Assembly: GCF_900111965.1 (NCBI RefSeq)
Contig: NZ_FOJT01000002.1
Coordinates: 124,001-188,000 of the forward strand
Source of the DNA: Flavobacterium swingsii
GTDB lineage: Bacteria; Bacteroidota; Bacteroidia; Flavobacteriales; Flavobacteriaceae
Length of the DNA: 64,000 nucleotides
Reading direction: 5' to 3'
The notes under the pieces are model-generated. The model did no database searches. It was not told the DNA's origin and was given only the letters and a program-made list of their open reading frames with translations. The translations under genes and the position numbers were made by a program. Position 1 is the first letter of the stretch, and every line of letters starts with the position of its first letter. Below are positions 1 to 64,000 of the stretch, piece by piece.

Positions 1-1017
1 TTCAAAAAACCATCAGGAACTTCACGAGGTGTTTTAACCCAAAAAGAAACTTGGCTTTTGGTCTTGCAAAACGACGAAAAAAAGGGAATAGGTGAGTGCG
101 GAATTTTGCGTGGTTTGAGTTGCGATGATAGACCCGATTATGAAGAGAAATTGCAATGGGTTTGTACCAATATTCACTTAGGAGAAAAAGCACTTTGGGA
201 AGCTTTAATCGAGTTTCCTTCCATTCAGTTTGGAGTAGAAATGGCGTTCCGATCATTAACTTCAGAAACTCCTTTTTTGTTGTTTCCTTCGGACTTTACT
301 TTAGGCGAAAAAAGCATTCCAATTAATGGATTAATCTGGATGGGAGAGGCGCAAGATATGAAGCAACAAATCGAAGAAAAAATTGCGCAAGGTTTCAAAT
401 GTATAAAGCTTAAAATTGGCGCAATAGATTTTGATAAAGAATTAGAATTATTACATTATATTCGTCAAAATTTCACTCCAGAACAAATAGAAATTAGGGT
501 AGATGCTAACGGTGCTTTTAATGAAATTGAAGCTTTAGATAAATTAAATAAAATTACTGGTTATCAATTACATAGTATTGAACAACCAATACAAAAAAAT
601 CATACTGACAGTATGTCAGAACTGTGTAAAAACAGTAAAATTGATATCGCACTCGATGAAGAACTTATAGGTATGTTTTCTTATCAAGAAAAAGAAGAAT
701 TGTTACTTAAAATTAAGCCACAATACATCATTTTGAAACCTAGTTTTATAGGTGGTTTTCGAGGAACAAATGAGTGGATTTCGTTAGCCGAAAAACACAA
801 TATTGGTTGGTGGATTACCTCAGCTTTAGAGTCAAATATTGGACTAAATGCCATTGCTCAATTTACCTTTTTGAAGCAAAATGTGATGCCTCAAGGTTTG
901 GGTACTGGAGGTCTTTTTACGAATAATTTTGATTGTCCGTTGGAAGTAAAAAACGGACAATTGTTTTACAATCCAAACTTAAAATGGGCTGTAGGAATTG
1001 ATAATTTTTTGAAGTAA
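1..1017 (+). CDS. menC: o-succinylbenzoate synthase, 5' end missing
   Basis: Enolase-superfamily enzyme that dehydrates SHCHC to o-succinylbenzoate in menaquinone synthesis (cytoplasmic). The frame is open to base 1 and already reads a typical MenC N-terminal stretch (PSGTSRGVLT), so the true start lies left of the window; the TTG at 58 is not a start. Visible landmarks in order are the KLKIG lysine motif, the metal ligands in RVDANG, SIEQP and ALDEE, and the second catalytic lysine in ILKPS. Stop is TAA at 1015. It ends shortly before a convergent NTF2-like gene. About 338 residues are visible, close to the full family length. Identification is confident; only the first residues are missing. 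Confidence 0.9.
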   Translation, partial: FKKPSGTSRGVLTQKETWLLVLQNDEKKGIGECGILRGLSCDDRPDYEEKLQWVCTNIHLGEKALWEALIEFPSIQFGVEMAFRSLTSETPFLLFPSDFTLGEKSIPINGLIWMGEAQDMKQQIEEKIAQGFKCIKLKIGAIDFDKELELLHYIRQNFTPEQIEIRVDANGAFNEIEALDKLNKITGYQLHSIEQPIQKNHTDSMSELCKNSKIDIALDEELIGMFSYQEKEELLLKIKPQYIILKPSFIGGFRGTNEWISLAEKHNIGWWITSALESNIGLNAIAQFTFLKQNVMPQGLGTGGLFTNNFDCPLEVKNGQLFYNPNLKWAVGIDNFLK

Positions 1018-1040
1018 AAAACAATCTTTTTTAACGGAAT

Positions 1041-1511
1041 TTAAGCGTGTTTATGAATATAACTTTGAAGTGATTTTTTGGCGTTTTGTTGTACTTTTTT
1101 CTGCATAAAATTAGTCCATCCTAACAAATAACCTTTCAGTCCAAGTGCTTGTTTTGTCCATTTGAAGAAGTCAAAATGATCGGTATGTTTGATGATTAAT
1201 CCGTCTTTAAATTCAAATTTTGCATCAATAATATTTACTACTTTTCTATTGGTTTGGCTAAAAATATAGGTCGCAATCCATCTTGCAGAACCTGATTTTC
1301 CATTGGTAACAACATCATAAAATTCGATTTTTAAGTTTCCTTTACTTCTTTCTAAAAGCATTTTCCACATCGATGTGACTTCTTTTTGGTTTAACTTTCC
1401 GAAAGCTGGATCTTCAAAAATGACATCTTTATGGTAACAACTTGCCATTTCTTCTCCATTAGAATTAGCAAAAGCAGTATAGAATTTTTGTATTAAAAGA
1501 GAATTTTCCAT
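1041..1511 (-). CDS. SnoaL/NTF2-like family protein
   Basis: A 156-residue protein with the SnoaL/NTF2 fold pattern: an N-terminal helix (IQKFYTAFANSNGEEMASCY), then HKDVIFEDPAFG, and a C-terminal strand pair (FKDGLIIKHTDHFDFFKW). Members are small cone-shaped barrels that bind or isomerise small molecules; the substrate here cannot be told. No signal peptide is seen, so it is probably cytoplasmic. The ATG at 1511 is the first in frame. It lies 6 bp downstream of a small membrane-protein gene on the same strand, so the two may be cotranscribed. Function unknown beyond the fold. Confidence 0.75.
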   Translation of the reverse strand: MENSLLIQKFYTAFANSNGEEMASCYHKDVIFEDPAFGKLNQKEVTSMWKMLLERSKGNLKIEFYDVVTNGKSGSARWIATYIFSQTNRKVVNIIDAKFEFKDGLIIKHTDHFDFFKWTKQALGLKGYLLGWTNFMQKKVQQNAKKSLQSYIHKHA

Positions 1512-1517
1512 AGTTTT

Positions 1518-1754
1518 TTATTTTTTTAAACTTTTTATTAACCCTAAAAAGCTAACCATTGCCCACGTACCTTCGAGTATGACAAATGGTTTGTAATTGA
1601 TGAGCACCGATGCATAACAAGCGATAGAAGCGCCCAAAATGTTTAAGATAAAGAACAAAATGCCTTCTTTAGGAATTAGTCCAAATATATTGAGGAAATA
1701 GGCAACTAAAACAATTGAAACGCCTATTGTGCCAATGATGTCATTGTAAATCAT
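1518..1754 (-). CDS. small CBU_0592-like membrane protein
   Basis: A protein of about 78 residues with two to three hydrophobic segments: GTIGVSIVLVAYFLNIFG, then a stretch around ILFFILNILGASIACYASVL, then a Trp-containing tail. This layout resembles the CBU_0592 family of small membrane proteins, whose role is unknown. The open frame extends 14 codons further upstream (to 1796), but ATG 1754 places the start just before the first membrane segment and fits the family better. It is followed closely by the SnoaL-like gene. The family call is from pattern memory and is moderate. Confidence 0.6.
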   Translation of the reverse strand: MIYNDIIGTIGVSIVLVAYFLNIFGLIPKEGILFFILNILGASIACYASVLINYKPFVILEGTWAMVSFLGLIKSLKK

Positions 1755-2094
1755 ATTGTATGTTATTAATTTCAAAGATAAAAAACCATTCGTCAAGATA
1801 ATGGTTTGAATACTTTTTCTAATATTTGTATTATTTTTGCTATCAAGATTATTTTACTAGTCTTTTAATTTTTGTTAACGTTGTCTAACAATAAACCTAC
1901 ATGAACTTAAATTTTGCAAAAGGCAGCTAGATAGAATAGTTTCAAAACATCTAAAATTTAAAGGGTTTATTTGTATAGTTTGTATAATTTCTACTATTGC
2001 CAAATTTACTAAAAAATTATCATATTCAGATTTATTTTCATATTATTGCATGATAATACAAAAAAATACGAAAAAAAACCTAAAAAAACCAAAA
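1755..2094. other. intergenic region between divergent genes
   Basis: A 340-bp AT-rich gap between the small membrane-protein gene (minus) and the M4 protease (plus). A TATTTTTG sequence at 1832-1839 fits the TAnnTTTG -7 consensus but lies about 255 bp before the protease ATG and has no well-spaced -33 partner. I see no RNA gene, no convincing hairpin and no other open frame. Confidence 0.4.
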
Positions 2095-5000
2095 ATGAAA
2101 AACAATTACATATTATCGTTGTCGTTAATTACATTGTTTTCATTAGGTGTTTTTGCTCAAGACAGCAAAATTAATCCTGGTGAGGCACATCAAAAAACAA
2201 TAAAATTAGAAAAGGCAACTTCAAAAAAAGAAGCTCTTTCTGAATTTGGTAAAAAGTATAATTTAGATGAAAATAATACTTTTGAAGCAAAAAAAGAAAC
2301 TTCTGATATTTCAGGAATGACACACCAACGTAATCAACAATACTATAAAGGTATAAAAGTTGAGTTTGGTACAGCAATTACACACGCTCGTGATGGTCAA
2401 GTTGAAACTGTAAATGGAGAGTTATATGAAGTTAAGAATTTAAATATAAATCCTGCATTATCTGCCGAAAGTTGTTTCCTAAAAGCAATTTATTATTTAC
2501 CATCATCAAAATATGTATGGGAAGATGCTTCAGAAGCAGCAGCAATGGATTATAAAAAGCCAACAGGTGAGTTGATTATTTTGCCATTAATTGAAACAGG
2601 TGAAGTAAAATTAGCTTATAAATTTGATATTTTCTCTTCTACACCTATAGCTAGAGAAGAAGTATTTGTAGATGCTAATACTGGGGCACTTTTATACAGA
2701 AATCCGATAATTAAACATGCGGATCGTTTGATTTCTCAAGCAGAGAATGAAGCCATTGCAAAACATGTCGAAAAAGTTGTAACAGAATCTAATGCTGTCG
2801 ATGTTTCAAAAGCTATATTAGTAACAGGAAGCGCAGCAACAAGATATAGTGGTACACAAAGTATAGAAACTACTTTTGATGCTGGTACTTCAAAATATGT
2901 TTTGAATGATATGACAAGAGGTAATGGTATTATGACTTACAATAGTGAAAATACAGATAGTACTGCTGCAAATACTAATTTTACAGATACAGACAATAAC
3001 TGGAACGATGGTAATTACGTTAGTGGCCATGCTAGTAAAGACAATGCAGCATTAGATGCACACTGGGGCGCAATGAAAACTTATGATTTCTGGAAAAATA
3101 TCATGGGAAGAAACAGTTTTGATGACAATAATGCTCGAATTAATAGTTATGTTCACTTTAATACAACATCAGGAGGAGCAGGTTGGGATAATGCACAATG
3201 GACAGGTTCTATAATGAGATATGGAGACGGAAGTTCATTTAATGTATTAACTTCTGTAGATGTTATTGGTCACGAGATTGGACACGCTGTTTGTCAATAT
3301 ACTGCTGGTTTGGCTTATCGTAATCAATCTGGTGCTATGAATGAAGGCTTCTCGGATATTTGGGGAGCATGTATCGAACAATATGCAAAATTCGGAAACT
3401 TAAATGCAGGAACAGATACAGCATCTCCTGGAACTTTAGGGGTTTGGAAAATAGGTGAGCAATTAGCCGCAAGTCCTTTGCGTTCTATGAGTTATCCTTT
3501 AACTAGAGGAAATGCCGATACTTTTTTAGGAACATCTTATAAAGATACTCAAGATGATACTGGTATTACTCCAGCATGTACAACGCCTGGTCAAAACACG
3601 AACGATTGGTGTGGTGTGCATAGCAATAGTGGTGTTTTAAACCACTGGTTTTATATTGTTACTGCTGGAAAGTCGGGAACAAATAATGCAAATGCAGCAA
3701 ATGGCGGTCCTGATGCTTATGTTGTAGCAGGAATAGGTATGACAAAATCTTCTCAAATTGCTTATTATACTGAGCGTGATTATTTAACTGCTAATTCTAC
3801 ATTTGTAGATGCTCGTAATGGTAGTATTGCAGTAGCAAGTAGTCTTTATTGTGCAACAAGTCCTGAAGTTCAGGCGGTAACTAAAGCTTGGTTTGCTGTA
3901 AATGTAGGTGCTGATTATGTTGGTCTTGCAAATGATGTTGCTCTAAAAACATTAACAACAACTTCAAGTATAGCTTGTGGTGCAGCATATTCTACTTCAA
4001 TTGTTTTTGAAAATGCAGGTACGGCTAACATTGCTTCGGTTTCTATTTCTTACACGATAGATGGAGGTGCACCAACAAACCAAACTTGGAACGGAACTTT
4101 AGCAAATTGTTCTACACAAGTATATCCATTAACTATTTCTGGTTTGGCTCGTGGAACACACACTTTAAGTGTATCAACTAATATTACTGGTGATGGAAAT
4201 GCAACAAACAATACTAAAACTTCAATAATTATTGTAAATGATAACGGAACAGTTAATACAGTTAATACATTCAATAATACAAGTGACGTTTTAGTATCTA
4301 TAGATTCAAGTGGTAAAACAAATTCTGTTTGGCAAAGAGGAACCGTTAACAAAACACCTCTTACATCTGCTGCGACTGGAAATTCAGCGGGGTATGCGAC
4401 TAAATTAGTTGGTAATTATCCAGATGCAACAACTTCTTATTTAGTTTCTCAATGTTATAACTTGGCTAATATGTCAAATCCTAACGTGAATTTTGACATG
4501 GCTTTTGATTTAGAATCCAATTGGGATATTATTTACTTTGAATATTCAACAAATTCAGGCGCAAATTGGAATGTTTTAGGAACTTCAGCTGATGCAAATT
4601 GGTATAATAGTTCAAGATTGCCTGATGGAGCAGATTGTTTCAATTGTATTGGTAAACAATGGACAGGTCTTTATGCTACTGCTCCAGTAGGAGGAACGGG
4701 TGCTAATGGTAATAAACGTAATTATTCTCATAGTTTGACTCCGTTTGGTTTTGGTGGTATCACACCAGCGTCTGATATTATTTTCAGATTCACGTTTGTT
4801 TCTGATGATTCCTCAAATAATACAGGAGTTTTTATTGACAACTTTGTAGTACAAGGTGTATTATCTACTCAAGAAAATGAGTTTGAAAGCTTCGGTGTTT
4901 ATCCAAACCCATCAAACGGATTGGTGAATGTAGTTTTATCTACTTCGGAAAAAGTAAATATTACTTTACATGATTTAAGAGGTCGTTCTATATATAATGA

Positions 5001-5127
5001 AACATTTTCAAGCAATGGTTCGGTATTTAACAAAGAACTTAATTTTAATAATCTTTCTTCAGGGATTTATATGCTAAACGTAGAAAGTGCTGGTAAAAAA
5101 GCTTCTAAGAAAATTATCATCAACTAA
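2095..5127 (+). CDS. secreted M4 (thermolysin-like) metalloprotease with T9SS sorting domain
   Basis: Zinc endopeptidase, secreted. I chose ATG 2095 because it begins a standard signal peptide (MKNNYILSLSLITLF, ending at VFAQ); the upstream frame start at 2050 would add a Lys-rich leader. Order: signal peptide, FTP/PepSY-like propeptide to about residue 210, then the M4 catalytic core with HEIGH at 393-397, the third zinc ligand Glu417 in NEGFSD, and the catalytic His509 in GVHSNSG. A CARDB-like beta domain follows near 620-710, then a large beta region, and finally a type A T9SS sorting domain (starting near VYPNPSNG, ending KKIIIN). At about 1010 residues it is longer than thermolysin because of the C-terminal domains. 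Likely an exoenzyme for protein degradation. It stands alone and ends in a strong terminator. Confidence 0.95.
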   Translation: MKNNYILSLSLITLFSLGVFAQDSKINPGEAHQKTIKLEKATSKKEALSEFGKKYNLDENNTFEAKKETSDISGMTHQRNQQYYKGIKVEFGTAITHARDGQVETVNGELYEVKNLNINPALSAESCFLKAIYYLPSSKYVWEDASEAAAMDYKKPTGELIILPLIETGEVKLAYKFDIFSSTPIAREEVFVDANTGALLYRNPIIKHADRLISQAENEAIAKHVEKVVTESNAVDVSKAILVTGSAATRYSGTQSIETTFDAGTSKYVLNDMTRGNGIMTYNSENTDSTAANTNFTDTDNNWNDGNYVSGHASKDNAALDAHWGAMKTYDFWKNIMGRNSFDDNNARINSYVHFNTTSGGAGWDNAQWTGSIMRYGDGSSFNVLTSVDVIGHEIGHAVCQYTAGLAYRNQSGAMNEGFSDIWGACIEQYAKFGNLNAGTDTASPGTLGVWKIGEQLAASPLRSMSYPLTRGNADTFLGTSYKDTQDDTGITPACTTPGQNTNDWCGVHSNSGVLNHWFYIVTAGKSGTNNANAANGGPDAYVVAGIGMTKSSQIAYYTERDYLTANSTFVDARNGSIAVASSLYCATSPEVQAVTKAWFAVNVGADYVGLANDVALKTLTTTSSIACGAAYSTSIVFENAGTANIASVSISYTIDGGAPTNQTWNGTLANCSTQVYPLTISGLARGTHTLSVSTNITGDGNATNNTKTSIIIVNDNGTVNTVNTFNNTSDVLVSIDSSGKTNSVWQRGTVNKTPLTSAATGNSAGYATKLVGNYPDATTSYLVSQCYNLANMSNPNVNFDMAFDLESNWDIIYFEYSTNSGANWNVLGTSADANWYNSSRLPDGADCFNCIGKQWTGLYATAPVGGTGANGNKRNYSHSLTPFGFGGITPASDIIFRFTFVSDDSSNNTGVFIDNFVVQGVLSTQENEFESFGVYPNPSNGLVNVVLSTSEKVNITLHDLRGRSIYNETFSSNGSVFNKELNFNNLSSGIYMLNVESAGKKASKKIIIN

Positions 5128-5144
5128 TCCTTGATGTTTTAAAT

Positions 5145-5184
5145 AAAAAAGCCTTCTTGTTGAAAAACAAGAAGGCTTTTTTTT
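5145..5184 (+). terminator. Rho-independent terminator after the M4 protease
   Basis: Perfect hairpin with arms GCCTTCTTGTT and AACAAGAAGGC around GAAA, flanked by A6 on the left and T8 on the right. It lies 17 bp after the protease stop codon. Confidence 0.9.
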
Positions 5185-5211
5185 ACATTAATCATACAAC
5201 AATTAAAAAAT

Positions 5212-5250
5212 AAAAATCCGAAATTCTTATTTACTAAGAATTTCGGATTT
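5212..5250 (-). terminator. terminator of ssrA
   Basis: Hairpin with arms AATCCGAAATTCTTA and TAAGAATTTCGGATT around TTTAC, just 3' of ssrA on the minus strand and followed there by a T-rich run. It faces the protease terminator. Confidence 0.85.
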
Positions 5251-5256
5251 ATTTTG

Positions 5257-5650
5257 TGGAGTCGCCGAGAATCGAACTCGGGTCCAAACAAGCAACTAAA
5301 GAGCTTTCTACATGTTTATTTCTCGATTGGATTTTCGACCGTGTGCTATGCCAAGAACAGCAACACAAAGCTTATCTTCTTAGTTTCAAAACAGTCCCGA
5401 AGCTTAACTATTTCTAGGTTTAAATTTACGATTCACCTTTATCGAACGCTATAAACCAGAGCTTTCGAGGTAAATCCTGCTCTCCTACCTTGTAGGAGCG
5501 GGGCTAATCTTACTATGATTCAGATTATGCAGCAAGAGCGTAGTTTCCTTCGCCGTGTAAGTGTTTTGGAGCCTTTTATTTACGAGAATTACTCCAGTTC
5601 TCCACATGCTTACAATTCAATTCGACTTGCTGTCAAAACCAGTCGACCCC
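5257..5650 (-). ncRNA. ssrA: tmRNA (ssrA)
   Basis: Transfer-messenger RNA that rescues stalled ribosomes. The 5' end (GGGGTCGACTGG) and 3' end (TTCGATTCTCGGCGACTCCA) form the alanine-type acceptor stem GGGGUCG/CGACUCC, with a T-arm carrying GGUUCGAUUC. The genomic 3' end stops at the discriminator A, so CCA is not encoded in full. The tag frame at 5525-5554 reads GEGNYALAA then TAA, ending in the usual ALAA degron. Length of about 394 nt fits the family. The AT-rich pseudoknots were not modelled. Confidence 0.95.
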
Positions 5651-5661
5651 ATTTTGGTTTG

Positions 5662-5669
5662 CAAAAGTA
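5662..5669 (-). promoter_or_regulatory. -7 element of ssrA
   Basis: TACTTTTG on the minus strand matches TAnnTTTG and lies 11 bp before the mature 5' end of tmRNA, which leaves room for a short precursor leader. No clear TTTG -33 box at the ideal distance. Confidence 0.5.
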
Positions 5670-5687
5670 ATCAATTTACATCAAATA

Positions 5688-6896
5688 TTATTCCAAACCT
5701 TCTTCTTTACTTTTTATTTCGAATGGATAATCGCCAAATAAGCTAGAAAGTAATTTTAATTTATAAGTACATCTCGTGTATTTGTTTGATATGCAGATTA
5801 ATGTGGCTTTTTCGTCTTTCAATTTTATATAAGCCGCAGTGCTTCCGTGCCACCAACCATTGTGATAAAACATTTTTTTGCCATCTTCCCATTCTAACAT
5901 TCTAATTCCTAAGCCATAGTTTCTAGTACCTTTGCTTTCGTAACTATAACCTTTATAAACTTCGGCTAACAGTTTTTTATTTAGAAAACTGTTATTGTAA
6001 GTTGCCATGTCAAATTTAAGTAAATCTCTTGGTGTCGAATAGATATTTTTATCTCCATAAATTCCATCGAGATAATTATAAGCATACTTAATTTTGTTCC
6101 CTTTGTAGGATTGACTGTTGTTTTTAGTTCCTTTTTTATAATCGAAAACAAAAGTATTTTTCATTCCTAATGGCTCGAATATCAATTTTTTCATGGCAGT
6201 TCGATAATCCATTTTGGTAATTTTTTCGATGATCAAAGCCAAAAAAGCATAATTTGTGTTGCAATAAGCAAAATGAGTATCTGTTTTATACTCTAAATTA
6301 ACATTATTTTTATTTATAACAGGAATTAAATCTTTATTTTGTAACGTATCTTTCTGATTCCAAATGATTTTTTTATCGGTAAAATAGCTGTAATTACGCA
6401 ATCCGCTTCTATGATTTAATAATGTTCTAATGGTAATTTCTGGATAAGGAAAATCATCAAGAATGGTATTCACTTTTTGATCTAAAGTTATTTTTTTTGA
6501 ATCGATAAGCAAAAAAATAGCATTTGCCGTAAGCACTTTACTTAACGATGCAATATGAAGTGGTGTTTCGGAAGAAATAGCTTTCTTTTCTTCAAAATTT
6601 GACATACCACGGTAATTTTCATAAATTATGTGACCGTTTTTTGCTACAAGAATACTTCCTGAAAAATCATTTGGAATGTATTTTTTGTTATAAAAATTTT
6701 CAATAGTTTGCTGTAATCTTTTCTTTTCCGAAGATTTTAAATCTGGCAAATTATTCTCATAAGGTTGCATTGTATATACAGAGCCAACTTTAGTTTCTTC
6801 TTTCTTTTTTAATGCTTTTTTCTTCTCAGTACATGAAAAACAGATAGTTATAATTGTAAAAAGTAAGAGAAGTTTTATATTTATTTTGAATGTCAT
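5688..6896 (-). CDS. beta-lactamase-family serine hydrolase, lipoprotein
   Basis: Class C beta-lactamase/penicillin-binding fold (Pfam Beta-lactamase), probably a D-aminopeptidase or esterase rather than a resistance enzyme. ATG 6896 was chosen because it starts directly at the lipoprotein signal peptide (ITICFSC, lipidated Cys22); the frame start at 6917 adds only seven residues. The catalytic SxxK is S117-L-S-K120, the YxN-type motif is YCNTNYAF, and a C-terminal HNGWWHGS segment matches the HxG motif. The product is likely anchored in the outer or inner membrane, facing the periplasm. It is transcribed toward ssrA and separated from the next gene by a divergent promoter region. Confidence 0.85.
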   Translation of the reverse strand: MTFKINIKLLLLFTIITICFSCTEKKKALKKKEETKVGSVYTMQPYENNLPDLKSSEKKRLQQTIENFYNKKYIPNDFSGSILVAKNGHIIYENYRGMSNFEEKKAISSETPLHIASLSKVLTANAIFLLIDSKKITLDQKVNTILDDFPYPEITIRTLLNHRSGLRNYSYFTDKKIIWNQKDTLQNKDLIPVINKNNVNLEYKTDTHFAYCNTNYAFLALIIEKITKMDYRTAMKKLIFEPLGMKNTFVFDYKKGTKNNSQSYKGNKIKYAYNYLDGIYGDKNIYSTPRDLLKFDMATYNNSFLNKKLLAEVYKGYSYESKGTRNYGLGIRMLEWEDGKKMFYHNGWWHGSTAAYIKLKDEKATLICISNKYTRCTYKLKLLSSLFGDYPFEIKSKEEGLE

Positions 6897-6969
6897 TTTT
6901 ACTTGGATATAAAACAAATATAAATAAAGAAATGAGGAATCAAAATAGGTTTTTAAACAATTATTTTCA

Positions 6970-7000
6970 TTTGTTTCGAGTTACTATTAAGTTATATTTG
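6970..7000 (+). promoter_or_regulatory. promoter of the saccharopine/alanine dehydrogenase-like gene
   Basis: A TTTG at 6970-6973 and TATATTTG at 6993-7000 are spaced by 19 bp, an exact match to the Bacteroidota consensus TTTG-N19-TAnnTTTG. The start codon is 57 bp downstream. Confidence 0.75.
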
Positions 7001-7056
7001 CATCAAATTTTAAAATAATTAATTCCTAATTATTTTAAAAATAAAATAGATTTACA

Positions 7057-8259
7057 ATGAAATTTGGACTTATAAAAGAAAGAAAAAATCCGCCAGACAG
7101 ACGCGTTGTTTTTACACCTGAAGAATTGGTAAAATTAAAACAACAATTTCCGTTAGCTGAAATAAAAGTAGAATCCTCAGATATTCGTGTTTTTAATGAT
7201 GAACAATATAGCGAATTAGGTTTCGATGTTACAACTGATGTTTCTGATTGTGATGTCTTAATTGGAGTTAAAGAAGTTCCAGTTGATGCATTAATACCAA
7301 ATAAAAAATACTTTTTCTTTTCTCATACTATCAAAAAACAGCCTTATAACAGGAAATTATTACTAGCTTGTTTAGAAAAAAACATCGAATTATACGATCA
7401 CGAAACAATAGTCGATGCAAAAAATCATCGTCTAATAGGTTTTGGTCGTTATGCAGGAATTGTTGGTGCTTACAACGGAATTCGTGCCTTCGGAATGAAG
7501 TTTGAATTATTTAATTTAGCGAAAGCCGAAACACTAAAAGACAAAAATGCATTGGTAGAACGTTTGCAAAGAATGGTTTTGCCAAACATAAAAATTGTAC
7601 TTACAGGTCACGGAAAAGTAGGGCTTGGCGCCAAAGAAATGCTCGATGCGATGAAGCTTAAAGAAGTTTCTATCGAAGATTATTTGACTAAAAATTACGA
7701 CAGACCTGTTTATACTCACATCGATTTAGAAGATTATAATAAAAGAATAGACGGAAAACCTTTCGATAAACAAGATTTTTATAGTAATCCGCAATTGTAT
7801 ACTTCAAATTTTGAACGATTTACAAAAGTATCGGATATTTTTATGGCAGGACATTTTTACGGAAATGGAGCACCAGTAATTTTATCTAAAGAAATGTTAA
7901 ATGCGGCAGATAATAAGATAAAAGTAGTTGCCGATATTTCTTGCGATGTAGATGGTCCAGTGGCTTGTACACTAAAAGCATCAACTATTGCTCAACCATT
8001 TTTTGGGTATTATCCGTCGGAACACAAAGAAGTCGATTTTATGCATCCAGGTGCAATAGTAGTCATGTCCGTAGATAATTTGCCTTGCGAATTGCCTAAA
8101 GATGCTAGTGAAGGTTTTGGTGAAATGTTTTTAGAACACGTCATTCCAGCTTTTTATAATAATGATAAAGATGGAATTTTGCAAAGAGCAAAAATTACCG
8201 AAAATGGTAAACTCACCGAAAGATTTACCTATTTACAAGATTATGTAGATGGAAAATAA
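7057..8259 (+). CDS. saccharopine dehydrogenase/alanine dehydrogenase-like NAD(P)-dependent oxidoreductase
   Basis: A 400-residue cytoplasmic protein of the AlaDH/PNT superfamily, close to the fungal Lys1 type. The N-terminal substrate lobe has the characteristic IKERKNPPDRRVVFTPEE start and the FFFSHTIKKQPYN segment. The nucleotide-binding lobe follows, with IKIVLTGHGKVGLGAKEML as the dinucleotide turn near 177-195 and ISCDVDGP later. Bacterial members of this subgroup are annotated only as oxidoreductases. Reductive amination or deamination of an amino acid such as lysine/2-oxoglutarate is plausible, but the substrate is not shown by the sequence. Single-gene unit with its own promoter and terminator. 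Confidence 0.8.
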   Translation: MKFGLIKERKNPPDRRVVFTPEELVKLKQQFPLAEIKVESSDIRVFNDEQYSELGFDVTTDVSDCDVLIGVKEVPVDALIPNKKYFFFSHTIKKQPYNRKLLLACLEKNIELYDHETIVDAKNHRLIGFGRYAGIVGAYNGIRAFGMKFELFNLAKAETLKDKNALVERLQRMVLPNIKIVLTGHGKVGLGAKEMLDAMKLKEVSIEDYLTKNYDRPVYTHIDLEDYNKRIDGKPFDKQDFYSNPQLYTSNFERFTKVSDIFMAGHFYGNGAPVILSKEMLNAADNKIKVVADISCDVDGPVACTLKASTIAQPFFGYYPSEHKEVDFMHPGAIVVMSVDNLPCELPKDASEGFGEMFLEHVIPAFYNNDKDGILQRAKITENGKLTERFTYLQDYVDGK

Positions 8260-8264
8260 AATGA

Positions 8265-8292
8265 AAGTCTCGATTTTGTCGGGACTTTTTTA
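8265..8292 (+). terminator. terminator after the oxidoreductase
   Basis: Hairpin AAGTCTCGA / TCGGGACTT (one G-T pair) around TTTTG, followed by T5. Begins 5 bp after the stop codon. Confidence 0.8.
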
Positions 8293-8330
8293 TTTTGTTA
8301 CTTTACTATTCACTAAAATTATTTCTTGAA

Positions 8331-9704
8331 ATGAAAAAACTGCTGTTCCTGTTCTTATTTACTTCACTATTTGGATTTGCTCAAAATTCTGATGAAAATC
8401 AGTTAAAAGAGATATACAAATCGGCACTAACCAATTCTAAATGCTATACTTGGTTAGATGATTTGTCTAATAAAATTGGCTCCAGATTATCAGGGTCAGT
8501 TGGAGCACAAAAAGCAGTTGAGTACACAAAAACACAAATGGAAGCATTAGGAGGATTTGACAAAGTATATCTTCAGGAAGTTATGGTGCCAAAATGGGTT
8601 CGTGGCGAAAAAGAAACTGCTTATATTTTAGATAATAAAACCAAAATAAAAGTGCCAGTTTGTGCGCTTGGTGGTTCGGTTGCAACGTCAAAAAAAGGAG
8701 TCACTGCCGAAGTTATCGAAGTACATTCTCTAAAAGAATTAGAAACACTCGGAATTGATAAAATAAAAGGAAAAATAGTTTTCTTTAATCGTCCGATGGA
8801 TAATGCTCAAATAGAAAGTATGAATGCTTATGGTGGAGCAGGTGACCAAAGATGGTCAGGTGCAAGAGAGGCTTCAAAATTTGGTGCCGTCGCCACTATT
8901 GTTCGTTCTTTAAACTTTCGATTAGATGATTTTCCACATACGGGATCCCAAAGTTATGGTGATATTCCAAAAATGCAATATATTCCAACGGCTGCAATTA
9001 GTACAAATGGCGCAGAATTATTGAGCAAAAAATTAAAACAAAATTCTAAACTTACTTTTTATTTAAAACAATCTTGTCAGCAAATGGAGGAGGTTTTGTC
9101 CTATAATGTTATTGGAGAAATAAAAGGAACAGAACATCCAGAAAATATTATTGTAGTGGGCGGACATCTAGATTCTTGGGATCTTGCCGATGGTTCTCAC
9201 GATGACGGAGCTGGTTGCGTACAAAGTATGGAAGTGGCTAATATTTTTAAAAATATTGGTTACAAACCCAAAAATACCATTAGAGTTGTTATGTTTATGA
9301 ATGAAGAAAATGGTGGTCGTGGCGGAAAAAAATACCAAGAATTAGCACAAATAAATAAAGAAAATCACATTTTTGCTTTAGAAAGTGATTCAGGAGGATT
9401 TTCGCCAAGAGGATTTTCTTTTGAAAGTGATGACACTAATTTTGCTAAAATTTCTAATTGGAAAACCTTATTCGAACCTTATTTAATTCATAGTTTTACA
9501 AAAGGACATGGTGGTTCGGACATAGAACCATTAACATCCACAAAAATTGTAAAAGCTGGTTTGCATCCAGATTCGCAACGCTATTTCGATTACCATCACG
9601 CAGCAAATGACACCTTTGATGCAATTAATAAAAGAGAACTCGAGTTAGGTGCTGCAACCATGACTTCGTTAATTTATTTGATTGATAAATACGGAATTGA
9701 ATAG
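8331..9704 (+). CDS. secreted M28-family aminopeptidase
   Basis: Zinc-dependent exopeptidase, exported. ATG 8331 begins a Sec signal peptide (MKKLLFLFLFTSLFGFAQ); the frame extends 12 codons upstream but those residues do not fit a signal. A PA-like insert lies around residues 120-190 (KIKGKIVFFNRP). The metal site is visible: His279 and the nearby Asp281 in GGHLDSWD, Asp291/292 in HDDGAG, the general-base pair Glu325-Glu326 in NEEN, ESDSGG, and a C-terminal DYHHAAND. About 457 residues, typical for flavobacterial carboxypeptidase Q-like M28 enzymes. Periplasmic or outer-membrane-associated peptide trimming is the likely role. No T9SS tag is seen. Confidence 0.9.
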   Translation: MKKLLFLFLFTSLFGFAQNSDENQLKEIYKSALTNSKCYTWLDDLSNKIGSRLSGSVGAQKAVEYTKTQMEALGGFDKVYLQEVMVPKWVRGEKETAYILDNKTKIKVPVCALGGSVATSKKGVTAEVIEVHSLKELETLGIDKIKGKIVFFNRPMDNAQIESMNAYGGAGDQRWSGAREASKFGAVATIVRSLNFRLDDFPHTGSQSYGDIPKMQYIPTAAISTNGAELLSKKLKQNSKLTFYLKQSCQQMEEVLSYNVIGEIKGTEHPENIIVVGGHLDSWDLADGSHDDGAGCVQSMEVANIFKNIGYKPKNTIRVVMFMNEENGGRGGKKYQELAQINKENHIFALESDSGGFSPRGFSFESDDTNFAKISNWKTLFEPYLIHSFTKGHGGSDIEPLTSTKIVKAGLHPDSQRYFDYHHAANDTFDAINKRELELGAATMTSLIYLIDKYGIE

Positions 9705-9715
9705 AAGCTTGTTAT

Positions 9716-9757
9716 AAAAAAAAGACCTCAAAACATTTGTTTTGAGGTCTTTTTTTA
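9716..9757. terminator. bidirectional terminator between M28 peptidase and creD
   Basis: Perfect hairpin AGACCTCAAAACA / TGTTTTGAGGTCT with a two-base loop, flanked by A8 and T7. It can stop both converging genes. Confidence 0.9.
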
Positions 9758-9771
9758 AGTTAAATTATTAT

Positions 9772-11130
9772 TTATTTTCCCCAATCAATCTTTCTAGAAA
9801 AATACATTACTGCGCCTAGAATGATAAATAATCCGATACTTCCCACAAGTAACGCATAGTTTTCTAACTGAATTATCACGAAAATAAATGTGTACAAAGC
9901 CACTAAGGAAAGTCCTATAAATGTTGGAAACTTCTTGTTTTTCAGTATCGAAATCGAGTAAAGTACAATCATTGTTATGACCGAAGCCGAAGCAATAAGA
10001 TACGCGAACGCAAAACTAGAATGTTCTGTTATTGATATTAAAAGCGTATAAAACATGATTAATGCCAATCCTAACATGGTGTATTGAAAGATATGAATGT
10101 TAATTTTACTTATGGATTGGATTAAAAAGAACACTAGAAAAGTTAAACCAATCATTAGAAATCCATATTTTGAAGCGCGTTCGTTTTGTTGGTATTCATT
10201 TACCGTTTCTATTAGTTTTGCACCAAAAGAATATTCATTCAAATTTGGAATTTTATCTACATATTGTTGGGAAAAAGTACGATTAATATCTAATATTTTC
10301 CAATCGGCATGAAAACCTTTTTTGTTTATTATTTTCGTGGTATCGTTGGCAGCAAAAGCACCTTCGTAACTTGGCGATTCCCAGTCAGAATCGATATTTA
10401 CAACCGTTATTTTTCCCACAGGAATAAACTTCACGCTATTACTACCATTGTATTGCATCAAGAAATTGAAATCTATTTTTCCGTTATTCACTAACGTTTT
10501 GTAGTTAAAGGTATTGGTAACAAGCGTTCCGTAAATAGCATCTTCGTCTTCTGGTTTCGATTCGAATGAGAAAGCTTGATTATTTAATTTTATTTTCAAA
10601 TCACTTTTAATGCTCTTCAGATTTGTTGTTTTTACCACAATAGATGCCTTGTCCCACAATAAATCTCCTTCATTTATATTTAGTTTTTCGAAATTTGGTT
10701 TACTAAAATGACCATCAAAATTCATATTTGCGGTAAAAACCACATTGTTATAAATGCCTCTTTTTAGCGACGTATTTTTCTTAACGTTCGATGTGTTATT
10801 TAGTTTTTCAGGAAAGAAATAAGCGTAAGAAATAGTTGCTTTTTTCTCGATGGTGACCACTTTTGTCTTTGGGTTTGTTACATTATATTCCTCATAAGTT
10901 TTGTAGGGAATTTGCATGATTGGACCATAAAAAAGGACATCTTTTCCCCATAATTGCGTCACTTCATCAGTAACTTCTTGTTTTCGTTGAGAACGTTCGG
11001 AGATTAAATCTTTTACAAATTCTAGCGGAATGAGTAAAACGAGCGTTAGCAAACCTACCATCATCATTTTGGCAGTTGTAGATTGAAAAAATGAACCTTT
11101 GTTCTGATTTTCTTGCATTTGATTTTCCAT
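9772..11130 (-). CDS. creD: CreD-family inner membrane protein
   Basis: A 452-residue CreD homologue. In enterobacteria CreD belongs to the CreBC regulon and affects envelope integrity; its biochemical role is unknown. An N-terminal membrane helix (MMMVGLLTLVLLIPLEFV) is followed by a large periplasmic domain beginning with the family signature LWGKDVLFYGPIMQIPY, and then about five membrane helices from residue 315 on (YGFLMIGLTFLVFFLIQ and following). The start at 11130 is the first ATG; a second lies four codons in. No creBC genes are nearby. It is the last gene of a four-gene set with a winged-helix regulator and two small membrane proteins. Confidence 0.9.
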   Translation of the reverse strand: MENQMQENQNKGSFFQSTTAKMMMVGLLTLVLLIPLEFVKDLISERSQRKQEVTDEVTQLWGKDVLFYGPIMQIPYKTYEEYNVTNPKTKVVTIEKKATISYAYFFPEKLNNTSNVKKNTSLKRGIYNNVVFTANMNFDGHFSKPNFEKLNINEGDLLWDKASIVVKTTNLKSIKSDLKIKLNNQAFSFESKPEDEDAIYGTLVTNTFNYKTLVNNGKIDFNFLMQYNGSNSVKFIPVGKITVVNIDSDWESPSYEGAFAANDTTKIINKKGFHADWKILDINRTFSQQYVDKIPNLNEYSFGAKLIETVNEYQQNERASKYGFLMIGLTFLVFFLIQSISKINIHIFQYTMLGLALIMFYTLLISITEHSSFAFAYLIASASVITMIVLYSISILKNKKFPTFIGLSLVALYTFIFVIIQLENYALLVGSIGLFIILGAVMYFSRKIDWGK

Positions 11131-11205
11131 TTTTGTGTTTATTTATGATTAATGTTTTTTTTAAAAGAACTTTGAATTTCAAAGTAAAAATATAAAAAAA
11201 TAGCG

Positions 11206-11502
11206 TTAATTTTTTGAAATTAATTTTTCTAAAGCTTCAATGTGAGCAGTAAAAGCTTTCCTACCATCTGCCGTTGCTCTGTAACTCGTGTTTGGTTTTT
11301 TGCCAATAAATTGTTTTTCTATCATAATATAGTTTTCAGTTTCTAATGCTTTGGTATGCGAAGCCAAGTTGCCATCAGTTACACCTAAAAGTTCTTTTAG
11401 GGTTGTAAAATCAGCAGATTCATTCACCATTAGTACCGACATAATTCCCAGTCGAATACGATGATCAAAAGCTTTGTTTATATTTTGTATGATGTTTTTC
11501 AT
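11206..11502 (-). CDS. winged-helix transcriptional regulator
   Basis: A 98-residue single-domain DNA-binding protein. HRIRLGIMSVLMVNESADFTTLKELLGVTDGNLASHTKALE is the typical first half of the ArsR/MarR-like 'winged helix DNA-binding domain' family found in Bacteroidota, and the wing follows around KKPNTSYRATADGRKAF. No sensing cysteines or ligand domain are present. It starts 2 bp after the stop of the preceding membrane-protein gene, so translation is probably coupled. Likely regulates this CreD operon, although no operator was identified. Confidence 0.8.
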   Translation of the reverse strand: MKNIIQNINKAFDHRIRLGIMSVLMVNESADFTTLKELLGVTDGNLASHTKALETENYIMIEKQFIGKKPNTSYRATADGRKAFTAHIEALEKLISKN

Positions 11503-11504
11503 GA

Positions 11505-12113
11505 CTATTTTCTGTCATATTTATAATACATCATTCCTCCATATAAAATATGACAAACTCCAAATCCCAATACCCAAAAATGCAATCCGTAACCTGAAAA
11601 TTCGACCGCTAATAATCCTAAAATAATTTCGGTAACTCCCAAATAACGAACATCACGCAAAGTATATTTACTTGCATTTACACAAGCCAATCCGTAAAAT
11701 AATAGCGTAATAGGAGCAATCAGACCATAATAACCGTGACGAAGTAGGAGTAAAGCGAATATTCCTCCAGTAACTAACGGAATGGCAAAATTGATTAGCA
11801 ATCTTCTAGAAGAAGCATTCCACATATTTTCACCTACTTTTTTTGCTTTGTTAACCGTCATAATATAAGCAGTAACTAGCGAAGCAACTAAAACTACAAA
11901 CGCTGTTAACACGATTAGTTCAAACGTATAGCTTTCTAAAGTTATGTAATATCCTTGATGATTTTCTATCAAATAATTCACATAAAAAGCACCAATTAAA
12001 GCATAAATACCAGCTAAAATGCCAGACAAACCACTTAGCGAAATAAACTGTGATGATTTGCTCATCAAATCTTTAATTTCTTTTAAATCTCCTAAATAAT
12101 CTTTATTTTCCAT
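11505..12113 (-). CDS. integral membrane protein of the CreD cluster
   Basis: A 202-residue protein of unknown function. After a charged N-terminus (LKEIKDLMSKSSQFISLSGLSG) it has about six hydrophobic segments, including GILAGIYALIGAFYV, LIVLTAFVVLVASLVTAYIM, LINFAIPLVTGGIFALLLL and LIAPITLLFYGLACVNASKY. Proteins of this type commonly sit next to the winged-helix regulator in Bacteroidota, and may be a membrane partner or sensor for it. ATG 12113 is the natural start. Two-base gap to the regulator gene. Confidence 0.65.
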   Translation of the reverse strand: MENKDYLGDLKEIKDLMSKSSQFISLSGLSGILAGIYALIGAFYVNYLIENHQGYYITLESYTFELIVLTAFVVLVASLVTAYIMTVNKAKKVGENMWNASSRRLLINFAIPLVTGGIFALLLLRHGYYGLIAPITLLFYGLACVNASKYTLRDVRYLGVTEIILGLLAVEFSGYGLHFWVLGFGVCHILYGGMMYYKYDRK

Positions 12114-12148
12114 TTTATTTGGCTTTTCTATCTTAAATACTATTTTAA

Positions 12149-12433
12149 TTACGAACCGGCAATCGGACTGTTGAAAATTCCCACGGCTAACTCAACCCAA
12201 AGTAACAAAAATAGGGCAATTAGTAATGCAATAAATGCTATTCGGTACTTTTTATTGGATATTTTTCTTGTGATAAATTCAGTTACTAAAGCAACGGCTA
12301 GCAATAATGTACCCATAATTACAAAATCGGCAATCGACCAATTTACTTCATTGGTAAACAACATGGCGATTGCAGGAATTAATAATAAACCTATTATTCC
12401 CAAAAGTATGATTAGAAGTCTTCTATTTTTCAT
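12149..12433 (-). CDS. small membrane protein, first gene of the CreD cluster
   Basis: A 94-residue protein with three hydrophobic stretches (LLIILLGIIGLLLIPAIAMLF; ADFVIMGTLLLAVALV; IAFIALLIALFLLLWVELAVG). No recognised family beyond a general resemblance to flavobacterial hypothetical membrane proteins. It starts the minus-strand set that continues with the 202-aa membrane protein, the regulator and creD, with a 35-bp gap to the next gene. An 89-aa antisense frame over the same bases is a shadow. Confidence 0.6.
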   Translation of the reverse strand: MKNRRLLIILLGIIGLLLIPAIAMLFTNEVNWSIADFVIMGTLLLAVALVTEFITRKISNKKYRIAFIALLIALFLLLWVELAVGIFNSPIAGS

Positions 12434-12521
12434 AAAATAATTAGTTTATAAAGAACTTTGAAATACAAAGTAAATAATAATTTTTTGTTCAACCAAATGT
12501 TTTTTCATTTATTTTTGAAAG

Positions 12522-12872
12522 ATGAAACCAACTCAAGAGTACATACTTCGGCAACCCGAAAAATACCAAGCAATGGTATTACATATTATGGCTGTTGTAG
12601 GGAAAATAATTCCCGAAGCGGAGCTACTTTTCAAATACGGAATTCCTTATTTTTATTACAAAAAGAAGCCGTTTTGTTATTTAGCACCCAATCATAAAAA
12701 AGAATTTGTAGATGTTGGTTTTGCAAGAGGTTTTCAGTTAAAACAAAACCAAGAATTTCTAATTTCCGAAAACAGAAATACCGTAAAATCGCTTCGGTAT
12801 TTTAGTTTATCAACAATAGATAATACTGTTTTAATCTCTGTAATCGAAGAAGCTGTGAGTTTGTATAACTAA
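12522..12872 (+). CDS. DUF1801 (YdhG-like) protein
   Basis: A 116-residue cytoplasmic protein with the DUF1801 pattern: PEKYQAMVLHIMAVVGKIIPEAELLFKYGIPYFYYKKKPFCYLA, then HKKEFVDVGFARG and a C-terminal helix pair. Structures of this family show a small alpha/beta fold related to iron-chaperone frataxin, but the role is unknown. ATG 12522 follows a stretch without another start in frame. The stop codon abuts the end of the convergent outer-membrane gene at 12873. A second DUF1801-containing protein is encoded at 55689-56264. Confidence 0.75.
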   Translation: MKPTQEYILRQPEKYQAMVLHIMAVVGKIIPEAELLFKYGIPYFYYKKKPFCYLAPNHKKEFVDVGFARGFQLKQNQEFLISENRNTVKSLRYFSLSTIDNTVLISVIEEAVSLYN

Positions 12873-13712
12873 CTACAACCTAAAAATCCCACCAACGGTA
12901 AATGTTCTTTCTAAAAACCAAAATTTTTGTGTCGCTTTATCAGCGTTATCAAAAGTAGTTTTTATATCATTCATATTGATATAGCCACCTTTTAGCTCGG
13001 TTTGAATAAAGAAATATTTAAAAAAAGTAAAGTTTAAACCTGCTTTTGCCGAAAGACCATAACCAGAAATATGAAAATCATCATGACGTTCTTTGCCCAA
13101 TAATTTGGCATTTGTTTTTGGATATAAAAGCCCAACTCCAACACCTTCGGTAAAATTTATCTGAAATTTATCGGTATTTGGTAAACCAATAAACTTCGAA
13201 ATATCGTCAACACGAGAAAACTCGGTATTTACATAATTTAAACCATCAGTATGTTCGAAAGTCAAAAAATCTTCGGTTAGTAAAACCTGATTGTTTGGTA
13301 AACTTTCTCCATAACTTCCTTGGTTAGGATAATATCCTGTATAATTTACTGCTTTGTCCTGAAACATTACATATTTCATGTGGTCTACTCCAATCGAAAT
13401 ATTGTATTTATCGGTAATATAATAACCCAATCTAAAATTAGTTTGAGGAATTGTCATTCTCGCAGGATTAATATAATCTACATGCCAACCTTTTGGTTTG
13501 TCTTGCGCAGTTACATCGTACAAAGTAAAATCGTAATCGGCACCAGTAAAATGAATATCCGATTTAGAAAACGAATCTCTGTTTCCGCCCCAATAAATAT
13601 AAAATTTTCCTTTGTTGTGCGCCGTATATTTTTCGGGCGTAATATCTTCAGTATTTTGAGAAAACCCAATAAAAGAAGAAATTAAAAAAGCAATAAGTAC
13701 TGTTTTTTTCAT
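12873..13712 (-). CDS. predicted outer-membrane beta-barrel protein
   Basis: A 279-residue protein with a signal peptide (MKKTVLIAFLISSFIGFSQ) followed by many alternating aromatic strands, for example GKFYIYWGGNRDSFS, FRLGYYITDKYNISIGVDHMKY and FFIQTELKGGYINM, ending in a strand with terminal aromatic/hydrophobic residues (TFTVGGIFRL). That pattern fits an 8- to 12-stranded outer-membrane barrel. No specific family is recognised. It is transcribed alone; its promoter region contains a repeat element (13742-13831). Confidence 0.65.
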   Translation of the reverse strand: MKKTVLIAFLISSFIGFSQNTEDITPEKYTAHNKGKFYIYWGGNRDSFSKSDIHFTGADYDFTLYDVTAQDKPKGWHVDYINPARMTIPQTNFRLGYYITDKYNISIGVDHMKYVMFQDKAVNYTGYYPNQGSYGESLPNNQVLLTEDFLTFEHTDGLNYVNTEFSRVDDISKFIGLPNTDKFQINFTEGVGVGLLYPKTNAKLLGKERHDDFHISGYGLSAKAGLNFTFFKYFFIQTELKGGYINMNDIKTTFDNADKATQKFWFLERTFTVGGIFRL

Positions 13713-13741
13713 TGTGAGCGTAATGTTTTGGGCTTATTTGC

Positions 13742-13831
13742 CAGCTATATTCCTGCTTTCCGTTATATTTTTATACCTGACAGGTTTTTAAAACCTGTCA
13801 GGTATAAAAGATACCACTACAATCAGGGCTA
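13742..13831 (-). repeat. modular flavobacterial repeat, copy A
   Basis: A 90-bp element. Read on the minus strand it starts TAGCCCTGATTGTAGTGG, continues with a 35-bp perfect palindrome (13772-13806, arms TATACCTGACAGGTTTT), and ends with CGGAAAGCAGGAATATAGCT. It matches copy B at 16385-16474 in the opposite orientation, and its flanks match copy C at 59192-59294. It lies between the beta-barrel gene and kdsA. Confidence 0.85.
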
Positions 13832-13858
13832 GAAGTAAACCATTTTTGTATTTGTAAA

Positions 13859-14677
13859 TTAAAATTGATTGATTGTTTGTCTAATAGCCACTAATTTGGT
13901 CATTAAACCTTCAAAATAATCTAGGTGAAGCATATTCGCACCATCGCTTTTTGCATTAGCAGGATCAAAATGAGTTTCTATAAAAATTCCGTCAACACCT
14001 ACAGCAATTCCAGCTTTGGCAATAGTTTCTATCATATCAGGACGACCGCCAGTAACACCAGCCACTTGGTTGGGTTGTTGTAGCGAATGCGTTACGTCAA
14101 GAACGGTAGTTGCCATCGTTTGCATGGTAGGAATACCACGAAAATCGACAATCATATCTTGGTAACCAAACATAGAACCTCTATCGGTTAGCATTACGTT
14201 TTTGTTGTTGCAATCTAATACTTTTTGAACAGCGTGTTTCATACTTTCAGGACTCATAAACTGTCCTTTCTTTAGGTTGACCACTTTTCCAGTATTGGCA
14301 GCAGCCACAACTAAATCCGTTTGACGAACTAAAAAAGCAGGTATTTGTAACACATCTACATAAGCAGCGGCCATTGCAGCATCTTCATTAGTATGAATGT
14401 CTGTAACAGTTGGTACACCAAATTCTTTGGATACTTTTTCTAAAATTTTTAAAGCTTTTTCGTCACCAATTCCAGAAAAACTATCAATTCTTGAACGATT
14501 TGCTTTTTTAAATGAGCCTTTAAAAACGTAAGGTATTTGTAATTTATCTGTAATTCCTACTAGCTTTTCGGCAATTCTCATGGCCATTTCTTCTCCTTCA
14601 ATTGCGCATGGACCAGCAAGAATAAAGAAATTTCCGCTGTCTAAATGCTTAATTTTAGGTATGTTTTGTAAATTCAT
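13859..14677 (-). CDS. kdsA: 3-deoxy-8-phosphooctulonate synthase
   Basis: Condenses phosphoenolpyruvate with arabinose 5-phosphate to give KDO 8-phosphate for lipopolysaccharide core synthesis (cytoplasm). The 272-residue protein has the whole family pattern: FILAGPCAIE near 18-27, FKGSFKKANRSR around 53-64, VTDIHTNEDA, a LQIPAFLVRQTDL stretch, GQFMSPESM, MLTDRG, and DGIFIETHFDP near the C-terminus. Length is normal. ATG 14677 follows a -7 element embedded in a palindrome. A KDO-type LPS is implied. Monocistronic as far as can be seen. Confidence 0.95.
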   Translation of the reverse strand: MNLQNIPKIKHLDSGNFFILAGPCAIEGEEMAMRIAEKLVGITDKLQIPYVFKGSFKKANRSRIDSFSGIGDEKALKILEKVSKEFGVPTVTDIHTNEDAAMAAAYVDVLQIPAFLVRQTDLVVAAANTGKVVNLKKGQFMSPESMKHAVQKVLDCNNKNVMLTDRGSMFGYQDMIVDFRGIPTMQTMATTVLDVTHSLQQPNQVAGVTGGRPDMIETIAKAGIAVGVDGIFIETHFDPANAKSDGANMLHLDYFEGLMTKLVAIRQTINQF

Positions 14678-14695
14678 TGTGTTGAAATTTTTTGC

Positions 14696-14726
14696 AAATA
14701 TACCAATTATTTCAATTGGTATATTT
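14696..14726. promoter_or_regulatory. palindrome containing the kdsA -7 element
   Basis: A 13-bp perfect inverted repeat (AAATATACCAATT / AATTGGTATATTT) around ATTTC, between emrB and kdsA. On the minus strand the left arm reads TATATTTG (14702-14695), a consensus -7 box 18 bp before the kdsA ATG. The plus strand also reads TATATTTG at 14720-14727. Confidence 0.5.
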
Positions 14727-14746
14727 GGTTTAACTTTTCTATTTTA

Positions 14747-16333
14747 TTAATGCATTGCATCAGCTGGATTAATTATGTTTTTACTCTTTTTGATTAAGAA
14801 AATAATCGGAATACAACATAAAAACATAATCCCGAGATATAAGAAAATATCCATATAAGACATTACGGTGCTTTGTTTCAAAACTGAAAAATCGATAACT
14901 TGATAAGCCTTGTTTAACGCTTCGTTTGCGCTAAATCCTTTAGACATGAATCCTTTTTGTAAAAGTTGAATTCGTTGTTGCACTTCTAATCTACTTCCAT
15001 CAAGATGAGGAAGCAAATCTACTCTGTGTTTCTGGCTAAATCGTGTAATAAAAGTAGTGATAATGGCAATACCAAAAGAACCTCCCAATTGTCTCATCAT
15101 TCCAGTAAATGCTGCGCCTTCTCCAATATGTTTCCCTTTTAATGTTGATAATGATAAAGTCGTAATAGGAACGAATAACAATCCTAAACCAATTCCTCTC
15201 AATATTAATGGCCAATAAAAATGTTCTACTCCTGTGTCTGGTGTCATTACGTTACGCATCCAAAAAGTAAAGAAAAAGAATACCAGAAAACCAACAGCAA
15301 TCATATAACCTTGCGGAACTCCTTTTTGAATCATTCTTCCTACAAAAGGCATCAAAATTGCGGTTGTAATAGAACCAGGAATTAGTAATAATCCTGCATC
15401 AGTAGCTGTCCAACCTAATATTGATTGTGTATAAATTGGAATAATTAGTGTAGAGCCGTATAATCCAAAACCAAGAATAAATCCCATTAAAATCCCAATT
15501 CGCAAATTCCCATCTTTCAAAACACTTAAGTTTACAATTGGATGTTTGTAGGTCAGTTCTCTCCAAATAAACAAGAGTAAGCCAGTTATTGAAACGACAC
15601 ATAAAGTTACAATGGTTGAATTACTAAACCAATCGTCTTGTTGTCCGTGTTCTAAAACAAACTGTAAAGAACCAATAAATGCTGCTAAGAAAAGAATTCC
15701 CCACCAATCTACTTGATTTGCTTTTAGTTTTTCGCCGTATTTTGGACTTCTAACAAAAGTTAGTGTCAAAAATGTTGCTGCAATTCCCAATGGAATATTG
15801 ATATAAAATATATAAGGCCAAGAAAAATGGTCAACTAAATATCCACCCAACGGCGGACCTAATGTTGGACCTACAATAACACCCATTCCGTAAATGGCTT
15901 GTGCCATTCCACGTTTTGCCATAGGATAACTTTCGGTGATAATGGTTTGTGCGGTTACTAATAATGCACCACCACCAAGTCCTTGGATAAATCTAAAAGC
16001 GACCAATTCCCATATATTGGAAGCATTTCCGCAAAGAAAAGAAGCTACCGTAAAAATAATAATGGATACCGCAAAATAATTTCGTCTTCCAAATTGTTGT
16101 GATAACCAACTTGTCATTGGGATTACAATAACATTTGCAATGGCATATGCTGTAATTACCCAAGCTACATCTGTAAGGGTTGCTCCCAAACTTCCGCGCA
16201 TGTTGGTTAGTGCTACGTTTACGATAGTGGTGTCTACTATTTCCAGTAGCGCACAAAGTACTGCTGTAATGGTAATAATAATTCTTCGAAAGCCGTATTC
16301 TACTAAATCGTCTTCTGCTATAGTTGTTGTCAT
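14747..16333 (-). CDS. emrB: DHA2-family drug:H+ antiporter (EmrB type)
   Basis: Inner-membrane major facilitator of the 14-helix DHA2 group. ATG 16333 (MTTTIAEDDL) is preferred to a TTG at 16348. Family motifs are visible: LDTTIVNVAL-like EIVDTTIVNVAL in helix 1, LSQQFGRRNYF as the loop 2-3 motif, GLGGGALLVTAQTII, and motif C in MGVIVGPTLGPPLGGYLVD. It is the last gene of tetR-tolC-hlyD-emrB, and so the pump of a tripartite efflux system. Substrates are probably hydrophobic drugs or fatty acids, unproven here. A 134-bp gap holding repeat copy B separates it from hlyD. Confidence 0.9.
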   Translation of the reverse strand: MTTTIAEDDLVEYGFRRIIITITAVLCALLEIVDTTIVNVALTNMRGSLGATLTDVAWVITAYAIANVIVIPMTSWLSQQFGRRNYFAVSIIIFTVASFLCGNASNIWELVAFRFIQGLGGGALLVTAQTIITESYPMAKRGMAQAIYGMGVIVGPTLGPPLGGYLVDHFSWPYIFYINIPLGIAATFLTLTFVRSPKYGEKLKANQVDWWGILFLAAFIGSLQFVLEHGQQDDWFSNSTIVTLCVVSITGLLLFIWRELTYKHPIVNLSVLKDGNLRIGILMGFILGFGLYGSTLIIPIYTQSILGWTATDAGLLLIPGSITTAILMPFVGRMIQKGVPQGYMIAVGFLVFFFFTFWMRNVMTPDTGVEHFYWPLILRGIGLGLLFVPITTLSLSTLKGKHIGEGAAFTGMMRQLGGSFGIAIITTFITRFSQKHRVDLLPHLDGSRLEVQQRIQLLQKGFMSKGFSANEALNKAYQVIDFSVLKQSTVMSYMDIFLYLGIMFLCCIPIIFLIKKSKNIINPADAMH

Positions 16334-16384
16334 ATTTTTAATTAACAATTAACAATTGATAATTTGTTTTTGAACGGAATGCCC

Positions 16385-16474
16385 TAGCCCTGATAGTAGC
16401 GGTATCTTTTATACCTGACAGGTTTTTAAAACCTGTCAGGTATAAAAATAAAGCGGATAGCAGGAAATGGCTCC
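16385..16474 (+). repeat. modular flavobacterial repeat, copy B
   Basis: A 90-bp element beginning TAGCCCTGATAGTAGCGG, with the same 35-bp palindrome as copy A (16410-16444) and ending CGGATAGCAGGAAATGGCTCC. It sits inside the efflux operon between hlyD and emrB, so it is transcribed as its complement, where its stem-loop could affect mRNA stability. Confidence 0.85.
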
Positions 16475-16482
16475 TAATAAAT

Positions 16483-17562
16483 TTATTTTAAATGCACATC
16501 GACATCAACATTCATTCCTGGGCGTAATAATTTTATTTTTGCAGCTTCGTTAGTTGCGTCAAGGCTTATTTTTACAGGTAAACGTTGTATGGTTTTTACG
16601 AAATTTCCTGTGGCATTATCTGGAGGCAGAATAGAAAAACGAGCTCCCGTTGCTGGTGAAAAAGAAGTTATTGTTCCGTTGAAATCTGTATCAGGAAACG
16701 CATCTACTTTTACGGTTACTTTCTGACCTTCGACCATTTTGCTTAATTGAGTTTCTTTGAAATTAGCAATTACCCAAACTTCTTGATTGTTGATGATATA
16801 AAATAATGACTGTCCAGGTTGAATAAATTGCCCTGGTTGAACCGCTATTTTAGATACTTGTCCGTCGATTGAAGCTGTAACAACAGTGTAATTTAAGTTC
16901 AGTTTTGCAGCATCTAAAACTGCTTGTGCGCGTTTTATGTTTGCAGCAGATACTTCTGCTTGTTTTGATGACACATTAGATCTTGATGATGCTACATTTC
17001 GTTGATAATTAGAGGCGTTTTGTTGTTCTTGCAAAATTCGCAATTGGCTTTGTGCTTCTAATTTTGTTGCTTCGGCTTGTTCGAATTGTTGTTTGGTAAT
17101 CGAATGATTTTTGTACAAATTATTGTATCGTTCGTAATCATTCGTTGCTCTGTTTAATCTGATTTTTGCAGTTTCGATGCTTCCGCTTGCAGATTGAACA
17201 TTTGCATCGGATACTGAAACATTTGCTTGTGCTGTTCCGATATCTGCTTTTGAAACGGCATAACCTTGTTCGGCACCAATTAAAGCTGCTTTAGCTTCTT
17301 CTACTTTTATGATATAATCTCTGTTATCGATAGTAAATAGGGTATCGCCTTTCTTTACAAATTGATTGTCTTGTACAAATACTTTAGTAATATAACCTGA
17401 AACTCTAGGAATTATAGGATTCATGTTTTTTTCAATCTGAGCATCATCAGTCGTTTCGTGAGCTAACGAATGAATGTATTTGTAAATTCCGTAAGTACCA
17501 CCTACTAGTAGTAAAACCCCGAAAATAAGTATGAATCTGTTGTTTGTTTTTTTCTTTTCCAT
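16483..17562 (-). CDS. emrA: HlyD/EmrA-family periplasmic adaptor
   Basis: Membrane-fusion protein linking the EmrB-like pump with a TolC-like channel. A single N-terminal membrane helix (FILIFGVLLLVGGTYGIYKYI) is followed by the beta-barrel/lipoyl half (TTDDAQIEKNMNPIIPRVSGYITKVFV, then VKKGDTLFTIDNRDY), a long alpha-helical hairpin around residues 95-215, and the return lipoyl half (ASIDGQVSKIAVQPGQFIQPGQ). 359 residues, normal length. It lies 13 bp downstream of the tolC-like gene in the same operon. Confidence 0.9.
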   Translation of the reverse strand: MEKKKTNNRFILIFGVLLLVGGTYGIYKYIHSLAHETTDDAQIEKNMNPIIPRVSGYITKVFVQDNQFVKKGDTLFTIDNRDYIIKVEEAKAALIGAEQGYAVSKADIGTAQANVSVSDANVQSASGSIETAKIRLNRATNDYERYNNLYKNHSITKQQFEQAEATKLEAQSQLRILQEQQNASNYQRNVASSRSNVSSKQAEVSAANIKRAQAVLDAAKLNLNYTVVTASIDGQVSKIAVQPGQFIQPGQSLFYIINNQEVWVIANFKETQLSKMVEGQKVTVKVDAFPDTDFNGTITSFSPATGARFSILPPDNATGNFVKTIQRLPVKISLDATNEAAKIKLLRPGMNVDVDVHLK

Positions 17563-17575
17563 TATGATGAAATAT

Positions 17576-18901
17576 TTAGTTTTTAGATAAATAGAATGAG
17601 TTGATTAGTTTTCCAGAAGCAAATTGCAATTGGTAATATTTTAAAGCAATGTCCGCTTGCGATAACGCTAGATTTATTTTGGTTTGTAGTTGTTGCACAT
17701 CAGCTTCTAATAAATCATTAGTAGTAGATAAACTGTTGTCGTATTTGTCTTTTACAATTCGGTAATTTTCAGTTGCTTGTTCGACAGCTTGTGTGTAAAC
17801 TCCATTTTGTTTTAAAGAAAGGTTGTAGTTTTCTTGAGCTTCATGTGTTTCTTCTTTTATTTTATTTGTTAAAATAGAAACCGCTGTTTTGGTTTGTTCC
17901 GCTTTGCTTTTGGCCAATTTTACTTCTTTACCATTTTTGAAAATCGAAGCCAAATCATAACTCAATCCAACGCCAATATTCATCGCATTTGTCACAGTCA
18001 TCACATCTTTCAAATCGAAAGCAATATAACCGCCCACTAATGCTAACGATGGATAATAACCACTTTTTGCTATTTTTATACCAGCTTCTGAAGCTTTTTG
18101 TTGGTAACTTAAGGCTTCCAAATCGCCTCTTTTGGCTTCAGTTACAAGACCTTGATTCTTTGCCATATCACTTTTTACGGTTTCAATATCAATATCTATT
18201 TGAGTATTTTCTGGCAATTGCAAAAGGGTAGCCAATTGGTAGTTAATAATATTTGCATTTTTCTTAGCAGTATCTAACGAAAGTTGAATATTAGATTCTT
18301 GTAATTGTGATTTCAATAAATCATTTCGAGCCATTAATCCGTTGTCTACCATTGCCGAAAAATCTTTGGTACGTTGTTGGGCACTTTTCAAATTGTCTTC
18401 GATAAGTGTCGCTGTTTGTTGTGATTGAAATAATTTAGCAAACAATTCGACTACATAAATACTTAATTGTTCTTTTGTATTTGCAGCGTTTGCTGTTTCG
18501 GCTTTGTATAAATTTTCTGAAGCAGAAATACTGTTTTTTAACTTAAATCCATTAAAAATCGGCATAGAAACATTGGCTTGACCTAAAAATAATTGACTCA
18601 CTTTAATAGGAGACGAACCTTCGCTAGAAGAACCACCCATTTTAATTTTCGAATCAATATTGGCATCTGTTAGTTGCAAAAATTGTCCCGAAATTTTCAA
18701 ACTCGGATATTGGTTATTTTTCATGGTTTCCATTTCCAATTTAGAAGTGTTTACTTTCATATTGGCTAATACAGCTTCATTACTATTAGTTGTGACTAAC
18801 GAAATGGCTTCTTTGAGAGAGAGGATTTTTCTTTCTTGCGCATATCCAAAAGTTACTCCCAAAAAAGAAATGACAATTAATATTCTTGCTCTAATTTTCA
18901 T
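17576..18901 (-). CDS. tolC: TolC-family outer-membrane efflux channel
   Basis: A 441-residue outer-membrane factor with signal peptide (ILIVISFLGVTFGYAQ). It shows the two-fold helical repeat of TolC proteins: LSLKEAISLVTTNSNEAVLANMKV near the start, and long coiled-coil stretches such as AEQTKTAVSILTNKIKEETHEAQENYNLSLKQ and LLEADVQQLQTKINLALSQADIALKYYQLQ near the end. It forms the exit duct for the HlyD/EmrB system. Its start overlaps the last 11 bp of the tetR-like gene, implying coupled translation. Confidence 0.9.
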   Translation of the reverse strand: MKIRARILIVISFLGVTFGYAQERKILSLKEAISLVTTNSNEAVLANMKVNTSKLEMETMKNNQYPSLKISGQFLQLTDANIDSKIKMGGSSSEGSSPIKVSQLFLGQANVSMPIFNGFKLKNSISASENLYKAETANAANTKEQLSIYVVELFAKLFQSQQTATLIEDNLKSAQQRTKDFSAMVDNGLMARNDLLKSQLQESNIQLSLDTAKKNANIINYQLATLLQLPENTQIDIDIETVKSDMAKNQGLVTEAKRGDLEALSYQQKASEAGIKIAKSGYYPSLALVGGYIAFDLKDVMTVTNAMNIGVGLSYDLASIFKNGKEVKLAKSKAEQTKTAVSILTNKIKEETHEAQENYNLSLKQNGVYTQAVEQATENYRIVKDKYDNSLSTTNDLLEADVQQLQTKINLALSQADIALKYYQLQFASGKLINSFYLSKN

Positions 18902-19514
18902 AAACTAAAAGTGCTTTAATGGTTTGTTGTATGTGTTTTGTTAAATCGTTATAGATGTAATTATCAAAATCTTCAGGAGTTTTCAAATTAAACAAATCGG
19001 CATAAAAAGGTTTATTCATCTGAAAATGAAAATAAGTCCCCATAATTGTTGGAGGGATTAAGACAATGTTGATATTTTTTGTAAATAAACCTTGAGACTG
19101 TCCTTCTTCAATGATGTTTTTAAGAATTCCTAAATTGTATCTTTTGACTTCATTAAAAGCTTCATAATTAATATCTCTTTTTTTAGAAGTAATTTCGAAA
19201 TGAATAATCTGATACATCCCACAATTTTTGTTAATTCTGGTAATGTATAATTCGATTAATTTGTCAATTTTTTCAAAAGGAGTTAAGCTTTCTTTGTAAA
19301 GATTTTCTATTTGTAATTGTAATCCAGAAATTCGGTTGATAATTAAGGCTTCCAGTAATTTTTCTTTCGAACCAAAATAATAGGAAATCATTGCAATATT
19401 AATGTTTGCTTCTTTAGCGATATCTCTTATTGATGTTCCGTCGAAACCATGTTCCGAAAACAGCTTTTCGGCTACTAAAAGAATTTCAATTTGTTTGTCA
19501 TTAAAATCGGTCAT
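18891..19514 (-). CDS. TetR-family repressor of the efflux operon
   Basis: A 207-residue regulator with the TetR N-terminal HTH (AEKLFSEHGFDGTSIRDIAKEANINIAMISYYFGSKEKLLEAL, residues about 15-57) and a helical ligand domain that is not conserved. First gene of the operon with tolC, hlyD and emrB. A tandem 16-bp repeat upstream (19544-19576) is a probable operator, so autoregulation is likely, with the efflux genes induced when a substrate binds. The ligand is unknown. Confidence 0.9.
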   Translation of the reverse strand: MTDFNDKQIEILLVAEKLFSEHGFDGTSIRDIAKEANINIAMISYYFGSKEKLLEALIINRISGLQLQIENLYKESLTPFEKIDKLIELYITRINKNCGMYQIIHFEITSKKRDINYEAFNEVKRYNLGILKNIIEEGQSQGLFTKNINIVLIPPTIMGTYFHFQMNKPFYADLFNLKTPEDFDNYIYNDLTKHIQQTIKALLVYEN

Positions 19515-19543
19515 GAGTATTGATTTTTAAAATCGATACAAAT

Positions 19544-19576
19544 TTAAACGTTTGTTTAAATTAAACGTTTGTTTAA
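19544..19576. promoter_or_regulatory. tandem operator-like repeats before the tetR gene
   Basis: TTAAACGTTTGTTTAA occurs twice (19544-19559 and 19561-19576) with a 17-bp period. Each copy is a near palindrome. The first lies 30 bp upstream of the tetR ATG at 19514, where a TetR dimer could block the promoter. Confidence 0.65.
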
Positions 19577-19640
19577 TTTTTATTTAACATTTTTTTAACA
19601 AAATATTTTTAACCTTTTTTAAACTTAGAAAAAGGTTTTT

Positions 19641-20402
19641 TTAAAGAATTTTAGAAACAAATTTTTCAATGCTGGAAACTCCATTTTCTGTCAAATTTTT
19701 TATAAAAGCGCTACCAATAATTGCCCCTTTTCCAAATTTTGTAGCTTGACTGAAAGTTTCTTTATTGCTAATTCCGAAACCTACAATTTGTGAATTTTTA
19801 AGATTCATTTCTGAAATTCTTTTGAAATAATTGGTTTGAATATCCCCAAATCCAGTAGAGCTTCCAGTTACAGAAGCCGAAGAAACCATATAAATAAATC
19901 CATTAGAAACAGAATCGATATATCTAATTCGTTCTTCGGAAGTTTGAGGGGTAATTAGAAACACATTTATTAAGCCATATTTCTCGAAAGTTTCTTTGTA
20001 GTTTTCTGCATAAATATCGACTGGTAAATCTGGAATTATAAGTCCGTCGATTCCTATCTCTTCGCATTTTTTGCAAAAATCTTCTATTCCGTATTGTAAA
20101 ATTGGGTTGAAATATCCCATAATGATTAGCGGAATTTGTACCGATTGGCGAATATTTTCTAATTGTTCGAAAAGTAATTTTGTGGTCATTCCGTTTTCTA
20201 GAGCTTTAGTCGAACTTTCTTGAATAGTTGGTCCATCGGCTAATGGATCGCTAAATGGTAAACCAATTTCAATCATATCTACTCCAGATTTTTCTAAATC
20301 TTGAATAATCTGAACGGTATCATTTAGGTTTGGATATCCTGCCGAAAAATAAATGGAAAGTATCTTTTTGTCTTCTTGTAATTTTTGATTTATTCTGTTC
20401 AT
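19641..20402 (-). CDS. trpA: tryptophan synthase alpha subunit
   Basis: Cleaves indole-3-glycerol phosphate to indole, which is channelled to TrpB. The 253-residue TIM barrel shows the family signature EIGLPFSDPLADGPTIQ with the catalytic Glu, IIMGYFNPILQYG, DGLIIPDLP with the catalytic Asp, and GFGISNKE at the phosphate site. Last gene of the trp operon, 2 bp after trpB. No dedicated terminator hairpin was seen downstream, only A/T-rich sequence to about 19600. Confidence 0.95.
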   Translation of the reverse strand: MNRINQKLQEDKKILSIYFSAGYPNLNDTVQIIQDLEKSGVDMIEIGLPFSDPLADGPTIQESSTKALENGMTTKLLFEQLENIRQSVQIPLIIMGYFNPILQYGIEDFCKKCEEIGIDGLIIPDLPVDIYAENYKETFEKYGLINVFLITPQTSEERIRYIDSVSNGFIYMVSSASVTGSSTGFGDIQTNYFKRISEMNLKNSQIVGFGISNKETFSQATKFGKGAIIGSAFIKNLTENGVSSIEKFVSKIL

Positions 20403-20404
20403 TT

Positions 20405-21586
20405 CTATAATTTAAAATAATCGATATAAGTGTTCAAATCTTTGTCGCCGCGACCTGATAAATTGATGACTACAATATCGGCCGTTTTGAATTTTTTCTT
20501 ATCTAAAACGGCAAAGGCATGAGCGCTTTCTATAGCGGGAATAATGCCTTCGGTTTGAGACATTTTTATGCCCCAATTCATAGCTTCATCGTCTGTAATA
20601 GAGATAAATTCGGCCCTTTTTGTTTCGAATAAATGGGCGTGCATGGGACCAACTCCGGGATAATCTAATCCTGCGGAAATAGAATAGGGTTCGGTAATTT
20701 GTCCGTCAGGACTTTGCATTAACAGTGTTTTACTTCCGTGAATAATCCCGATTTTGCCTAATGCTGAGGTGGCAGCACTTTCGCCAGAATCGATACCTTT
20801 TCCAGCGGCTTCGACAGCAATTATGTTTACTTCTTTTTCATCAAGAAAATGATAGAAAGTACCTGCTGCATTGCTTCCACCACCTACACAAGCAATGACA
20901 TAATCAGGGTTTTCTTGGCCTTCTTTTTCGAGTAATTGTGCTTTTATTTCTTCTGAAATTACACTTTGGAAACGCGCCACCATATCTGGATACGGATGCG
21001 GACCAACTACGGATCCGATAATATAATAAGTATCTATTGGGTTGTTTATCCAATCTCGAATGGCTTCGTTTGTAGCGTCTTTTAGGGTTTTTGAACCTGA
21101 AGTTGCGGGACGAACTTCAGCACCTAACATTTTCATTCTGGCTACGTTTGGTGCTTGGCGTTTGATGTCGATTTCACCCATATAAACAATGCATTGCAAA
21201 CCCATGAGTGCGCAAACGGTAGCAGTTGCAACGCCATGTTGTCCTGCACCTGTTTCGGCAATAATACGGGTTTTTCCCAATCGTTTTGCTAATAGAATTT
21301 GTCCAATCGTATTATTCACTTTGTGTGCGCCTGTATGACACAAATCTTCTCTTTTTAGATAAATTTTTGTGTTGTATTCTTTTGATAATCGCTCGGCAAA
21401 ATAGAGTGGAGTAGGGCGACCTACATAATCTTTTAACAGTTCGTGAAATTCTTTTTGGAAGGATTTATCGGCTGTTATTTTGAGATAATTTTGTCTTAAT
21501 TCTTCTACATTTGGATAGAGCATTTCGGGAATATAAGCTCCTCCAAAATTGCCGTAAAATCCTTTTTCGTTAACGTGAAAACTCAT
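20405..21586 (-). CDS. trpB: tryptophan synthase beta subunit
   Basis: PLP enzyme joining indole and serine to tryptophan. 393 residues with [12 protein letters not shown] at the N-terminus, the PLP-binding Lys89 in [22 protein letters not shown], the phosphate loop GGGSNAAG, and a conserved HAFAVLD segment. Length and motifs match TrpB1. It lies between trpF and trpA in the operon. Confidence 0.97.
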
Positions 21587-21605
21587 TGTTTTAAAGTTTA
21601 TATGT

Positions 21606-22211
21606 TTAAAATTTCAAGTTGTTTTTGAAACTTTTTAATAATTCAATATTTTTTAATCCTGCTTCGATTTCAAATTTGCTGTTTACATCGATGGCGTAAA
21701 TGGGTAAATTTAGTTCCTTAATATTTTCTATTTCTTCGATTCCGATGCCACCAGAAAGGAAAAATGGTTTTTGTGATTTGTATTTTTCTAGAATTTGCCA
21801 ATTGAAAGTGATTCCGTTTCCGCCAGGTAATTTGCCTTTGGTATCGAATAGAAAATAATCGCAAACATTTTCAAACGGTTCTAATTCTGAAAAATTAAAG
21901 TCATCATTTACAGAAAAAACTTTAATGATTTCGATAGTTGATTTTTTTAATTTTTTGCAAAATTCTGGATTTTCATTTCCGTGTAATTGAATAATGTCCA
22001 AATCATATTTCTTTATTCTAAAAGTAATTTCTTCTAAAGTTGCATCTACAAAAACTCCCACTTTTTTTATTGATTTATTAATTTTAGGGATTTCTCCGTC
22101 AAAATAGCGACTGGATTTCTTCCAGAAAATAAATCCAAGAAAATCTGGAAGTAATTGGCTTACTTCGAGAATGTTTTCGGGATATTTCATTCCGCAGATT
22201 TTGATTTTCAT
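21606..22211 (-). CDS. trpF: phosphoribosylanthranilate isomerase
   Basis: Amadori rearrangement of phosphoribosylanthranilate, third step of the branch. 201 residues, TIM barrel, with the N-terminal [11 protein letters not shown] (catalytic Cys), [35 protein letters not shown]-like [11 protein letters not shown] and the terminal [16 protein letters not shown]. Encoded between trpC and trpB. A 35-bp palindromic repeat separates it from trpC and overlaps the trpC stop. Confidence 0.95.
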
Positions 22212-22225
22212 TGTTTTAGATTTTT

Positions 22226-22260
22226 TAACCCTTCCAGAGTTTTAAACTCTGGAAGGGTTA
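22226..22260. repeat. 35-bp palindrome overlapping the end of trpC
   Basis: Two perfect 17-bp arms (TAACCCTTCCAGAGTTT) around a single base. The TAA stop codon of trpC (22244-22242) is formed by the palindrome centre, and the last residues of TrpC are encoded by one arm. Same 17-1-17 design as the palindromes in repeat copies A and B, but a different sequence. Confidence 0.85.
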
Positions 22261-23042
22261 GTCTGTAATAAATTTATAAATTCACTAGCGCTTTTTCCTG
22301 GATTATCTGTTTTCATAAAGTTTTCACCAATAAGAAATCCTTTATAACCATAAGTTTTTAATTCATTGATGGCTTCGATTGATGAAATCCCGCTTTCGGA
22401 AATTTTCACAAATTCATTAGGAATTTCTGAAGCTAGTTCTTTGCTGAAATCTAAACTGACTTCGAATGTTTTGAGATTGCGATTGTTTACACCAATCATG
22501 TCTAAAGTTGGCATAATTGACTTTTGTAATTCTTCTAGATTATGAACTTCTAACAAAACTTCTAAACCTAGCGATTGGGCAAATTCGGATAAGTTTTTAA
22601 TTTCTTCACGAGTTAAAACTGCTGCGATGAGCAAAATTAAATCGGCTCCATGTGCTTTTGCTTCTAGTATTTGATATTCATCAATAATAAATTCTTTTCG
22701 CAAAAGCGGAATGTTTACCGAAGCTCTTGCTAACAATAAATCATCTAATGAACCACCAAAATATTTTCCGTCTGTTAAAACAGAAATTCCGCAAACACCA
22801 GCATTTTGATACCCTTTTACAACTTCTTCTACCGAAAAACTATAATTTATTTCCGCTTTAGATGGAGAACGTCTTTTATGTTCAGCAATAATTCCAGAAT
22901 TACTATTTCGTAACATTTTGCTCAAAGAAATGGTTCTGCTTCCAAAAAGTATTGAATTTTCTAATTGTGAAACTGGAATTATCGACTTTTTGAGTGCAAT
23001 TTCATTTCTTTTGTCGAAGATGATTTTATCTAAAATATTCAT
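22242..23042 (-). CDS. trpC: indole-3-glycerol-phosphate synthase
   Basis: Decarboxylative ring closure of CdRP to indole-3-glycerol phosphate. 266 residues with the family motifs IIAEHKRRSPSKAEI (catalytic Lys), ISVLTDGKYFGGS, LLRKEFIIDEYQI, EVHNLEEL, GVNNRNLKTF, ISESGI and GFLIGENFM. Separate from trpF, unlike the enteric fusion. The final NPSRV and the stop lie in a palindromic repeat, so the native C-terminus has probably been replaced. Starts 2 bp after the trpD stop. Confidence 0.95.
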   Translation of the reverse strand: MNILDKIIFDKRNEIALKKSIIPVSQLENSILFGSRTISLSKMLRNSNSGIIAEHKRRSPSKAEINYSFSVEEVVKGYQNAGVCGISVLTDGKYFGGSLDDLLLARASVNIPLLRKEFIIDEYQILEAKAHGADLILLIAAVLTREEIKNLSEFAQSLGLEVLLEVHNLEELQKSIMPTLDMIGVNNRNLKTFEVSLDFSKELASEIPNEFVKISESGISSIEAINELKTYGYKGFLIGENFMKTDNPGKSASEFINLLQTNPSRV

Positions 23043-23044
23043 TT

Positions 23045-24037
23045 TTATAAACTTAATTGTTGTAATTTTTTCAGAGCTTCTAATCCTTTTCCTGATAACA
23101 AACTTTCTTTGGCTAATTCGAATCCTTGTTTCGGCGTTAGATTATTTACTGTTGCAATCGCCATTCCGGCATTGGCACAAACGACATTGTTTTGTGCTTC
23201 GGTTCCTTTTCCTGAAATAATAATGAGAAACATTTGCGCCGATTCTTCTATGGTTGTTCCGCCTTGAATATCTGTTTGTGATAAAATATTCACCCCAAAA
23301 TCTTCTGGTTTTAGCATTCCTTCCATTTTATTGGTAATGGTTTTGGTGTTTCCGGTTAAAGAAATTTCGTCATAACCATCTAAACTGTGTAAAATAGTGT
23401 AGTTGGTTTCGGTATTTTGATATAAATAACTGTACATTCTTGCCAATTCGAGATTGAAAACACCAACCAATTGGTTTTTAGGAAAACTCGGATTGACCAT
23501 TGGCCCCAACATATTAAAAAAAGTTTTTACAGCGAGTTCTTTTCTTATTGGTGCTACGTTTTTCATAGCTGGATGAAATAAAGGTGCATGCAAAATACAA
23601 ATCCCAGCTTGGTCGATGCATTTTTCTAAATAATCTTTGTCGTTACTGAATTTTACACCCAAATTTTCCATAACATTACTTGAACCAGAAATAGAAGAAA
23701 CGCCGTAATTTCCGTGTTTTGCAACTTTTATCCCAGCTCCTGCAGTTACGAATGAAGCCAATGTTGAAATGTTGAAAGTGTCTTTTCCGTCGCCACCAGT
23801 TCCGCACAAATCGATGGTGTTATAAGCAGATAAATCGATGGAGATGCACAATTCTAATAATGCTTCTCGGAATCCTGCGAGCTCATCGATAGTGATATTT
23901 CGCATCATATAAACGGTTAAGAAACTGGCTATTTGACTCGGATTGTAACTTCCGTTAGAAATATTGATCAATATATTTTTTGCTTCCTGTTTAGAAAGCG
24001 TTTCGTGGTTGATGAGTCTGTTGAGTATATTTTTCAT
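23045..24037 (-). CDS. trpD: anthranilate phosphoribosyltransferase
   Basis: Transfers phosphoribose from PRPP to anthranilate. About 330 residues with ETLSKQEAKNIL, the PRPP loop DLCGTGGDGKDTFNIST, KHGNYGVSS, FFNMLGPMVNP and the late GKGLEALKKL. ATG 24037 starts the conserved domain; the frame is open 27 codons further to 24118, but those codons run through an intergenic repeat and are not TrpD-like. Lies between trpG and trpC. Confidence 0.95.
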   Translation of the reverse strand: MKNILNRLINHETLSKQEAKNILINISNGSYNPSQIASFLTVYMMRNITIDELAGFREALLELCISIDLSAYNTIDLCGTGGDGKDTFNISTLASFVTAGAGIKVAKHGNYGVSSISGSSNVMENLGVKFSNDKDYLEKCIDQAGICILHAPLFHPAMKNVAPIRKELAVKTFFNMLGPMVNPSFPKNQLVGVFNLELARMYSYLYQNTETNYTILHSLDGYDEISLTGNTKTITNKMEGMLKPEDFGVNILSQTDIQGGTTIEESAQMFLIIISGKGTEAQNNVVCANAGMAIATVNNLTPKQGFELAKESLLSGKGLEALKKLQQLSL

Positions 24038-24043
24038 TTTTAA

Positions 24044-24085
24044 TGGCACGCAGATGACGTTGATTTTAGCTGATTTACACGGTTT
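24044..24085. repeat. intergenic repeat between trpG and trpD
   Basis: On the minus strand the stretch includes AATCAACGTCATCTGCGTGCC, a phrase of the kind that recurs between genes in Bacteroidota. It fills most of the trpG-trpD gap. A single copy lies in the window, so the repeat status rests on memory of related genomes. Confidence 0.4.
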
Positions 24086-24102
24086 CTTTAAACTTGAATT
24101 AT

Positions 24103-24669
24103 TTAATTTGTAACCCAATTTTCTAATATTTTTTTACCGTTTGGTGTGAGTACACTTTCTGGGTGAAATTGTACGCCACGAACATCATAAGTTTTGTGAC
24201 GTAAAGACATGATTTGCCCGTTTTCATCGGTTGATGTGATTTCTAAAACATCTGGAAAATCATCAGTATTAACAACCCACGAATGATAACGTCCTACTTC
24301 GATTTGTTTTTCTAAACCATCAAAAAGACTTTCATTATCAACAAGAATATTCACATTTGTAGCTACGCCGTGATATACTTTTTCAAGATTAATTAGGCTT
24401 CCGCCAAAAACTTCTCCAATGGCTTGTTGTCCCAAACAAACACCCAAAATACTTTTTGTAGCAGCATACGTTTTGATAACTTCTTTGAGCAAACCAGCTT
24501 CATCAGGAATTCCTGGACCTGGAGAAAGTAATATTTTGTCGAAATTTTTTATTTCATCAATATCGAATTCATCGTTGCGATATACGGTTACTTCGCAGTT
24601 TAAATCTTCGAGATAATGTACTAAATTGTATGTAAAACTATCGTAATTGTCTATGACTAGTATATTCAT
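24103..24669 (-). CDS. trpG: anthranilate synthase component II (glutamine amidotransferase)
   Basis: Supplies ammonia from glutamine to TrpE. ATG 24669 (MNILVIDNYDSFTYN) is the family start; the nine upstream codons come from a repeat. Class I amidotransferase triad: Cys78 in GVCLGQQ, and His/Glu in VQFHPES near the C-terminus. Oxyanion stretch LLSPGPGIPDEAG at about 48-59. About 188 residues. Separate gene between trpE and trpD. It could also serve p-aminobenzoate synthesis, as in other bacteria with a single amidotransferase. Confidence 0.93.
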   Translation of the reverse strand: MNILVIDNYDSFTYNLVHYLEDLNCEVTVYRNDEFDIDEIKNFDKILLSPGPGIPDEAGLLKEVIKTYAATKSILGVCLGQQAIGEVFGGSLINLEKVYHGVATNVNILVDNESLFDGLEKQIEVGRYHSWVVNTDDFPDVLEITSTDENGQIMSLRHKTYDVRGVQFHPESVLTPNGKKILENWVTN

Positions 24670-24793
24670 AATGTTCAATGTCAATGTCAATATCAAAAAT
24701 CAATATCAACTAATTATTTTTTAAATTTTAAATTTAATTCAATTTCAAAATCAGTTTTTTATTGTTATTGATTTTTGAAATTGAAATTGTTAT
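24670..24793. other. trpE-trpG intergenic region with AT-rich repeats
   Basis: A 124-bp spacer inside the trp operon made of short degenerate units of the TCAATNTCAA type near 24676-24712, followed by A/T runs. No open frame, promoter or clear terminator is seen. Confidence 0.4.
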
Positions 24794-26194
24794 TTATATT
24801 TTTTCTGCTAATTCTAACGCTTTGTCTAAAGCACCTAATTTATTATATACTTCTTGCAATTCGCTTTCTTCATCAGAATTTGCTACGATTCCCGCACCAG
24901 CTTGGTAATGCAATTGATGGTTTTTACTTAAAAAAGTTCGAATCATAATGGCGTGGTTAAAGTTACCTTCAAAATCCATAAAACCTATTGCGCCTCCATA
25001 AAAATTTCTATTCGTGTTTTCATATTTTTCGATGAGTTCCATCGCTTTGTATTTTGGAGCACCAGATAATGTTCCCGCAGGAAAAGTATTAGCTACGACT
25101 TGCATGGTTGCTGATTTTTCATGCATTTGTCCTGTAACTTTTGATACCAAATGAATGACATGTGAGAAAAATTGCACTTCACGATATTTTTCTACTTGTA
25201 CATTATGACTTTGCCTGCTTAAATCATTTCGAGCTAAATCGACTAGCATCACATGTTCGGCATTTTCTTTTTCATCTTCGGATAATTCTTTAGCTAAAAT
25301 GGCATCTTGTTCGTCGTTTCCAGTTCGTTTGAAAGTTCCTGCGATTGGGTGAATTTCGGCTTTTCTATTTTTAATAACCAATTGTGCTTCGGGCGAAGAA
25401 CCCATAATTTTGAAATCTCCATAATCGAAAAAGAACAAATACGGAGAAGGATTTATACTTCGTAAAGCACGATAAACATTGAATTCGTCTCCTTTGAAAC
25501 CTTGTGTAAATCGTCGTGATAGTACTAATTGAAAAACTTCTCCACGATAACAATGTTTTTTGGCTAAAGCCACATTATTTTTGAAATCGTCATCTGTTAA
25601 ATTCGATTTTTTATCATCGGTTTTAGAGAAAGAATAAGCTGGCAAATTACGTGTTTGTAGCAATTGCTCGATTTCATTGATGTTGTTTTCATCGTTTAAT
25701 GAATGACAGAAAATATAGGCTTCATTTTTAAAATGATTAATGGCAATTATATTTTGATAAACGGCGTAATAAATATCTGGAATTTGTAAGTCATTTTCCT
25801 TTTTTGATATTTCTATTTTTTCGAAATAACGCACCGCATCATAGGAAATATAACCAAATAATCCGTTATTGATGAATTTGAAATCATTGTTTTCTGATTT
25901 GAATTGAGTTGTAAATTTCTGAATTTCGTTTGGAATATTGGTCTGATTATCAATTTCTATCTTTTCTGAAGTTCCATCAGGAAATGATTTGAAAATAGTT
26001 TCGTTTTCTATTTTTATTGATGCTATTGGATTGCAACAGATGTAGGAAAAACTGTTGTCATTCGCATGATAATCGCTACTTTCTAACAATAAACTGTTAG
26101 GAAATTTGTCACGAATTTTCAGGTAAATGCTTACTGGCGTGATAGTATCAGCGAGGATTTGTTTGAATTGTGTTTTAAGGTTGTAAGTTTTCAT
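24794..26194 (-). CDS. trpE: anthranilate synthase component I
   Basis: Converts chorismate to anthranilate, the committed step. ATG 26194 (MKTYNLKTQFKQIL) is preferred; upstream codons belong to the attenuator terminator. The N-terminal domain contains LLLESSDYHANDNSFSYI, the likely Trp feedback site (LLES...S motif). The chorismate-binding domain has GEVFQLVLSRRF, PSPYLFFFDYG, IAGTFKRTG, DLARNDLSR, FPAGTLSGAPK and GGAIGFMDFEGN. About 466 residues. First structural gene of trpEGDCFBA, controlled by an upstream leader peptide and attenuator. Confidence 0.96.
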   Translation of the reverse strand: MKTYNLKTQFKQILADTITPVSIYLKIRDKFPNSLLLESSDYHANDNSFSYICCNPIASIKIENETIFKSFPDGTSEKIEIDNQTNIPNEIQKFTTQFKSENNDFKFINNGLFGYISYDAVRYFEKIEISKKENDLQIPDIYYAVYQNIIAINHFKNEAYIFCHSLNDENNINEIEQLLQTRNLPAYSFSKTDDKKSNLTDDDFKNNVALAKKHCYRGEVFQLVLSRRFTQGFKGDEFNVYRALRSINPSPYLFFFDYGDFKIMGSSPEAQLVIKNRKAEIHPIAGTFKRTGNDEQDAILAKELSEDEKENAEHVMLVDLARNDLSRQSHNVQVEKYREVQFFSHVIHLVSKVTGQMHEKSATMQVVANTFPAGTLSGAPKYKAMELIEKYENTNRNFYGGAIGFMDFEGNFNHAIMIRTFLSKNHQLHYQAGAGIVANSDEESELQEVYNKLGALDKALELAEKI

Positions 26195-26221
26195 TTGTGT
26201 TGGTTTTGTTTTTTGCATAAA

Positions 26222-26253
26222 AAAAAGGCTTGTCGTGATTGACAAGCCTTTTT
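26222..26253 (-). terminator. trp attenuator (terminator hairpin)
   Basis: On the minus strand, arms AAAAAGGCTTGTC and GACAAGCCTTTTT around AATCAC, followed by a T run. It lies between the leader peptide and trpE. The segment TCACGAC in loop and right arm (26238-26232) is complementary to GTCGTGA at the end of the leader frame (26300-26294), giving an alternative antiterminator. Confidence 0.85.
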
Positions 26254-26293
26254 ATATATTTTGAGTTTAAAAAATACAATATAGAGGATTAGT

Positions 26294-26350
26294 TCACGAC
26301 GTTTGACGTAAATTATTCCACCACCAAGTATTGTTTAAAAATGTGTTCAT
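26294..26350 (-). CDS. trpL: trp operon leader peptide with three tandem Trp codons
   Basis: An 18-codon frame reading MNTFLNNTWWWNNLRQTS then TGA. It begins about 17 bp after a good -7 element and ends 41 bp before the attenuator stem. The three adjacent TGG codons are the sensor: a ribosome stalled there for lack of charged tRNA-Trp would leave the GTCGTGA segment free to pair downstream and block the terminator. No Shine-Dalgarno sequence precedes the ATG, as is usual in Flavobacterium. The frame is too short for standard gene calling. Role inferred from codons, position and RNA pairing. Confidence 0.88.
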   Translation of the reverse strand: MNTFLNNTWWWNNLRQTS

Positions 26351-26366
26351 GTTCTTAATTGAATGT

Positions 26367-26397
26367 CAAAAGTAGTGATTAAATCTTTACTTGCAAA
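26367..26397 (-). promoter_or_regulatory. trp operon promoter
   Basis: On the minus strand, TTTG (26397-26394) and TACTTTTG (26374-26367) are separated by 19 bp, an exact Bacteroidota-type promoter. Transcription should start only about 10 nt before the leader ATG. Confidence 0.8.
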
Positions 26398-26420
26398 TAT
26401 TAGTTCATTTTTTTGTCAAA

Positions 26421-26454
26421 ATAAAAAAACCTCGAAGATTGCTCGACGAGGTTT
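26421..26454 (-). terminator. terminator of the marR-nitroreductase-yceI operon
   Basis: On the minus strand, AAACCTCG / CGAGGTTT with a 12-nt loop, followed by T7ATTTT. It is 21 bp after the yceI stop and just upstream of the trp promoter. Confidence 0.8.
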
Positions 26455-26474
26455 GTATTGTGTTTTTGATAGAA

Positions 26475-27041
26475 TTAGTATTTCAAGTTTACTTTTAATT
26501 CAAATTCATCATCAATTGCTTTGTCAGCTAATGCGCCAAAGTTTTTAGAGCCGTATTTGATGTCATATTTAGTTCTGTCTACCATTAGTTTTGCATTTGC
26601 AACACCTTTATTAGCTACTAAATCGAAAGTTACTGGAGCAGTTTTTCCTTTAATAGTCAAATCGGCAGTAACGGCATACGTGTTTTTTGCTTTTACACCA
26701 ATAGTTTTGAATACTAATGTTGCAGTTGGATTCGCTTCTACACCAAAGAAATCATCAGCTTTTAGATGTCCGTCTAATTTTCCTTTCCATTCACCTTCTA
26801 AATCGGTTGTGTTTATAGTTTTCATGTCAACAACGAAGTTTCCACCAACTATTTTTGAACCTTTTAATATTAAAGCACCTTCTTTTAGTGCAATATCACC
26901 ATTGTGTTGACCACCTACTTTTTTAGCCAACCAAAGCACTTTACTTTTAGAAACATCTACTTTTTTTGTTGTTTGAGCTGAAGCTGATAATGTGCTTACT
27001 GCTACGATTACTGCTAATGCAATTGATTTTAAATTTTTCAT
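26475..27041 (-). CDS. YceI-family periplasmic lipocalin-like protein
   Basis: A 188-residue exported protein with signal peptide MKNLKSIALAVIVAVSTLSASA. YceI proteins form an extended beta barrel that binds isoprenoid lipids such as polyprenols or quinones. The family pattern is clear: VDVSKSKVLWLAKKVGGQHNG, GNFVVDMKTINTTDLEG, LKADDFFGVEANPTATLVFK, TADLTIKGKTAPVTFDL, and a C-terminal DRTKYDIKYGSKNFG. Last gene of an apparent operon with a MarR regulator and a nitroreductase, which suggests a quinone or electrophile stress role. Confidence 0.92.
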   Translation of the reverse strand: MKNLKSIALAVIVAVSTLSASAQTTKKVDVSKSKVLWLAKKVGGQHNGDIALKEGALILKGSKIVGGNFVVDMKTINTTDLEGEWKGKLDGHLKADDFFGVEANPTATLVFKTIGVKAKNTYAVTADLTIKGKTAPVTFDLVANKGVANAKLMVDRTKYDIKYGSKNFGALADKAIDDEFELKVNLKY

Positions 27042-27067
27042 TTGTTTTAAATTTGAATTGTTAATAA

Positions 27068-27700
27068 TTAAATAGTTATAAATAAATCGTCGTTCGATTT
27101 TCTTACTTTTTTGTAATGTTGGGTAGCATCTTCGTCGTGACGATATCCTACTGCTGCGACAACTGCTGCATTAAGATTTAGTTTATCTAAACCTAAAATT
27201 TGATTAAATTGTGTTGGGTCGAAACCTTCCATTGGTGTAACATCTATTTTTAGTTCGGCAGCTGCATTAAGCAAGTTTCCCAAAGCTAAGTAAGTTTGTT
27301 TTGCCGTCCAAATATTTTTTGCTTCTTCTGGTAACGTATTTATTTTACCTTTCATAAAATCACCATAACCTGATAAAGCATCGATAGGCATATTTCTTGT
27401 TTTAGAAACATTTTCTAGATAAGAATCTATTTCGGTTTCTCCAATATTGGTTTGATTTGCAAAAATGATTAAATGTGATGCATCAACAATTTGGCTTTGT
27501 CCCCAAGCTGCAGGTTGTAATTCTGCTCTTATTTCTGGGTTTTCAACAATTATAACTTTATAAAGTTGTAATCCGTATGAAGAAGAACTTAATCGAATTG
27601 CCTCTTTAAGTGTTTCTAAATCTGTTTTTGATACTTTTTTAGTTGCATCAAATTTTTTGGTAGCATAACGCCAGTTCTGATTTTCAATAAATTTGCTCAT
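27068..27700 (-). CDS. NfsB-like NAD(P)H nitroreductase
   Basis: FMN-dependent oxidoreductase of the nitroreductase fold, 210 residues. It starts MSKFIENQNWRYATKKFD, where the R-Y-A-T-K-F motif binds FMN, and continues with LKEAIRLSSSSYGLQLYKVIIV, then IWTAKQTYLALGNLLNAAAELKIDVTPMEGFDPTQFN, and a C-terminal VAAVGYRHDEDATQ near the flavin. Such enzymes reduce quinones and nitroaromatics with two electrons. The gene starts 2 bp after marR, and yceI follows 26 bp downstream. Confidence 0.92.
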   Translation of the reverse strand: MSKFIENQNWRYATKKFDATKKVSKTDLETLKEAIRLSSSSYGLQLYKVIIVENPEIRAELQPAAWGQSQIVDASHLIIFANQTNIGETEIDSYLENVSKTRNMPIDALSGYGDFMKGKINTLPEEAKNIWTAKQTYLALGNLLNAAAELKIDVTPMEGFDPTQFNQILGLDKLNLNAAVVAAVGYRHDEDATQHYKKVRKSNDDLFITI

Positions 27701-27702
27701 AA

Positions 27703-28155
27703 TTAGTTTCTATATTTTTCTAATAAATTATTTAATTGTTCTAATTCTTCGATTGTTAGTTTGTTTGCAAAAAACTTTTCATGTTGTATAATAACAGGAT
27801 CAAGTTCTGCTAGTACATCTAATCCTTTCTGAGTAATTAGAATTTCTATTTTACGTCTGTTTGCTGGACATTCGCTGCGAGTAACCATTTGCTTCAGGAG
27901 TAATTTGTCAATTAGTCTTGTTGTGTTACTGTTTTTTGCAATCATTCTTTCCTGAATGTCACACATGTTTACAGGCTTCCCTTTTTGTCCTCTTAATATT
28001 CGCAATACATTATATTGTTCTCCAGATAAATCGTAAGGTTTTATTAATTCCTGAAAATTATCATGCAAAACATTTTTTGTAAATGAAATATTAAGCAATA
28101 CTTTTTTAGCAATATCAATAGGAATGGTACTTTTTATTTCGTCTTCTATTTTCAT
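27703..28155 (-). CDS. MarR-family transcriptional regulator
   Basis: About 150 residues. ATG 28155 is chosen because the upstream 20 codons overlap the promoter and operator palindrome. The winged helix runs through LSGEQYNVLRILRGQKGKPVNMCDIQERMIAKNSNTTRLIDKLLLKQMVTRSECPANRRKIEILIT, with flanking helices for dimerisation. One cysteine (in RSECPANRR) lies in the wing, and a second (in VNMCDI) lies near the HTH, either of which could sense electrophiles. First gene of the nitroreductase-YceI operon. Two identical palindromes upstream are the probable operators. Confidence 0.9.
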   Translation of the reverse strand: MKIEDEIKSTIPIDIAKKVLLNISFTKNVLHDNFQELIKPYDLSGEQYNVLRILRGQKGKPVNMCDIQERMIAKNSNTTRLIDKLLLKQMVTRSECPANRRKIEILITQKGLDVLAELDPVIIQHEKFFANKLTIEELEQLNNLLEKYRN

Positions 28156-28170
28156 AGTTTCTATTACTAA

Positions 28171-28186
28171 ATTTGTATATACAAAT
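28171..28186. promoter_or_regulatory. MarR operator palindrome 1
   Basis: Perfect 16-bp palindrome ATTTGTATATACAAAT, 15 bp before the marR ATG. It overlaps a TACATTTG sequence on the minus strand (28189-28182) that fits a -7 element. Confidence 0.7.
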
Positions 28187-28201
28187 GTATAACTATTTTT
28201 C

Positions 28202-28217
28202 ATTTGTATATACAAAT
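28202..28217. promoter_or_regulatory. MarR operator palindrome 2
   Basis: Identical 16-bp palindrome, centred 31 bp (about three helical turns) from the first. It carries the only nearby TTTG that could act as a -33 box for marR (spacer 23 bp, longer than ideal), and it also lies upstream of the divergent rhodanese gene. Confidence 0.7.
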
Positions 28218-28297
28218 GTGTATTAAATTTTTGTTAAATTAATTTTTAACAATTTTTGCATTAGATTTTATTATTTTTGATAAAAAAAACAGAAGAA

Positions 28298-28612
28298 ATG
28301 AATTTATCACAAGAAGCTTGGTGGGCAAAATCTCAAGAAGACGAAAACGCAGTAATCCTAGATGTTCGTACCGAAGATGAATGTAATGAAGGAATTATTC
28401 CCAACGCAATTACTATAGACATATATAAAGGACAAGGATTTATTTATCAAATAGAAGAACTTGACAAATCGAAAAACTATTATGTGTATTGCAAAGCAGG
28501 TGGAAGAAGCGCACAAGCTTGTAATATTATGAACCAATTGGGTTTTGAAACTACTAATAATCTTTTAGGAGGCATGATGGAATGGAATGGTCCTGTTGAA
28601 AGGCCTAAGTAA
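28298..28612 (+). CDS. single-domain rhodanese
   Basis: A sulfurtransferase-like protein of 104 residues, cytoplasmic. ATG 28298 is preferred to a TTG at 28277. It has the rhodanese pattern VILDVRTEDECNEGIIPNA and an active loop C65-K-A-G-G-R-S that would carry a persulfide. It could move sulfane sulfur to an unknown acceptor. The gene is divergent from marR, and a TATTTTTG box at 28272-28279 may serve as its -7 element. It shares the region with the MarR operators, so co-regulation is possible but unproven. Confidence 0.88.
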   Translation: MNLSQEAWWAKSQEDENAVILDVRTEDECNEGIIPNAITIDIYKGQGFIYQIEELDKSKNYYVYCKAGGRSAQACNIMNQLGFETTNNLLGGMMEWNGPVERPK

Positions 28613-28840
28613 AATTTCTTTTTATTTGATATATAGTAAAGAATTCAGATAATGGAAAAATATATTTTTTAGTTTTATTTTTTAAATTATCAAGTCTTAA
28701 ATAGGTCATAAAGCAGCCCTATTGACTATCAATCCCTATGTGATAGTATATTATTCTTTGTTATTAGGGTCAGAATCAATTATACCGGTTAAGTTTTTTC
28801 TTACATAAAGAAGTAGAAATCAGGTTGAATTAAGGAAGAA

Positions 28841-30298
28841 GTGAAAAAAGTAGAAAATTCGGCAGCTAGCTGGACCATTTGTGAGGAATGTCATGGACGC
28901 GGCAAAAAAAGCCGGAGGCTTACAAAGAGAGTGCTATTAAGTTACAAGTTGGCATGTGATCAATTTGAAAATATGAACGTTGAAGGAATAGCTCCTATTC
29001 GTCCTAAGGGTCACTTATTTCCGTGCTTAATTTGTAGCGGATCTGGGTTAATACCTTCTGTAAATCCTCCTATAGCGGATAAAGAAAACTACCCTCATGT
29101 TGCTATTATTGGTGCTGGTATAGGTGGAGTTGCTATAGCTGTTGCTTGTTTGCATCGCGGAATTCCTTTTACTATTTATGAGCGTGATAGCAGCTTTGAT
29201 GTTCGATCTCAAGGCTATGGACTCACATTGCAACAAGCCAGTAAAGCGATCAAGGGATTTGGTATTTTCTCGTTAGAAGATGGGGTGGTTTCAACAAAAC
29301 ATGTGGTTCATACTACAGAAGGAAAAGTAATTGCTGAATGGGGAATGAGAAAATGGATGCAGTCCGATACGAAAATACCACCGAAGCGTACAAATATGCA
29401 TATCGCACGGCAATCTTTGCGCTTAGCGTTACTTGAGCAACTCGGCGGACATGATGTGGTACAATGGGGACACCAGTTGGTAGATTTTAAGGAATGTGCG
29501 GATGAATGTGTTGATCTAAACTTTCAAGTGAATGGGGAAATCAAGAGCGCTAAAGCTGATCTTGTGGTTGGAGCTGATGGGATTCGTAGTTCGGTGCGAA
29601 AGTTGCTGATTGGTGAGGATATTACCCCTTTACGTTACCTAGGTTGTATTGTGATATTGGGTATTTGTCCTTTGAGTGCTCTTGAAGATATTGATAGTTC
29701 TTTGTTAGACTCGGCCACGGTATTTCAAACCGCCAATGGTAATGAACGAATTTACATAATGCCTTATACATCAGATTCGGTGATGTGGCAACTTAGCTTC
29801 CCAATGTTAGAAAAAGAGGCTAAGGCGTTAAGTGCTCAAGGATCTCAAGCCCTCAAGAAAGAAGCATGTCGTAGAACGCAGTGGCACGATCCCATTCCTC
29901 AGATTTTAGCGGCGACCCAAGAACTGCAAATTTCTGGCTATCCCGTGTATGACAGAGAATTACTCGAGTCAAAATTGTTGGAAAAATGGGGAAAAGTAAC
30001 TCTGCTTGGAGATGCAGCTCACCCCATGAGTCCATTCAAAGGGCAGGGAGCAAATCAAGCTTTGTTAGATGCGATTACGTTAGCTCGGGGTATCTCAAAA
30101 GGATGCAACGCTGCAACTCAATGGAGGGAAACTGGAATTAGAAAAAGTGTATTAACTGAGTTTGAATTAGAAATGTTAGAACGCAGTGCTTCCAAAGTGA
30201 AAGATTCTGCAGAAGCAGCACAGTTCCTACATTCTGAAATTGTACTCCATGAGGGTAATGAGCCGAGAGGAAGTTATCTAAAGAAAAAATTGACATAA
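28841..30298 (+). CDS. TetX-like FAD monooxygenase with N-terminal zinc-finger-like motif
   Basis: A 485-residue flavoprotein. A GTG at 28841 preceded by GGA is the start; an SD-like sequence is unusual here. Residues 14-21 and 62-69 are two CxxCxGxG motifs, like a DnaJ zinc centre. A group A FAD monooxygenase follows: GxGxxG at 91-96 (IIGAGIGG), the NADPH/FAD segment VVGADGIRSSVRK, and GDAAHPMSPFKGQGANQALLDA from residue 390. Family members hydroxylate small aromatic or polyketide substrates; TetX inactivates tetracyclines. The substrate here is unknown. Sampled lines are about 50% GC against a clearly AT-rich surrounding, and codon use differs (CGC, CTC, GGC), so recent transfer is likely. 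Stands alone. Confidence 0.85.
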   Translation: MKKVENSAASWTICEECHGRGKKSRRLTKRVLLSYKLACDQFENMNVEGIAPIRPKGHLFPCLICSGSGLIPSVNPPIADKENYPHVAIIGAGIGGVAIAVACLHRGIPFTIYERDSSFDVRSQGYGLTLQQASKAIKGFGIFSLEDGVVSTKHVVHTTEGKVIAEWGMRKWMQSDTKIPPKRTNMHIARQSLRLALLEQLGGHDVVQWGHQLVDFKECADECVDLNFQVNGEIKSAKADLVVGADGIRSSVRKLLIGEDITPLRYLGCIVILGICPLSALEDIDSSLLDSATVFQTANGNERIYIMPYTSDSVMWQLSFPMLEKEAKALSAQGSQALKKEACRRTQWHDPIPQILAATQELQISGYPVYDRELLESKLLEKWGKVTLLGDAAHPMSPFKGQGANQALLDAITLARGISKGCNAATQWRETGIRKSVLTEFELEMLERSASKVKDSAEAAQFLHSEIVLHEGNEPRGSYLKKKLT

Positions 30299-30365
30299 CA
30301 ATGATAAGTAATCCTTTAATTGCGATTGATCGGATACAATATTAATGTCTAAATACATATTTTTT

Positions 30366-30427
30366 AAACACGAATTCCACTAATTTTTATCAATTTTTAT
30401 CTGTGAAAATTAGTGGAATTCGTGTTT
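30366..30427. repeat. 22-bp inverted repeat downstream of the FAD monooxygenase
   Basis: Perfect arms AAACACGAATTCCACTAATTTT around an 18-nt loop, between the monooxygenase and the convergent ftsE gene. A related ACACGAATTACACTAATTTG stretch occurs near 57602-57622. It could stop transcription from either side, though the T-run is weak. Confidence 0.7.
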
Positions 30428-30433
30428 ATTTAT

Positions 30434-31117
30434 TTAAACCGTTCTTTGAACGACTTCAAAAATAGTTCCGTCTTCACATTTTAATGTTTTCGAAGGATAT
30501 TTCATGAGTAAAGCATAATCATGAGTTGCCATGATAATTGTTTTGCCTTGAGCGTTTATCTTTTTTAGTAATTCTAAAATTTCTCCACTGGTTTGTGGGT
30601 CAAGATTTCCAGTAGGTTCATCAGCAAGAATAAGTTCAGGATCGTTTAGCAAAGCACGAGCAATAGCAACACATTGTTGTTCTCCTCCAGAAAGTTGGTG
30701 TGGCATTTTGTTTGCCATACTAAACATTCCTACTTTTTTAAGAACTTCTTCTACTTTATTATCCATTTCTTGTATGTCAATCCAACCTGTTGCTTTTAAT
30801 ACAAAAAGTAAATTGTTAGCTACAGTTCTGTCTGGTAATAATTTAAAATCCTGAAAAACCATACCAATTTTTCGGCGTAAATAAGGAATATCTTTATCTA
30901 TCAATCCATTCAAATCATAATCTACAATAGTTCCTTCACCATCAGTAAGAGGCAAATCACCATAAAGTGTCTTCATAAAACTACTTTTTCCAGAACCAGT
31001 TTTACCTATTATATAGATAAATTCGCCAGGATTTACACTCAGATTTATATCGGAAATAACTTTATTCCCAGATTGGTATATGTTTACGTCTTGAAGTGAT
31101 AAAATGGTTTTTGACAT
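30434..31117 (-). CDS. ftsE: cell-division ABC ATPase FtsE
   Basis: ATPase of the FtsEX complex, which activates cell-wall hydrolases at the septum. ATG 31117 begins [17 protein letters not shown]; the frame runs 17 codons further without family similarity. Walker [11 protein letters not shown]-loop VFQDFKLLP, signature LSGGEQQC, Walker [13 protein letters not shown] and the H-loop MATHDYALL are all present. About 227 residues. The membrane partner FtsX is not adjacent in this window. LolD-type ATPases are similar, but the [13 protein letters not shown] segment is typical of FtsE. Confidence 0.88.
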
Positions 31118-31270
31118 TTTTTGTAGAATTTTATTTCGTAAAAGTAGTAAGTTATGTTTCTTATTCAAAATAAAATTTGAGTTGTTATTAAAATTTGAAT
31201 ACTAAAGCCCAATTTTCCTCGTTTGAAGAATAAGAAACTACTATATTTGAAATTCTAAAATAAGTTACCA

Positions 31271-34200
31271 ATGCAAAAATATTTCTTGTCACTTTTCCTA
31301 TTTCTGTTTTTCGGAATTACTTCGATATTTGCACAACAATCGGCCATTTATACTAACGATTTAGCAGATTATAATAAAGCTTTAACTTTATTTAATAACA
31401 AACAATATTTATCGGCACAAATACTTTTTGATAAGGTAAAACAAGAAAATTCAAACCCAGAATTGGAGGCCGATTGTACTTATTATAGTGCCAATTGTGC
31501 CATCAGATTAAATCAGAATAATGCTGATGAAAAAATGGAAAGTTTTGTGAAAAATTATCCAACAAGTACCAAACAAAATTTAGCATTTACCGAAGTCGCT
31601 ACCTATTATTTCGAACAAGGAAAATATCCGCAAGCGTTGGAATGGTTTGATAAAGTTGACGAAAGCACTTTAACCAAAGACGAATTAGATAAATATAATT
31701 TCTATAAAGGTTATAGTTTTTTTAATTCTGGAAAAAAGAAAGAAGCCACTCAATATTTTAATAAAGTAGTCAATACTCAAGAATACGGTTCGCAAGCAAA
31801 ATATTATTTAGGTTTCTTGGCTTATGAAGGCGACGATTATAAGGAAGCAACAAAATATTTTGATCAAGTTTCTGGCGAAGAAAAATATAAGGAAAAGCTA
31901 TCGTATTTTCAAGCGGATATGAATTTTAAATTAGGAAAATTCGACAAAGCTATCGAATTAGGGAAAGCGGCGATGAATAGTTCTAATGCGATGGAAAAAT
32001 CGGAGTTGAATAAAATTATTGGTGAAAGTTATTTTAATTTAAAAAAATATAACGAAGCGATTCCGTTTCTAAAGGAATACAAAGGCAAAAAAGGGAAGTG
32101 GAATAACACCGATTATTATCAGTTGGGATACGCTTTTTACAAACAAAATGATTTCGAAAATGCCATTACGCAGTTTAATAAAATTATCGATGGTAAAGAT
32201 TTCGTCGCTCAAAATGCCTACTATCATTTAGGAGAAAGTTATTTAAAAACCGATAAAAAACAACAAGCTTTAAATGCGTTCAAAAATGCTTCGGAAATGA
32301 CTTTTGATACAAAAATTCAAGAAGATGCTTACCTAAATTATGCTCGTTTGAGTTATGATATTGGGAATTCGTACCAAAGTGTTCCCGATGTTTTGAATGG
32401 TTTTATGACAAAATATCCATTAAATCCAAATAAATCAGAAATTGAAAATCTTTTGATTAATTCTTACATCACTTCAAAAAATTATAAAGAAGCATTGATT
32501 TTATTAGAAAGAAACAAATCATTTGGAAACAAAACGGCGTATCAAAAAGTAGCTTTTTATCGTGGTTTAGAATTATTTACTGATGGAAATTACAAAGAAG
32601 CATTAGCTATTTTCAAAAAATCGATTGCTGAACAAAAAGATGGGAATTTTTCTGCTCGTGGCACGTTCTGGAAAGCAGAAACCGAATATGTTTTAGATGA
32701 TTTTACCAATGCTTTATTAAGCTTCAAACAATTTTTAGGTTATCCAGAAGCCAAAGAAACAACCGAATTTGCAAATGTAAATTACAACATTGCTTACAGT
32801 CATTTTAAGTTGAAAGAATACGAACAAGCAGGCAATTTTTTTCAGAAATATATCGAAGTTTCGAAAGATGATAAAACTCGTCTAACCGATGCTTACTTGC
32901 GTTTGGCTGATAGTAGATTTGTAACCACAAAATATTCATCAGCATTAGAAGCGTATGATAAAGCTATCATTTTAAAAACTTTCGATGCCGATTATGCTGC
33001 TTTTCAAAAAGCGATTTGTTACGGATTTATGGGTAAAAATGACAAGAAAATTTCCGATTTCAATCAATTTTTAAAAACCTATCCCAAGTCACAATATCGC
33101 GATGATGCTTTGTTCGAATTAGCAAATACATATACTGCCGAAAACGAAACATCGTCATCAATAAAAACTTATGACCAATTAATTGCCGAAAATAGTAATG
33201 GAAGTTACACATCTAAAGCGATTCTTCGTCAAGGTTTAATTTATTATAATGCAGATAAAGACGAACAAGCATTAACCAAATTTAAAAAAGTAGTGGCTGA
33301 TTTTCCAAAATCGGAAGAAGCGCTAGAAGCAGTAAAAACGGCACGATTAATTTATGTAGATAACGGAAAAGTAGATGAATATGCTACTTGGGTAAAATCG
33401 CTCGATTTTGTCGAAATTTCTGATTCCGATTTAGATAATGATTCTTGGGAAGCTGCCGAAAAGCAATATTTGCAAGGAAATAATAAACAAGCTATTACAA
33501 ATTTGAATAGTTATATTAAGACTTTTCCTAACGGAATTCGTATTCTAAAAGCTAATTTTTATTTGGCGGAAAGCTATTTTAAAGAAGAATCGGCTAATTC
33601 GATTCCTTATTATGAGTTCACAATTTCAAAATCTAGAAACGAATATACAGAACAAGCGTTGTCACGATTATGTCAAATTTACTTGCGAAACACAAACTAT
33701 GTAAAAGCAATTCCAGTTTTACTTCGTCTAGAAATCGAAGCCGATTTTCCTCAAAACAAAACCTACGCACAAGCCAATTTGATGAAAAGTTATTATACCG
33801 AAAAAGACTATGCTAATTCAGTGATTTACGCCGAAAAAGTGTTAGAAAACCCTAAAACAGAAGACAAAATTAAGAGTGATGCACAAATCATTGTAGCTCG
33901 TTCCGCTATAAAAGTTGGTGACGAAGCAAAAGCTAAAATAGCTTACGCCAAATTGCAAAAAATAGCAAAAGGAGAACTCGCTGCAGAAGCTTTATTTTAT
34001 GAGGCGCATTTCAAAAATGCAGCTTCACAATTCGAAGATTCTAACAAAGTGGTTCAAAAATTAGCCAAAGATTATTCAGGATATAAATATTTTGGTGCCA
34101 AAGGATTAGTGGTTATGGCAAAGAATTTTTACGGATTAAAAGATAGTTTTCAAGCAACCTATATTTTGGAAAGTGTGATTAAAAACTTTACAGATTATAC

Positions 34201-34282
34201 CGATGTTGTTGATGAAGCCAAACAAGAACTTGATTTAATTAAGGTAGAAGAAGCCAAAACCAATTCGTCGATTTCTAAATAA
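31271..34282 (+). CDS. large exported TPR-repeat protein
   Basis: A 1003-residue protein with signal peptide (MQKYFLSLFLFLFFGITSIFAQ) and then TPR/Sel1-type helical pairs through its whole length, for example YNKALTLFNNKQYLSAQILFDKV, KYPQALEWFDKV, YYLGFLAYEGDDYKEATKYFDQV and NDFENAITQFNKII. Such periplasmic or outer-membrane TPR solenoids are scaffolds for protein complexes. The next gene, 60 bp downstream, encodes a signal-bearing beta barrel, and the pair is probably transcribed together. No enzymatic domain was seen. Function unknown. Confidence 0.85.
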   Translation: MQKYFLSLFLFLFFGITSIFAQQSAIYTNDLADYNKALTLFNNKQYLSAQILFDKVKQENSNPELEADCTYYSANCAIRLNQNNADEKMESFVKNYPTSTKQNLAFTEVATYYFEQGKYPQALEWFDKVDESTLTKDELDKYNFYKGYSFFNSGKKKEATQYFNKVVNTQEYGSQAKYYLGFLAYEGDDYKEATKYFDQVSGEEKYKEKLSYFQADMNFKLGKFDKAIELGKAAMNSSNAMEKSELNKIIGESYFNLKKYNEAIPFLKEYKGKKGKWNNTDYYQLGYAFYKQNDFENAITQFNKIIDGKDFVAQNAYYHLGESYLKTDKKQQALNAFKNASEMTFDTKIQEDAYLNYARLSYDIGNSYQSVPDVLNGFMTKYPLNPNKSEIENLLINSYITSKNYKEALILLERNKSFGNKTAYQKVAFYRGLELFTDGNYKEALAIFKKSIAEQKDGNFSARGTFWKAETEYVLDDFTNALLSFKQFLGYPEAKETTEFANVNYNIAYSHFKLKEYEQAGNFFQKYIEVSKDDKTRLTDAYLRLADSRFVTTKYSSALEAYDKAIILKTFDADYAAFQKAICYGFMGKNDKKISDFNQFLKTYPKSQYRDDALFELANTYTAENETSSSIKTYDQLIAENSNGSYTSKAILRQGLIYYNADKDEQALTKFKKVVADFPKSEEALEAVKTARLIYVDNGKVDEYATWVKSLDFVEISDSDLDNDSWEAAEKQYLQGNNKQAITNLNSYIKTFPNGIRILKANFYLAESYFKEESANSIPYYEFTISKSRNEYTEQALSRLCQIYLRNTNYVKAIPVLLRLEIEADFPQNKTYAQANLMKSYYTEKDYANSVIYAEKVLENPKTEDKIKSDAQIIVARSAIKVGDEAKAKIAYAKLQKIAKGELAAEALFYEAHFKNAASQFEDSNKVVQKLAKDYSGYKYFGAKGLVVMAKNFYGLKDSFQATYILESVIKNFTDYTDVVDEAKQELDLIKVEEAKTNSSISK

Positions 34283-34284
34283 AA

Positions 34285-34335
34285 ACTCTGTGAATCTTTG
34301 TGTCATTTTCGAGTGACTTTGTGAAATAGCAATAA
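34285..34335. repeat. degenerate CTTTGTG-type repeat
   Basis: ACTCTGTGAATCTTTGTGTC and GACTTTGTGAAATAG in the TPR-barrel gap resemble the fuller copies at 36127-36225 and 46600-46680. Weak on its own. Confidence 0.4.
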
Positions 34336-34342
34336 AAAATAT

Positions 34343-36118
34343 ATGAAAAATAAAATCATCATCATTCTATTAATAACATTCCAATTTTCTTTCGCCCAAA
34401 AGAAAGACGAAAACATTGGTACGGAAGTAGTAAACGTGGTAAAACCATATACACCAACTATTTCCGATGCGTTTAAAGTAAAAGAAATTCCAACGCTAAA
34501 CGATAACGAAACCAGTAAGAAGGAAGAAGTTAAATATCAGATTTTCTCCTTTCCTGTGGCTTCAACATTTACACCATCTAAAGGGAAAGCGGCTGGTGTT
34601 GAAAAAGCCAAACAAGAAAAATTATTTTCTAACTATGCAACTTTTGGTCTTGGAAATTACGGAACTGTAAATACTGAATTGTTTGTTTCGCACGAAATAG
34701 ATAATTACCAGTATGTTGGCGGAATGGTAAGACATCAATCATCTCAAGGCGGCATCAAAAATGTAGTGTTAGACGATAAATTCTCAGAATCTTCCGTCAA
34801 TTTGATGTATGGTTATAATCGTCAGCAAACCAATTTCAAATTAGATTTAGGGTACAAACACGAAGGCTATAATTGGTACGGATTGCCTTTTGAAAAGGTT
34901 AATTTTAATAATATTCGATTAGATACAATAAATCCAAGTCATCAATACAATACAATTTCGTTAGGTTCAGAATTGACTATTTCAGATAGTTTTTTCGAAA
35001 AAGCAAATCTGAATTTTGTTGGTTTTTCCGACAATTACGGATCTAAAGAAAATCGGTTTATAATCAAACCGGTTTTAAATTTAGATTTTGGGGATACTGC
35101 TGTAAAAGCAAGGTTTGGTGTAGATTATCTAAATACCAGTTTCGATACTTCTTATATGTTAGACTCTAGAAATATTGGACTTGCTACAAATATTAATAAA
35201 TCTATTTTAATATTTAGTGCCAATCCGAGTTTCAAAATTCTAAAAGATGATTTGTCGGTCGAATTGGGTGCGGAAGTCGCTTTTCTTTCGAAAATGAAAG
35301 ATGTTTATGTTTATTCAGAGACTAATAATGAGACTAAAAGCGGTTTCTTTATTTATCCAAAAGTTAAATTATCGTATAAAGTAGTTGGCGATTTAATGAT
35401 AGCTTTTGCAGGAGCCGAAGGTGGATTAGCTCAAAATTCTTATGCAAATTTTGTAGGTCAAAACAAATTTTTGTCACCAACATTATTTATCGAGCCAACC
35501 GACAAACAATATGATATTTATGCAGGTTTAAGGGGGAAATTAGCAAGTACTTTGTCTTATAATTTGAAAGCATCTTATATTTCGACAAAAAATCAAGCTT
35601 TGTTTAAATCTAATGATTTTTGGTCTTACAACAGAAATAAAAATCATTATACTTTAGGGAATTCAATGGGTGTTGTTTATGATGATATTAAAACATTTTC
35701 GTTCTTTGGTGAATTAAAAAGCGATATAAACAAAAATATCTCTTTTGGGTTAAATGCAGAAGTGAATGATTACATAACTACTGATTCTAGAAATAAAGCC
35801 TGGAATTTACCAACTATAAAAGCATCTTTCACGACTGATTTTAATGTAGGTAAAAAATGGTATGCGGGAACTCAATTATTTTATGTTGGGGAAAGATTTG
35901 ATAGACAGATAAATTCAAACCTTCTTGGTCATGGTTATGTTGTTTCTTTAGACGCTTATTTCGATATCAATGCACACGTAGGTTACAAATACAACGAACG
36001 ATTGACGGCTTTCTTAAAAGGAAATAATCTAGCGAATCAAGGCTACGAAAAATGGTTAAATTATCCTGTGCAAGGTGCGCAAGTAATTATTGGAGCAAGT
36101 TATAAATTTGATTTTTAG
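34343..36118 (+). CDS. TonB-receptor-like outer-membrane barrel without plug
   Basis: A 591-residue outer-membrane protein. Signal peptide MKNKIIIILLITFQFSFAQ, then a Lys/Pro-rich linker (VVKPYTPTISDAFKVKEIP), then about 20 antiparallel strands with alternating residues (FGLGNYGTVNTELFVSHEID, YQYVGGMVRHQSS and onwards), closing with a TonB-receptor-like C-terminus (LKGNNLANQGYEKWLNYPVQGAQVIIGASYKFDF). A plug domain and TonB box are not apparent, so it is shorter than a standard receptor. Paired with the TPR protein upstream, it may act as a channel or assembly partner. Function unknown. Confidence 0.75.
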   Translation: MKNKIIIILLITFQFSFAQKKDENIGTEVVNVVKPYTPTISDAFKVKEIPTLNDNETSKKEEVKYQIFSFPVASTFTPSKGKAAGVEKAKQEKLFSNYATFGLGNYGTVNTELFVSHEIDNYQYVGGMVRHQSSQGGIKNVVLDDKFSESSVNLMYGYNRQQTNFKLDLGYKHEGYNWYGLPFEKVNFNNIRLDTINPSHQYNTISLGSELTISDSFFEKANLNFVGFSDNYGSKENRFIIKPVLNLDFGDTAVKARFGVDYLNTSFDTSYMLDSRNIGLATNINKSILIFSANPSFKILKDDLSVELGAEVAFLSKMKDVYVYSETNNETKSGFFIYPKVKLSYKVVGDLMIAFAGAEGGLAQNSYANFVGQNKFLSPTLFIEPTDKQYDIYAGLRGKLASTLSYNLKASYISTKNQALFKSNDFWSYNRNKNHYTLGNSMGVVYDDIKTFSFFGELKSDINKNISFGLNAEVNDYITTDSRNKAWNLPTIKASFTTDFNVGKKWYAGTQLFYVGERFDRQINSNLLGHGYVVSLDAYFDINAHVGYKYNERLTAFLKGNNLANQGYEKWLNYPVQGAQVIIGASYKFDF

Positions 36119-36126
36119 AGTTATTT

Positions 36127-36225
36127 AACCACAAAGTTCACTGAGAAAACCACGAAGTTCACAAAGTTTTTTAATACGTTTGCTTAGTGAACTTTGTGAA
36201 AAACTTTGCGTTCTTTGTGTTTAAA
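36127..36225. repeat. intergenic AACTTTGTG-type repeat, copy 1
   Basis: Contains CACAAAGTTCACTGAG, GAAGTTCACAAAG and then TTAGTGAACTTTGTG and TTTGCGTTCTTTGTG. The second half matches the repeat at 46634-46674 closely. The two halves are inverted, so the transcript can fold. Lies between the barrel gene and the GreA-like gene. Confidence 0.75.
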
Positions 36226-36240
36226 ATAAATAATGTTTAA

Positions 36241-36690
36241 ATGTTTTCAAAACAAAAAATCCACCAACAATACCTTCAACTTGTTCAAGATAAAATCGAT
36301 GTTTTTCAAGATATGATTTTTTCATTAACCGAAGATTCGAAAAATGATGCTAAAGGTTCGGCAGGCGATAAGCACGAAACGGCGTTGTCTATGATGCATA
36401 TCGAACAAGAAAAACTGACACAAAAACTCAAAGAAGCATTAGAACAAAAATCTATTTTAGATAAAATTGATACTTCACAAATTCATAATAAAGTAGCAAT
36501 TGGCAGTTTTGTGAAAACTAATAATTTGACAGTTTATATGAGTGTAGCTTTACCTAAAATCACTGTCGAAAATCAAAATATATTTGCTATTTCGCCACAA
36601 TCTCCATTGGGAATTCAGTTAATGGGAAAAGGAGTTGGTTACGAGTTTGAGATAAATGGTACTAAATATAGTATTCAAGAAATTTCTTAA
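36241..36690 (+). CDS. GreA/GreB-like C-terminal domain protein
   Basis: A 149-residue protein. The N-terminal half is helical (KIHQQYLQLVQDKIDVFQDM and MMHIEQEKLTQKLKEALEQKSIL) with a GDKHETAL segment. The C-terminal half has the Gre-factor FKBP-like pattern ISPQSPLGIQLMGKGVGYEFEING. It resembles a transcript-cleavage factor, yet lacks the standard GreA length and acidic tip signature, so a role at RNA polymerase is only suggested. Flavobacterial homologues are often named '3-oxoacyl-ACP synthase', which the sequence does not support. Confidence 0.65.
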   Translation: MFSKQKIHQQYLQLVQDKIDVFQDMIFSLTEDSKNDAKGSAGDKHETALSMMHIEQEKLTQKLKEALEQKSILDKIDTSQIHNKVAIGSFVKTNNLTVYMSVALPKITVENQNIFAISPQSPLGIQLMGKGVGYEFEINGTKYSIQEIS

Positions 36691-36794
36691 AAAATCCATG
36701 TTCATTAGTTTAAATCCGTTAAATCCGTGGGCTAATAATTACAATTTAAAACTTCAAAATCAATTTTCAACATATTTAGTTTAAAATTTATACT

Positions 36795-36839
36795 AATAAT
36801 CCATATTTAATTAATATTTATAATTAAATATGGATTATT
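36795..36839. repeat. 19-bp perfect inverted repeat upstream of asnB
   Basis: Arms AATAATCCATATTTAATTA around ATATTTA, 84 bp before the asnB ATG. Only one G-C step per end, so it is a weak RNA hairpin and more likely a DNA-level dyad or terminator remnant. Confidence 0.6.
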
Positions 36840-36922
36840 TATTTTAAAAATTAACTATAATACGCACTTTTGTTTCAGTTATATATCAAATAAACAAATA
36901 ACCGAATCAACAAACAAACATT

Positions 36923-38539
36923 ATGTGCGGAATATTAGCCATTATCGGAAAAGGGAAAGACCAAGAATTAGTAAAAACATTGTCGAAAAGAATGTCGCAT
37001 CGCGGACCAGACGAAAGCGATTTGCATGTGACGGAAAACGGACATATTTTAAGTCACGAACGCTTGTCAATTATCGATTTGCATTCGGGACGTCAACCTA
37101 TTCAAGGTTCTTCTTCAGCTTGGATGATTCATAATGGTGAAATTTACAACCATCAAGAGCTAAGAGACGGGATTTTAAAACAACATGTTTTCAGAACCAA
37201 ATCAGATTCCGAAGTGATTGTGCATTTGTATGAAGAATTTGGTTATGATTTTCTAAATAAATTAGATGGAGACTTTGCTTTTGTGGTTATCGATGGCGAA
37301 GATTATATCGCAGGACGTGACCCAATGGGAGTGAAGCCTTTGTATTATGGTATTGACGAAAGAGGAAGAATGTATTTTGCATCGGAAATGAAACCTATTA
37401 CTGACCAATGTAAAACTTTTTCAACTTTTCCTCCAGGACATTATTATACGCCGAAAACGGGATTTGTTAAGTATTACAAACCAGAATATGACGATTATAA
37501 AAAAGCAACAAACGAATTAGATTTAAAACTCATTCGTGACACATTAACTGAAGCGACTCGCAAAAGATTAATGAGCGATGTGCCAATTGGAGTCTTACTT
37601 TCGGGAGGGTTAGATTCGTCATTAACATCATCTATCGCTTCAAGATTGCTAAAAGAAAAAGGCAAAAAATTACATTCATTTTCTATTGGTTTAGATGCTG
37701 ATGCGCCTGATGCCAAAGCAGCTCGTAAAGTAGCCGAATTTTTAGGAACAGAACACCACGAAGTGCATTTTACAATCGAACAAGGAATAGAGATTTTAGA
37801 TAAATTAATTTGGCATTTAGAAACTTACGATGTGACTTCAGTAAGAGCAAGTACGCCTATGTATTTCTTGTCGAAAGCAATTACAGATATGGGAATAAAA
37901 GTAGTGCTTTCGGGCGAAGGAGCCGACGAAATTTTTGGAGGTTATTTGTATTTTAGAAATGCGCCTTCAACTGAAGATTTCCAACAAGAAACGATTGAAA
38001 GAGTTCAGAAATTATTCACAGCCGATTTACTTCGTGCCGATAAATCGACTATGGCACACGGACTCGAAGCTCGTGTTCCTTTTCTAGATAAAGATTTTCT
38101 TGATGTTGCGATGTTAATCAAACCAGAAGAGAAACAACCAAAAACTTATGACGGAAAAGAGAAATATATTCTTCGTAAAGCCTTCGATACACCAGACAAT
38201 CCGTATCTTCCCGATGAAGTTTTATGGCGTCAAAAAGAACAATTTTCTGATGGTGTTGGTTATAACTGGATCGATCAATTAATCGAATATTGTGCATCAA
38301 AAGTTACAGATGAACAATTAGATTCGGCCAAAGAATTATTTTCTTACAACACACCTACAACCAAAGAAGCCTATTTTTATAGAACCATTTTTCATAAATA
38401 TTATCCACAGCAAAGCGCTGCCGAAACCGTACGAAAATGGATTCCAAAATGGCAAGAAAACCAAGACCCAAGCGGTCGTGCAAACGCTGCGCACGTACAA
38501 GCAGATGTGCAGATTGCAAAATCAAATATATTGGCTTAA
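36923..38539 (+). CDS. asnB: asparagine synthase (glutamine-hydrolysing)
   Basis: ATP-dependent amidation of aspartate using glutamine. The N-terminal Ntn-type glutaminase domain starts with MCGILAIIG, where Cys2 becomes the nucleophile, and includes SHRGPDESD and MIHNGEIYNH. The synthetase domain has the PP-loop LLSGGLDSSLTSS and SIGLDADAPDA, LSGEGADEIFGGY, and RVPFLD. 538 residues, close to E. coli AsnB. A strong terminator follows. The upstream region carries a 19-bp palindrome that may be regulatory. Confidence 0.96.
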   Translation: MCGILAIIGKGKDQELVKTLSKRMSHRGPDESDLHVTENGHILSHERLSIIDLHSGRQPIQGSSSAWMIHNGEIYNHQELRDGILKQHVFRTKSDSEVIVHLYEEFGYDFLNKLDGDFAFVVIDGEDYIAGRDPMGVKPLYYGIDERGRMYFASEMKPITDQCKTFSTFPPGHYYTPKTGFVKYYKPEYDDYKKATNELDLKLIRDTLTEATRKRLMSDVPIGVLLSGGLDSSLTSSIASRLLKEKGKKLHSFSIGLDADAPDAKAARKVAEFLGTEHHEVHFTIEQGIEILDKLIWHLETYDVTSVRASTPMYFLSKAITDMGIKVVLSGEGADEIFGGYLYFRNAPSTEDFQQETIERVQKLFTADLLRADKSTMAHGLEARVPFLDKDFLDVAMLIKPEEKQPKTYDGKEKYILRKAFDTPDNPYLPDEVLWRQKEQFSDGVGYNWIDQLIEYCASKVTDEQLDSAKELFSYNTPTTKEAYFYRTIFHKYYPQQSAAETVRKWIPKWQENQDPSGRANAAHVQADVQIAKSNILA

Positions 38540-38575
38540 CGATTTTAATTTTCTCTTTTAATTTTTCTCTTAGAA

Positions 38576-38604
38576 CGCCCCGAATTTCGGGGCGCTTTTT
38601 CATT
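38576..38604 (+). terminator. terminator after asnB
   Basis: GC-rich hairpin ACGCCCCGAA / TTCGGGGCGC with T6 on the right, 37 bp after the asnB stop. Confidence 0.9.
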
Positions 38605-38703
38605 GGAAATTATTATAGAATATAAGTTAGCCTTTTATTTACATTTTTATTTAATCAAAGAATGAAAAGTTTTATTTGTTGATATGTCAGTCGGTTATTA
38701 TTA

Positions 38704-38765
38704 TTTGGAATAAAATTTAAGTAATTTTATTCCAAATTGAATTCCACTAAATAATTCTATTTAGT
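38704..38765. promoter_or_regulatory. two dyads in the promoter region of the Crp/Fnr gene
   Basis: A 14-bp perfect inverted repeat (TTTGGAATAAAATT / AATTTTATTCCAAA) at 38704-38736 around TAAGT, followed by ACTAAAT / ATTTAGT at 38746-38765. The second ends 14 bp before the ATG. Neither resembles the GTGAyAAAAGTTAC sites further downstream. Confidence 0.55.
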
Positions 38766-38779
38766 ATAAAACTGCAAAA

Positions 38780-39406
38780 ATGAACCAAAACTTTAAAAAA
38801 ATATTTCCATCGTTTTCAAATGTACTTGTAGAAGATATTAATGCTAATGCAATAAATCAATCTTTTGTAACTGGAGATGTTATCATGCGAACTGGTCAGT
38901 ACATAAAAAATACAGTATTAGTTCTCAGTGGTAGTATTAAAATTTATCGTGAAGACGATGATGGAGGGGAGTTTTTTATGTATTATTTGCAACCCGGACA
39001 AGCCTGCGCAATTTCTATGATTTGTGCCACAAAAAATGAGAAAAGCCAAATTATGGCTAAAGTTGTAGAAGATGTCGAATTAGTAATGATTCCTTTGCCT
39101 TTGATGGATAAGTGGATGATGCAACACCGTAGTTGGTATGAATTTGTTATTGATACTTATCGCAATCGATTTGAAGAAGTTCTAGAGGTTATCAATAGTA
39201 TTGCTTTTAAAGCGATGGATGAGCGTCTCGAATTCTATTTAAAGCGACATAAAGATGCTTGTGGCTGCAAAGATTTAAAATTATCACACCAAGAAATTGC
39301 GACTGAATTAAATACCTCAAGAGAAGTAATTTCTAGATTACTCAAAAAATTAGAACAGCGAGGTGAGTTAAAATTGCATCGTAATCATATTGAGCTTTTA
39401 AAATAA
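38780..39406 (+). CDS. Crp/Fnr-family regulator of the sulfur module
   Basis: A 208-residue regulator. Cyclic-nucleotide-binding-like beta roll from about 20 to 110 (VTGDVIMRTGQYIKNTVLVLSGSIKIYRE, and LQPGQACAISMIC), a dimerisation helix, and a C-terminal winged helix (LSHQEIATELNTSREVISRLLKKLEQRGEL). It lacks the RSA cAMP motif and the N-terminal FNR cysteines, but has Cys76 and Cys82 in the effector-domain loop and a CGC pair (Cys161, Cys163) between the domains. These could sense persulfide, metal or oxygen. It opens a run of five sulfur genes on the same strand, two of which share a Crp-like site. Confidence 0.88.
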   Translation: MNQNFKKIFPSFSNVLVEDINANAINQSFVTGDVIMRTGQYIKNTVLVLSGSIKIYREDDDGGEFFMYYLQPGQACAISMICATKNEKSQIMAKVVEDVELVMIPLPLMDKWMMQHRSWYEFVIDTYRNRFEEVLEVINSIAFKAMDERLEFYLKRHKDACGCKDLKLSHQEIATELNTSREVISRLLKKLEQRGELKLHRNHIELLK

Positions 39407-39416
39407 AATGACCTAT

Positions 39417-39430
39417 GTGATAAAAGTTAC
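39417..39430. promoter_or_regulatory. putative Crp/Fnr site before tauE
   Basis: GTGATAAAAGTTAC, of the GTGA-N6-TTAC type. A sequence AATATTTG (39453-39460), one base off the -7 consensus, follows after exactly 22 nt, which puts the site near -41. The inverse motif at 40352-40365 has the same 22-nt spacing. Confidence 0.65.
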
Positions 39431-39480
39431 TGATTGTGAATTTTTTACTGACAATATTTGCAACATAAAATTTTACAATT

Positions 39481-40272
39481 ATGGAATATATAGGTTATTT
39501 TGCATCAATACTTATTGGTTTATCTTTAGGATTGATAGGTGGCGGCGGAAGTATTTTAACAGTTCCTGTACTTGTTTATTTGTTTAAAATAAATCCCGAA
39601 AGCGCTACTAGTTATTCTTTATTTATTGTTGGAATATCAGCATTAGTTGGTTCCTATGGGCATTATAAGTTTGGTAATTTAAGAATTAAATCCGCTTTAA
39701 TCTTTGCTTTTCCCTCGATACTTTCTTTACTTTTTATTAGAAAAATAATTCTTCCTATAATACCAATATCAATATTCTCGATTAATGATTTTGTAGTCTC
39801 TAAAAACCTTTTAATCATGATTGTTTTTGCAATTCTAATGATTGTGGCCTCATTTTCAATGATAAAAAAATCAAATAAGGATGTGGAAAAAACTAAAAAG
39901 CTGGATTATAAAAAATTAGTTGTAATTGGTTTTTTAATAGGATTAGTAACTGGATTTTTAGGAGCGGGAGGTGGTTTCTTGATTATTCCTGCATTGTTGT
40001 TTTTTGCAAATCTCCCTATGAAAGAAGCTGTTGGAACTTCTTTGTTGATTATTTCCATAAATTCTATAATTGGATTTGGAGGAGATGTTTTAAATGGAGT
40101 GCAAATTAATTATCAATTTCTTTTTATTATTTCTGTAATTGCAATAGTAGGAATGATAATTGGAACTGTTTTGTCAAAAAAAATTGATGGCGCGAAACTC
40201 AAACCAGCTTTTGGTTGGTTTGTACTCATAATGGGTATATATATTATAACTAAAGAAACTTTCTTAAAATAA
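39481..40272 (+). CDS. TauE/SafE-family sulfur-anion exporter
   Basis: A 263-residue inner-membrane permease with about eight helices in two repeats. Each repeat opens with the family glycine motif: GLIGGGGSILTVPVLVYL near residue 18 and GFLGAGGGFLIIPALLFF near residue 165. Relatives export sulfite, sulfoacetate or thiosulfate. Here it lies between the Crp/Fnr regulator and the persulfide dioxygenase, so export of sulfite produced by that enzyme is the most natural reading. Preceded by the shared Crp-like site. Confidence 0.88.
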   Translation: MEYIGYFASILIGLSLGLIGGGGSILTVPVLVYLFKINPESATSYSLFIVGISALVGSYGHYKFGNLRIKSALIFAFPSILSLLFIRKIILPIIPISIFSINDFVVSKNLLIMIVFAILMIVASFSMIKKSNKDVEKTKKLDYKKLVVIGFLIGLVTGFLGAGGGFLIIPALLFFANLPMKEAVGTSLLIISINSIIGFGGDVLNGVQINYQFLFIISVIAIVGMIIGTVLSKKIDGAKLKPAFGWFVLIMGIYIITKETFLK

Positions 40273-40293
40273 TAAAATTGTTTGACAAAAATC

Positions 40294-40323
40294 ACAACCA
40301 TATTAATTAGTCTACATGGTTGT
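40294..40323 (+). terminator. possible hairpin terminator after tauE
   Basis: Arms ACAACCAT / ATGGTTGT around a 14-nt loop, with a T-rich stretch (40329-40345) a few bases later. Weak, but placed between tauE and the next promoter. Confidence 0.35.
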
Positions 40324-40351
40324 AAGCCTTTTATTTATTTTTTTATGCTGT

Positions 40352-40365
40352 GTAACTTTTGTCAC
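40352..40365. promoter_or_regulatory. putative Crp/Fnr site before cstB
   Basis: GTAACTTTTGTCAC, the reverse complement of GTGACAAAAGTTAC, which differs at one base from the tauE site. The -7 box starts 22 nt downstream, so the dyad centre is near -41, the classical class II activator position. Confidence 0.7.
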
Positions 40366-40387
40366 TAACCAGTGCAAATACATCAAA

Positions 40388-40395
40388 TACATTTG
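40388..40395 (+). promoter_or_regulatory. -7 element of cstB
   Basis: TACATTTG fits TAnnTTTG exactly. There is no TTTG at the -33 position, consistent with an activator-dependent promoter. Confidence 0.6.
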
Positions 40396-40426
40396 TGTAG
40401 AATTTAATAACGATAGAATTAAGAAT

Positions 40427-41842
40427 ATGAGAATAGAACAAATTTACACAGGATGTTTAGCACAAGGAGCTTATTACATTACTTCAAATGGCGAAGCGGC
40501 AATCATTGATCCACTTCGTGAAACACAGCCTTATATGGAAAGGTTAGAGAAAGATGGTGTTAAGCTAAAATATATTTTTGAAACCCACTTTCATGCTGAT
40601 TTTGTTTCCGGTCATTTAGATTTAAGAAGAAAAACAGGAGCATCAATTGTGTATGGACCAAATGCAAAGCCGGAATTTGAATTCATTTCTGCTAAAGACG
40701 CGCAAGTTTTTGAAATCGGTGAAATAAAAATTAAAGTATTGCACACGCCAGGTCACACTATGGAAAGTACAACTTATTTACTGATAGATGCAGATGATAA
40801 TGAGTATGCTGTTTTCTCTGGAGACACTTTATTCATAGGAGATGTTGGTAGACCAGATTTGGCACAAAAAGCAGCTTCAATGACTCAAGAAGAATTGGCT
40901 GCAACACTGTTTCACTCCTTGCGAAACAAAATAATGACATTGGCTGATAATGTAATTGTATATCCGGCACACGGTGCTGGTTCTGCTTGTGGAAAAAACA
41001 TGAGTAAAGAAACCGTTTCAACTATTGGCGAACAAAAAGCCAATAATTATGCCTTGAGAGCAAATATGACCGAAGCCGAATTTATTAAAGAAGTTACCGA
41101 TGGTTTATTACCACCACCAGCCTATTTTGGAATGAATGTAGCCATGAATAAAAGCGGAATTGAAAGTTTTGAAAACGTATTCAGTAATGGCATGAGATCT
41201 ATTAAAGCAGTTGAATTTGAAGCGGTAGCTGAAGAAACAGGCGCGCTAATTCTAGACACTCGTAATAATGCTGATTTTGCTAAGGGGTTTATTCCTCAAT
41301 CAATAAATATTGGTATCAACGGCGATTTTGCTCCTTGGGTCGGTGCTTTGATTGGTGACGTGAAACAACCTATTTTATTAGTTACAGAAAGTGGGATGGA
41401 AGAAGAAACAGTTACTCGTTTGAGTCGTGTTGGATTTGATAATCTAATCGGACATTTAAAACATGGATTTCAAGCTTGGACTCAAGCAGGTTTTGATGTT
41501 GATACTGTTAATAGAATTACTGCCGGGCAATTTGAAAAAGAATTTAAAATTGGCGAAAGCAAAATTATTGATATCCGTAAAGAAGGTGAATACGAAGCAG
41601 AACACGTTGATGAAGCATACAGCCGACCATTGTCTTCAATAAATGAATGGATAAAAGATATTAATCCAGAAGAACATTTTTATATGCATTGTGGAAGTGG
41701 TTATCGCTCCATGATGGCAGCATCAATATTACAAGCTCGAGGTTATGGAAACTTCTCTGAAATTCAAGGTGGGTTTAATGCTATTGCAAAAACAAGGGTT
41801 CCTAAAACAGATTTTGTATGCCAAAGCAAAATATTAATATAA
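40427..41842 (+). CDS. cstB: CstB-like persulfide dioxygenase-rhodanese fusion
   Basis: Oxidises persulfides to sulfite and handles sulfane sulfur, giving thiosulfate in S. aureus CstB. ATG 40427 begins the family N-terminus MRIEQIYTGCLAQGAYYI; 37 upstream codons overlap the promoter. Metallo-beta-lactamase domain: His54, His56 and Asp58 in THFHADFVSGH, His110, Asp133 in SGDTLF, His182 in PAHGAGSACG, with Cys188 matching a second cysteine known near the CstB iron site. A middle rhodanese-like domain lacks its cysteine (TESGMEEE); the C-terminal one has Cys422 in MHCGSGYRS. About 471 residues. Overlaps the next rhodanese gene by 25 bp. Confidence 0.9.
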   Translation: MRIEQIYTGCLAQGAYYITSNGEAAIIDPLRETQPYMERLEKDGVKLKYIFETHFHADFVSGHLDLRRKTGASIVYGPNAKPEFEFISAKDAQVFEIGEIKIKVLHTPGHTMESTTYLLIDADDNEYAVFSGDTLFIGDVGRPDLAQKAASMTQEELAATLFHSLRNKIMTLADNVIVYPAHGAGSACGKNMSKETVSTIGEQKANNYALRANMTEAEFIKEVTDGLLPPPAYFGMNVAMNKSGIESFENVFSNGMRSIKAVEFEAVAEETGALILDTRNNADFAKGFIPQSINIGINGDFAPWVGALIGDVKQPILLVTESGMEEETVTRLSRVGFDNLIGHLKHGFQAWTQAGFDVDTVNRITAGQFEKEFKIGESKIIDIRKEGEYEAEHVDEAYSRPLSSINEWIKDINPEEHFYMHCGSGYRSMMAASILQARGYGNFSEIQGGFNAIAKTRVPKTDFVCQSKILI

Positions 41843-42186
41843 TCATCATAACACTAATTATAATCGTCATGTTTGGAGCATTCAAAAAAATATTTTCAAA
41901 AACAAACAATTCTGAAATGAAAAAATTAATAACAAATGGAGCGTTTTTAGTTGATGTGCGTACGTCATCTGAATTCTCTCAGGGTAATGTGAAAGGGTCA
42001 GCTAATATTCCTTTAGATCAAATACAAAATCAATTATCAAAATTTAGAGGAAAAGAACATATTATTGTTTTTTGCCGAAGCGGAAACCGGAGTAGTCAAG
42101 CCAAAGCTATTTTAGAACAAAATGGGTTTACTAACATTATAAATGGAGGATCTTGGCTAGATGTAAATGATGCAATCAATAAATAA
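41818..42186 (+). CDS. membrane-anchored rhodanese
   Basis: A 122-residue protein with an N-terminal membrane helix (IIIITLIIIVMFGAF) and one rhodanese domain (FLVDVRTSSEFSQGNVKGSANIPL) with active loop C86-R-S-G-N-R-S. The start at 41818 overlaps the end of cstB by 25 bp in another frame, which implies coupled translation; ATG 41869 would remove the helix. It may carry sulfane sulfur between the YeeE-like transporters and CstB at the membrane. The side of the membrane it faces is not certain. Confidence 0.85.
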   Translation: MPKQNINIIIITLIIIVMFGAFKKIFSKTNNSEMKKLITNGAFLVDVRTSSEFSQGNVKGSANIPLDQIQNQLSKFRGKEHIIVFCRSGNRSSQAKAILEQNGFTNIINGGSWLDVNDAINK

Positions 42187-42258
42187 AAACACGATGGTTA
42201 TTTATTTGATTTAGTGTAGCAAAAAAAATATAAAAATGTCACATCGTAAACTTAAAAT

Positions 42259-42828
42259 ATGGAAATTATAGAATTTATTAAAGAACCTTGGGCATGGTAC
42301 GTCGCTGGACCATTAGTAGGGCTTACAGTGCCAGCATTACTAATTTTAGGAAATAAAAACTTTGGGATTAGTGCCAATTTGCGACATGCTTGTGCGGTTT
42401 GTTTACCTGCAAATATTTCTTTTTTTAGCTACAACTGGAAAAAAGAAATCTGGAATATGTTTTTTGTACTTGGTATTCTAATTGGTGGTATAGTTACTTT
42501 TAGTTTATTATCCAATCCTAATCCAATAGTCATTAATGGGCATTTTAGAACAGAATTAGCCACGTATGGTATTACAAATATCAATGGAATACTGCCAGCA
42601 GGAATTTTTTCTTGGGAAAGCTTATTCACACTTAAAGGCTTTCTGATTATGGTTGTTGGTGGTTTTATGATTGGTTTTGGCTCTCGATACGCTGGAGGCT
42701 GTACTAGCGGACACGCTATTTCGGGTTTGTCTAATTTACAACTACCATCACTAATCGCTACTTGTTGCTTTTTTGTTGGTGGATTGATAATGGCAAATTT
42801 TATTCTCCCTTACATACTTTTACTTTAA
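42259..42828 (+). CDS. YeeE/YedE transporter, half-size subunit 1
   Basis: A 189-residue membrane protein of the thiosulfate-transporter (YeeE/YedE, sulfur transport) family. Helices include YVAGPLVGLTVPALLILG, MFFVLGILIGGIVTFSLL and LIMVVGGFMIGFGSRYAGGCTSGHAISGLSNL, the last carrying the conserved GGCTSGH cysteine used for thiosulfate relay in YeeE. A further pair of cysteines sits in RHACAVCLPAN. It has about half the length of E. coli YeeE, and a partner half follows 9 bp downstream. Confidence 0.88.
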   Translation: MEIIEFIKEPWAWYVAGPLVGLTVPALLILGNKNFGISANLRHACAVCLPANISFFSYNWKKEIWNMFFVLGILIGGIVTFSLLSNPNPIVINGHFRTELATYGITNINGILPAGIFSWESLFTLKGFLIMVVGGFMIGFGSRYAGGCTSGHAISGLSNLQLPSLIATCCFFVGGLIMANFILPYILLL

Positions 42829-42837
42829 AATATAATT

Positions 42838-43335
42838 ATGAAAAATAAAGATCAAAATAAAGATTTTGAAACTCGTTCTTTAGACACGGTTTGCATTAAC
42901 GAAAGTCATTTGAAACACCAATGGTATCACAATATAAAATATCTGATTGTTGGTTTATTATTTGGAATTGTATTCATCAAAGCAGAAATTATAAGTTGGT
43001 ATCGCATTCAAGAAATGTTTCGCTTTCAATCTTTTCACATGTATGGTGTTATTGGTAGTGCTGTTATGGTTGGAATAATTTCTGTTTTTCTAATCAAAAA
43101 ATTCAATATTAAAACCATTTATGGTGAAAAAATAGAGTTCCATGATAAGAAGTTTAATAAAGGACAAATCATTGGTGGGCTAATATTTGGTTCAGGTTGG
43201 GCATTAACTGGAGCATGTCCGGGACCAATTTTCGCTCAAATAGGAACTGGAGCAACAGTAACGATTGTGCCCTTATTTTTTGCAATTGTTGGGACTTGGG
43301 TTTACGGTTATTTTAGAAATAAGTTGCCACATTAA
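42838..43335 (+). CDS. YeeE/YedE transporter, half-size subunit 2 (DUF6691-like)
   Basis: A 165-residue partner of the preceding gene. A 30-residue charged N-terminus precedes about four helices (YLIVGLLFGIVFIKAEII, MYGVIGSAVMVGIISVFLI, IIGGLIFGSGWALTGACPGPIFAQIG). The conserved cysteine of the second half is in GACPGP. The two halves should form one pseudosymmetric channel for thiosulfate or a similar sulfur compound. End of the sulfur module; a weak hairpin follows. Confidence 0.88.
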   Translation: MKNKDQNKDFETRSLDTVCINESHLKHQWYHNIKYLIVGLLFGIVFIKAEIISWYRIQEMFRFQSFHMYGVIGSAVMVGIISVFLIKKFNIKTIYGEKIEFHDKKFNKGQIIGGLIFGSGWALTGACPGPIFAQIGTGATVTIVPLFFAIVGTWVYGYFRNKLPH

Positions 43336-43463
43336 TTTTGTATATTCATTTCAGAAAGGTGCTAAATGGTTTTAGAAAATTAAATGTTAATTATTATGAG
43401 ATATGCCAACTATTTAGTATAAACAATCAAAATTGGAATAGTTGAGTAAGTATTTTTTCAAAG

Positions 43464-43489
43464 CGTCTCAAATATCGGGATGTTTTTTT
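43464..43489 (+). terminator. possible terminator of the sulfur module
   Basis: CGTCTC / GGGATG with wobble pairs around AAATATC, followed by T7. Imperfect stem, but well placed 128 bp after the last gene. Confidence 0.4.
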
Positions 43490-43567
43490 ATTAAAAACTA
43501 TTCATAAAATGTTAATAACTTAAAGGTAATTTAGGGTATTATTCTAACAAAAGTAGCTTCATTTTTA

Positions 43568-43575
43568 TATATTTG
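43568..43575 (+). promoter_or_regulatory. -7 element of gyrB
   Basis: TATATTTG, exact consensus, 41 bp before the gyrB ATG. No good -33 TTTG at the usual distance. Confidence 0.6.
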
Positions 43576-43610
43576 CGTGTTAGACAAAAATTACATTTTT
43601 TTTAGAATAA

Positions 43611-45560
<1,950 letters not shown>

Positions 45561-45567
45561 ATAAAAG

Positions 45568-45606
45568 GTTTAATCGGTTAATCGTTTTTCGTTTAACCGA
45601 TTAAAC
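45568..45606. repeat. 14-bp inverted repeat between gyrB and mdh
   Basis: Arms GTTTAATCGGTTAA / TTAACCGATTAAAC around an 11-nt loop, 8 bp after the gyrB stop. May act as a weak terminator or mRNA end; it belongs to a sequence type common between flavobacterial genes. Confidence 0.7.
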
Positions 45607-45644
45607 AAATAAACTAATTACCAAATAAACAAATAAACTTAAAA

Positions 45645-46580
45645 ATGAAAGTTACAGTAGTAGGAGCAGGAAACGTAGGAGCATCTTGTGCAGATGCTAT
45701 TTCTTATAGAGGAATTGCAAGTGAAGTAGTATTATTAGATATCAAGGAAGGTTTTGCCGAAGGTAAAGCTATGGATATCATGCAATGTGCTACCAATACA
45801 GGTTTTAATACGCAATTATCTGGAGTTACAAACGATTATTCTAAAACAGCAAACAGTGATGTTGTTGTAATAACCTCTGGAATTCCAAGAAAACCAGGAA
45901 TGACTCGTGAGGAATTAATTGGTATTAATGCTGGAATCGTTAAGTCGGTTGTAGAAAACGTATTGGTTCATTCTCCAAATACTATTGTAGTAGTGGTTTC
46001 GAACCCAATGGATACAATGACTTACTTAGCATTGAAATCTACAGGTTTACCAAAAAATAGAATTATCGGAATGGGTGGTGCTTTAGATAGCTCACGTTTC
46101 AGATATTATTTGTCAAAAGCATTAGACAAACCTGCAAATGATGTTTCTGCAATGGTTATTGGTGGTCACGGTGATACAACTATGATTCCATTAACAAGAT
46201 TGGCTTCTTATAACGGAATTCCAGTTTCTGAATTTCTTTCTCAAGAGCAATTAGATAAAGTAGCTGCTGATACTATGGTTGGTGGAGCAACATTAACAGG
46301 ATTATTAGGAACTTCAGCTTGGTATGCTCCAGGAGCTTCAGTTGCTTATCTTGTAGATAGTATTTTGAATAATCAAAAGAAAATGATCGCTTGTTCAGTG
46401 ATGCTTGACGGAGAATACGGACAATCAGATATTTGTATCGGAGTGCCTTGTATTATTGGTAAAAACGGTATCGAAGAGATTGTTAAAATCAGCCTAAACG
46501 ATAACGAAAAGGCATTATTTGTAAAAAGCGCTGATGCTGTTCGTAATATGAATGCTGATTTAAAATCAGTTTTAGCTTAG
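45645..46580 (+). CDS. mdh: malate dehydrogenase
   Basis: NAD-dependent malate/oxaloacetate interconversion in the TCA cycle. 311 residues, LDH-like type. Rossmann motif VVGAGNVGASCADAI, the Asp that selects NAD (VVLLDIKEG), ITSGIPRKPGMTREELI with the mobile-loop arginine, VVSNPMDTMTYLA, and the catalytic His in IGGHGDTTMIPL. Start ATG at 45645 follows a run of AAATAAAC. Monocistronic apart from the gyrB neighbour. Confidence 0.95.
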   Translation: MKVTVVGAGNVGASCADAISYRGIASEVVLLDIKEGFAEGKAMDIMQCATNTGFNTQLSGVTNDYSKTANSDVVVITSGIPRKPGMTREELIGINAGIVKSVVENVLVHSPNTIVVVVSNPMDTMTYLALKSTGLPKNRIIGMGGALDSSRFRYYLSKALDKPANDVSAMVIGGHGDTTMIPLTRLASYNGIPVSEFLSQEQLDKVAADTMVGGATLTGLLGTSAWYAPGASVAYLVDSILNNQKKMIACSVMLDGEYGQSDICIGVPCIIGKNGIEEIVKISLNDNEKALFVKSADAVRNMNADLKSVLA

Positions 46581-46599
46581 TTTATTAACTGCAAATTAT

Positions 46600-46680
46600 A
46601 CTAAGAATTTCACGGTGTTCACAAAGAATTTAGAAACCTAGTGAACTTTGTGAAATTCTTTGTGTTCTTTGTGGTTAAAT
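46600..46680. repeat. intergenic AACTTTGTG-type repeat, copy 2
   Basis: AAGAATTTCAC pairs with GTGAAATTCTT and GTTCAC with GTGAAC around AAAGAATTTAGAAACCTA, a sizeable hairpin after mdh. Its right half (TAGTGAACTTTGTG onward) matches 36186-36223. A TTTG inside it (46659-46662) sits 21 bp from the secDF -7 box. Confidence 0.8.
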
Positions 46681-46691
46681 TTATATATTTG
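46659..46691 (+). promoter_or_regulatory. secDF promoter
   Basis: TTTG at 46659-46662 and TATATTTG at 46684-46691, spacer 21 bp. The -33 box lies within the mobile repeat, so the promoter may have been assembled partly from it. Confidence 0.6.
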
Positions 46692-46783
46692 CACGTTTTG
46701 TGAAAATATGGTAGTGTTTTTACCGTATTTTTATAATTCAAAATAAAGAAATCAAACAGAGAATTAATTAATTTTTACACAGA

Positions 46784-49750
46784 ATGCATAATAGAGGACT
46801 TATTAAATTTATTGCAATAATATTTGCACTGGTAAGTATTTACCAACTTTCTTTCACATTTGTTGCTAATAAAGTAAAAAGTGATGCAAAAGCCATTGCA
46901 GCTGGACAACCAGAAAGAGAAGTAAAATATCTTGACTCGATAGGGAAAGAAAATGTGTTTAACCTTGGTTTTACAAATTTCACTTATGATGAGGTAAAAA
47001 CAAAACAAATTAACAAAGGTCTTGACTTAGAAGGTGGTATCAATGTGATATTGCAAATCTCTGTTAAAGACGTGTTGAAACAATTAGCTAATAACTCTAC
47101 AAATCCAGTATTTGTTAAGGCTTTGGCTGATGCAAAAACAAATCAAAGAGGAAATCAGTCTTATTTAAATGCTTTTTATGACGCTTTTGATGCAAATTCT
47201 AACGGAACTACATTATTATCTTCACCAGATATTTTTGGAAACAGAAATTTAGCAGAAGAGATTAAAATGCAAATGTCAGATTCTGATGCTAAAAAAGTAA
47301 TTAACAAAAAAGTTGAAGAATCTATCGAAAGTGCTTTTAGAGTACTTCGTGAGCGTATCGACAAATTTGGTGTAACACAACCTAATATTGTAAAGTTAGG
47401 AAGTACAGGTCGTATCTTAGTTGAGCTTCCAGGAGCAAAAGATGTAGATAGAGCAAAAAAATTATTATCTAGTACAGCACAATTAGAATTTTGGGAAACA
47501 TTAAAAGTTGAAGAAATTGGTAGCTATTTAGGTTCAGTAAATGAAGCTTTAAAGAAAACTGAAAAATCAGTAGTAGCTGAAGCTCCAAAAGCAACTTCAA
47601 AAATTGATTCTTTACTAGTAGATAAAACTGTAAAAGATTCAACTGCAACTAAAGCAGATGCTGGTCCGTTTTTTAGCAAAATCGTTAGCGGAGGACAACA
47701 AGGAAGTCCAGTATTAGCTTACGTAAAATCTAAAGATACAGCAGCAATTAATAGTTATTTCAAACGTTCAGATATCAAAGCTTTATTACCAAGTGATTTA
47801 GTAGATACTAAATTCGTTTGGGGAAAACCTTCTGAAAAAACAGGTGATGTTGTTGAATTATATGCATTAAAAGGAAACAGAACAAACACACCTCCTATGA
47901 GTGGTGGCGTACTTGTAGATGCTTCTAATTCGTATGATCAAATGGGAAAACCATCGGTAACGATGCAAATGAATGGTAAAGGAGCAAAAATCTGGGAAGA
48001 ACTAACAGGAAGAGCTTATACTCAAAAAAGTAATATTGCCATTGTTTTAGATAATGTTGTTTACTCAGCTCCAGGTGTTTCTTCTGGACCAATTTCTGGA
48101 GGACGTTCTGAAATTTCTGGTGCATTTACTATCGATGAAACTAAAGATTTAGCTAACGTTTTGCGTGCTGGTAAATTACCTGCAGCTGCAGAAATTGTTC
48201 AATCGGAAGTAGTAGGGCCATCATTAGGACAAAAAGCTATTGATAGTGGTTTAGCTTCTTCTATCGTTGGTTTATTACTTGTTTCATTATGGATGTTACT
48301 TTATTATGGTAAATCAGGTTGGTATGCAAATATTGCTTTGGCAGTAAACTTATTATTCCTTTTTGGAGTAATGGCAAGTTTTGGTTTTGTATTAACATTG
48401 CCAGGTATTGCAGGTATCGTTTTAACAATGGGTACAGCAGTAGATGCTAATATTATTATATACGAACGTGCAAAAGAAGAATTGCGTGCAGGATTAAGTC
48501 TTGATGAAGCGGTTAAAAAATCATTCAGTTGGACAGGAGCAATGCGTTCTATCATTGATGCAAACGTAACGCATATTTTAACAGGATCTATTCTTTATAT
48601 TTTCGGAACAGGACCTATCAAAGGATTTGCATTAACATTATTAATAGGTATTATAACTTCATTATTTACTTCTATTTTTATTACAAGAATATTCTTAGAT
48701 AGAGCCGTTGCAAAAGGAACTAAACTAGAATTTGCAAACAGTTGGTCTAAAAACTGGTTTACAGGATTTAATTTTGACTTCTTAAGAATAAAAAGAGGAA
48801 CTTATATTTTCTCATCTTGCGTTATTATTATCAGTTTAGTATCTATTTTCTTTGTAAATGGATTAGATGAAGGTGTCGATTTTGTTGGAGGAAGAACTTT
48901 TCAAGTGAAATTTGAGAAACCAGTAGAATCTTCAGCTGTTGCTGCAGAATTGTCTAAAGTATTCGGAAGTGCTGAAGCAAAAATATTCGGTACAGATGAT
49001 CAACTTAAGATAACTACAAAATATAAAATTAAAGAAGAAGGAGTAAACATTGATACAGAAGTAAATCAAAAATTATATGATGTACTTAAAGGTCACTTCT
49101 CTGCAGATATGACTTATGAAAAATTTATCAATGCTTACGATGGTAAAGAATTAGGTGTATTACAGGCTTCAAAAATAAGTCCAGCCATTTCAGCAGATAT
49201 TAAAACGAACTCATTTTGGGCAGTTTTAGGAGCGATGTTGGTTGTAGCATTATACTTAGTAGTATCTTTTAGAAAATTAGGTTATTCATTAGGAGCATTA
49301 GCTGCTGTTGCGCATGACGTTATATTTGTATTGGGTATTTACTCTTTATGTTATAAATTTATGCCTTTCCACATGGAAATGGATCAGCACTTTATTGCAG
49401 CAATTCTTACTGTTATTGGTTATTCTATGAATGATACTGTAATTGTATTTGACAGAATTAGAGAATTCCTTGACGGAAACAGAAAAGGAAATATTAACCA
49501 AATTGTAAATGACTCTATTAATACTACATTATCTAGAACAATCAATACTTCATTAACTATGTTATTGGTATTGTTGATTATGTTTATCTTTGGTGGAGAA
49601 TCAATTAGAGGATTTATCTTTGCAATGTTAATAGGTATTGCCATAGGAACTTATTCATCTTTGTTTATTGCGACGCCAGTATTGGTTGACACAATGTCTA
49701 AAAAAGACAAAGAAGAAATAAATGCAAGACACGCGAAAGCAAACGCATAA
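46784..49750 (+). CDS. secDF: protein translocase subunit SecDF (fused)
   Basis: A 988-residue inner-membrane proton-driven factor that pulls proteins through SecYEG. SecD part: first helix (LIKFIAIIFALVSIYQLSF), the conserved LDLEGGINVILQIS, a large periplasmic P1 region to about 470, then GPSLGQKAIDSGLASS and the LTLPGIAGIVLTMGTAVDANIIIYERAKEEL helices. SecF part begins near 655 (IKRGTYIFSSCVIII), with GLDEGVDFVGGRTF, and repeats the transport motif in AILTVIGYSMNDTVIVFDRIRE. An insert of about 100 residues (SVVAEAPKATSKIDSL) in P1 is typical of Bacteroidota. Confidence 0.96.
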   Translation: MHNRGLIKFIAIIFALVSIYQLSFTFVANKVKSDAKAIAAGQPEREVKYLDSIGKENVFNLGFTNFTYDEVKTKQINKGLDLEGGINVILQISVKDVLKQLANNSTNPVFVKALADAKTNQRGNQSYLNAFYDAFDANSNGTTLLSSPDIFGNRNLAEEIKMQMSDSDAKKVINKKVEESIESAFRVLRERIDKFGVTQPNIVKLGSTGRILVELPGAKDVDRAKKLLSSTAQLEFWETLKVEEIGSYLGSVNEALKKTEKSVVAEAPKATSKIDSLLVDKTVKDSTATKADAGPFFSKIVSGGQQGSPVLAYVKSKDTAAINSYFKRSDIKALLPSDLVDTKFVWGKPSEKTGDVVELYALKGNRTNTPPMSGGVLVDASNSYDQMGKPSVTMQMNGKGAKIWEELTGRAYTQKSNIAIVLDNVVYSAPGVSSGPISGGRSEISGAFTIDETKDLANVLRAGKLPAAAEIVQSEVVGPSLGQKAIDSGLASSIVGLLLVSLWMLLYYGKSGWYANIALAVNLLFLFGVMASFGFVLTLPGIAGIVLTMGTAVDANIIIYERAKEELRAGLSLDEAVKKSFSWTGAMRSIIDANVTHILTGSILYIFGTGPIKGFALTLLIGIITSLFTSIFITRIFLDRAVAKGTKLEFANSWSKNWFTGFNFDFLRIKRGTYIFSSCVIIISLVSIFFVNGLDEGVDFVGGRTFQVKFEKPVESSAVAAELSKVFGSAEAKIFGTDDQLKITTKYKIKEEGVNIDTEVNQKLYDVLKGHFSADMTYEKFINAYDGKELGVLQASKISPAISADIKTNSFWAVLGAMLVVALYLVVSFRKLGYSLGALAAVAHDVIFVLGIYSLCYKFMPFHMEMDQHFIAAILTVIGYSMNDTVIVFDRIREFLDGNRKGNINQIVNDSINTTLSRTINTSLTMLLVLLIMFIFGGESIRGFIFAMLIGIAIGTYSSLFIATPVLVDTMSKKDKEEINARHAKANA

Positions 49751-49770
49751 TCGTTTTAAAATATAATATT

Positions 49771-49806
49771 AAAAAATCCTTCGTTGTAAAACGGAGGATT
49801 TTTTTT
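49771..49806 (+). terminator. terminator after secDF
   Basis: Hairpin AATCCTTCGTT / AACGGAGGATT (one G-T pair) around GTAA, flanked by A6 and T7. Confidence 0.85.
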
Positions 49807-49856
49807 GTACATTTATTTTAAACGAAATTAAGTCGAAGCTCAATAAAATAAAGCAA

Positions 49857-50195
49857 ATGAACACAATAACTTGGTCAGATTTCGAAAAAGTAGAAATGCG
49901 AATCGGAACAATAATAGAAGTTAATGATTTCCCAGAAGCACGAAAACCAGCGTACCAACTCATCATCGATTTTGGGATAGAAATAGGTATAAAAAAGACG
50001 TCAGCGCAAATAAAAAAGCGTTATATAAAAGGAGATTTATTAAACAAACAAATTGTTGCGGTAGTCAATTTTCCTGTAAAGCAAATAGGCAAGTTTATGA
50101 GCGAATGTTTGGTTCTTGGCTCGATAGGAAATGAAAACGATATTGTTTTACTTTCTTCTGATATTAAAGTAGAAAACGGCTTGAGAATTGGATAA
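49857..50195 (+). CDS. csaA: CsaA-like tRNA-binding protein
   Basis: A 112-residue OB-fold protein of the tRNA-binding domain family. ITWSDFEKVEMRIGTIIEV is the typical first strand, followed by ARKPAYQLIIDFG, IKKTSAQIKKRY, and VAVVNFPVKQIGKFMSECLVLG. In other bacteria CsaA binds unfolded proteins and has secretion-linked chaperone activity, which would suit its place after secDF, although a terminator separates them. It could also be a free tRNA-binding protein. It ends at a bidirectional terminator. Confidence 0.9.
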   Translation: MNTITWSDFEKVEMRIGTIIEVNDFPEARKPAYQLIIDFGIEIGIKKTSAQIKKRYIKGDLLNKQIVAVVNFPVKQIGKFMSECLVLGSIGNENDIVLLSSDIKVENGLRIG

Positions 50196-50196
50196 A

Positions 50197-50228
50197 AAAA
50201 AGCCCAAAAATAATAATTTTGGGCTTTC
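50197..50228. terminator. bidirectional terminator between csaA and the DUF3276 gene
   Basis: AAAGCCCAAAA / TTTTGGGCTTT around a 7-nt A/T loop. The T-run is strong on the minus strand (T8) and weak on the plus strand. Confidence 0.8.
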
Positions 50229-50240
50229 ATTTGTGATTAA

Positions 50241-50630
50241 TTAAATATCATCAAAATCTATATCAGTAAAATTTTCAGTAGATGGTATTTCTTCGTCAGA
50301 TGATGATTTATCTGAAATGTATTCTTTCTTAAAATCCTTTTGATGCCTTTCCGAGATTACTTCTTCACCTTTGTTATTTAGTACATAAGAAGTCATTTCT
50401 TCTAGAATTTCAGCGAAAGCGGTAAAATCTTCTTTGTACAAATAAATTTTATGCTTTTTGAAGTGAAAAGAACCATCTTCTTCGGTAAATTTCTTGCTTT
50501 CGGTTATGGTTATGTAATAATCATCAGCTTTTGTAGAGCGAACGTCAAAAAAATAAGTTCTTCTTCCGGCTCTTAATACTTTAGAAAAAATCTCTTCCTT
50601 TTCTAACATATCATTTTCATTCCTATTCAT
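50241..50630 (-). CDS. DUF3276 / PUR-alpha-like protein
   Basis: About 129 residues. ATG 50630 (MNRNENDMLEKEE) is chosen over the frame start at 50693, which would touch the next gene's stop; ATG 50609 is possible. The PUR-like repeat reads EEIFSKVLRAGRRTYFFDVRSTKADDYYITITESKKF and HKIYLYKEDFTAFAEILEEM. PUR domains bind single-stranded nucleic acid; structures from Bacteroidota exist but the cellular role is unclear. The tail is acidic (SSSDEEIPSTENFTDIDFDD). Confidence 0.85.
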   Translation of the reverse strand: MNRNENDMLEKEEIFSKVLRAGRRTYFFDVRSTKADDYYITITESKKFTEEDGSFHFKKHKIYLYKEDFTAFAEILEEMTSYVLNNKGEEVISERHQKDFKKEYISDKSSSDEEIPSTENFTDIDFDDI

Positions 50631-50693
50631 TCTATCGGTTTTTGGTTGTTTTGTTTCGTCAAAAGTGAAAAAAAAATCAGAACAAAACAACAA

Positions 50694-52454
50694 TTATAAC
50701 ATTTCTTTTTCAGCAATTTGTTTCAAATACAAAGCATTGTAATAACCTTCTTGGTTTACTAATTGATTATGAGTGCCTTCTTGTACAATCGTCCCATTAT
50801 CTATGATAATAATTTTATCCGCATTTTTTGCCGACGAGACTCTATGGCTTACAATTATTGTGGTTGTATCCTTACAAATAACTTGAAGGTTATTCAAAAT
50901 AGTTTCTTCGGTTTCGGTATCTACAGCAGACAAACAATCGTCTAATAATAAAATTTCGGGATTGCTAATAATCGCTCTCGCTATAGAAACTCGTTGTTTT
51001 TGTCCGCCAGAAAGTGTGATTCCGCGTTCACCAAGAATAGTTTCGTATTGGTTTTTAAAACCAATAATATTATCATGAACTACAGCGTTTTTTGCTGCAA
51101 CAATCACTTCTTCGTCGGAAGCATTTTCTTTGCCAAATTTGATGTTGTTTTTTATAGTATCCGAAAACAAAAATGCATCTTGCGGTACAACTCCAATACT
51201 ATTGCGCAAATCTTTTAGGTTTGCTTCAGGAAGTTGCACACCATCAATCGTTATATTACCAGAAGTCGGATCATATAACCTGCTTATTAATGATAAAATA
51301 GTCGATTTCCCTGAGCCAGTTCGTCCTATAATAGCCAAAGTTTCTCCTTTATTTACCGAAAAACTAATAGTATCTAAAGCTTTAATGTTTGTATCTTCAT
51401 AAACCAGTGACACTTTATCAAATTTGATATTCCCAGTAAAAGTCATGGGAGTCAGATTATTATTTTTAATTTCAGGTTCGATTTTCAAAAATTCATTAAT
51501 ACGTTTTTGAGAGGCTTCAGCTTCTTGTATCAATGAAGAAACCCAACCTATTGTGGCAACTGGCCAAACCAACATATTTACATCTAAAATAAATGTAGCA
51601 ATATCTCCAATAGATTTTATACTTCCGTTAATGTACATCATACCACCCAAAAAGACAACCAGAAGATTGCAAATACCTATCAATAGTAAAATAAGCGGAC
51701 TAAATAATGCTTGTGTTTTAGCCAATTTCATGCTCTTTTCATTACTTTGTAACGATAAAATATCGAATTCATCTTGTTTATTTTTTTCGATGCTATAAGC
51801 TTTAATTACTCGAATTCCAGAAAACATTTCCTGAGAAAAATTAGATAAGCTTGATAAATTTTCTTGAAAAACTGTACTACGAGTATTAATTTCGGTACTT
51901 AATTTGAAAATTAAATAAGCAAGAATTGGTAAAGGTAAAAGCGTATATAAGGTAAGTAAAGGAGAAATCTGACACATGTATACAATGATAATTGTAAAGC
52001 TAATCACAGTATTGATGGTGTACATAACCGCAGGTCCAACATACATTCTTACTCGACTCACATCTTCGCTAATGCGATTCATCAAATCTCCAGTTCTATT
52101 TTGTTTGTAAAAATTTTGAGTCAAATTTTCGTATTGTTTAAAAATCTCATTTTTTAAATCAAATTCAATATGTCTAGACATAACGATAAGCATCTGACGC
52201 ATAAAAAACGTTAATATAGCTGCTAATAGAGTAGTTCCTAATATCAGCAAAATATTTTTCAATAAAATTTCTCTAACAATAACAGGATTTGACGCATTCA
52301 ATTTCAAATGTTCTTCAATTGCATTTATAGAGCTTCCTATTAATTTTGGAGTAAATAACGAGAATATTCGGGCAGCAATGGTAAATAATATTCCTAGTAA
52401 AAAATGAAATTTGTATTTAAAAAAATAAGGGTTTAGATAGCGTAATTCTTTCAT
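50694..52454 (-). CDS. MsbA-like ABC exporter (fused permease-ATPase)
   Basis: A 586-residue half transporter that works as a homodimer in the inner membrane. Six helices in the first 310 residues, with the intracellular-loop motif NRTGDLMNRISEDVSRVRMYVG. The ATPase has Walker A GRTGSGKST, Q-loop VVPQDAFLFSD, signature LSGGQKQR, Walker B ILLLDDCLSAVD and switch His in IIVSHRVSSA. It could flip lipid A or export drugs; the substrate is not evident. Single gene, minus strand, divergent from leucine dehydrogenase. Confidence 0.9.
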   Translation of the reverse strand: MKELRYLNPYFFKYKFHFLLGILFTIAARIFSLFTPKLIGSSINAIEEHLKLNASNPVIVREILLKNILLILGTTLLAAILTFFMRQMLIVMSRHIEFDLKNEIFKQYENLTQNFYKQNRTGDLMNRISEDVSRVRMYVGPAVMYTINTVISFTIIIVYMCQISPLLTLYTLLPLPILAYLIFKLSTEINTRSTVFQENLSSLSNFSQEMFSGIRVIKAYSIEKNKQDEFDILSLQSNEKSMKLAKTQALFSPLILLLIGICNLLVVFLGGMMYINGSIKSIGDIATFILDVNMLVWPVATIGWVSSLIQEAEASQKRINEFLKIEPEIKNNNLTPMTFTGNIKFDKVSLVYEDTNIKALDTISFSVNKGETLAIIGRTGSGKSTILSLISRLYDPTSGNITIDGVQLPEANLKDLRNSIGVVPQDAFLFSDTIKNNIKFGKENASDEEVIVAAKNAVVHDNIIGFKNQYETILGERGITLSGGQKQRVSIARAIISNPEILLLDDCLSAVDTETEETILNNLQVICKDTTTIIVSHRVSSAKNADKIIIIDNGTIVQEGTHNQLVNQEGYYNALYLKQIAEKEML

Positions 52455-52598
52455 TTTATATAAATAATGGTGTATAAAAGCTATTTTTTTTAATAAAAGC
52501 TATTAATTGTTTAAAATTCTGATTATTATGTAATTACGAATTCAATAATATTTTATTAACAATTAGCTTTAATTTTATGAATTTTTGAATTAAATGCG

Positions 52599-52606
52599 TA
52601 ATTTTG
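52599..52606 (+). promoter_or_regulatory. -7 element of the leucine dehydrogenase gene
   Basis: TAATTTTG matches TAnnTTTG, 41 bp before the ATG. The -33 partner is not well spaced. Confidence 0.5.
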
Positions 52607-52647
52607 CACCGACTTTTTAAAAAGACACAATCTAAAAAATATTCATT

Positions 52648-53751
52648 ATGATTACAGAATCTGTAAAAGCTAGCGAACTTCATAAAATTGATCCAGTTTT
52701 TGGACAATTGTCTTTCGATAACCACGAACAAATTGTTTTTTGCAATGACAAAGATACTGGTTTGAAAGCAATAATTGGTATACACAATACAGTTTTAGGG
52801 CCAGCGCTTGGTGGTACTAGAATGTGGAAATACGCTAACGAATGGGAAGCGCTAAACGATGTTTTGCGTTTGTCACGTGGTATGACTTTCAAGTCTGCAA
52901 TCACAGGATTAAATCTTGGCGGTGGGAAAGCAGTAATTATAGGTGATTCTAAAATAGATAAAACACCTGAAATGATTGCTAAATTTGGTCAATACGTAAA
53001 CTCTCTAAGTGGTAAATATATTACTGCCGAAGATGTAGGAACAACGACTGGTGATATGGATTTAATCCGCCTGCAAACACCTCACGTTACTGGAGTTTCT
53101 ATCGAAAAAGGTGGTTCTGGAAACCCTTCTCCTGTAACTGCTTACGGTGTTTATATGGGAATGAAAGCTGCTGCCAAATACAAATTTGGTTCAGATGTTT
53201 TAGAAGGAAAAAAAGTTTTGGTACAAGGTATTGGTCACGTAGGTGAAACCCTTGTAGATTACTTAACAAAAGAAGGTGCAAAAGTTATCATTTCGGATAT
53301 AAATCAAGGAAGATTAGAAGAAATAGGTAATAAATACGGAGCACAAATTTATACTGGCGATGATTTGTACGGAGCTGATGTCGATATTTATGCGCCTTGT
53401 GCACTTGGAGCGACTATAAACGACGATACAATTCACAAAATAAAAGCAAAAGTTATTGCTGGAGCAGCAAACAATCAGTTAGGGAACGAAAATATACACG
53501 GAGCACTATTGCAAGAAAAAGGAATTGCTTATGCACCGGATTTTTTAATTAATGCTGGTGGAATTATTAATGTTTATGCAGAAATTGTAGGTTATGACAT
53601 GGCGGAATCTATGCGTAGAACTGAAAATATATACAATACAACATTGGAGATTTTCGATTATGCTGATACAAATAAAATCACGACGCATCAAGCTGCAATG
53701 AGAATTGCGCAAAATCGTATCGATTTAAGAAAAAAAGAAATCTCTAAATAG
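52648..53751 (+). CDS. ldh: leucine (branched-chain amino acid) dehydrogenase
   Basis: NAD-dependent deamination of leucine, valine or isoleucine to the 2-oxo acid, feeding iso-branched fatty acids that flavobacteria use widely. 367 residues of the Glu/Leu/Phe/Val dehydrogenase family: HNTVLGPALGGTRMW, LSRGMTFKSAITGLNLGGGKAVI with the catalytic Lys, TAEDVGTTTGDMD, the Rossmann VQGIGHVGETLVDYL, and GAANNQLGNENI. Size fits leucine dehydrogenase. Phenylalanine dehydrogenase is a less likely alternative. Long 5' gap shared with the MsbA-like gene. Confidence 0.9.
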   Translation: MITESVKASELHKIDPVFGQLSFDNHEQIVFCNDKDTGLKAIIGIHNTVLGPALGGTRMWKYANEWEALNDVLRLSRGMTFKSAITGLNLGGGKAVIIGDSKIDKTPEMIAKFGQYVNSLSGKYITAEDVGTTTGDMDLIRLQTPHVTGVSIEKGGSGNPSPVTAYGVYMGMKAAAKYKFGSDVLEGKKVLVQGIGHVGETLVDYLTKEGAKVIISDINQGRLEEIGNKYGAQIYTGDDLYGADVDIYAPCALGATINDDTIHKIKAKVIAGAANNQLGNENIHGALLQEKGIAYAPDFLINAGGIINVYAEIVGYDMAESMRRTENIYNTTLEIFDYADTNKITTHQAAMRIAQNRIDLRKKEISK

Positions 53752-53774
53752 ATTTTTAGAAATTTAGATTTTTT

Positions 53775-53805
53775 TTCTAAGAAGTCTAAAATTCTAAGAA
53801 GTCTA
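53775..53805 (+). repeat. 14-bp direct repeat upstream of nusB
   Basis: TTCTAAGAAGTCTA occurs at 53775-53788 and 53792-53805 (17-bp period). It lies between leucine dehydrogenase and nusB. TACTTTTG at 53827-53834 is a good -7 box for nusB just after it. Confidence 0.7.
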
Positions 53806-53885
53806 TAAATCTTAAAAATAAAATTGTACTTTTGTGGAGTGAAAGAATTTCTTTCGCTCCATTAATTTTTAAATGTTCTTACAAA

Positions 53886-54830
53886 GTGTTAAACAGACGA
53901 CATATTCGAGTTAAAGTGATGCAGACGTTATATTCTATGCGTCAAACACAATCAGATAATCTGGAGAAAGAAGAGAAATTCTTGTTTCAAAGTATCGAAA
54001 ACGTACAAGATTTGTACCTAATAATGGTGTCAACATTGGTCGAAATCCAATCTAAAGAAGACACACTAATAGAAATTTCTCGTAACAAACACTTAGTTAC
54101 TAAAGAAGAAAAAAATCCTAACCTAAAGTTTGTAAACAACAAAGTTTTGACTATTCTAACAGAGAATAAATCATTGCTAAATGCACTCGAAGACAGGAAA
54201 ATAAACAACTGGAAACATAACGACGATTATATCCTAATCTTATTACAAGCCATCAAAGAAAGTACTTTGTATAGTGATTATATGAGTAATACCAAATCTA
54301 ATTTTGAAGAAGATAGAGATTTTATTGCTTCAGTTTTTGCCGAAATTATTGCTCCAAATATTAAGTTATACGAATATTTAGAAGACCATAAACTAACTTG
54401 GATAGACGATATTCCGTTAGTAAATACTTTGATTCTAAAACAATTGAAAGCCATTCAGAATACCGAAAACGGTAATTTCTTTGTGCCAAAATTATACAAC
54501 GATACCGAAGACAAGGAATTCGTAGGGAACTTATTCAGAAAAGTAGTACTTAATAATCAGGAGTTAGCTAAAGAATTTGCAGAAAAAACACCGAATTGGG
54601 AAGCTGATCGTATTGCCGAGATAGATACAATAATCTTAAAAATGGCTATTTGTGAGTTTCTGAAATTCCCATCTATTCCTGTAAAAGTTACGATAAATGA
54701 GTATCTTGAATTGGCTAAAGAATATTCGACTCCAAAAAGTAGTATTTTTATAAACGGAATTTTAGACAATTTAGTCAAAGAATTTGAAGCTAACGGTAAA
54801 TTAAAGAAAACGGGACGAGGTTTAATGTAA
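53886..54830 (+). CDS. nusB: NusB, long Bacteroidota form
   Basis: Antitermination factor for rRNA transcription. I set the start at GTG 53886, which gives the family N-terminus (M)LNRRHIRVKVMQTLYSM; the open frame begins at 53832 but those codons have no similarity. 314 residues, about twice the enteric length: an N-terminal helical extension of about 170 residues, then the NusB fold with LFRKVVLNNQELAKEFAEKTPNWEADRIAEIDTIILKMAICEFLKFPSIPVKVTINEYLELAKEYSTPKSSIFINGILD. First gene of nusB-DUF1573-yajC. Confidence 0.9.
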   Translation: MLNRRHIRVKVMQTLYSMRQTQSDNLEKEEKFLFQSIENVQDLYLIMVSTLVEIQSKEDTLIEISRNKHLVTKEEKNPNLKFVNNKVLTILTENKSLLNALEDRKINNWKHNDDYILILLQAIKESTLYSDYMSNTKSNFEEDRDFIASVFAEIIAPNIKLYEYLEDHKLTWIDDIPLVNTLILKQLKAIQNTENGNFFVPKLYNDTEDKEFVGNLFRKVVLNNQELAKEFAEKTPNWEADRIAEIDTIILKMAICEFLKFPSIPVKVTINEYLELAKEYSTPKSSIFINGILDNLVKEFEANGKLKKTGRGLM

Positions 54831-54841
54831 AAAGTAAATTT

Positions 54842-55357
54842 ATGATTAAGAATATAATGACTTTTATTGCAGTTGCATCATTATTAGCAACTGTATCTTG
54901 CAAAAAGAAGGAAGAAAACACTTCGATTGTTTTGGATGCAAACAACATGATTACGTCACCACAATACCCAGCAGAACAAACGGTTATTGAGCCAAAGAAA
55001 ACTATGAAACCTGGAGAATATCCAAAAATTGAAATTGAAAATTCAGATTTCGACTTTGGAGATATTACACAAGGAGATAAAGTTTCGCATGTATTTAAGT
55101 TTAAGAATACAGGAAAAAGTGATTTAGTAATTTTAGATGCTCATGCCAGTTGTGGTTGCACCGTTCCTGAATGGACAAAAACACCTATAAAATCTGGTGA
55201 AAGTGGTGAAGTAAACATCATTTTTAATTCTGAAGGAAAAATAGGAAAGCAAGAAAAAACAGTAACACTAAGAACAAATACAGAAGCTGGAAGCGAGATA
55301 ATTCACTTTAAAACTAATATTAACCCAAAAGCAGGAACTCCTGCAAAAACTAAATAA
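54842..55357 (+). CDS. DUF1573 lipoprotein
   Basis: 171 residues with lipoprotein signal (LLATVSC, lipid Cys20) and one DUF1573 domain: EIENSDFDFGDITQGDKVSHVFKFKNTGKSDLVILDAHASCGCTVPEW, with the paired cysteines CGC, then SGESGEVNIIFNSEGKIG. The domain is an Ig/MSP-like beta sandwich. Common in Bacteroidota between nusB and yajC, so probably a periplasmic or outer-membrane part of the envelope linked to secretion. Exact role unknown. 11 bp after nusB and 5 bp before yajC. Confidence 0.9.
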   Translation: MIKNIMTFIAVASLLATVSCKKKEENTSIVLDANNMITSPQYPAEQTVIEPKKTMKPGEYPKIEIENSDFDFGDITQGDKVSHVFKFKNTGKSDLVILDAHASCGCTVPEWTKTPIKSGESGEVNIIFNSEGKIGKQEKTVTLRTNTEAGSEIIHFKTNINPKAGTPAKTK

Positions 55358-55362
55358 TTATT

Positions 55363-55635
55363 ATGGGACAGTTTGTACAATATTTACCTTATATTTTAAT
55401 ACCATTCGTGTTTTATTTTTTTATGATAAAACCAGCAAATGACAAAGTAAAAAAAGAAAAAAGCTTTGAAGCATCGCTAAAAGTAGGTGACAAAATAGTT
55501 ACAAAAAGCGGTTTGCACGGAAAAGTAGCTGAACTTGCAGAAACTACAGTTGTTATAGAAACAATGTCTGGAAAACTAAAAATGGAACGCTCGGCAATTT
55601 CTAACGAAATGAGTGAAGCATTAAACAAGAAATAG
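55363..55635 (+). CDS. yajC: preprotein translocase subunit YajC
   Basis: A 90-residue single-helix inner-membrane protein that associates with SecDF. The helix is LPYILIPFVFYFFMI, followed by the family motif RPxxK-like KPANDKVKKEKSFEASLKVGDKIVTKSGLHGKVAELAETTVVIE. Last gene of nusB-DUF1573-yajC, closed by a bidirectional terminator. SecDF is encoded separately at 46784. Confidence 0.95.
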   Translation: MGQFVQYLPYILIPFVFYFFMIKPANDKVKKEKSFEASLKVGDKIVTKSGLHGKVAELAETTVVIETMSGKLKMERSAISNEMSEALNKK

Positions 55636-55654
55636 TTTTTTAGAATTCAATATA

Positions 55655-55687
55655 AAAAAACCACGAAATTTGATTTCGTGGTTTTTT
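55655..55687. terminator. bidirectional terminator after yajC
   Basis: AAAAAACCACGAAAT / ATTTCGTGGTTTTTT with a TTG loop, between yajC and the convergent DUF1801/YdeI gene. Confidence 0.9.
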
Positions 55688-55688
55688 G

Positions 55689-56264
55689 TTATCTGTACTT
55701 ATCGTTTAATCCTTTGCCTTCCAGAATCATAGGTTTTATTTTTTCTAGTCGGTCGAGTTTTGTTTTTTCTTGCTTTGCAGTATCAATATATTCGATAAAT
55801 TCTTTTTGTTTGTAAGGAGAAAACAACTCGAAAGCTTTAGCAATTTCAGGGTTTTCATTTATAAAATTCTGAAAAAAATCAGAAATAATTATTTCTTTTT
55901 TCTCTGGTTTGTATGATTTTCCTTCTTTTTCAATTTGGATAGCTTCTGCAATATAAACTAAGATTAATTCTTCGTTTATCTCACTTTTTGATGCAAAACG
56001 CCATTGTCTCAGTGCTTTTGTAACGCCTTCTTGTGCATTAATTAAAACATTTGCTTCATCTTTTAAGTAAACACCATTAAAAAACCAAAGACCAACATAA
56101 GATTTGAAACCGCCAATTCCCAAAACATTTTTGTCGTTATAAGTATAAACGATTCCGCCCCATTTAGTGGTTTCTACAAGGTTTGTTTTATTTACAATAG
56201 ACTTCAGGAGTTCAATTTCTTCACTCCATTGATCGTTTTGTTTATCCCAAACTTTTGTAGCCAT
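55689..56264 (-). CDS. DUF1801 plus YdeI/OmpD-associated protein
   Basis: 191 residues in two parts. Residues 1-115 form a DUF1801 domain (WSEEIELLKSIVNKTNLVETTKWGGIVYTYNDKNVLGIGGFKSYVGLWFFNG). The C-terminal part (NPEIAKAFELFSPYKQKEFIEYIDTAKQEKTKLDRLEKIKPMILEGKG) is the 'bacteriocin-protection' YdeI/OmpD-associated helical tail, with the S-P-x-x-Q/K-x-E signature. Cytoplasmic; role unknown. It ends two bases after the yajC terminator and begins 13 bp from pepT on the same strand. Confidence 0.88.
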   Translation of the reverse strand: MATKVWDKQNDQWSEEIELLKSIVNKTNLVETTKWGGIVYTYNDKNVLGIGGFKSYVGLWFFNGVYLKDEANVLINAQEGVTKALRQWRFASKSEINEELILVYIAEAIQIEKEGKSYKPEKKEIIISDFFQNFINENPEIAKAFELFSPYKQKEFIEYIDTAKQEKTKLDRLEKIKPMILEGKGLNDKYR

Positions 56265-56276
56265 TAGTTTAAAAGA

Positions 56277-57539
56277 TTATTTTTTTTCAGTCTTTTTATA
56301 ATCTCCAGAAGCAGTTATTTGAGCAATTTGTACAATGACATCAATTGCTTTTTGAATACTTTCTACAGGAACGTATTCGTATTTTCCATGAAAATTATGT
56401 CCACCAGCAAAAATATTTGGACATGGCAAACCTTTGTAAGAAAGCTGACAACCATCGGTTCCGCCACGAATAGGTTTTATAAGCGGTTTGATTCCTAAGT
56501 TTTTCATCGCTTTTTCGGCAATATCGATAATATGAAAAACGGGAACTACTTTTTCTTTCATATTGTAATATTGGTCTTTTACGACAGTAATTACAATATC
56601 TTCACCAAATTGTTTGGCAAATTTCTTATTCATTTTTTTTGTAATAGTATGAATAAGTTCTTTACGTTTTTTGAATTTTCTAGCATCATGATCACGAATA
56701 ATAAGCTCTAAATGAGTTTCTTCGATACTTCCAGAAAGTTGCGTTACATGAAAAAATCCTTGGTAACCTTTTGTTTCTTGCGGAATTTCGTCTTTTGGTA
56801 ATTCATTAATAAATTCATTTGCTAATAACATCGAATTTATCATTTTTCCTTTTGCATAACCTGGATGTACGCTTTTTCCTTTGAAAGTTATTTTAGCACC
56901 AGCAGCATTAAAATTCTCGTATTCTAATTCGCCAACCTGACTTCCGTCCATAGTGTAAGCCCAATCGCAAGCAAACTTTTCTACGTCAAAATGATGTGCA
57001 CCACGACCTATTTCTTCGTCAGGTGTAAATCCTACACGAATTTTACCGTGTTTAATTTCTGGATTTTTGATAAGGAATTCCATTGCCGAAACAATTTCGG
57101 TAATTCCAGCTTTGTCATCGGCACCAAGTAGAGTTGTACCATCAGTTGTGATTAGGGTTTGCCCTTTGTAAAGCAATAAATCTTTGAAATATTTTGGCGA
57201 AAGCACGATATTTTTTTCTGCATTTAATACAATATCGTTACCATCATAATTTTTTACAATTTGTGGTTTTACATCTTTTCCTGTAAAATCTGGAGTAGTA
57301 TCAAAATGAGAAACAAAACCAATGGTTGGAACTTCGTGCGAAACATTACTAGGCAAAGTCGCCATGATGTAAGCTTTGTCATCGATAGTTACTTCTTGCA
57401 TACCAATTGCTTTTAGTTCTTCTACTAATTTATTGGCTAAATCCCATTGTTTTGCAGTACTTGGTGTTGCTTCTGAATTAGGATCAGATTCGGTATCTAT
57501 AGTTACGTAGCTTATAAAACGGTCGATAATATGTTGCAT
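56277..57539 (-). CDS. pepT: peptidase T (tripeptide aminopeptidase)
   Basis: Dizinc M20B aminopeptidase removing N-terminal residues from tripeptides in the cytoplasm. ATG 57539 ([23 protein letters not shown]) is the family start. Metal site: [12 protein letters not shown] (His, Asp), [10 protein letters not shown] (bridging Asp), [13 protein letters not shown] (catalytic and metal Glu), [10 protein letters not shown] and [14 protein letters not shown] (last His). 420 residues, normal. An upstream neighbour is separated by intergenic repeats. Confidence 0.95.
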
Positions 57540-57599
57540 ATTGTTTTTTTTAATGAAGGTCAAATATAAGATTTATTTAGGAAAAGAGAAATTGAAAAG

Positions 57600-57733
57600 T
57601 AACACGAATTACACTAATTTGCACGAATTATTTTAAACCAGATAAGGCATATAAGTTCATTTAAGTTGGACAAATTTTAAATGATATAATTCGCCCAGCC
57701 ATTGTGCAAAACGGCTGTTACTGGCTGGTTATT
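57600..57733. other. intergenic repeat remnants and hairpin after a small cassette-like gene
   Basis: 57602-57636 has ACACGAATTACACTAATTTG, similar to the inverted repeat at 30366-30427. 57694-57727 reads, on the minus strand, CCAGCCAGTAACAGCCG and TTTTGCACAATGGCTGG, a 7-bp stem (CCAGCCA/TGGCTGG) with an inner CAGCC/GGCTG pairing. It begins a few bases after the stop of the 151-aa membrane protein gene and looks like the border elements that flank single genes in Bacteroidota. Confidence 0.5.
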
Positions 57734-58189
57734 TTAATCTAATTTCAAGTTTTTTACAACATCTACATTAATATCTGCATTTTCCAAATTTGATATTAAT
57801 TCTTTAAGGCTTTGTTTGGTACAATTAACTTGAAAACTTGTTATTAATGTTTTTTGATATACAACTAAATTAATTCCTCCACCAATCTTTGTGGCTGATA
57901 TTTTAAAAACAATTTTCTCGATACTGTCTTTTTGGAAAGTGTGATTAAAAGATTTGAAAAAATAAGGTCTTTTAACAGTTAAGTATTCTTCATAGATCTG
58001 AAAATTTTTCAGCATATATAAAAATTGTACAATAGCAAGTATAAAGAATGAAATTCCAATAAAGTAAAGAAATGCATCACCTTTTGTATTCCAATAAATT
58101 GATGAAAAATATATCGGAATTATGTAAAAGCAACTTAAGGCTGCTATAAAATATTGAAAAAATTTAATTGGAGTTTCGTATATCAACAT
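57734..58189 (-). CDS. membrane protein with a PH-like C-terminal domain, unknown
   Basis: 151 residues. Two membrane helices (FFQYFIAALSCFYIIPIYFSS and AFLYFIGISFFILAIVQFLYML) are followed by a soluble half, IYEEYLTVKRPYFFKSFNHTFQKDSIEKIVFKISA, GGINLVVYQKTLITSFQVNC, which resembles small bacterial PH/YcxB-like domains. I do not recognise a specific family. The gene is flanked by an imperfect hairpin downstream and by ACACGTTATCAGCAAG upstream (58224-58239), which suggests a single-gene cassette. Confidence 0.6.
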   Translation of the reverse strand: MLIYETPIKFFQYFIAALSCFYIIPIYFSSIYWNTKGDAFLYFIGISFFILAIVQFLYMLKNFQIYEEYLTVKRPYFFKSFNHTFQKDSIEKIVFKISATKIGGGINLVVYQKTLITSFQVNCTKQSLKELISNLENADINVDVVKNLKLD

Positions 58190-58244
58190 TTTTATTTATT
58201 GCTTTTGTTAGTTTTTCTAGGTTAACTTGCTGATAACGTGTAAA

Positions 58245-59168
58245 TTAGTGTTTAATTTTTGTATTAATAACATCGATTATTTTTGAAACATCTGTTTTAT
58301 AATCGAACCAAATAGCATTTTCACTACGTTTGAACCAAGTGATTTGTCGTTTTGAGAATCTTCGGGTATTTTTTTTAATTTCTTCGATGGCAAAAATTAA
58401 ATTAAAATCACCATCAAAAAAACTGAATAATTCACGATAACCAACAGTTTGCAAAGCGTTTAAATCTTTATTTGGATATAATTTTTCGGTTTCAGCAAGC
58501 AAACCTTCATTTATCATGATATCAACTCGCTGGTTGATGCGGTCGTACATAATTTCTCGGTCGGCTTCTAAACCAATGATAATTGGAGTGAAGTTTCTGG
58601 CGTTTTTGTCTTTGTTTAGAAACGAAGAATAAGGTTTTCCTGTTCCGATGCAAACTTCTACAAATCGCATCATACGTTGTGGGTTTTGTAAGGTTTGTGG
58701 ATTTTCGGAAAGGATTTTGTTGTAATATTCTATATCTAATTCTTGTAGTTTTTGTTGTAAATATTCGATGCCATTTTTGTCGTATTTTTTTTGAATTTCT
58801 TCACGAATAGTAGGTTCTATATTTGGGAAAGTATCAAATCCTTTTAAGACGGCATCTACATATAATCCTGAACCGCCAACCATGATTTGAATGTTATTTG
58901 TGATAAATAACTCTTCTAATTTAGCAATGGCTTCTTTCTCAAAATCACCAACGGTATATTCTTCGAAAATGGATTTGTTTTGGATAAAATGATGTGTGGC
59001 TTGACTTAATTCGTCGTCGCTCGGAACTGCAGTTCCTATTCGCATTTCTTTAAAAAACTGACGACTATCGCAGGAAATAATATCGCAACCATATTGCGTT
59101 GCCAAAGCAATGCTTAAGGCAGTTTTTCCTATGGCTGTTGGCCCGATTATGGTTATTAAATAATTCAT
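58245..59168 (-). CDS. miaA: tRNA dimethylallyltransferase
   Basis: Adds an isopentenyl group to A37 of tRNAs reading U-starting codons. 307 residues. P-loop IIGPTAIGKTALS, substrate strand DIISCDSRQFFKEMRIGTA, MVGGSGLYVDAVLKG, LQNPQRMMRFVEV, TPIIIGLEADREIMYDRINQRVD, LQTVGYRELFSFFDG, and the terminal RRFSKRQITWFKR. Length normal. A modular repeat (copy C) lies upstream. Confidence 0.96.
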   Translation of the reverse strand: MNYLITIIGPTAIGKTALSIALATQYGCDIISCDSRQFFKEMRIGTAVPSDDELSQATHHFIQNKSIFEEYTVGDFEKEAIAKLEELFITNNIQIMVGGSGLYVDAVLKGFDTFPNIEPTIREEIQKKYDKNGIEYLQQKLQELDIEYYNKILSENPQTLQNPQRMMRFVEVCIGTGKPYSSFLNKDKNARNFTPIIIGLEADREIMYDRINQRVDIMINEGLLAETEKLYPNKDLNALQTVGYRELFSFFDGDFNLIFAIEEIKKNTRRFSKRQITWFKRSENAIWFDYKTDVSKIIDVINTKIKH

Positions 59169-59191
59169 GAATTAGCAGATTGTTGGTTTTT

Positions 59192-59294
59192 TAGCCCCGA
59201 TAGTAGTGGAAATCCTTTTTTCGTCAGTTCGAGTAGCTTGCAAAGCGTATCGAGAACAAGAAAAAAGATTGTAACGGATAGCGGGAATAGCTCC
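59192..59294 (+). repeat. modular flavobacterial repeat, copy C with a different core
   Basis: Begins TAGCCCCGATAGTAGTGG and ends CGGATAGCGGGAATAGCTCC, the same borders as copies A and B. The core differs: TTTTTTC / GAAAAAA arms surround another partly paired stretch (GTTCGAGTAGC and GCGTATCGAGAAC). A further repeat-like phrase CTTCGACTACGCTCAGTGTG follows at 59298. Confidence 0.85.
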
Positions 59295-59323
59295 TCACTT
59301 CGACTACGCTCAGTGTGACAAGA

Positions 59324-60685
59324 TTAAAATTTTACGATTTTCATCACTTTGTTTTTTCGTAAATAACCTTGTATAATATTTCGAGTGTTTCGGTTGTTAG
59401 GCATAGGCGTAATAAGGGTTTTTAGGATTTGGATATTGCTTATTTGATAGTTTAAATCGTAGAAAGCATAGCCTTTATATACACCATTTTCTATGAGAAC
59501 GGCACTGCGCTCGCTGATGGTTCGGCCTTTGTCGACAATAACCATGCTTTGATTTTCGAAGCTGCTTTTTGTGATAAAATCCTGTACACGTTTGTTGTAT
59601 TCTTCGGGCGAAATTTTGCCAATACACGCGCCATCGCACTCATTTATTTTATGCTGAAAACACTCCGCTTTTGTTTCGTATAAACCTGTTAGTTTTTGGC
59701 ACAAATTGTAGTGAGAAGAAATTCTGAATAAAATATTTTTTCCTTCCTGAAGGCTTGTGTATGCTGTGATTTCTTTTTTTCGACCGTCGGCTTTTTGTAA
59801 TTTTAGATTGAGATAACCGTTTGTGTCTGTTTCAGAATAAATGGCTACAGGAAAATGGCTTTTAGGAGACATTCTGTTGTAAATAGGTCGGTTTATTTTT
59901 ATTTCTTCAGTTTCTTTGAGTAATGCAACAAGTTCGCTTCCGGTTTCTTCGTAAGTGACTGTAAAAACTTCTTGTTGAATTTTTAGCGCACTTTTTGTAA
60001 TTCCTGTAAAATGCTGGTTGACTCTTTTTTTGATGTTTCTGCTTTTGCCAATAAAAATGATATTTCCGTTTTCTTTGTGAATGTAATAAACTCCGGTTTT
60101 GTTGGGCAAAGATTCAATAATATGGAATAATTTGGGCGCAATTCCTTTGATAATTTCGGTTTTGATGTTGTCTCTTACAATGACTTTTCCCAAATCTTTG
60201 TCTAACAACATTTTAAATAATTTGACTGTTGCCAGTGCATCTCCTTCGGCACGATGTCTGTCTGTCATTGGGATTCCTAAGGCTCGAACTAGTTTTCCTA
60301 AACTATAAGAAGGTTGTTCTGGAATTAGAATTTTCGCCAACTCGACCGTACAAAGTGTTTTTGCTTGAAAATCATAACCTAAACGACGAAACTCTGTACG
60401 AAGAATTCGGTAATCGAAAACGGTGTTGTGTGCAACAATAACGCAATCTTTAGTGATTTCGACAATGCGTTTGGCTACTTCGTGAAACTTGGGTGCAGAA
60501 ACCAACATAGCGTTATTTATCCCCGTGAGTTTTACTACAAACGGCTGAATTGGGATTTCGGGATTCACTAAACTGATAAATTGGTCTACGATTTCGTGAC
60601 CATCGAATTTATAGATGGCGATTTCAGTAATTCCTTCTTCGTTATACTGACCTCCAGTGGTTTCTATGTCTAAAATTGCGTACAA
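59324..60685 (-). CDS. DnaQ-like 3'-5' exonuclease fused to a GIY-YIG (UvrC/Cho-like) nuclease
   Basis: 453 residues, two nuclease modules. N-terminal DEDDh exonuclease: Asp6 and Glu8 in AILDIETTG, VAHNTVFDYRIL with the third Asp, and DRHRAEGDA (142-150). A GIY-YIG domain starts near 198 (TGVYYIHKENGNIIFIGKSRNIKKRVNQHF), with NRPIYN later. The C-terminal part has a cysteine cluster (KAECFQHKINECDGACIGKI) as in UvrC/Cho. Such fusions are annotated as DNA polymerase III epsilon-like and may act in DNA repair. The exact substrate is unknown. Confidence 0.9.
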   Translation of the reverse strand: MYAILDIETTGGQYNEEGITEIAIYKFDGHEIVDQFISLVNPEIPIQPFVVKLTGINNAMLVSAPKFHEVAKRIVEITKDCVIVAHNTVFDYRILRTEFRRLGYDFQAKTLCTVELAKILIPEQPSYSLGKLVRALGIPMTDRHRAEGDALATVKLFKMLLDKDLGKVIVRDNIKTEIIKGIAPKLFHIIESLPNKTGVYYIHKENGNIIFIGKSRNIKKRVNQHFTGITKSALKIQQEVFTVTYEETGSELVALLKETEEIKINRPIYNRMSPKSHFPVAIYSETDTNGYLNLKLQKADGRKKEITAYTSLQEGKNILFRISSHYNLCQKLTGLYETKAECFQHKINECDGACIGKISPEEYNKRVQDFITKSSFENQSMVIVDKGRTISERSAVLIENGVYKGYAFYDLNYQISNIQILKTLITPMPNNRNTRNIIQGYLRKNKVMKIVKF

Positions 60686-60741
60686 ATATTGTTTTTTATT
60701 GTTTTTTGAGATTTCTCCTTCGTCGAAATGACAAAATTATA

Positions 60742-61404
60742 TTAATTCCTTCCTCCAAAGATACTACTTCCTATTCGAACCATCGTGCTTCCACATTCGA
60801 TTGCGAGTTTGTAATCGCCAGACATTCCCATGGAAATAATTGATAATTGACAATTGATAATTGATAATGGCTTTAAATTATCAAAAATCGATTTCAAATG
60901 TGTGAATTCTTTTTTTATTTGGTTCTGATTTTCGGTAAATGTTGCCATGCCCATTAGCCCTACAATTCGGATATTTTGTAATGATTTGAATTCGTTTAAA
61001 GCTAATAATTCGTTCAGTTCTTTTTCGTCTAAACCAAATTTTGTTTCTTCTTCAGCAATGTATATTTGTAACAAACAATCAATAATTCGATTGTGTTTTT
61101 CGGCTTGTTTGTTTATTTCTTGTAGTAATTTTAAGCTGTCAACTCCGTGAATTAAACTCACATATTCAGCCATAAATTTCACTTTATTACTCTGAACATG
61201 GCCTATCATATGCCATTCGATATCTTTGGGCATTGCTTCCCACTTCTCGGTCATTTCTTGGATTTTATTTTCACCAAAAATGCGTTGACCTACTTCGTAA
61301 GCTTCCATCAAATCAGGAATTGGTTTGGTTTTAGAAACCGCAACAAGTGTGACACTTTCTGGAAGTGAAGCTTTTATTTTATTTAGGTTTTGAGCTATTG
61401 ACAT
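60742..61404 (-). CDS. YggS/PROSC-family PLP homeostasis protein
   Basis: 220 residues, TIM-barrel PLP protein that buffers pyridoxal phosphate. VTLVAVSKTKPIPDLMEAYEVGQRIFGENKIQE holds the PLP Lys in VSKTKP, then EWHMIGHVQSNKVKF, IHGVDSLKLL, IVGLMGMATFTENQ and the phosphate loop GMSGDYKLAIECGSTMVRIGSSIFG. Between the last two motifs the usual loop is replaced by LSIINCQLSIIS, encoded by an AT-rich repeat (60835-60868). The active site looks intact, so it is probably functional. Confidence 0.93.
   Translation of the reverse strand: MSIAQNLNKIKASLPESVTLVAVSKTKPIPDLMEAYEVGQRIFGENKIQEMTEKWEAMPKDIEWHMIGHVQSNKVKFMAEYVSLIHGVDSLKLLQEINKQAEKHNRIIDCLLQIYIAEEETKFGLDEKELNELLALNEFKSLQNIRIVGLMGMATFTENQNQIKKEFTHLKSIFDNLKPLSIINCQLSIISMGMSGDYKLAIECGSTMVRIGSSIFGGRN
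60835..60869. repeat. AT-rich repeat inside the yggS-like gene
   Basis: AATAATTGATAATTGAC followed by AATTGATAATTGATAAT, nearly palindromic. The same units fill 62653-62714 and occur near 16341-16362. Here it is in frame and encodes about 11 residues. Confidence 0.8.
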
Positions 61405-61421
61405 TATTTTTAGTATTAAAA

Positions 61422-62648
61422 CTACAATTCATAAACTACCAAACCACTTCTAAATTTAGGCTCGATGTAAGTACTTTTGGGAGGCATAATTAAATTGTTA
61501 TCTGCCAAAGCTTTTATTTCAGAAATATCCGATGGATAGAGCATAAATCCAACTTTAAATTCTCCTTCATCAATTAAATCTTTGATAACCGAAACAGATT
61601 GTTTTCCTGAAACATAATCGATGCGTTCGTCATTTCTTAAATCTTCTAAGCCCAAAAGTGGATGTAAAATAGTATCATACAAAATCTGCGCATCTAAGTT
61701 TTCGATTTCGAAGTGTTCTGATTTGTGAATATTCTCTTGTTTGTAAAACAAAGCATAAAAACTGCCATCGAGATACATTCCGAATTCATATTTGTTTTTC
61801 GGTTTCCACAGTTCTTGATTTTTGTTTTCGATATTGAAATACTGAGAGATTTTTGCAATAAAATCATCTTTAGTAAAACCATTCAAATCTCTAACAATTC
61901 TGTTAAATTCGTATATTTTGACATTGCTTTCGGCGATAAGAAAGCTCATGAAAGATTTGAGATTTTCGTTTTTCGTGCCCTTATTTTCGTCTAATAATAA
62001 TTCAGCTGCGGCCGAACGATGGTGCCCGTCGGCAATATAAAGATTTGGAATCTTTTCGAAATGATTTTCTAACCAATCTATTTCACTTTGTGTATCAATC
62101 TTCCAAAGCGTGTGTTTTTCCTTGGTTGTTGTAGCAAATTCGTAAAGTGGTTTACTTTTTTTTCGTAAAGAAATATAAGTGTTTATTTCGACGCTATCGG
62201 GATAAGTTATCAGAACTGGTTCGGCATTAAAATCCGTATATTTCATGTAATCTTTTATCAGTTCTACTCGAAACTGTAAAGTATCTTCATGCTTTTTAAT
62301 CACATTATTCTTGTAATCTTCTACCGAAGTTCCTGCGATAATTCCTGAAAAAACGTTCGATTTTGTTTGAATTTCGTATAAATAAAAAACAGGTGTTTCT
62401 TCCTTGATTAATATTTGTTCGTCTTTAAAATCTTGGTATTTATGCGCCACACTTTTGAAACGCTTATCAATCGTAATTTTTTGAGCATTTGCAAATGCGG
62501 GATGGATGACATGCAAAAACGAGTACGGATTATAACTTAGCCAAGCCGCTAGCTCTGCCGAATTATAATCGTCATACGTTCTACAAGTTACCAATCCTAC
62601 TTTGTCGGCAGAAGGGCGAACGGCTTTGAATGGAATTATTTTTGCCAT
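61422..62648 (-). CDS. DUF1015 family protein
   Basis: A 408-residue cytoplasmic protein of the DUF1015 family, seen in many bacteria and archaea near serine-pathway genes. It opens MAKIIPFKAVRPSADKVGLVTCRTYDDYN, continues with SYNPYSFLHVIHPAF, a middle HTLWKIDTQSEIDWLENHFEKIPNLYIADGHHRSAAAELL (the DGHHR signature), and ends with LMYPSDISEIKALADNNLIMPPKSTYIEPKFRSGLVVYEL. Function unknown; a kinase-like or metabolite role has been suggested for relatives. 17 bp upstream of the YggS-type gene. Confidence 0.88.
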   Translation of the reverse strand: MAKIIPFKAVRPSADKVGLVTCRTYDDYNSAELAAWLSYNPYSFLHVIHPAFANAQKITIDKRFKSVAHKYQDFKDEQILIKEETPVFYLYEIQTKSNVFSGIIAGTSVEDYKNNVIKKHEDTLQFRVELIKDYMKYTDFNAEPVLITYPDSVEINTYISLRKKSKPLYEFATTTKEKHTLWKIDTQSEIDWLENHFEKIPNLYIADGHHRSAAAELLLDENKGTKNENLKSFMSFLIAESNVKIYEFNRIVRDLNGFTKDDFIAKISQYFNIENKNQELWKPKNKYEFGMYLDGSFYALFYKQENIHKSEHFEIENLDAQILYDTILHPLLGLEDLRNDERIDYVSGKQSVSVIKDLIDEGEFKVGFMLYPSDISEIKALADNNLIMPPKSTYIEPKFRSGLVVYEL

Positions 62649-62650
62649 TA

Positions 62651-62715
62651 ATTCAATTGATAATTGACAGTTGATAATTGATAATGTTAACTATCAATTA
62701 TCAATTATCCATTGT
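62651..62715. repeat. AT-rich TAATTGATAA repeat cluster
   Basis: Alternating TTGATAATTGA and ATCAATTATCAATTATC units form an inverted repeat just upstream of the DUF1015 ATG and just after the hydroxybutyryl-CoA dehydrogenase gene. Same family as the unit inside the YggS-type gene. Confidence 0.75.
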
Positions 62716-62718
62716 TAA

Positions 62719-63606
62719 TTATGAGAATTGTTTTGAAACTTTTTCTGCTTTTTTGCTTTCGGCATAATCATAAAAACCTTCGCCAGATTTTGCTCCTAAT
62801 TTTCCTGCCATAACCATATTTACTAATAATGGACAAGGCGCATATTTAGGATTTTTGAAACCGTCGTACATCACGTTTAGGATTGCCAAACAGACATCAA
62901 GCCCAATAAAATCGGCTAATTGTAATGGTCCCATTGGGTGACCCATTCCTAGTTTCATAACGGTGTCAATTTCTTGTACGCCAGCGACTTTGTTGTATAA
63001 TGTTTCGATGGCTTCGTTTATCATTGGCATCAAAATTCTATTGGCTACAAATCCTGGATAATCATTTACTTCAGTTGGTGTTTTCCCTAATTTTACAGAT
63101 AAATCCATGATTGTTTTAGTCACTTCGTTGGTTGTATTGTAACCACGAATAATCTCAACTAATTTCATAATTGGCACAGGATTCATAAAATGCATTCCTA
63201 TAACTCTTTCTGGATGCACCACCGAAGCTGCTATTTGTGTAATTGAAATGGAAGAGGTGTTGGTTGCTAAAATCGTATTGTGATCGCAAACTTCACTTAA
63301 TTGTTTGAAGATATTTAGTTTTAAAGTTAGATTTTCAGTAGCCGCTTCAACGACTAAATCGCAACCAGTTACACCGTCTTTTATATCGGTATAAGTGATA
63401 ATATTTCCAATAGTTTTGTGTTTGTCTTCTTCAGTAATTGTTCCTTTAGCCACCATTCGGTCAAGGTTTGAAGCAATGGTTGCAATACCTTTTTCGAGTG
63501 ATTTTTCTGAAATATCTATTAGTTTTACTGTAAATCCTGATTGTGCAAAAGTATGTGCAATTCCGTTACCCATTGTTCCTGCTCCAATTACTGCTATGTT
63601 TTTCAT
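62719..63606 (-). CDS. 3-hydroxybutyryl-CoA dehydrogenase
   Basis: NAD(P)-dependent oxidation of 3-hydroxyacyl-CoA (or reverse reduction of acetoacetyl-CoA). 295 residues: Rossmann start IAVIGAGTMGNGIAHTFAQSGF, VVEAATENLTLKLNIF, ATNTSSISITQIAA, the catalytic His in GMHFMNPVPIMKLVEII, and the C-terminal helical domain (NDYPGFVANRILMPMINEAIETL, GMGHPMGPLQLADFIGLDVCL). Single-domain HBD/PaaH type. Role in fatty-acid or butyrate-type metabolism. An apparent single gene between two repeats. Confidence 0.94.
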   Translation of the reverse strand: MKNIAVIGAGTMGNGIAHTFAQSGFTVKLIDISEKSLEKGIATIASNLDRMVAKGTITEEDKHKTIGNIITYTDIKDGVTGCDLVVEAATENLTLKLNIFKQLSEVCDHNTILATNTSSISITQIAASVVHPERVIGMHFMNPVPIMKLVEIIRGYNTTNEVTKTIMDLSVKLGKTPTEVNDYPGFVANRILMPMINEAIETLYNKVAGVQEIDTVMKLGMGHPMGPLQLADFIGLDVCLAILNVMYDGFKNPKYAPCPLLVNMVMAGKLGAKSGEGFYDYAESKKAEKVSKQFS

Positions 63607-63647
63607 TATTTGATATTAAAAGATTTAAAAATTTAAGAATTGAAAGA

Positions 63648-64000
63648 TTACTTTTCCATACAATTTATTATTTGATACGCTACTCGTAAAGCCTCAGTTG
63701 CTTGTTCTAAAGTAACGACAGGCGTTGTATTGTTATTGATGGCATCGGCGAAAGATTCTAATTCATCTAAAATAGCATTATTAGGTTCTACCGATGGATT
63801 TTCGTAATAAATTTGTTTTTTTACACCTTCGGCATTTTGCAAAATCATATCGAAATCACCAGGAGTTTCAGGCGCATCTTTCATTTTTACTACTTCGCAA
63901 ATTTTATCAAGAAAATCGACAGAGATATAAGCATCTTTCTGGAAGAATCGAGATTTTCTCATGTTTTTCATCGAAATTCTACTCGCAGTAATATTAGCAA
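63648..64000 (-). CDS. Gfo/Idh/MocA-family oxidoreductase, N-terminal part outside the window
   Basis: The C-terminal 117 residues or so of an NAD(P)-dependent sugar or biliverdin-type oxidoreductase. The frame is open to base 64000 and reads ANITASRISMKNMRKSRFFQ, a typical segment of the family's C-terminal sheet; the ATG at 63971 is internal. NPSVEPNNAILDELESFADAINNNTTPVVTLEQATEALRVAYQI is the closing helix region. Substrate cannot be inferred from this part. Confidence 0.88.
   Translation of the reverse strand, partial: ANITASRISMKNMRKSRFFQKDAYISVDFLDKICEVVKMKDAPETPGDFDMILQNAEGVKKQIYYENPSVEPNNAILDELESFADAINNNTTPVVTLEQATEALRVAYQIINCMEK

Follow-up and report, generated by a model that had tools for sequence, protein, structure and literature searches.

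A Bacteroid-trp attenuator before the trp operon of Flavobacterium swingsii: predicted switching, conserved spacing and possible lysine-coded relatives

The trp Operon and Its Leader Region

The stretch of DNA analyzed here (the window) comprises 64,000 nucleotides from Flavobacterium swingsii (contig NZ_FOJT01000002.1, positions 124,001 to 188,000) and carries on its minus strand an operon of seven genes: trpE, trpG, trpD, trpC, trpF, trpB and trpA (19641–26194). The first gene, trpE (24794–26194), has NCBIfam TIGR00564 as its best family with 452.9 bits, under the cut-off of 517.7; trpF is also under its NCBIfam cut-off, and the other five genes each reach one. The start of trpE was taken to be the ATG at 26194; another in-frame ATG is at 26218. 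Directly behind trpA, on the same strand, is a gene for a TetR-type regulator (18891–19514), which reaches no NCBIfam cut-off. A TetR gene lies behind trpA in F. psychrophilum as well, with the protease gene FP0506 between the two where it is present (PMC6414381). Elsewhere in the window are three Flavo-1 RNAs (RF01705; 13745–13834, 16382–16471 and 59189–59292) and a tmRNA (5254–5650).

Upstream of trpEGDCFBA, the minus strand from 26397 to 26222 holds a promoter, an 18-codon leader with three adjacent Trp codons (WWW), and a terminator with a T-run, at the coordinates that a first-pass annotation had given. The promoter consists of a −33 element, TTTG (26394–26397), and a −7 box, TACTTTTG (26367–26374), which fits TAnnTTTG; the 19 nt from one to the other are the consensus spacing. 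Such a box occupies positions −12 to −5 relative to the start of transcription (PMC9723704), and by our own count from it, transcription is predicted to start at 26362, giving a predicted 5′ UTR of 12 nt. The leader ORF, MNTFLNNTWWWNNLRQTS (26294–26350), starts with the ATG at 26350–26348, stops with the TGA at 26296–26294, and has no Shine–Dalgarno sequence; its Trp codons (26318–26326) are the putative sensor. The intrinsic terminator (26222–26253; −17.7 kcal/mol) is a stem-loop with a stem of 13 bp and a run of eight Ts (26226–26219), before trpE.

The sequences GTCGTGA (26300–26294), overlapping the leader stop codon, and TCACGAC (26238–26232), in the terminator loop and the top of the 3′ arm, are exact complements, as had been noticed previously. 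They are regarded as the 5′ and 3′ strands of the antiterminator (GUCGUGA and UCACGAC in the RNA) from the conservation of TCGTGA and TCACGA and, for the 3′ strand, from class-wide complementarity to its own leader. The pattern CGTCGTGA followed after 55–80 nt by TCACGAC has a single match in the whole 2.57-Mb genome, at the trp leader; a reversed control pattern has none in the same 2.57 Mb.

Folding of the leader RNA, which had been suggested as a check, gave −37.7 kcal/mol for 143 nt, compared with −17.3 ± 3.1 for shuffled sequences (z = −6.5; 0 of 200 shuffles equal). Besides the terminator, the minimum-energy fold has a protector hairpin (26266–26339), which was missing from the first-pass annotation. 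The outer stem of this hairpin spans the Trp codons, and its tip (P1, 26293–26312) pairs UUUACG (26312–26307) with CGUGAA (26298–26293).

Membership of the Bacteroid-trp Family

The leader matches the Rfam family RF01692 (Bacteroid-trp) at 26241–26370 over the full length of the model (1–131 of 131), with 79.5 bits against a gathering score of 49. With this score over the curated cut-off, trp genes downstream and a short ORF with Trp codons, the element is the same as that of Rfam, upstream of trpE: a Bacteroid-trp attenuator, ordinary in kind and belonging to a catalogued family that the earlier annotation had not named, rather than something new. The family was listed in 2010 (Table 1 of PMC2864571) and is conserved before the trp operon of F. 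psychrophilum (PMC6414381). The trp leader is the only match over the cut-off in the source genome; a weak match (24.9 bits), considered as a second copy, proved to be the start of a large ORF. No Rfam T-box riboswitch is among the matches in the window, nor in 26180–26430 at E ≤ 1.

For F. psychrophilum, five Rfam-predicted cis-regulatory elements are reported to be expressed, and “strong clues” are described for leader-peptide attenuation upstream of amino-acid operons, trp not being named in that portion of the report (PMC9723704). The 5′ elements of pheA and hisG in that species, described as lacking Rfam matches, are likewise structured elements of amino-acid operons in the same genus (PMC9723704). 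In the open-access literature searched, no study was found that directly measured read-through in response to tryptophan in Flavobacterium, in agreement with what the first-pass annotation had said.

At E ≤ 0.01, RF01692 was detected in 98 of the 150 Flavobacterium genomes; at E ≤ 0.1, it was detected in 268 of 299 Flavobacteriaceae genomes, 202 of them with a score over the cut-off. Of 392 genomes sampled across the phylum, 58 had a match, 41 of the 58 being Flavobacteriaceae. In some Flavobacterium genomes, the Trp leader precedes trpB and not trpE (loci L304, L311, L312, L314, L315, L334 and L337). Two matches in one genome (G131) were considered as a possible re-coded leader, which was rejected, as both are trpE contigs.

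The Rfam model stops within the 5′ arm of the terminator (GGCUUGUC). It has neither the loop nor the 3′ arm of the terminator, and therefore lacks the antiterminator. A model including the terminator (R1) was built from 42 Flavobacteriaceae sequences; tested partly on its own members, it matched 238 of 249 Flavobacteriaceae genomes at E ≤ 0.01 and 193 at E ≤ 1e-6, with a single match in each of the 193 at the latter threshold and under stricter filters. Matches below about 50 bits are often plain terminators: 10 such loci inspected by eye were plain terminators or antisense, with no Trp or Lys leader.

Conservation within the Flavobacteriaceae

The close loci number 110 (101 distinct). Besides the window, they comprise 29 RF01692 loci of the genus and 80 trpE loci from named genomes, the best 80 among 412 relatives. 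The 80 trpE loci are 81–85% identical, and nearly all are titled Flavobacterium. WWW is kept in 110 of 110, which answers the suggested check for conserved TGG runs upstream of trpE, and a WW leader is found near the RF01692 match in 105 of 109 further family loci. Over all 219 loci, which are partly redundant, TCGTGA is exact in 212, TCACGA of the terminator in 213 and both in 208; TCGTGA follows the first Trp codon at a distance of 27–28 nt in 213. The stop codon is at +3 in 102 of the 110 close loci and at −3 in the other 8; it is at −6, +3 or +8 in 99 of the 109 family loci. In these loci, conservation falls on the RNA segment and on how far it lies from the Trp codons, rather than on the end of the peptide.

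This bears on the idea that the leader peptide, or the transcript once terminated, has a further role in trans, for which there is a precedent in rnTrpL and peTrpL of Sinorhizobium meliloti (PMC7298713). The peptide is indeed conserved beyond WWW in close relatives (NNT-WWW-NNLRQTS), but the RNA pairings can explain this conservation, and where the stop codon has moved (peptides ending in CFRN or NSIFVN), the peptide changes whereas TCGTGA stays. An additional action in trans is thus considered very improbable.

Eleven of the 219 loci deviate from TCGTGA or TCACGA (L026, L124, L135, L150, L159, L204, L215, L216, L259, L260 and L261). Inspection by eye indicates other pairings in several: GTCGCAA with TTGCGAC in L204, GTGAG with CTCAC in L216 and L260, and GTGAG with CTCAT in L261. 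There is a shifted helix with 5–6 pairs in L159, L215 and L259, and one end pair is lost in L124, L135 and L150. The 6-mer matching used over the 219 loci misplaced L204, L216 and L260.

In 42 aligned family sequences, no covariation signal was found for the antiterminator (382 of 500 shuffles were as high). This is because the antiterminator columns are nearly invariant, and the absence of covariation within the family neither supports nor contradicts the antiterminator. In the tip of the protector, 20 of the 42 sequences have C-G as the outer pair of P1 and 18 have U-A; the inner pairs, in the register counted, are not formed in 6–7 of the 42. Swapping P1 partners among 90 distinct sequences gave weaker pairing (0 of 5,000 as good), in part because there are two clades.

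The Predicted Antiterminator across the Bacteroidia

Outside the family, 57 loci of other Bacteroidia were sampled, 17 by an RF01692 match and 40 by the trpE protein only; 48 of the 57, and 32 of the 40, were usable, i.e., had a WW leader and a terminator. Nine were dropped because they lacked a WW leader with a terminator (L257, L263, L265, L270, L271, L276, L281, L285 and L298); one of these, L276, was truncated at 171 nt. Loci L259–L262 are Flavobacteriaceae and were moved to the family set; L258, also from this family, gave no result. Three genomes (G690, G647 and G539) contributed two loci each.

Each leader was paired with its own terminator and with those of the others (n = 49 with the window). 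The mean was −16.7 kcal/mol for own partners and −12.6 (sd 0.43) for permuted partners, and a gap-free stem score gave −14.06 and −10.92 (sd 0.34), respectively; in both cases, 0 of 10,000 permutations were as good. These statistics ignore kinship, and the independent cases are fewer than 49; the permuted control is also harder to beat because relatives share partners. Only 31 of the 49 leaders have their own terminator among the best tenth, and the poorest-fitting loci (ranked 16th or lower among 48 swaps) are L249, L252, L253, L273, L279, L286, L288, L291 and L295.

Quite different sequences have the same role: TTGAATCGG in the leader with CCGATTCAA in the terminator (L280), GTGGACAGC with GCTGTTCAC (L297), CTTGCCGGGT with ACCCGGCAAG (L299), and GGCAACCT with GGGTTGCC (L248). 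The part of the terminator that is used varies among Bacteroidia and may be the 5′ arm, the loop or the 3′ arm. Several genomes at the class level, labeled family f3, carry a pair of Trp-rich leaders (L246–L250 and L254 against L275, L278, L281, L283 and L285); one of the pair precedes trpE, and the other a gene that by eye resembles trpD.

In 45 of the 49 cases, the best stem starts 20–29 nt past the first Trp codon (permuted mean 21, maximum 32 in 5,000); this interval was picked with the data already in view. The comparison of spreads was not chosen in this way: the standard deviation of the helix start is 4.6 nt when measured from the Trp codon and 12.2 nt when measured from the stop codon. 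Such a spacing from the Trp codon is what a stalled ribosome would impose: the segment just past its leading edge has to remain free.

Initiation without a Shine–Dalgarno Sequence

With the leader start defined as the earliest in-frame ATG 5–11 codons before the Trp run, a Shine–Dalgarno-like tetramer precedes only 2 of 219 leaders. Of 99 distinct close leaders, 94 have a TAnnTTTG box within the preceding 60 nt, as do 108 of 109 family leaders. Among those with the box, a 5′ UTR of 0 nt is predicted for 17 of 94 close leaders, and one of 11–16 nt for 74 of the remaining 77. In the family, 23 of 108 have a predicted 0–1 nt and 53 of the other 85 have 11–16 nt, the rest being between or beyond these values. 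Thus, 40 of 202 leaders with a box are predicted to be leaderless (0–1 nt), and that of the window is not one of the 40. Examples are L033, L034, L035, L115 and L116: the box ends 4–5 nt before the leader ATG, and the predicted start of transcription is therefore at the ATG or 1 nt before it. The first-pass annotation had proposed initiation that is either independent of Shine–Dalgarno sequences or leaderless-like. The former stands for the window; the latter does not, as its leader has a predicted 5′ UTR.

Leaderless mRNAs make up 5.5% of those in F. psychrophilum (PMC9723704), and in F. johnsoniae, 87% of the transcripts with a probable promoter have leaders longer than 10 nt (PMC6847099). 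Compared with these figures, leaderless trp leaders would, by promoter prediction, be over-represented. In S. meliloti, the RNA that carries the trp leader ORF begins at the leader ATG (PMC7298713), as predicted for part of the Flavobacteriaceae; it differs in phylum and sequence, and the leader in the window differs also by its predicted 5′ UTR of 12 nt.

Computed Folding of the Switch

The E. coli trp attenuator (Yanofsky type) has tandem Trp codons, a protector, an antiterminator and a terminator. All four are found in the window, where the intrinsic terminator is located before the first gene and the antiterminator, by computation, excludes the terminator. In E. coli, the antiterminator strand lies about 20 nt after the first Trp codon, compared with 26 nt in the window. 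Furthermore, the exact pairing in Flavobacteriaceae uses the loop and 3′ arm of the terminator rather than its 5′ arm, and the leaders, unlike that of E. coli, have no Shine–Dalgarno sequence, some in relatives being predicted to be leaderless.

For folding, a ribosome was assumed to extend from 18 nt behind the A-site codon to 14 nt ahead of it. When the leader is folded without the terminator, the antiterminator strand is paired with a probability of 0.83 if untranslated, 0.82 with a ribosome on the first Trp codon and 0.16 with a ribosome on the third. It was considered from P1 in these folds that only the second and third Trp codons open the switch; this was rejected, as the first also gives 0.99 in growing transcripts. 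In the latter, each value being the equilibrium at a given length, the antiterminator peaks at 0.99 for a ribosome on either the first or the second Trp codon and at 1.00 for one on the third, compared with 0.04 without a ribosome and 0.00 with the ribosome at the stop codon, this last value being largely a result of the assumed footprint. The antiterminator is at least 0.87 for 3′ ends at 26232–26228 (second and third Trp codons) and at least 0.71 for 26233–26229 (first Trp codon); the terminator replaces it from a 3′ end at 26227 onward. About 9–14 nt are held inside RNA polymerase, and allowing for these, the range in the model corresponds to the polymerase crossing the T-run.

Equilibrium folds of the full-length RNA with a stalled ribosome did not contain the antiterminator, which the truncated transcripts revealed: in the complete RNA, the terminator prevails whichever state the ribosome is in, and switching therefore has to be kinetic. 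The same dominance would be expected if the leader worked mainly as a fixed terminator and thereby set basal trpE expression, with a WWW peptide that does not sense tryptophan. However, such a terminator needs no near-invariant loop (TCACGA in 213 of 219), no WWW run, no spacing of 27–28 nt from the Trp codons, and no complementarity to the leader that tracks across families, and we give it only a very slender chance. Mutually exclusive structures, as proposed in the first-pass annotation, are backed by the permutations and the truncated transcripts, with the GTCGTGA/TCACGAC pairing constituting one half of the switch.

The same folds were computed for 106 Flavobacteriaceae leaders, of which 104 have an antiterminator above 0.5 with the ribosome on the last Trp codon, none with it at the stop codon, and 32 without a ribosome. 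Among 48 other Bacteroidia, the numbers are 40, 3 and 19, respectively, and the antiterminator stays below 0.5 with a stalled ribosome in the other 8. In three loci (L245, L267 and L295), the computed antiterminator persists with the ribosome at the stop codon (0.98, 0.98 and 0.69). Thus, switching by ribosome position is general, whereas being off when untranslated, as computed for the window, is not.

The leaders that are on without a ribosome (32 of 106 and 19 of 48), together with predicted 5′ UTR lengths that differ sharply between lineages, could be taken to mean that initiation of translation, and not stalling, is the main step sensed, with start-site strength or global translation being dominant where an untranslated leader is on. 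Against this, the leader in the window is not among these (at most 0.04 without a ribosome), and WWW has been kept in all 110 close loci, so that we find initiation as the main sensed step exceedingly unlikely.

The element in the window is very probably a ribosome-mediated transcription attenuator of the trp operon and a member of the Bacteroid-trp family, as the computations support. From its parts, their conservation, complementarity and spacing, and the computed folds, we infer the following events, in which the start of transcription, the position and footprint of the ribosome, its coupling to the polymerase, the kinetics and the response to tryptophan are all putative. RNA polymerase would start near 26362, and a ribosome would begin the leader without a Shine–Dalgarno sequence. 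When tryptophan is scarce, the ribosome would stall on a Trp codon and open the outer stem of the protector (on the third Trp codon, also the tip P1). The freed GUCGUGA would then grab UCACGAC as it emerges, nucleation of the terminator would come too late, and the polymerase would enter trpE. When tryptophan is plentiful, the ribosome would reach the stop codon and cover GUCGUGA, and the terminator would form; with no ribosome, the protector would hold GUCGUGA, and the terminator would likewise form.

A Possible Lysine Version before Aspartate Kinase

One Flavobacterium genome (G072) has a second RF01692 match, of 46.2 bits (under the cut-off of 49), upstream of an aspartate kinase gene (TIGR00657, 288.3 bits, cut-off 208.7). 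The next gene encodes diaminopimelate decarboxylase (TIGR01048, 239.6 bits, under the cut-off of 297.9) and is cut by the end of the locus. The leader (L303 207–400, G072:C26), MNTWIIKKGKKQYLRRTS, has the same tip hairpin, TCGTGA and TCACGA-bearing terminator loop. In place of Trp codons, there is KK-G-KK, the last Lys codon being 21 nt before TCGTGA, i.e., at the position of the third Trp codon in the window.

A scaffold pattern that barred T at the first base of the position of the third Trp codon was searched in 398 genomes of the genus and found at 11 places in 9 genomes (reversed control: 2 places). Six of the 11 are trp leaders with other spacing, and five are Lys leaders (G018, G123, G1149, G072 and G1085); the scaffold loci with Lys codons are L303, L309, L310, L313, L317 and L318. 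Downstream of all five Lys leaders is an ORF with MKVLKFGGTSVG, the start of aspartate kinase; the gene was examined by family scan, together with the second gene, in G072 only. With a ribosome on the last two Lys codons, the antiterminator reaches 0.97–0.99, and with one at the stop codon 0.00, in all five; without a ribosome, it is still 0.51–0.97 in three. G018 has a single strong R1 match, its Lys leader with 74.3 bits, the next scoring 40.9; four of the five Lys leaders were among the sequences from which R1 was built, and these scores are no independent test.

These leaders look like a re-coded, lysine-sensing version of the attenuator. The Trp version probably came first, because it is spread more widely than the Lys version. 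No lysine attenuator of Bacteroid-trp type was found by title or start of abstract in the open-access literature, and the source genome of the window has only distant relatives of the aspartate kinase of the Lys leaders (27 and 29% identity).

Implications

On balance, we lean towards seeing Bacteroid-trp as a modular chassis, whose specificity would be set solely by codons lying a fixed distance ahead of the antiterminator, which may have been re-coded from Trp to Lys as a lysine attenuator before aspartate kinase in a few Flavobacterium, and whose Trp leaders may be leaderless in several lineages. The pairing of the antiterminator and its spacing from the Trp codons were worked out in the present analysis and go beyond the Rfam model. 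On these computations, further work is merited on the antiterminator across the class, its spacing from the Trp codons, the leaders predicted to be leaderless and, most of all, the re-coding to lysine. They make testable a classic form of attenuation in a phylum that starts translation without Shine–Dalgarno sequences, perhaps partly from leaderless mRNAs, and also whether the specificity of an attenuator can be swapped by its codons alone, as the lysine version suggests.
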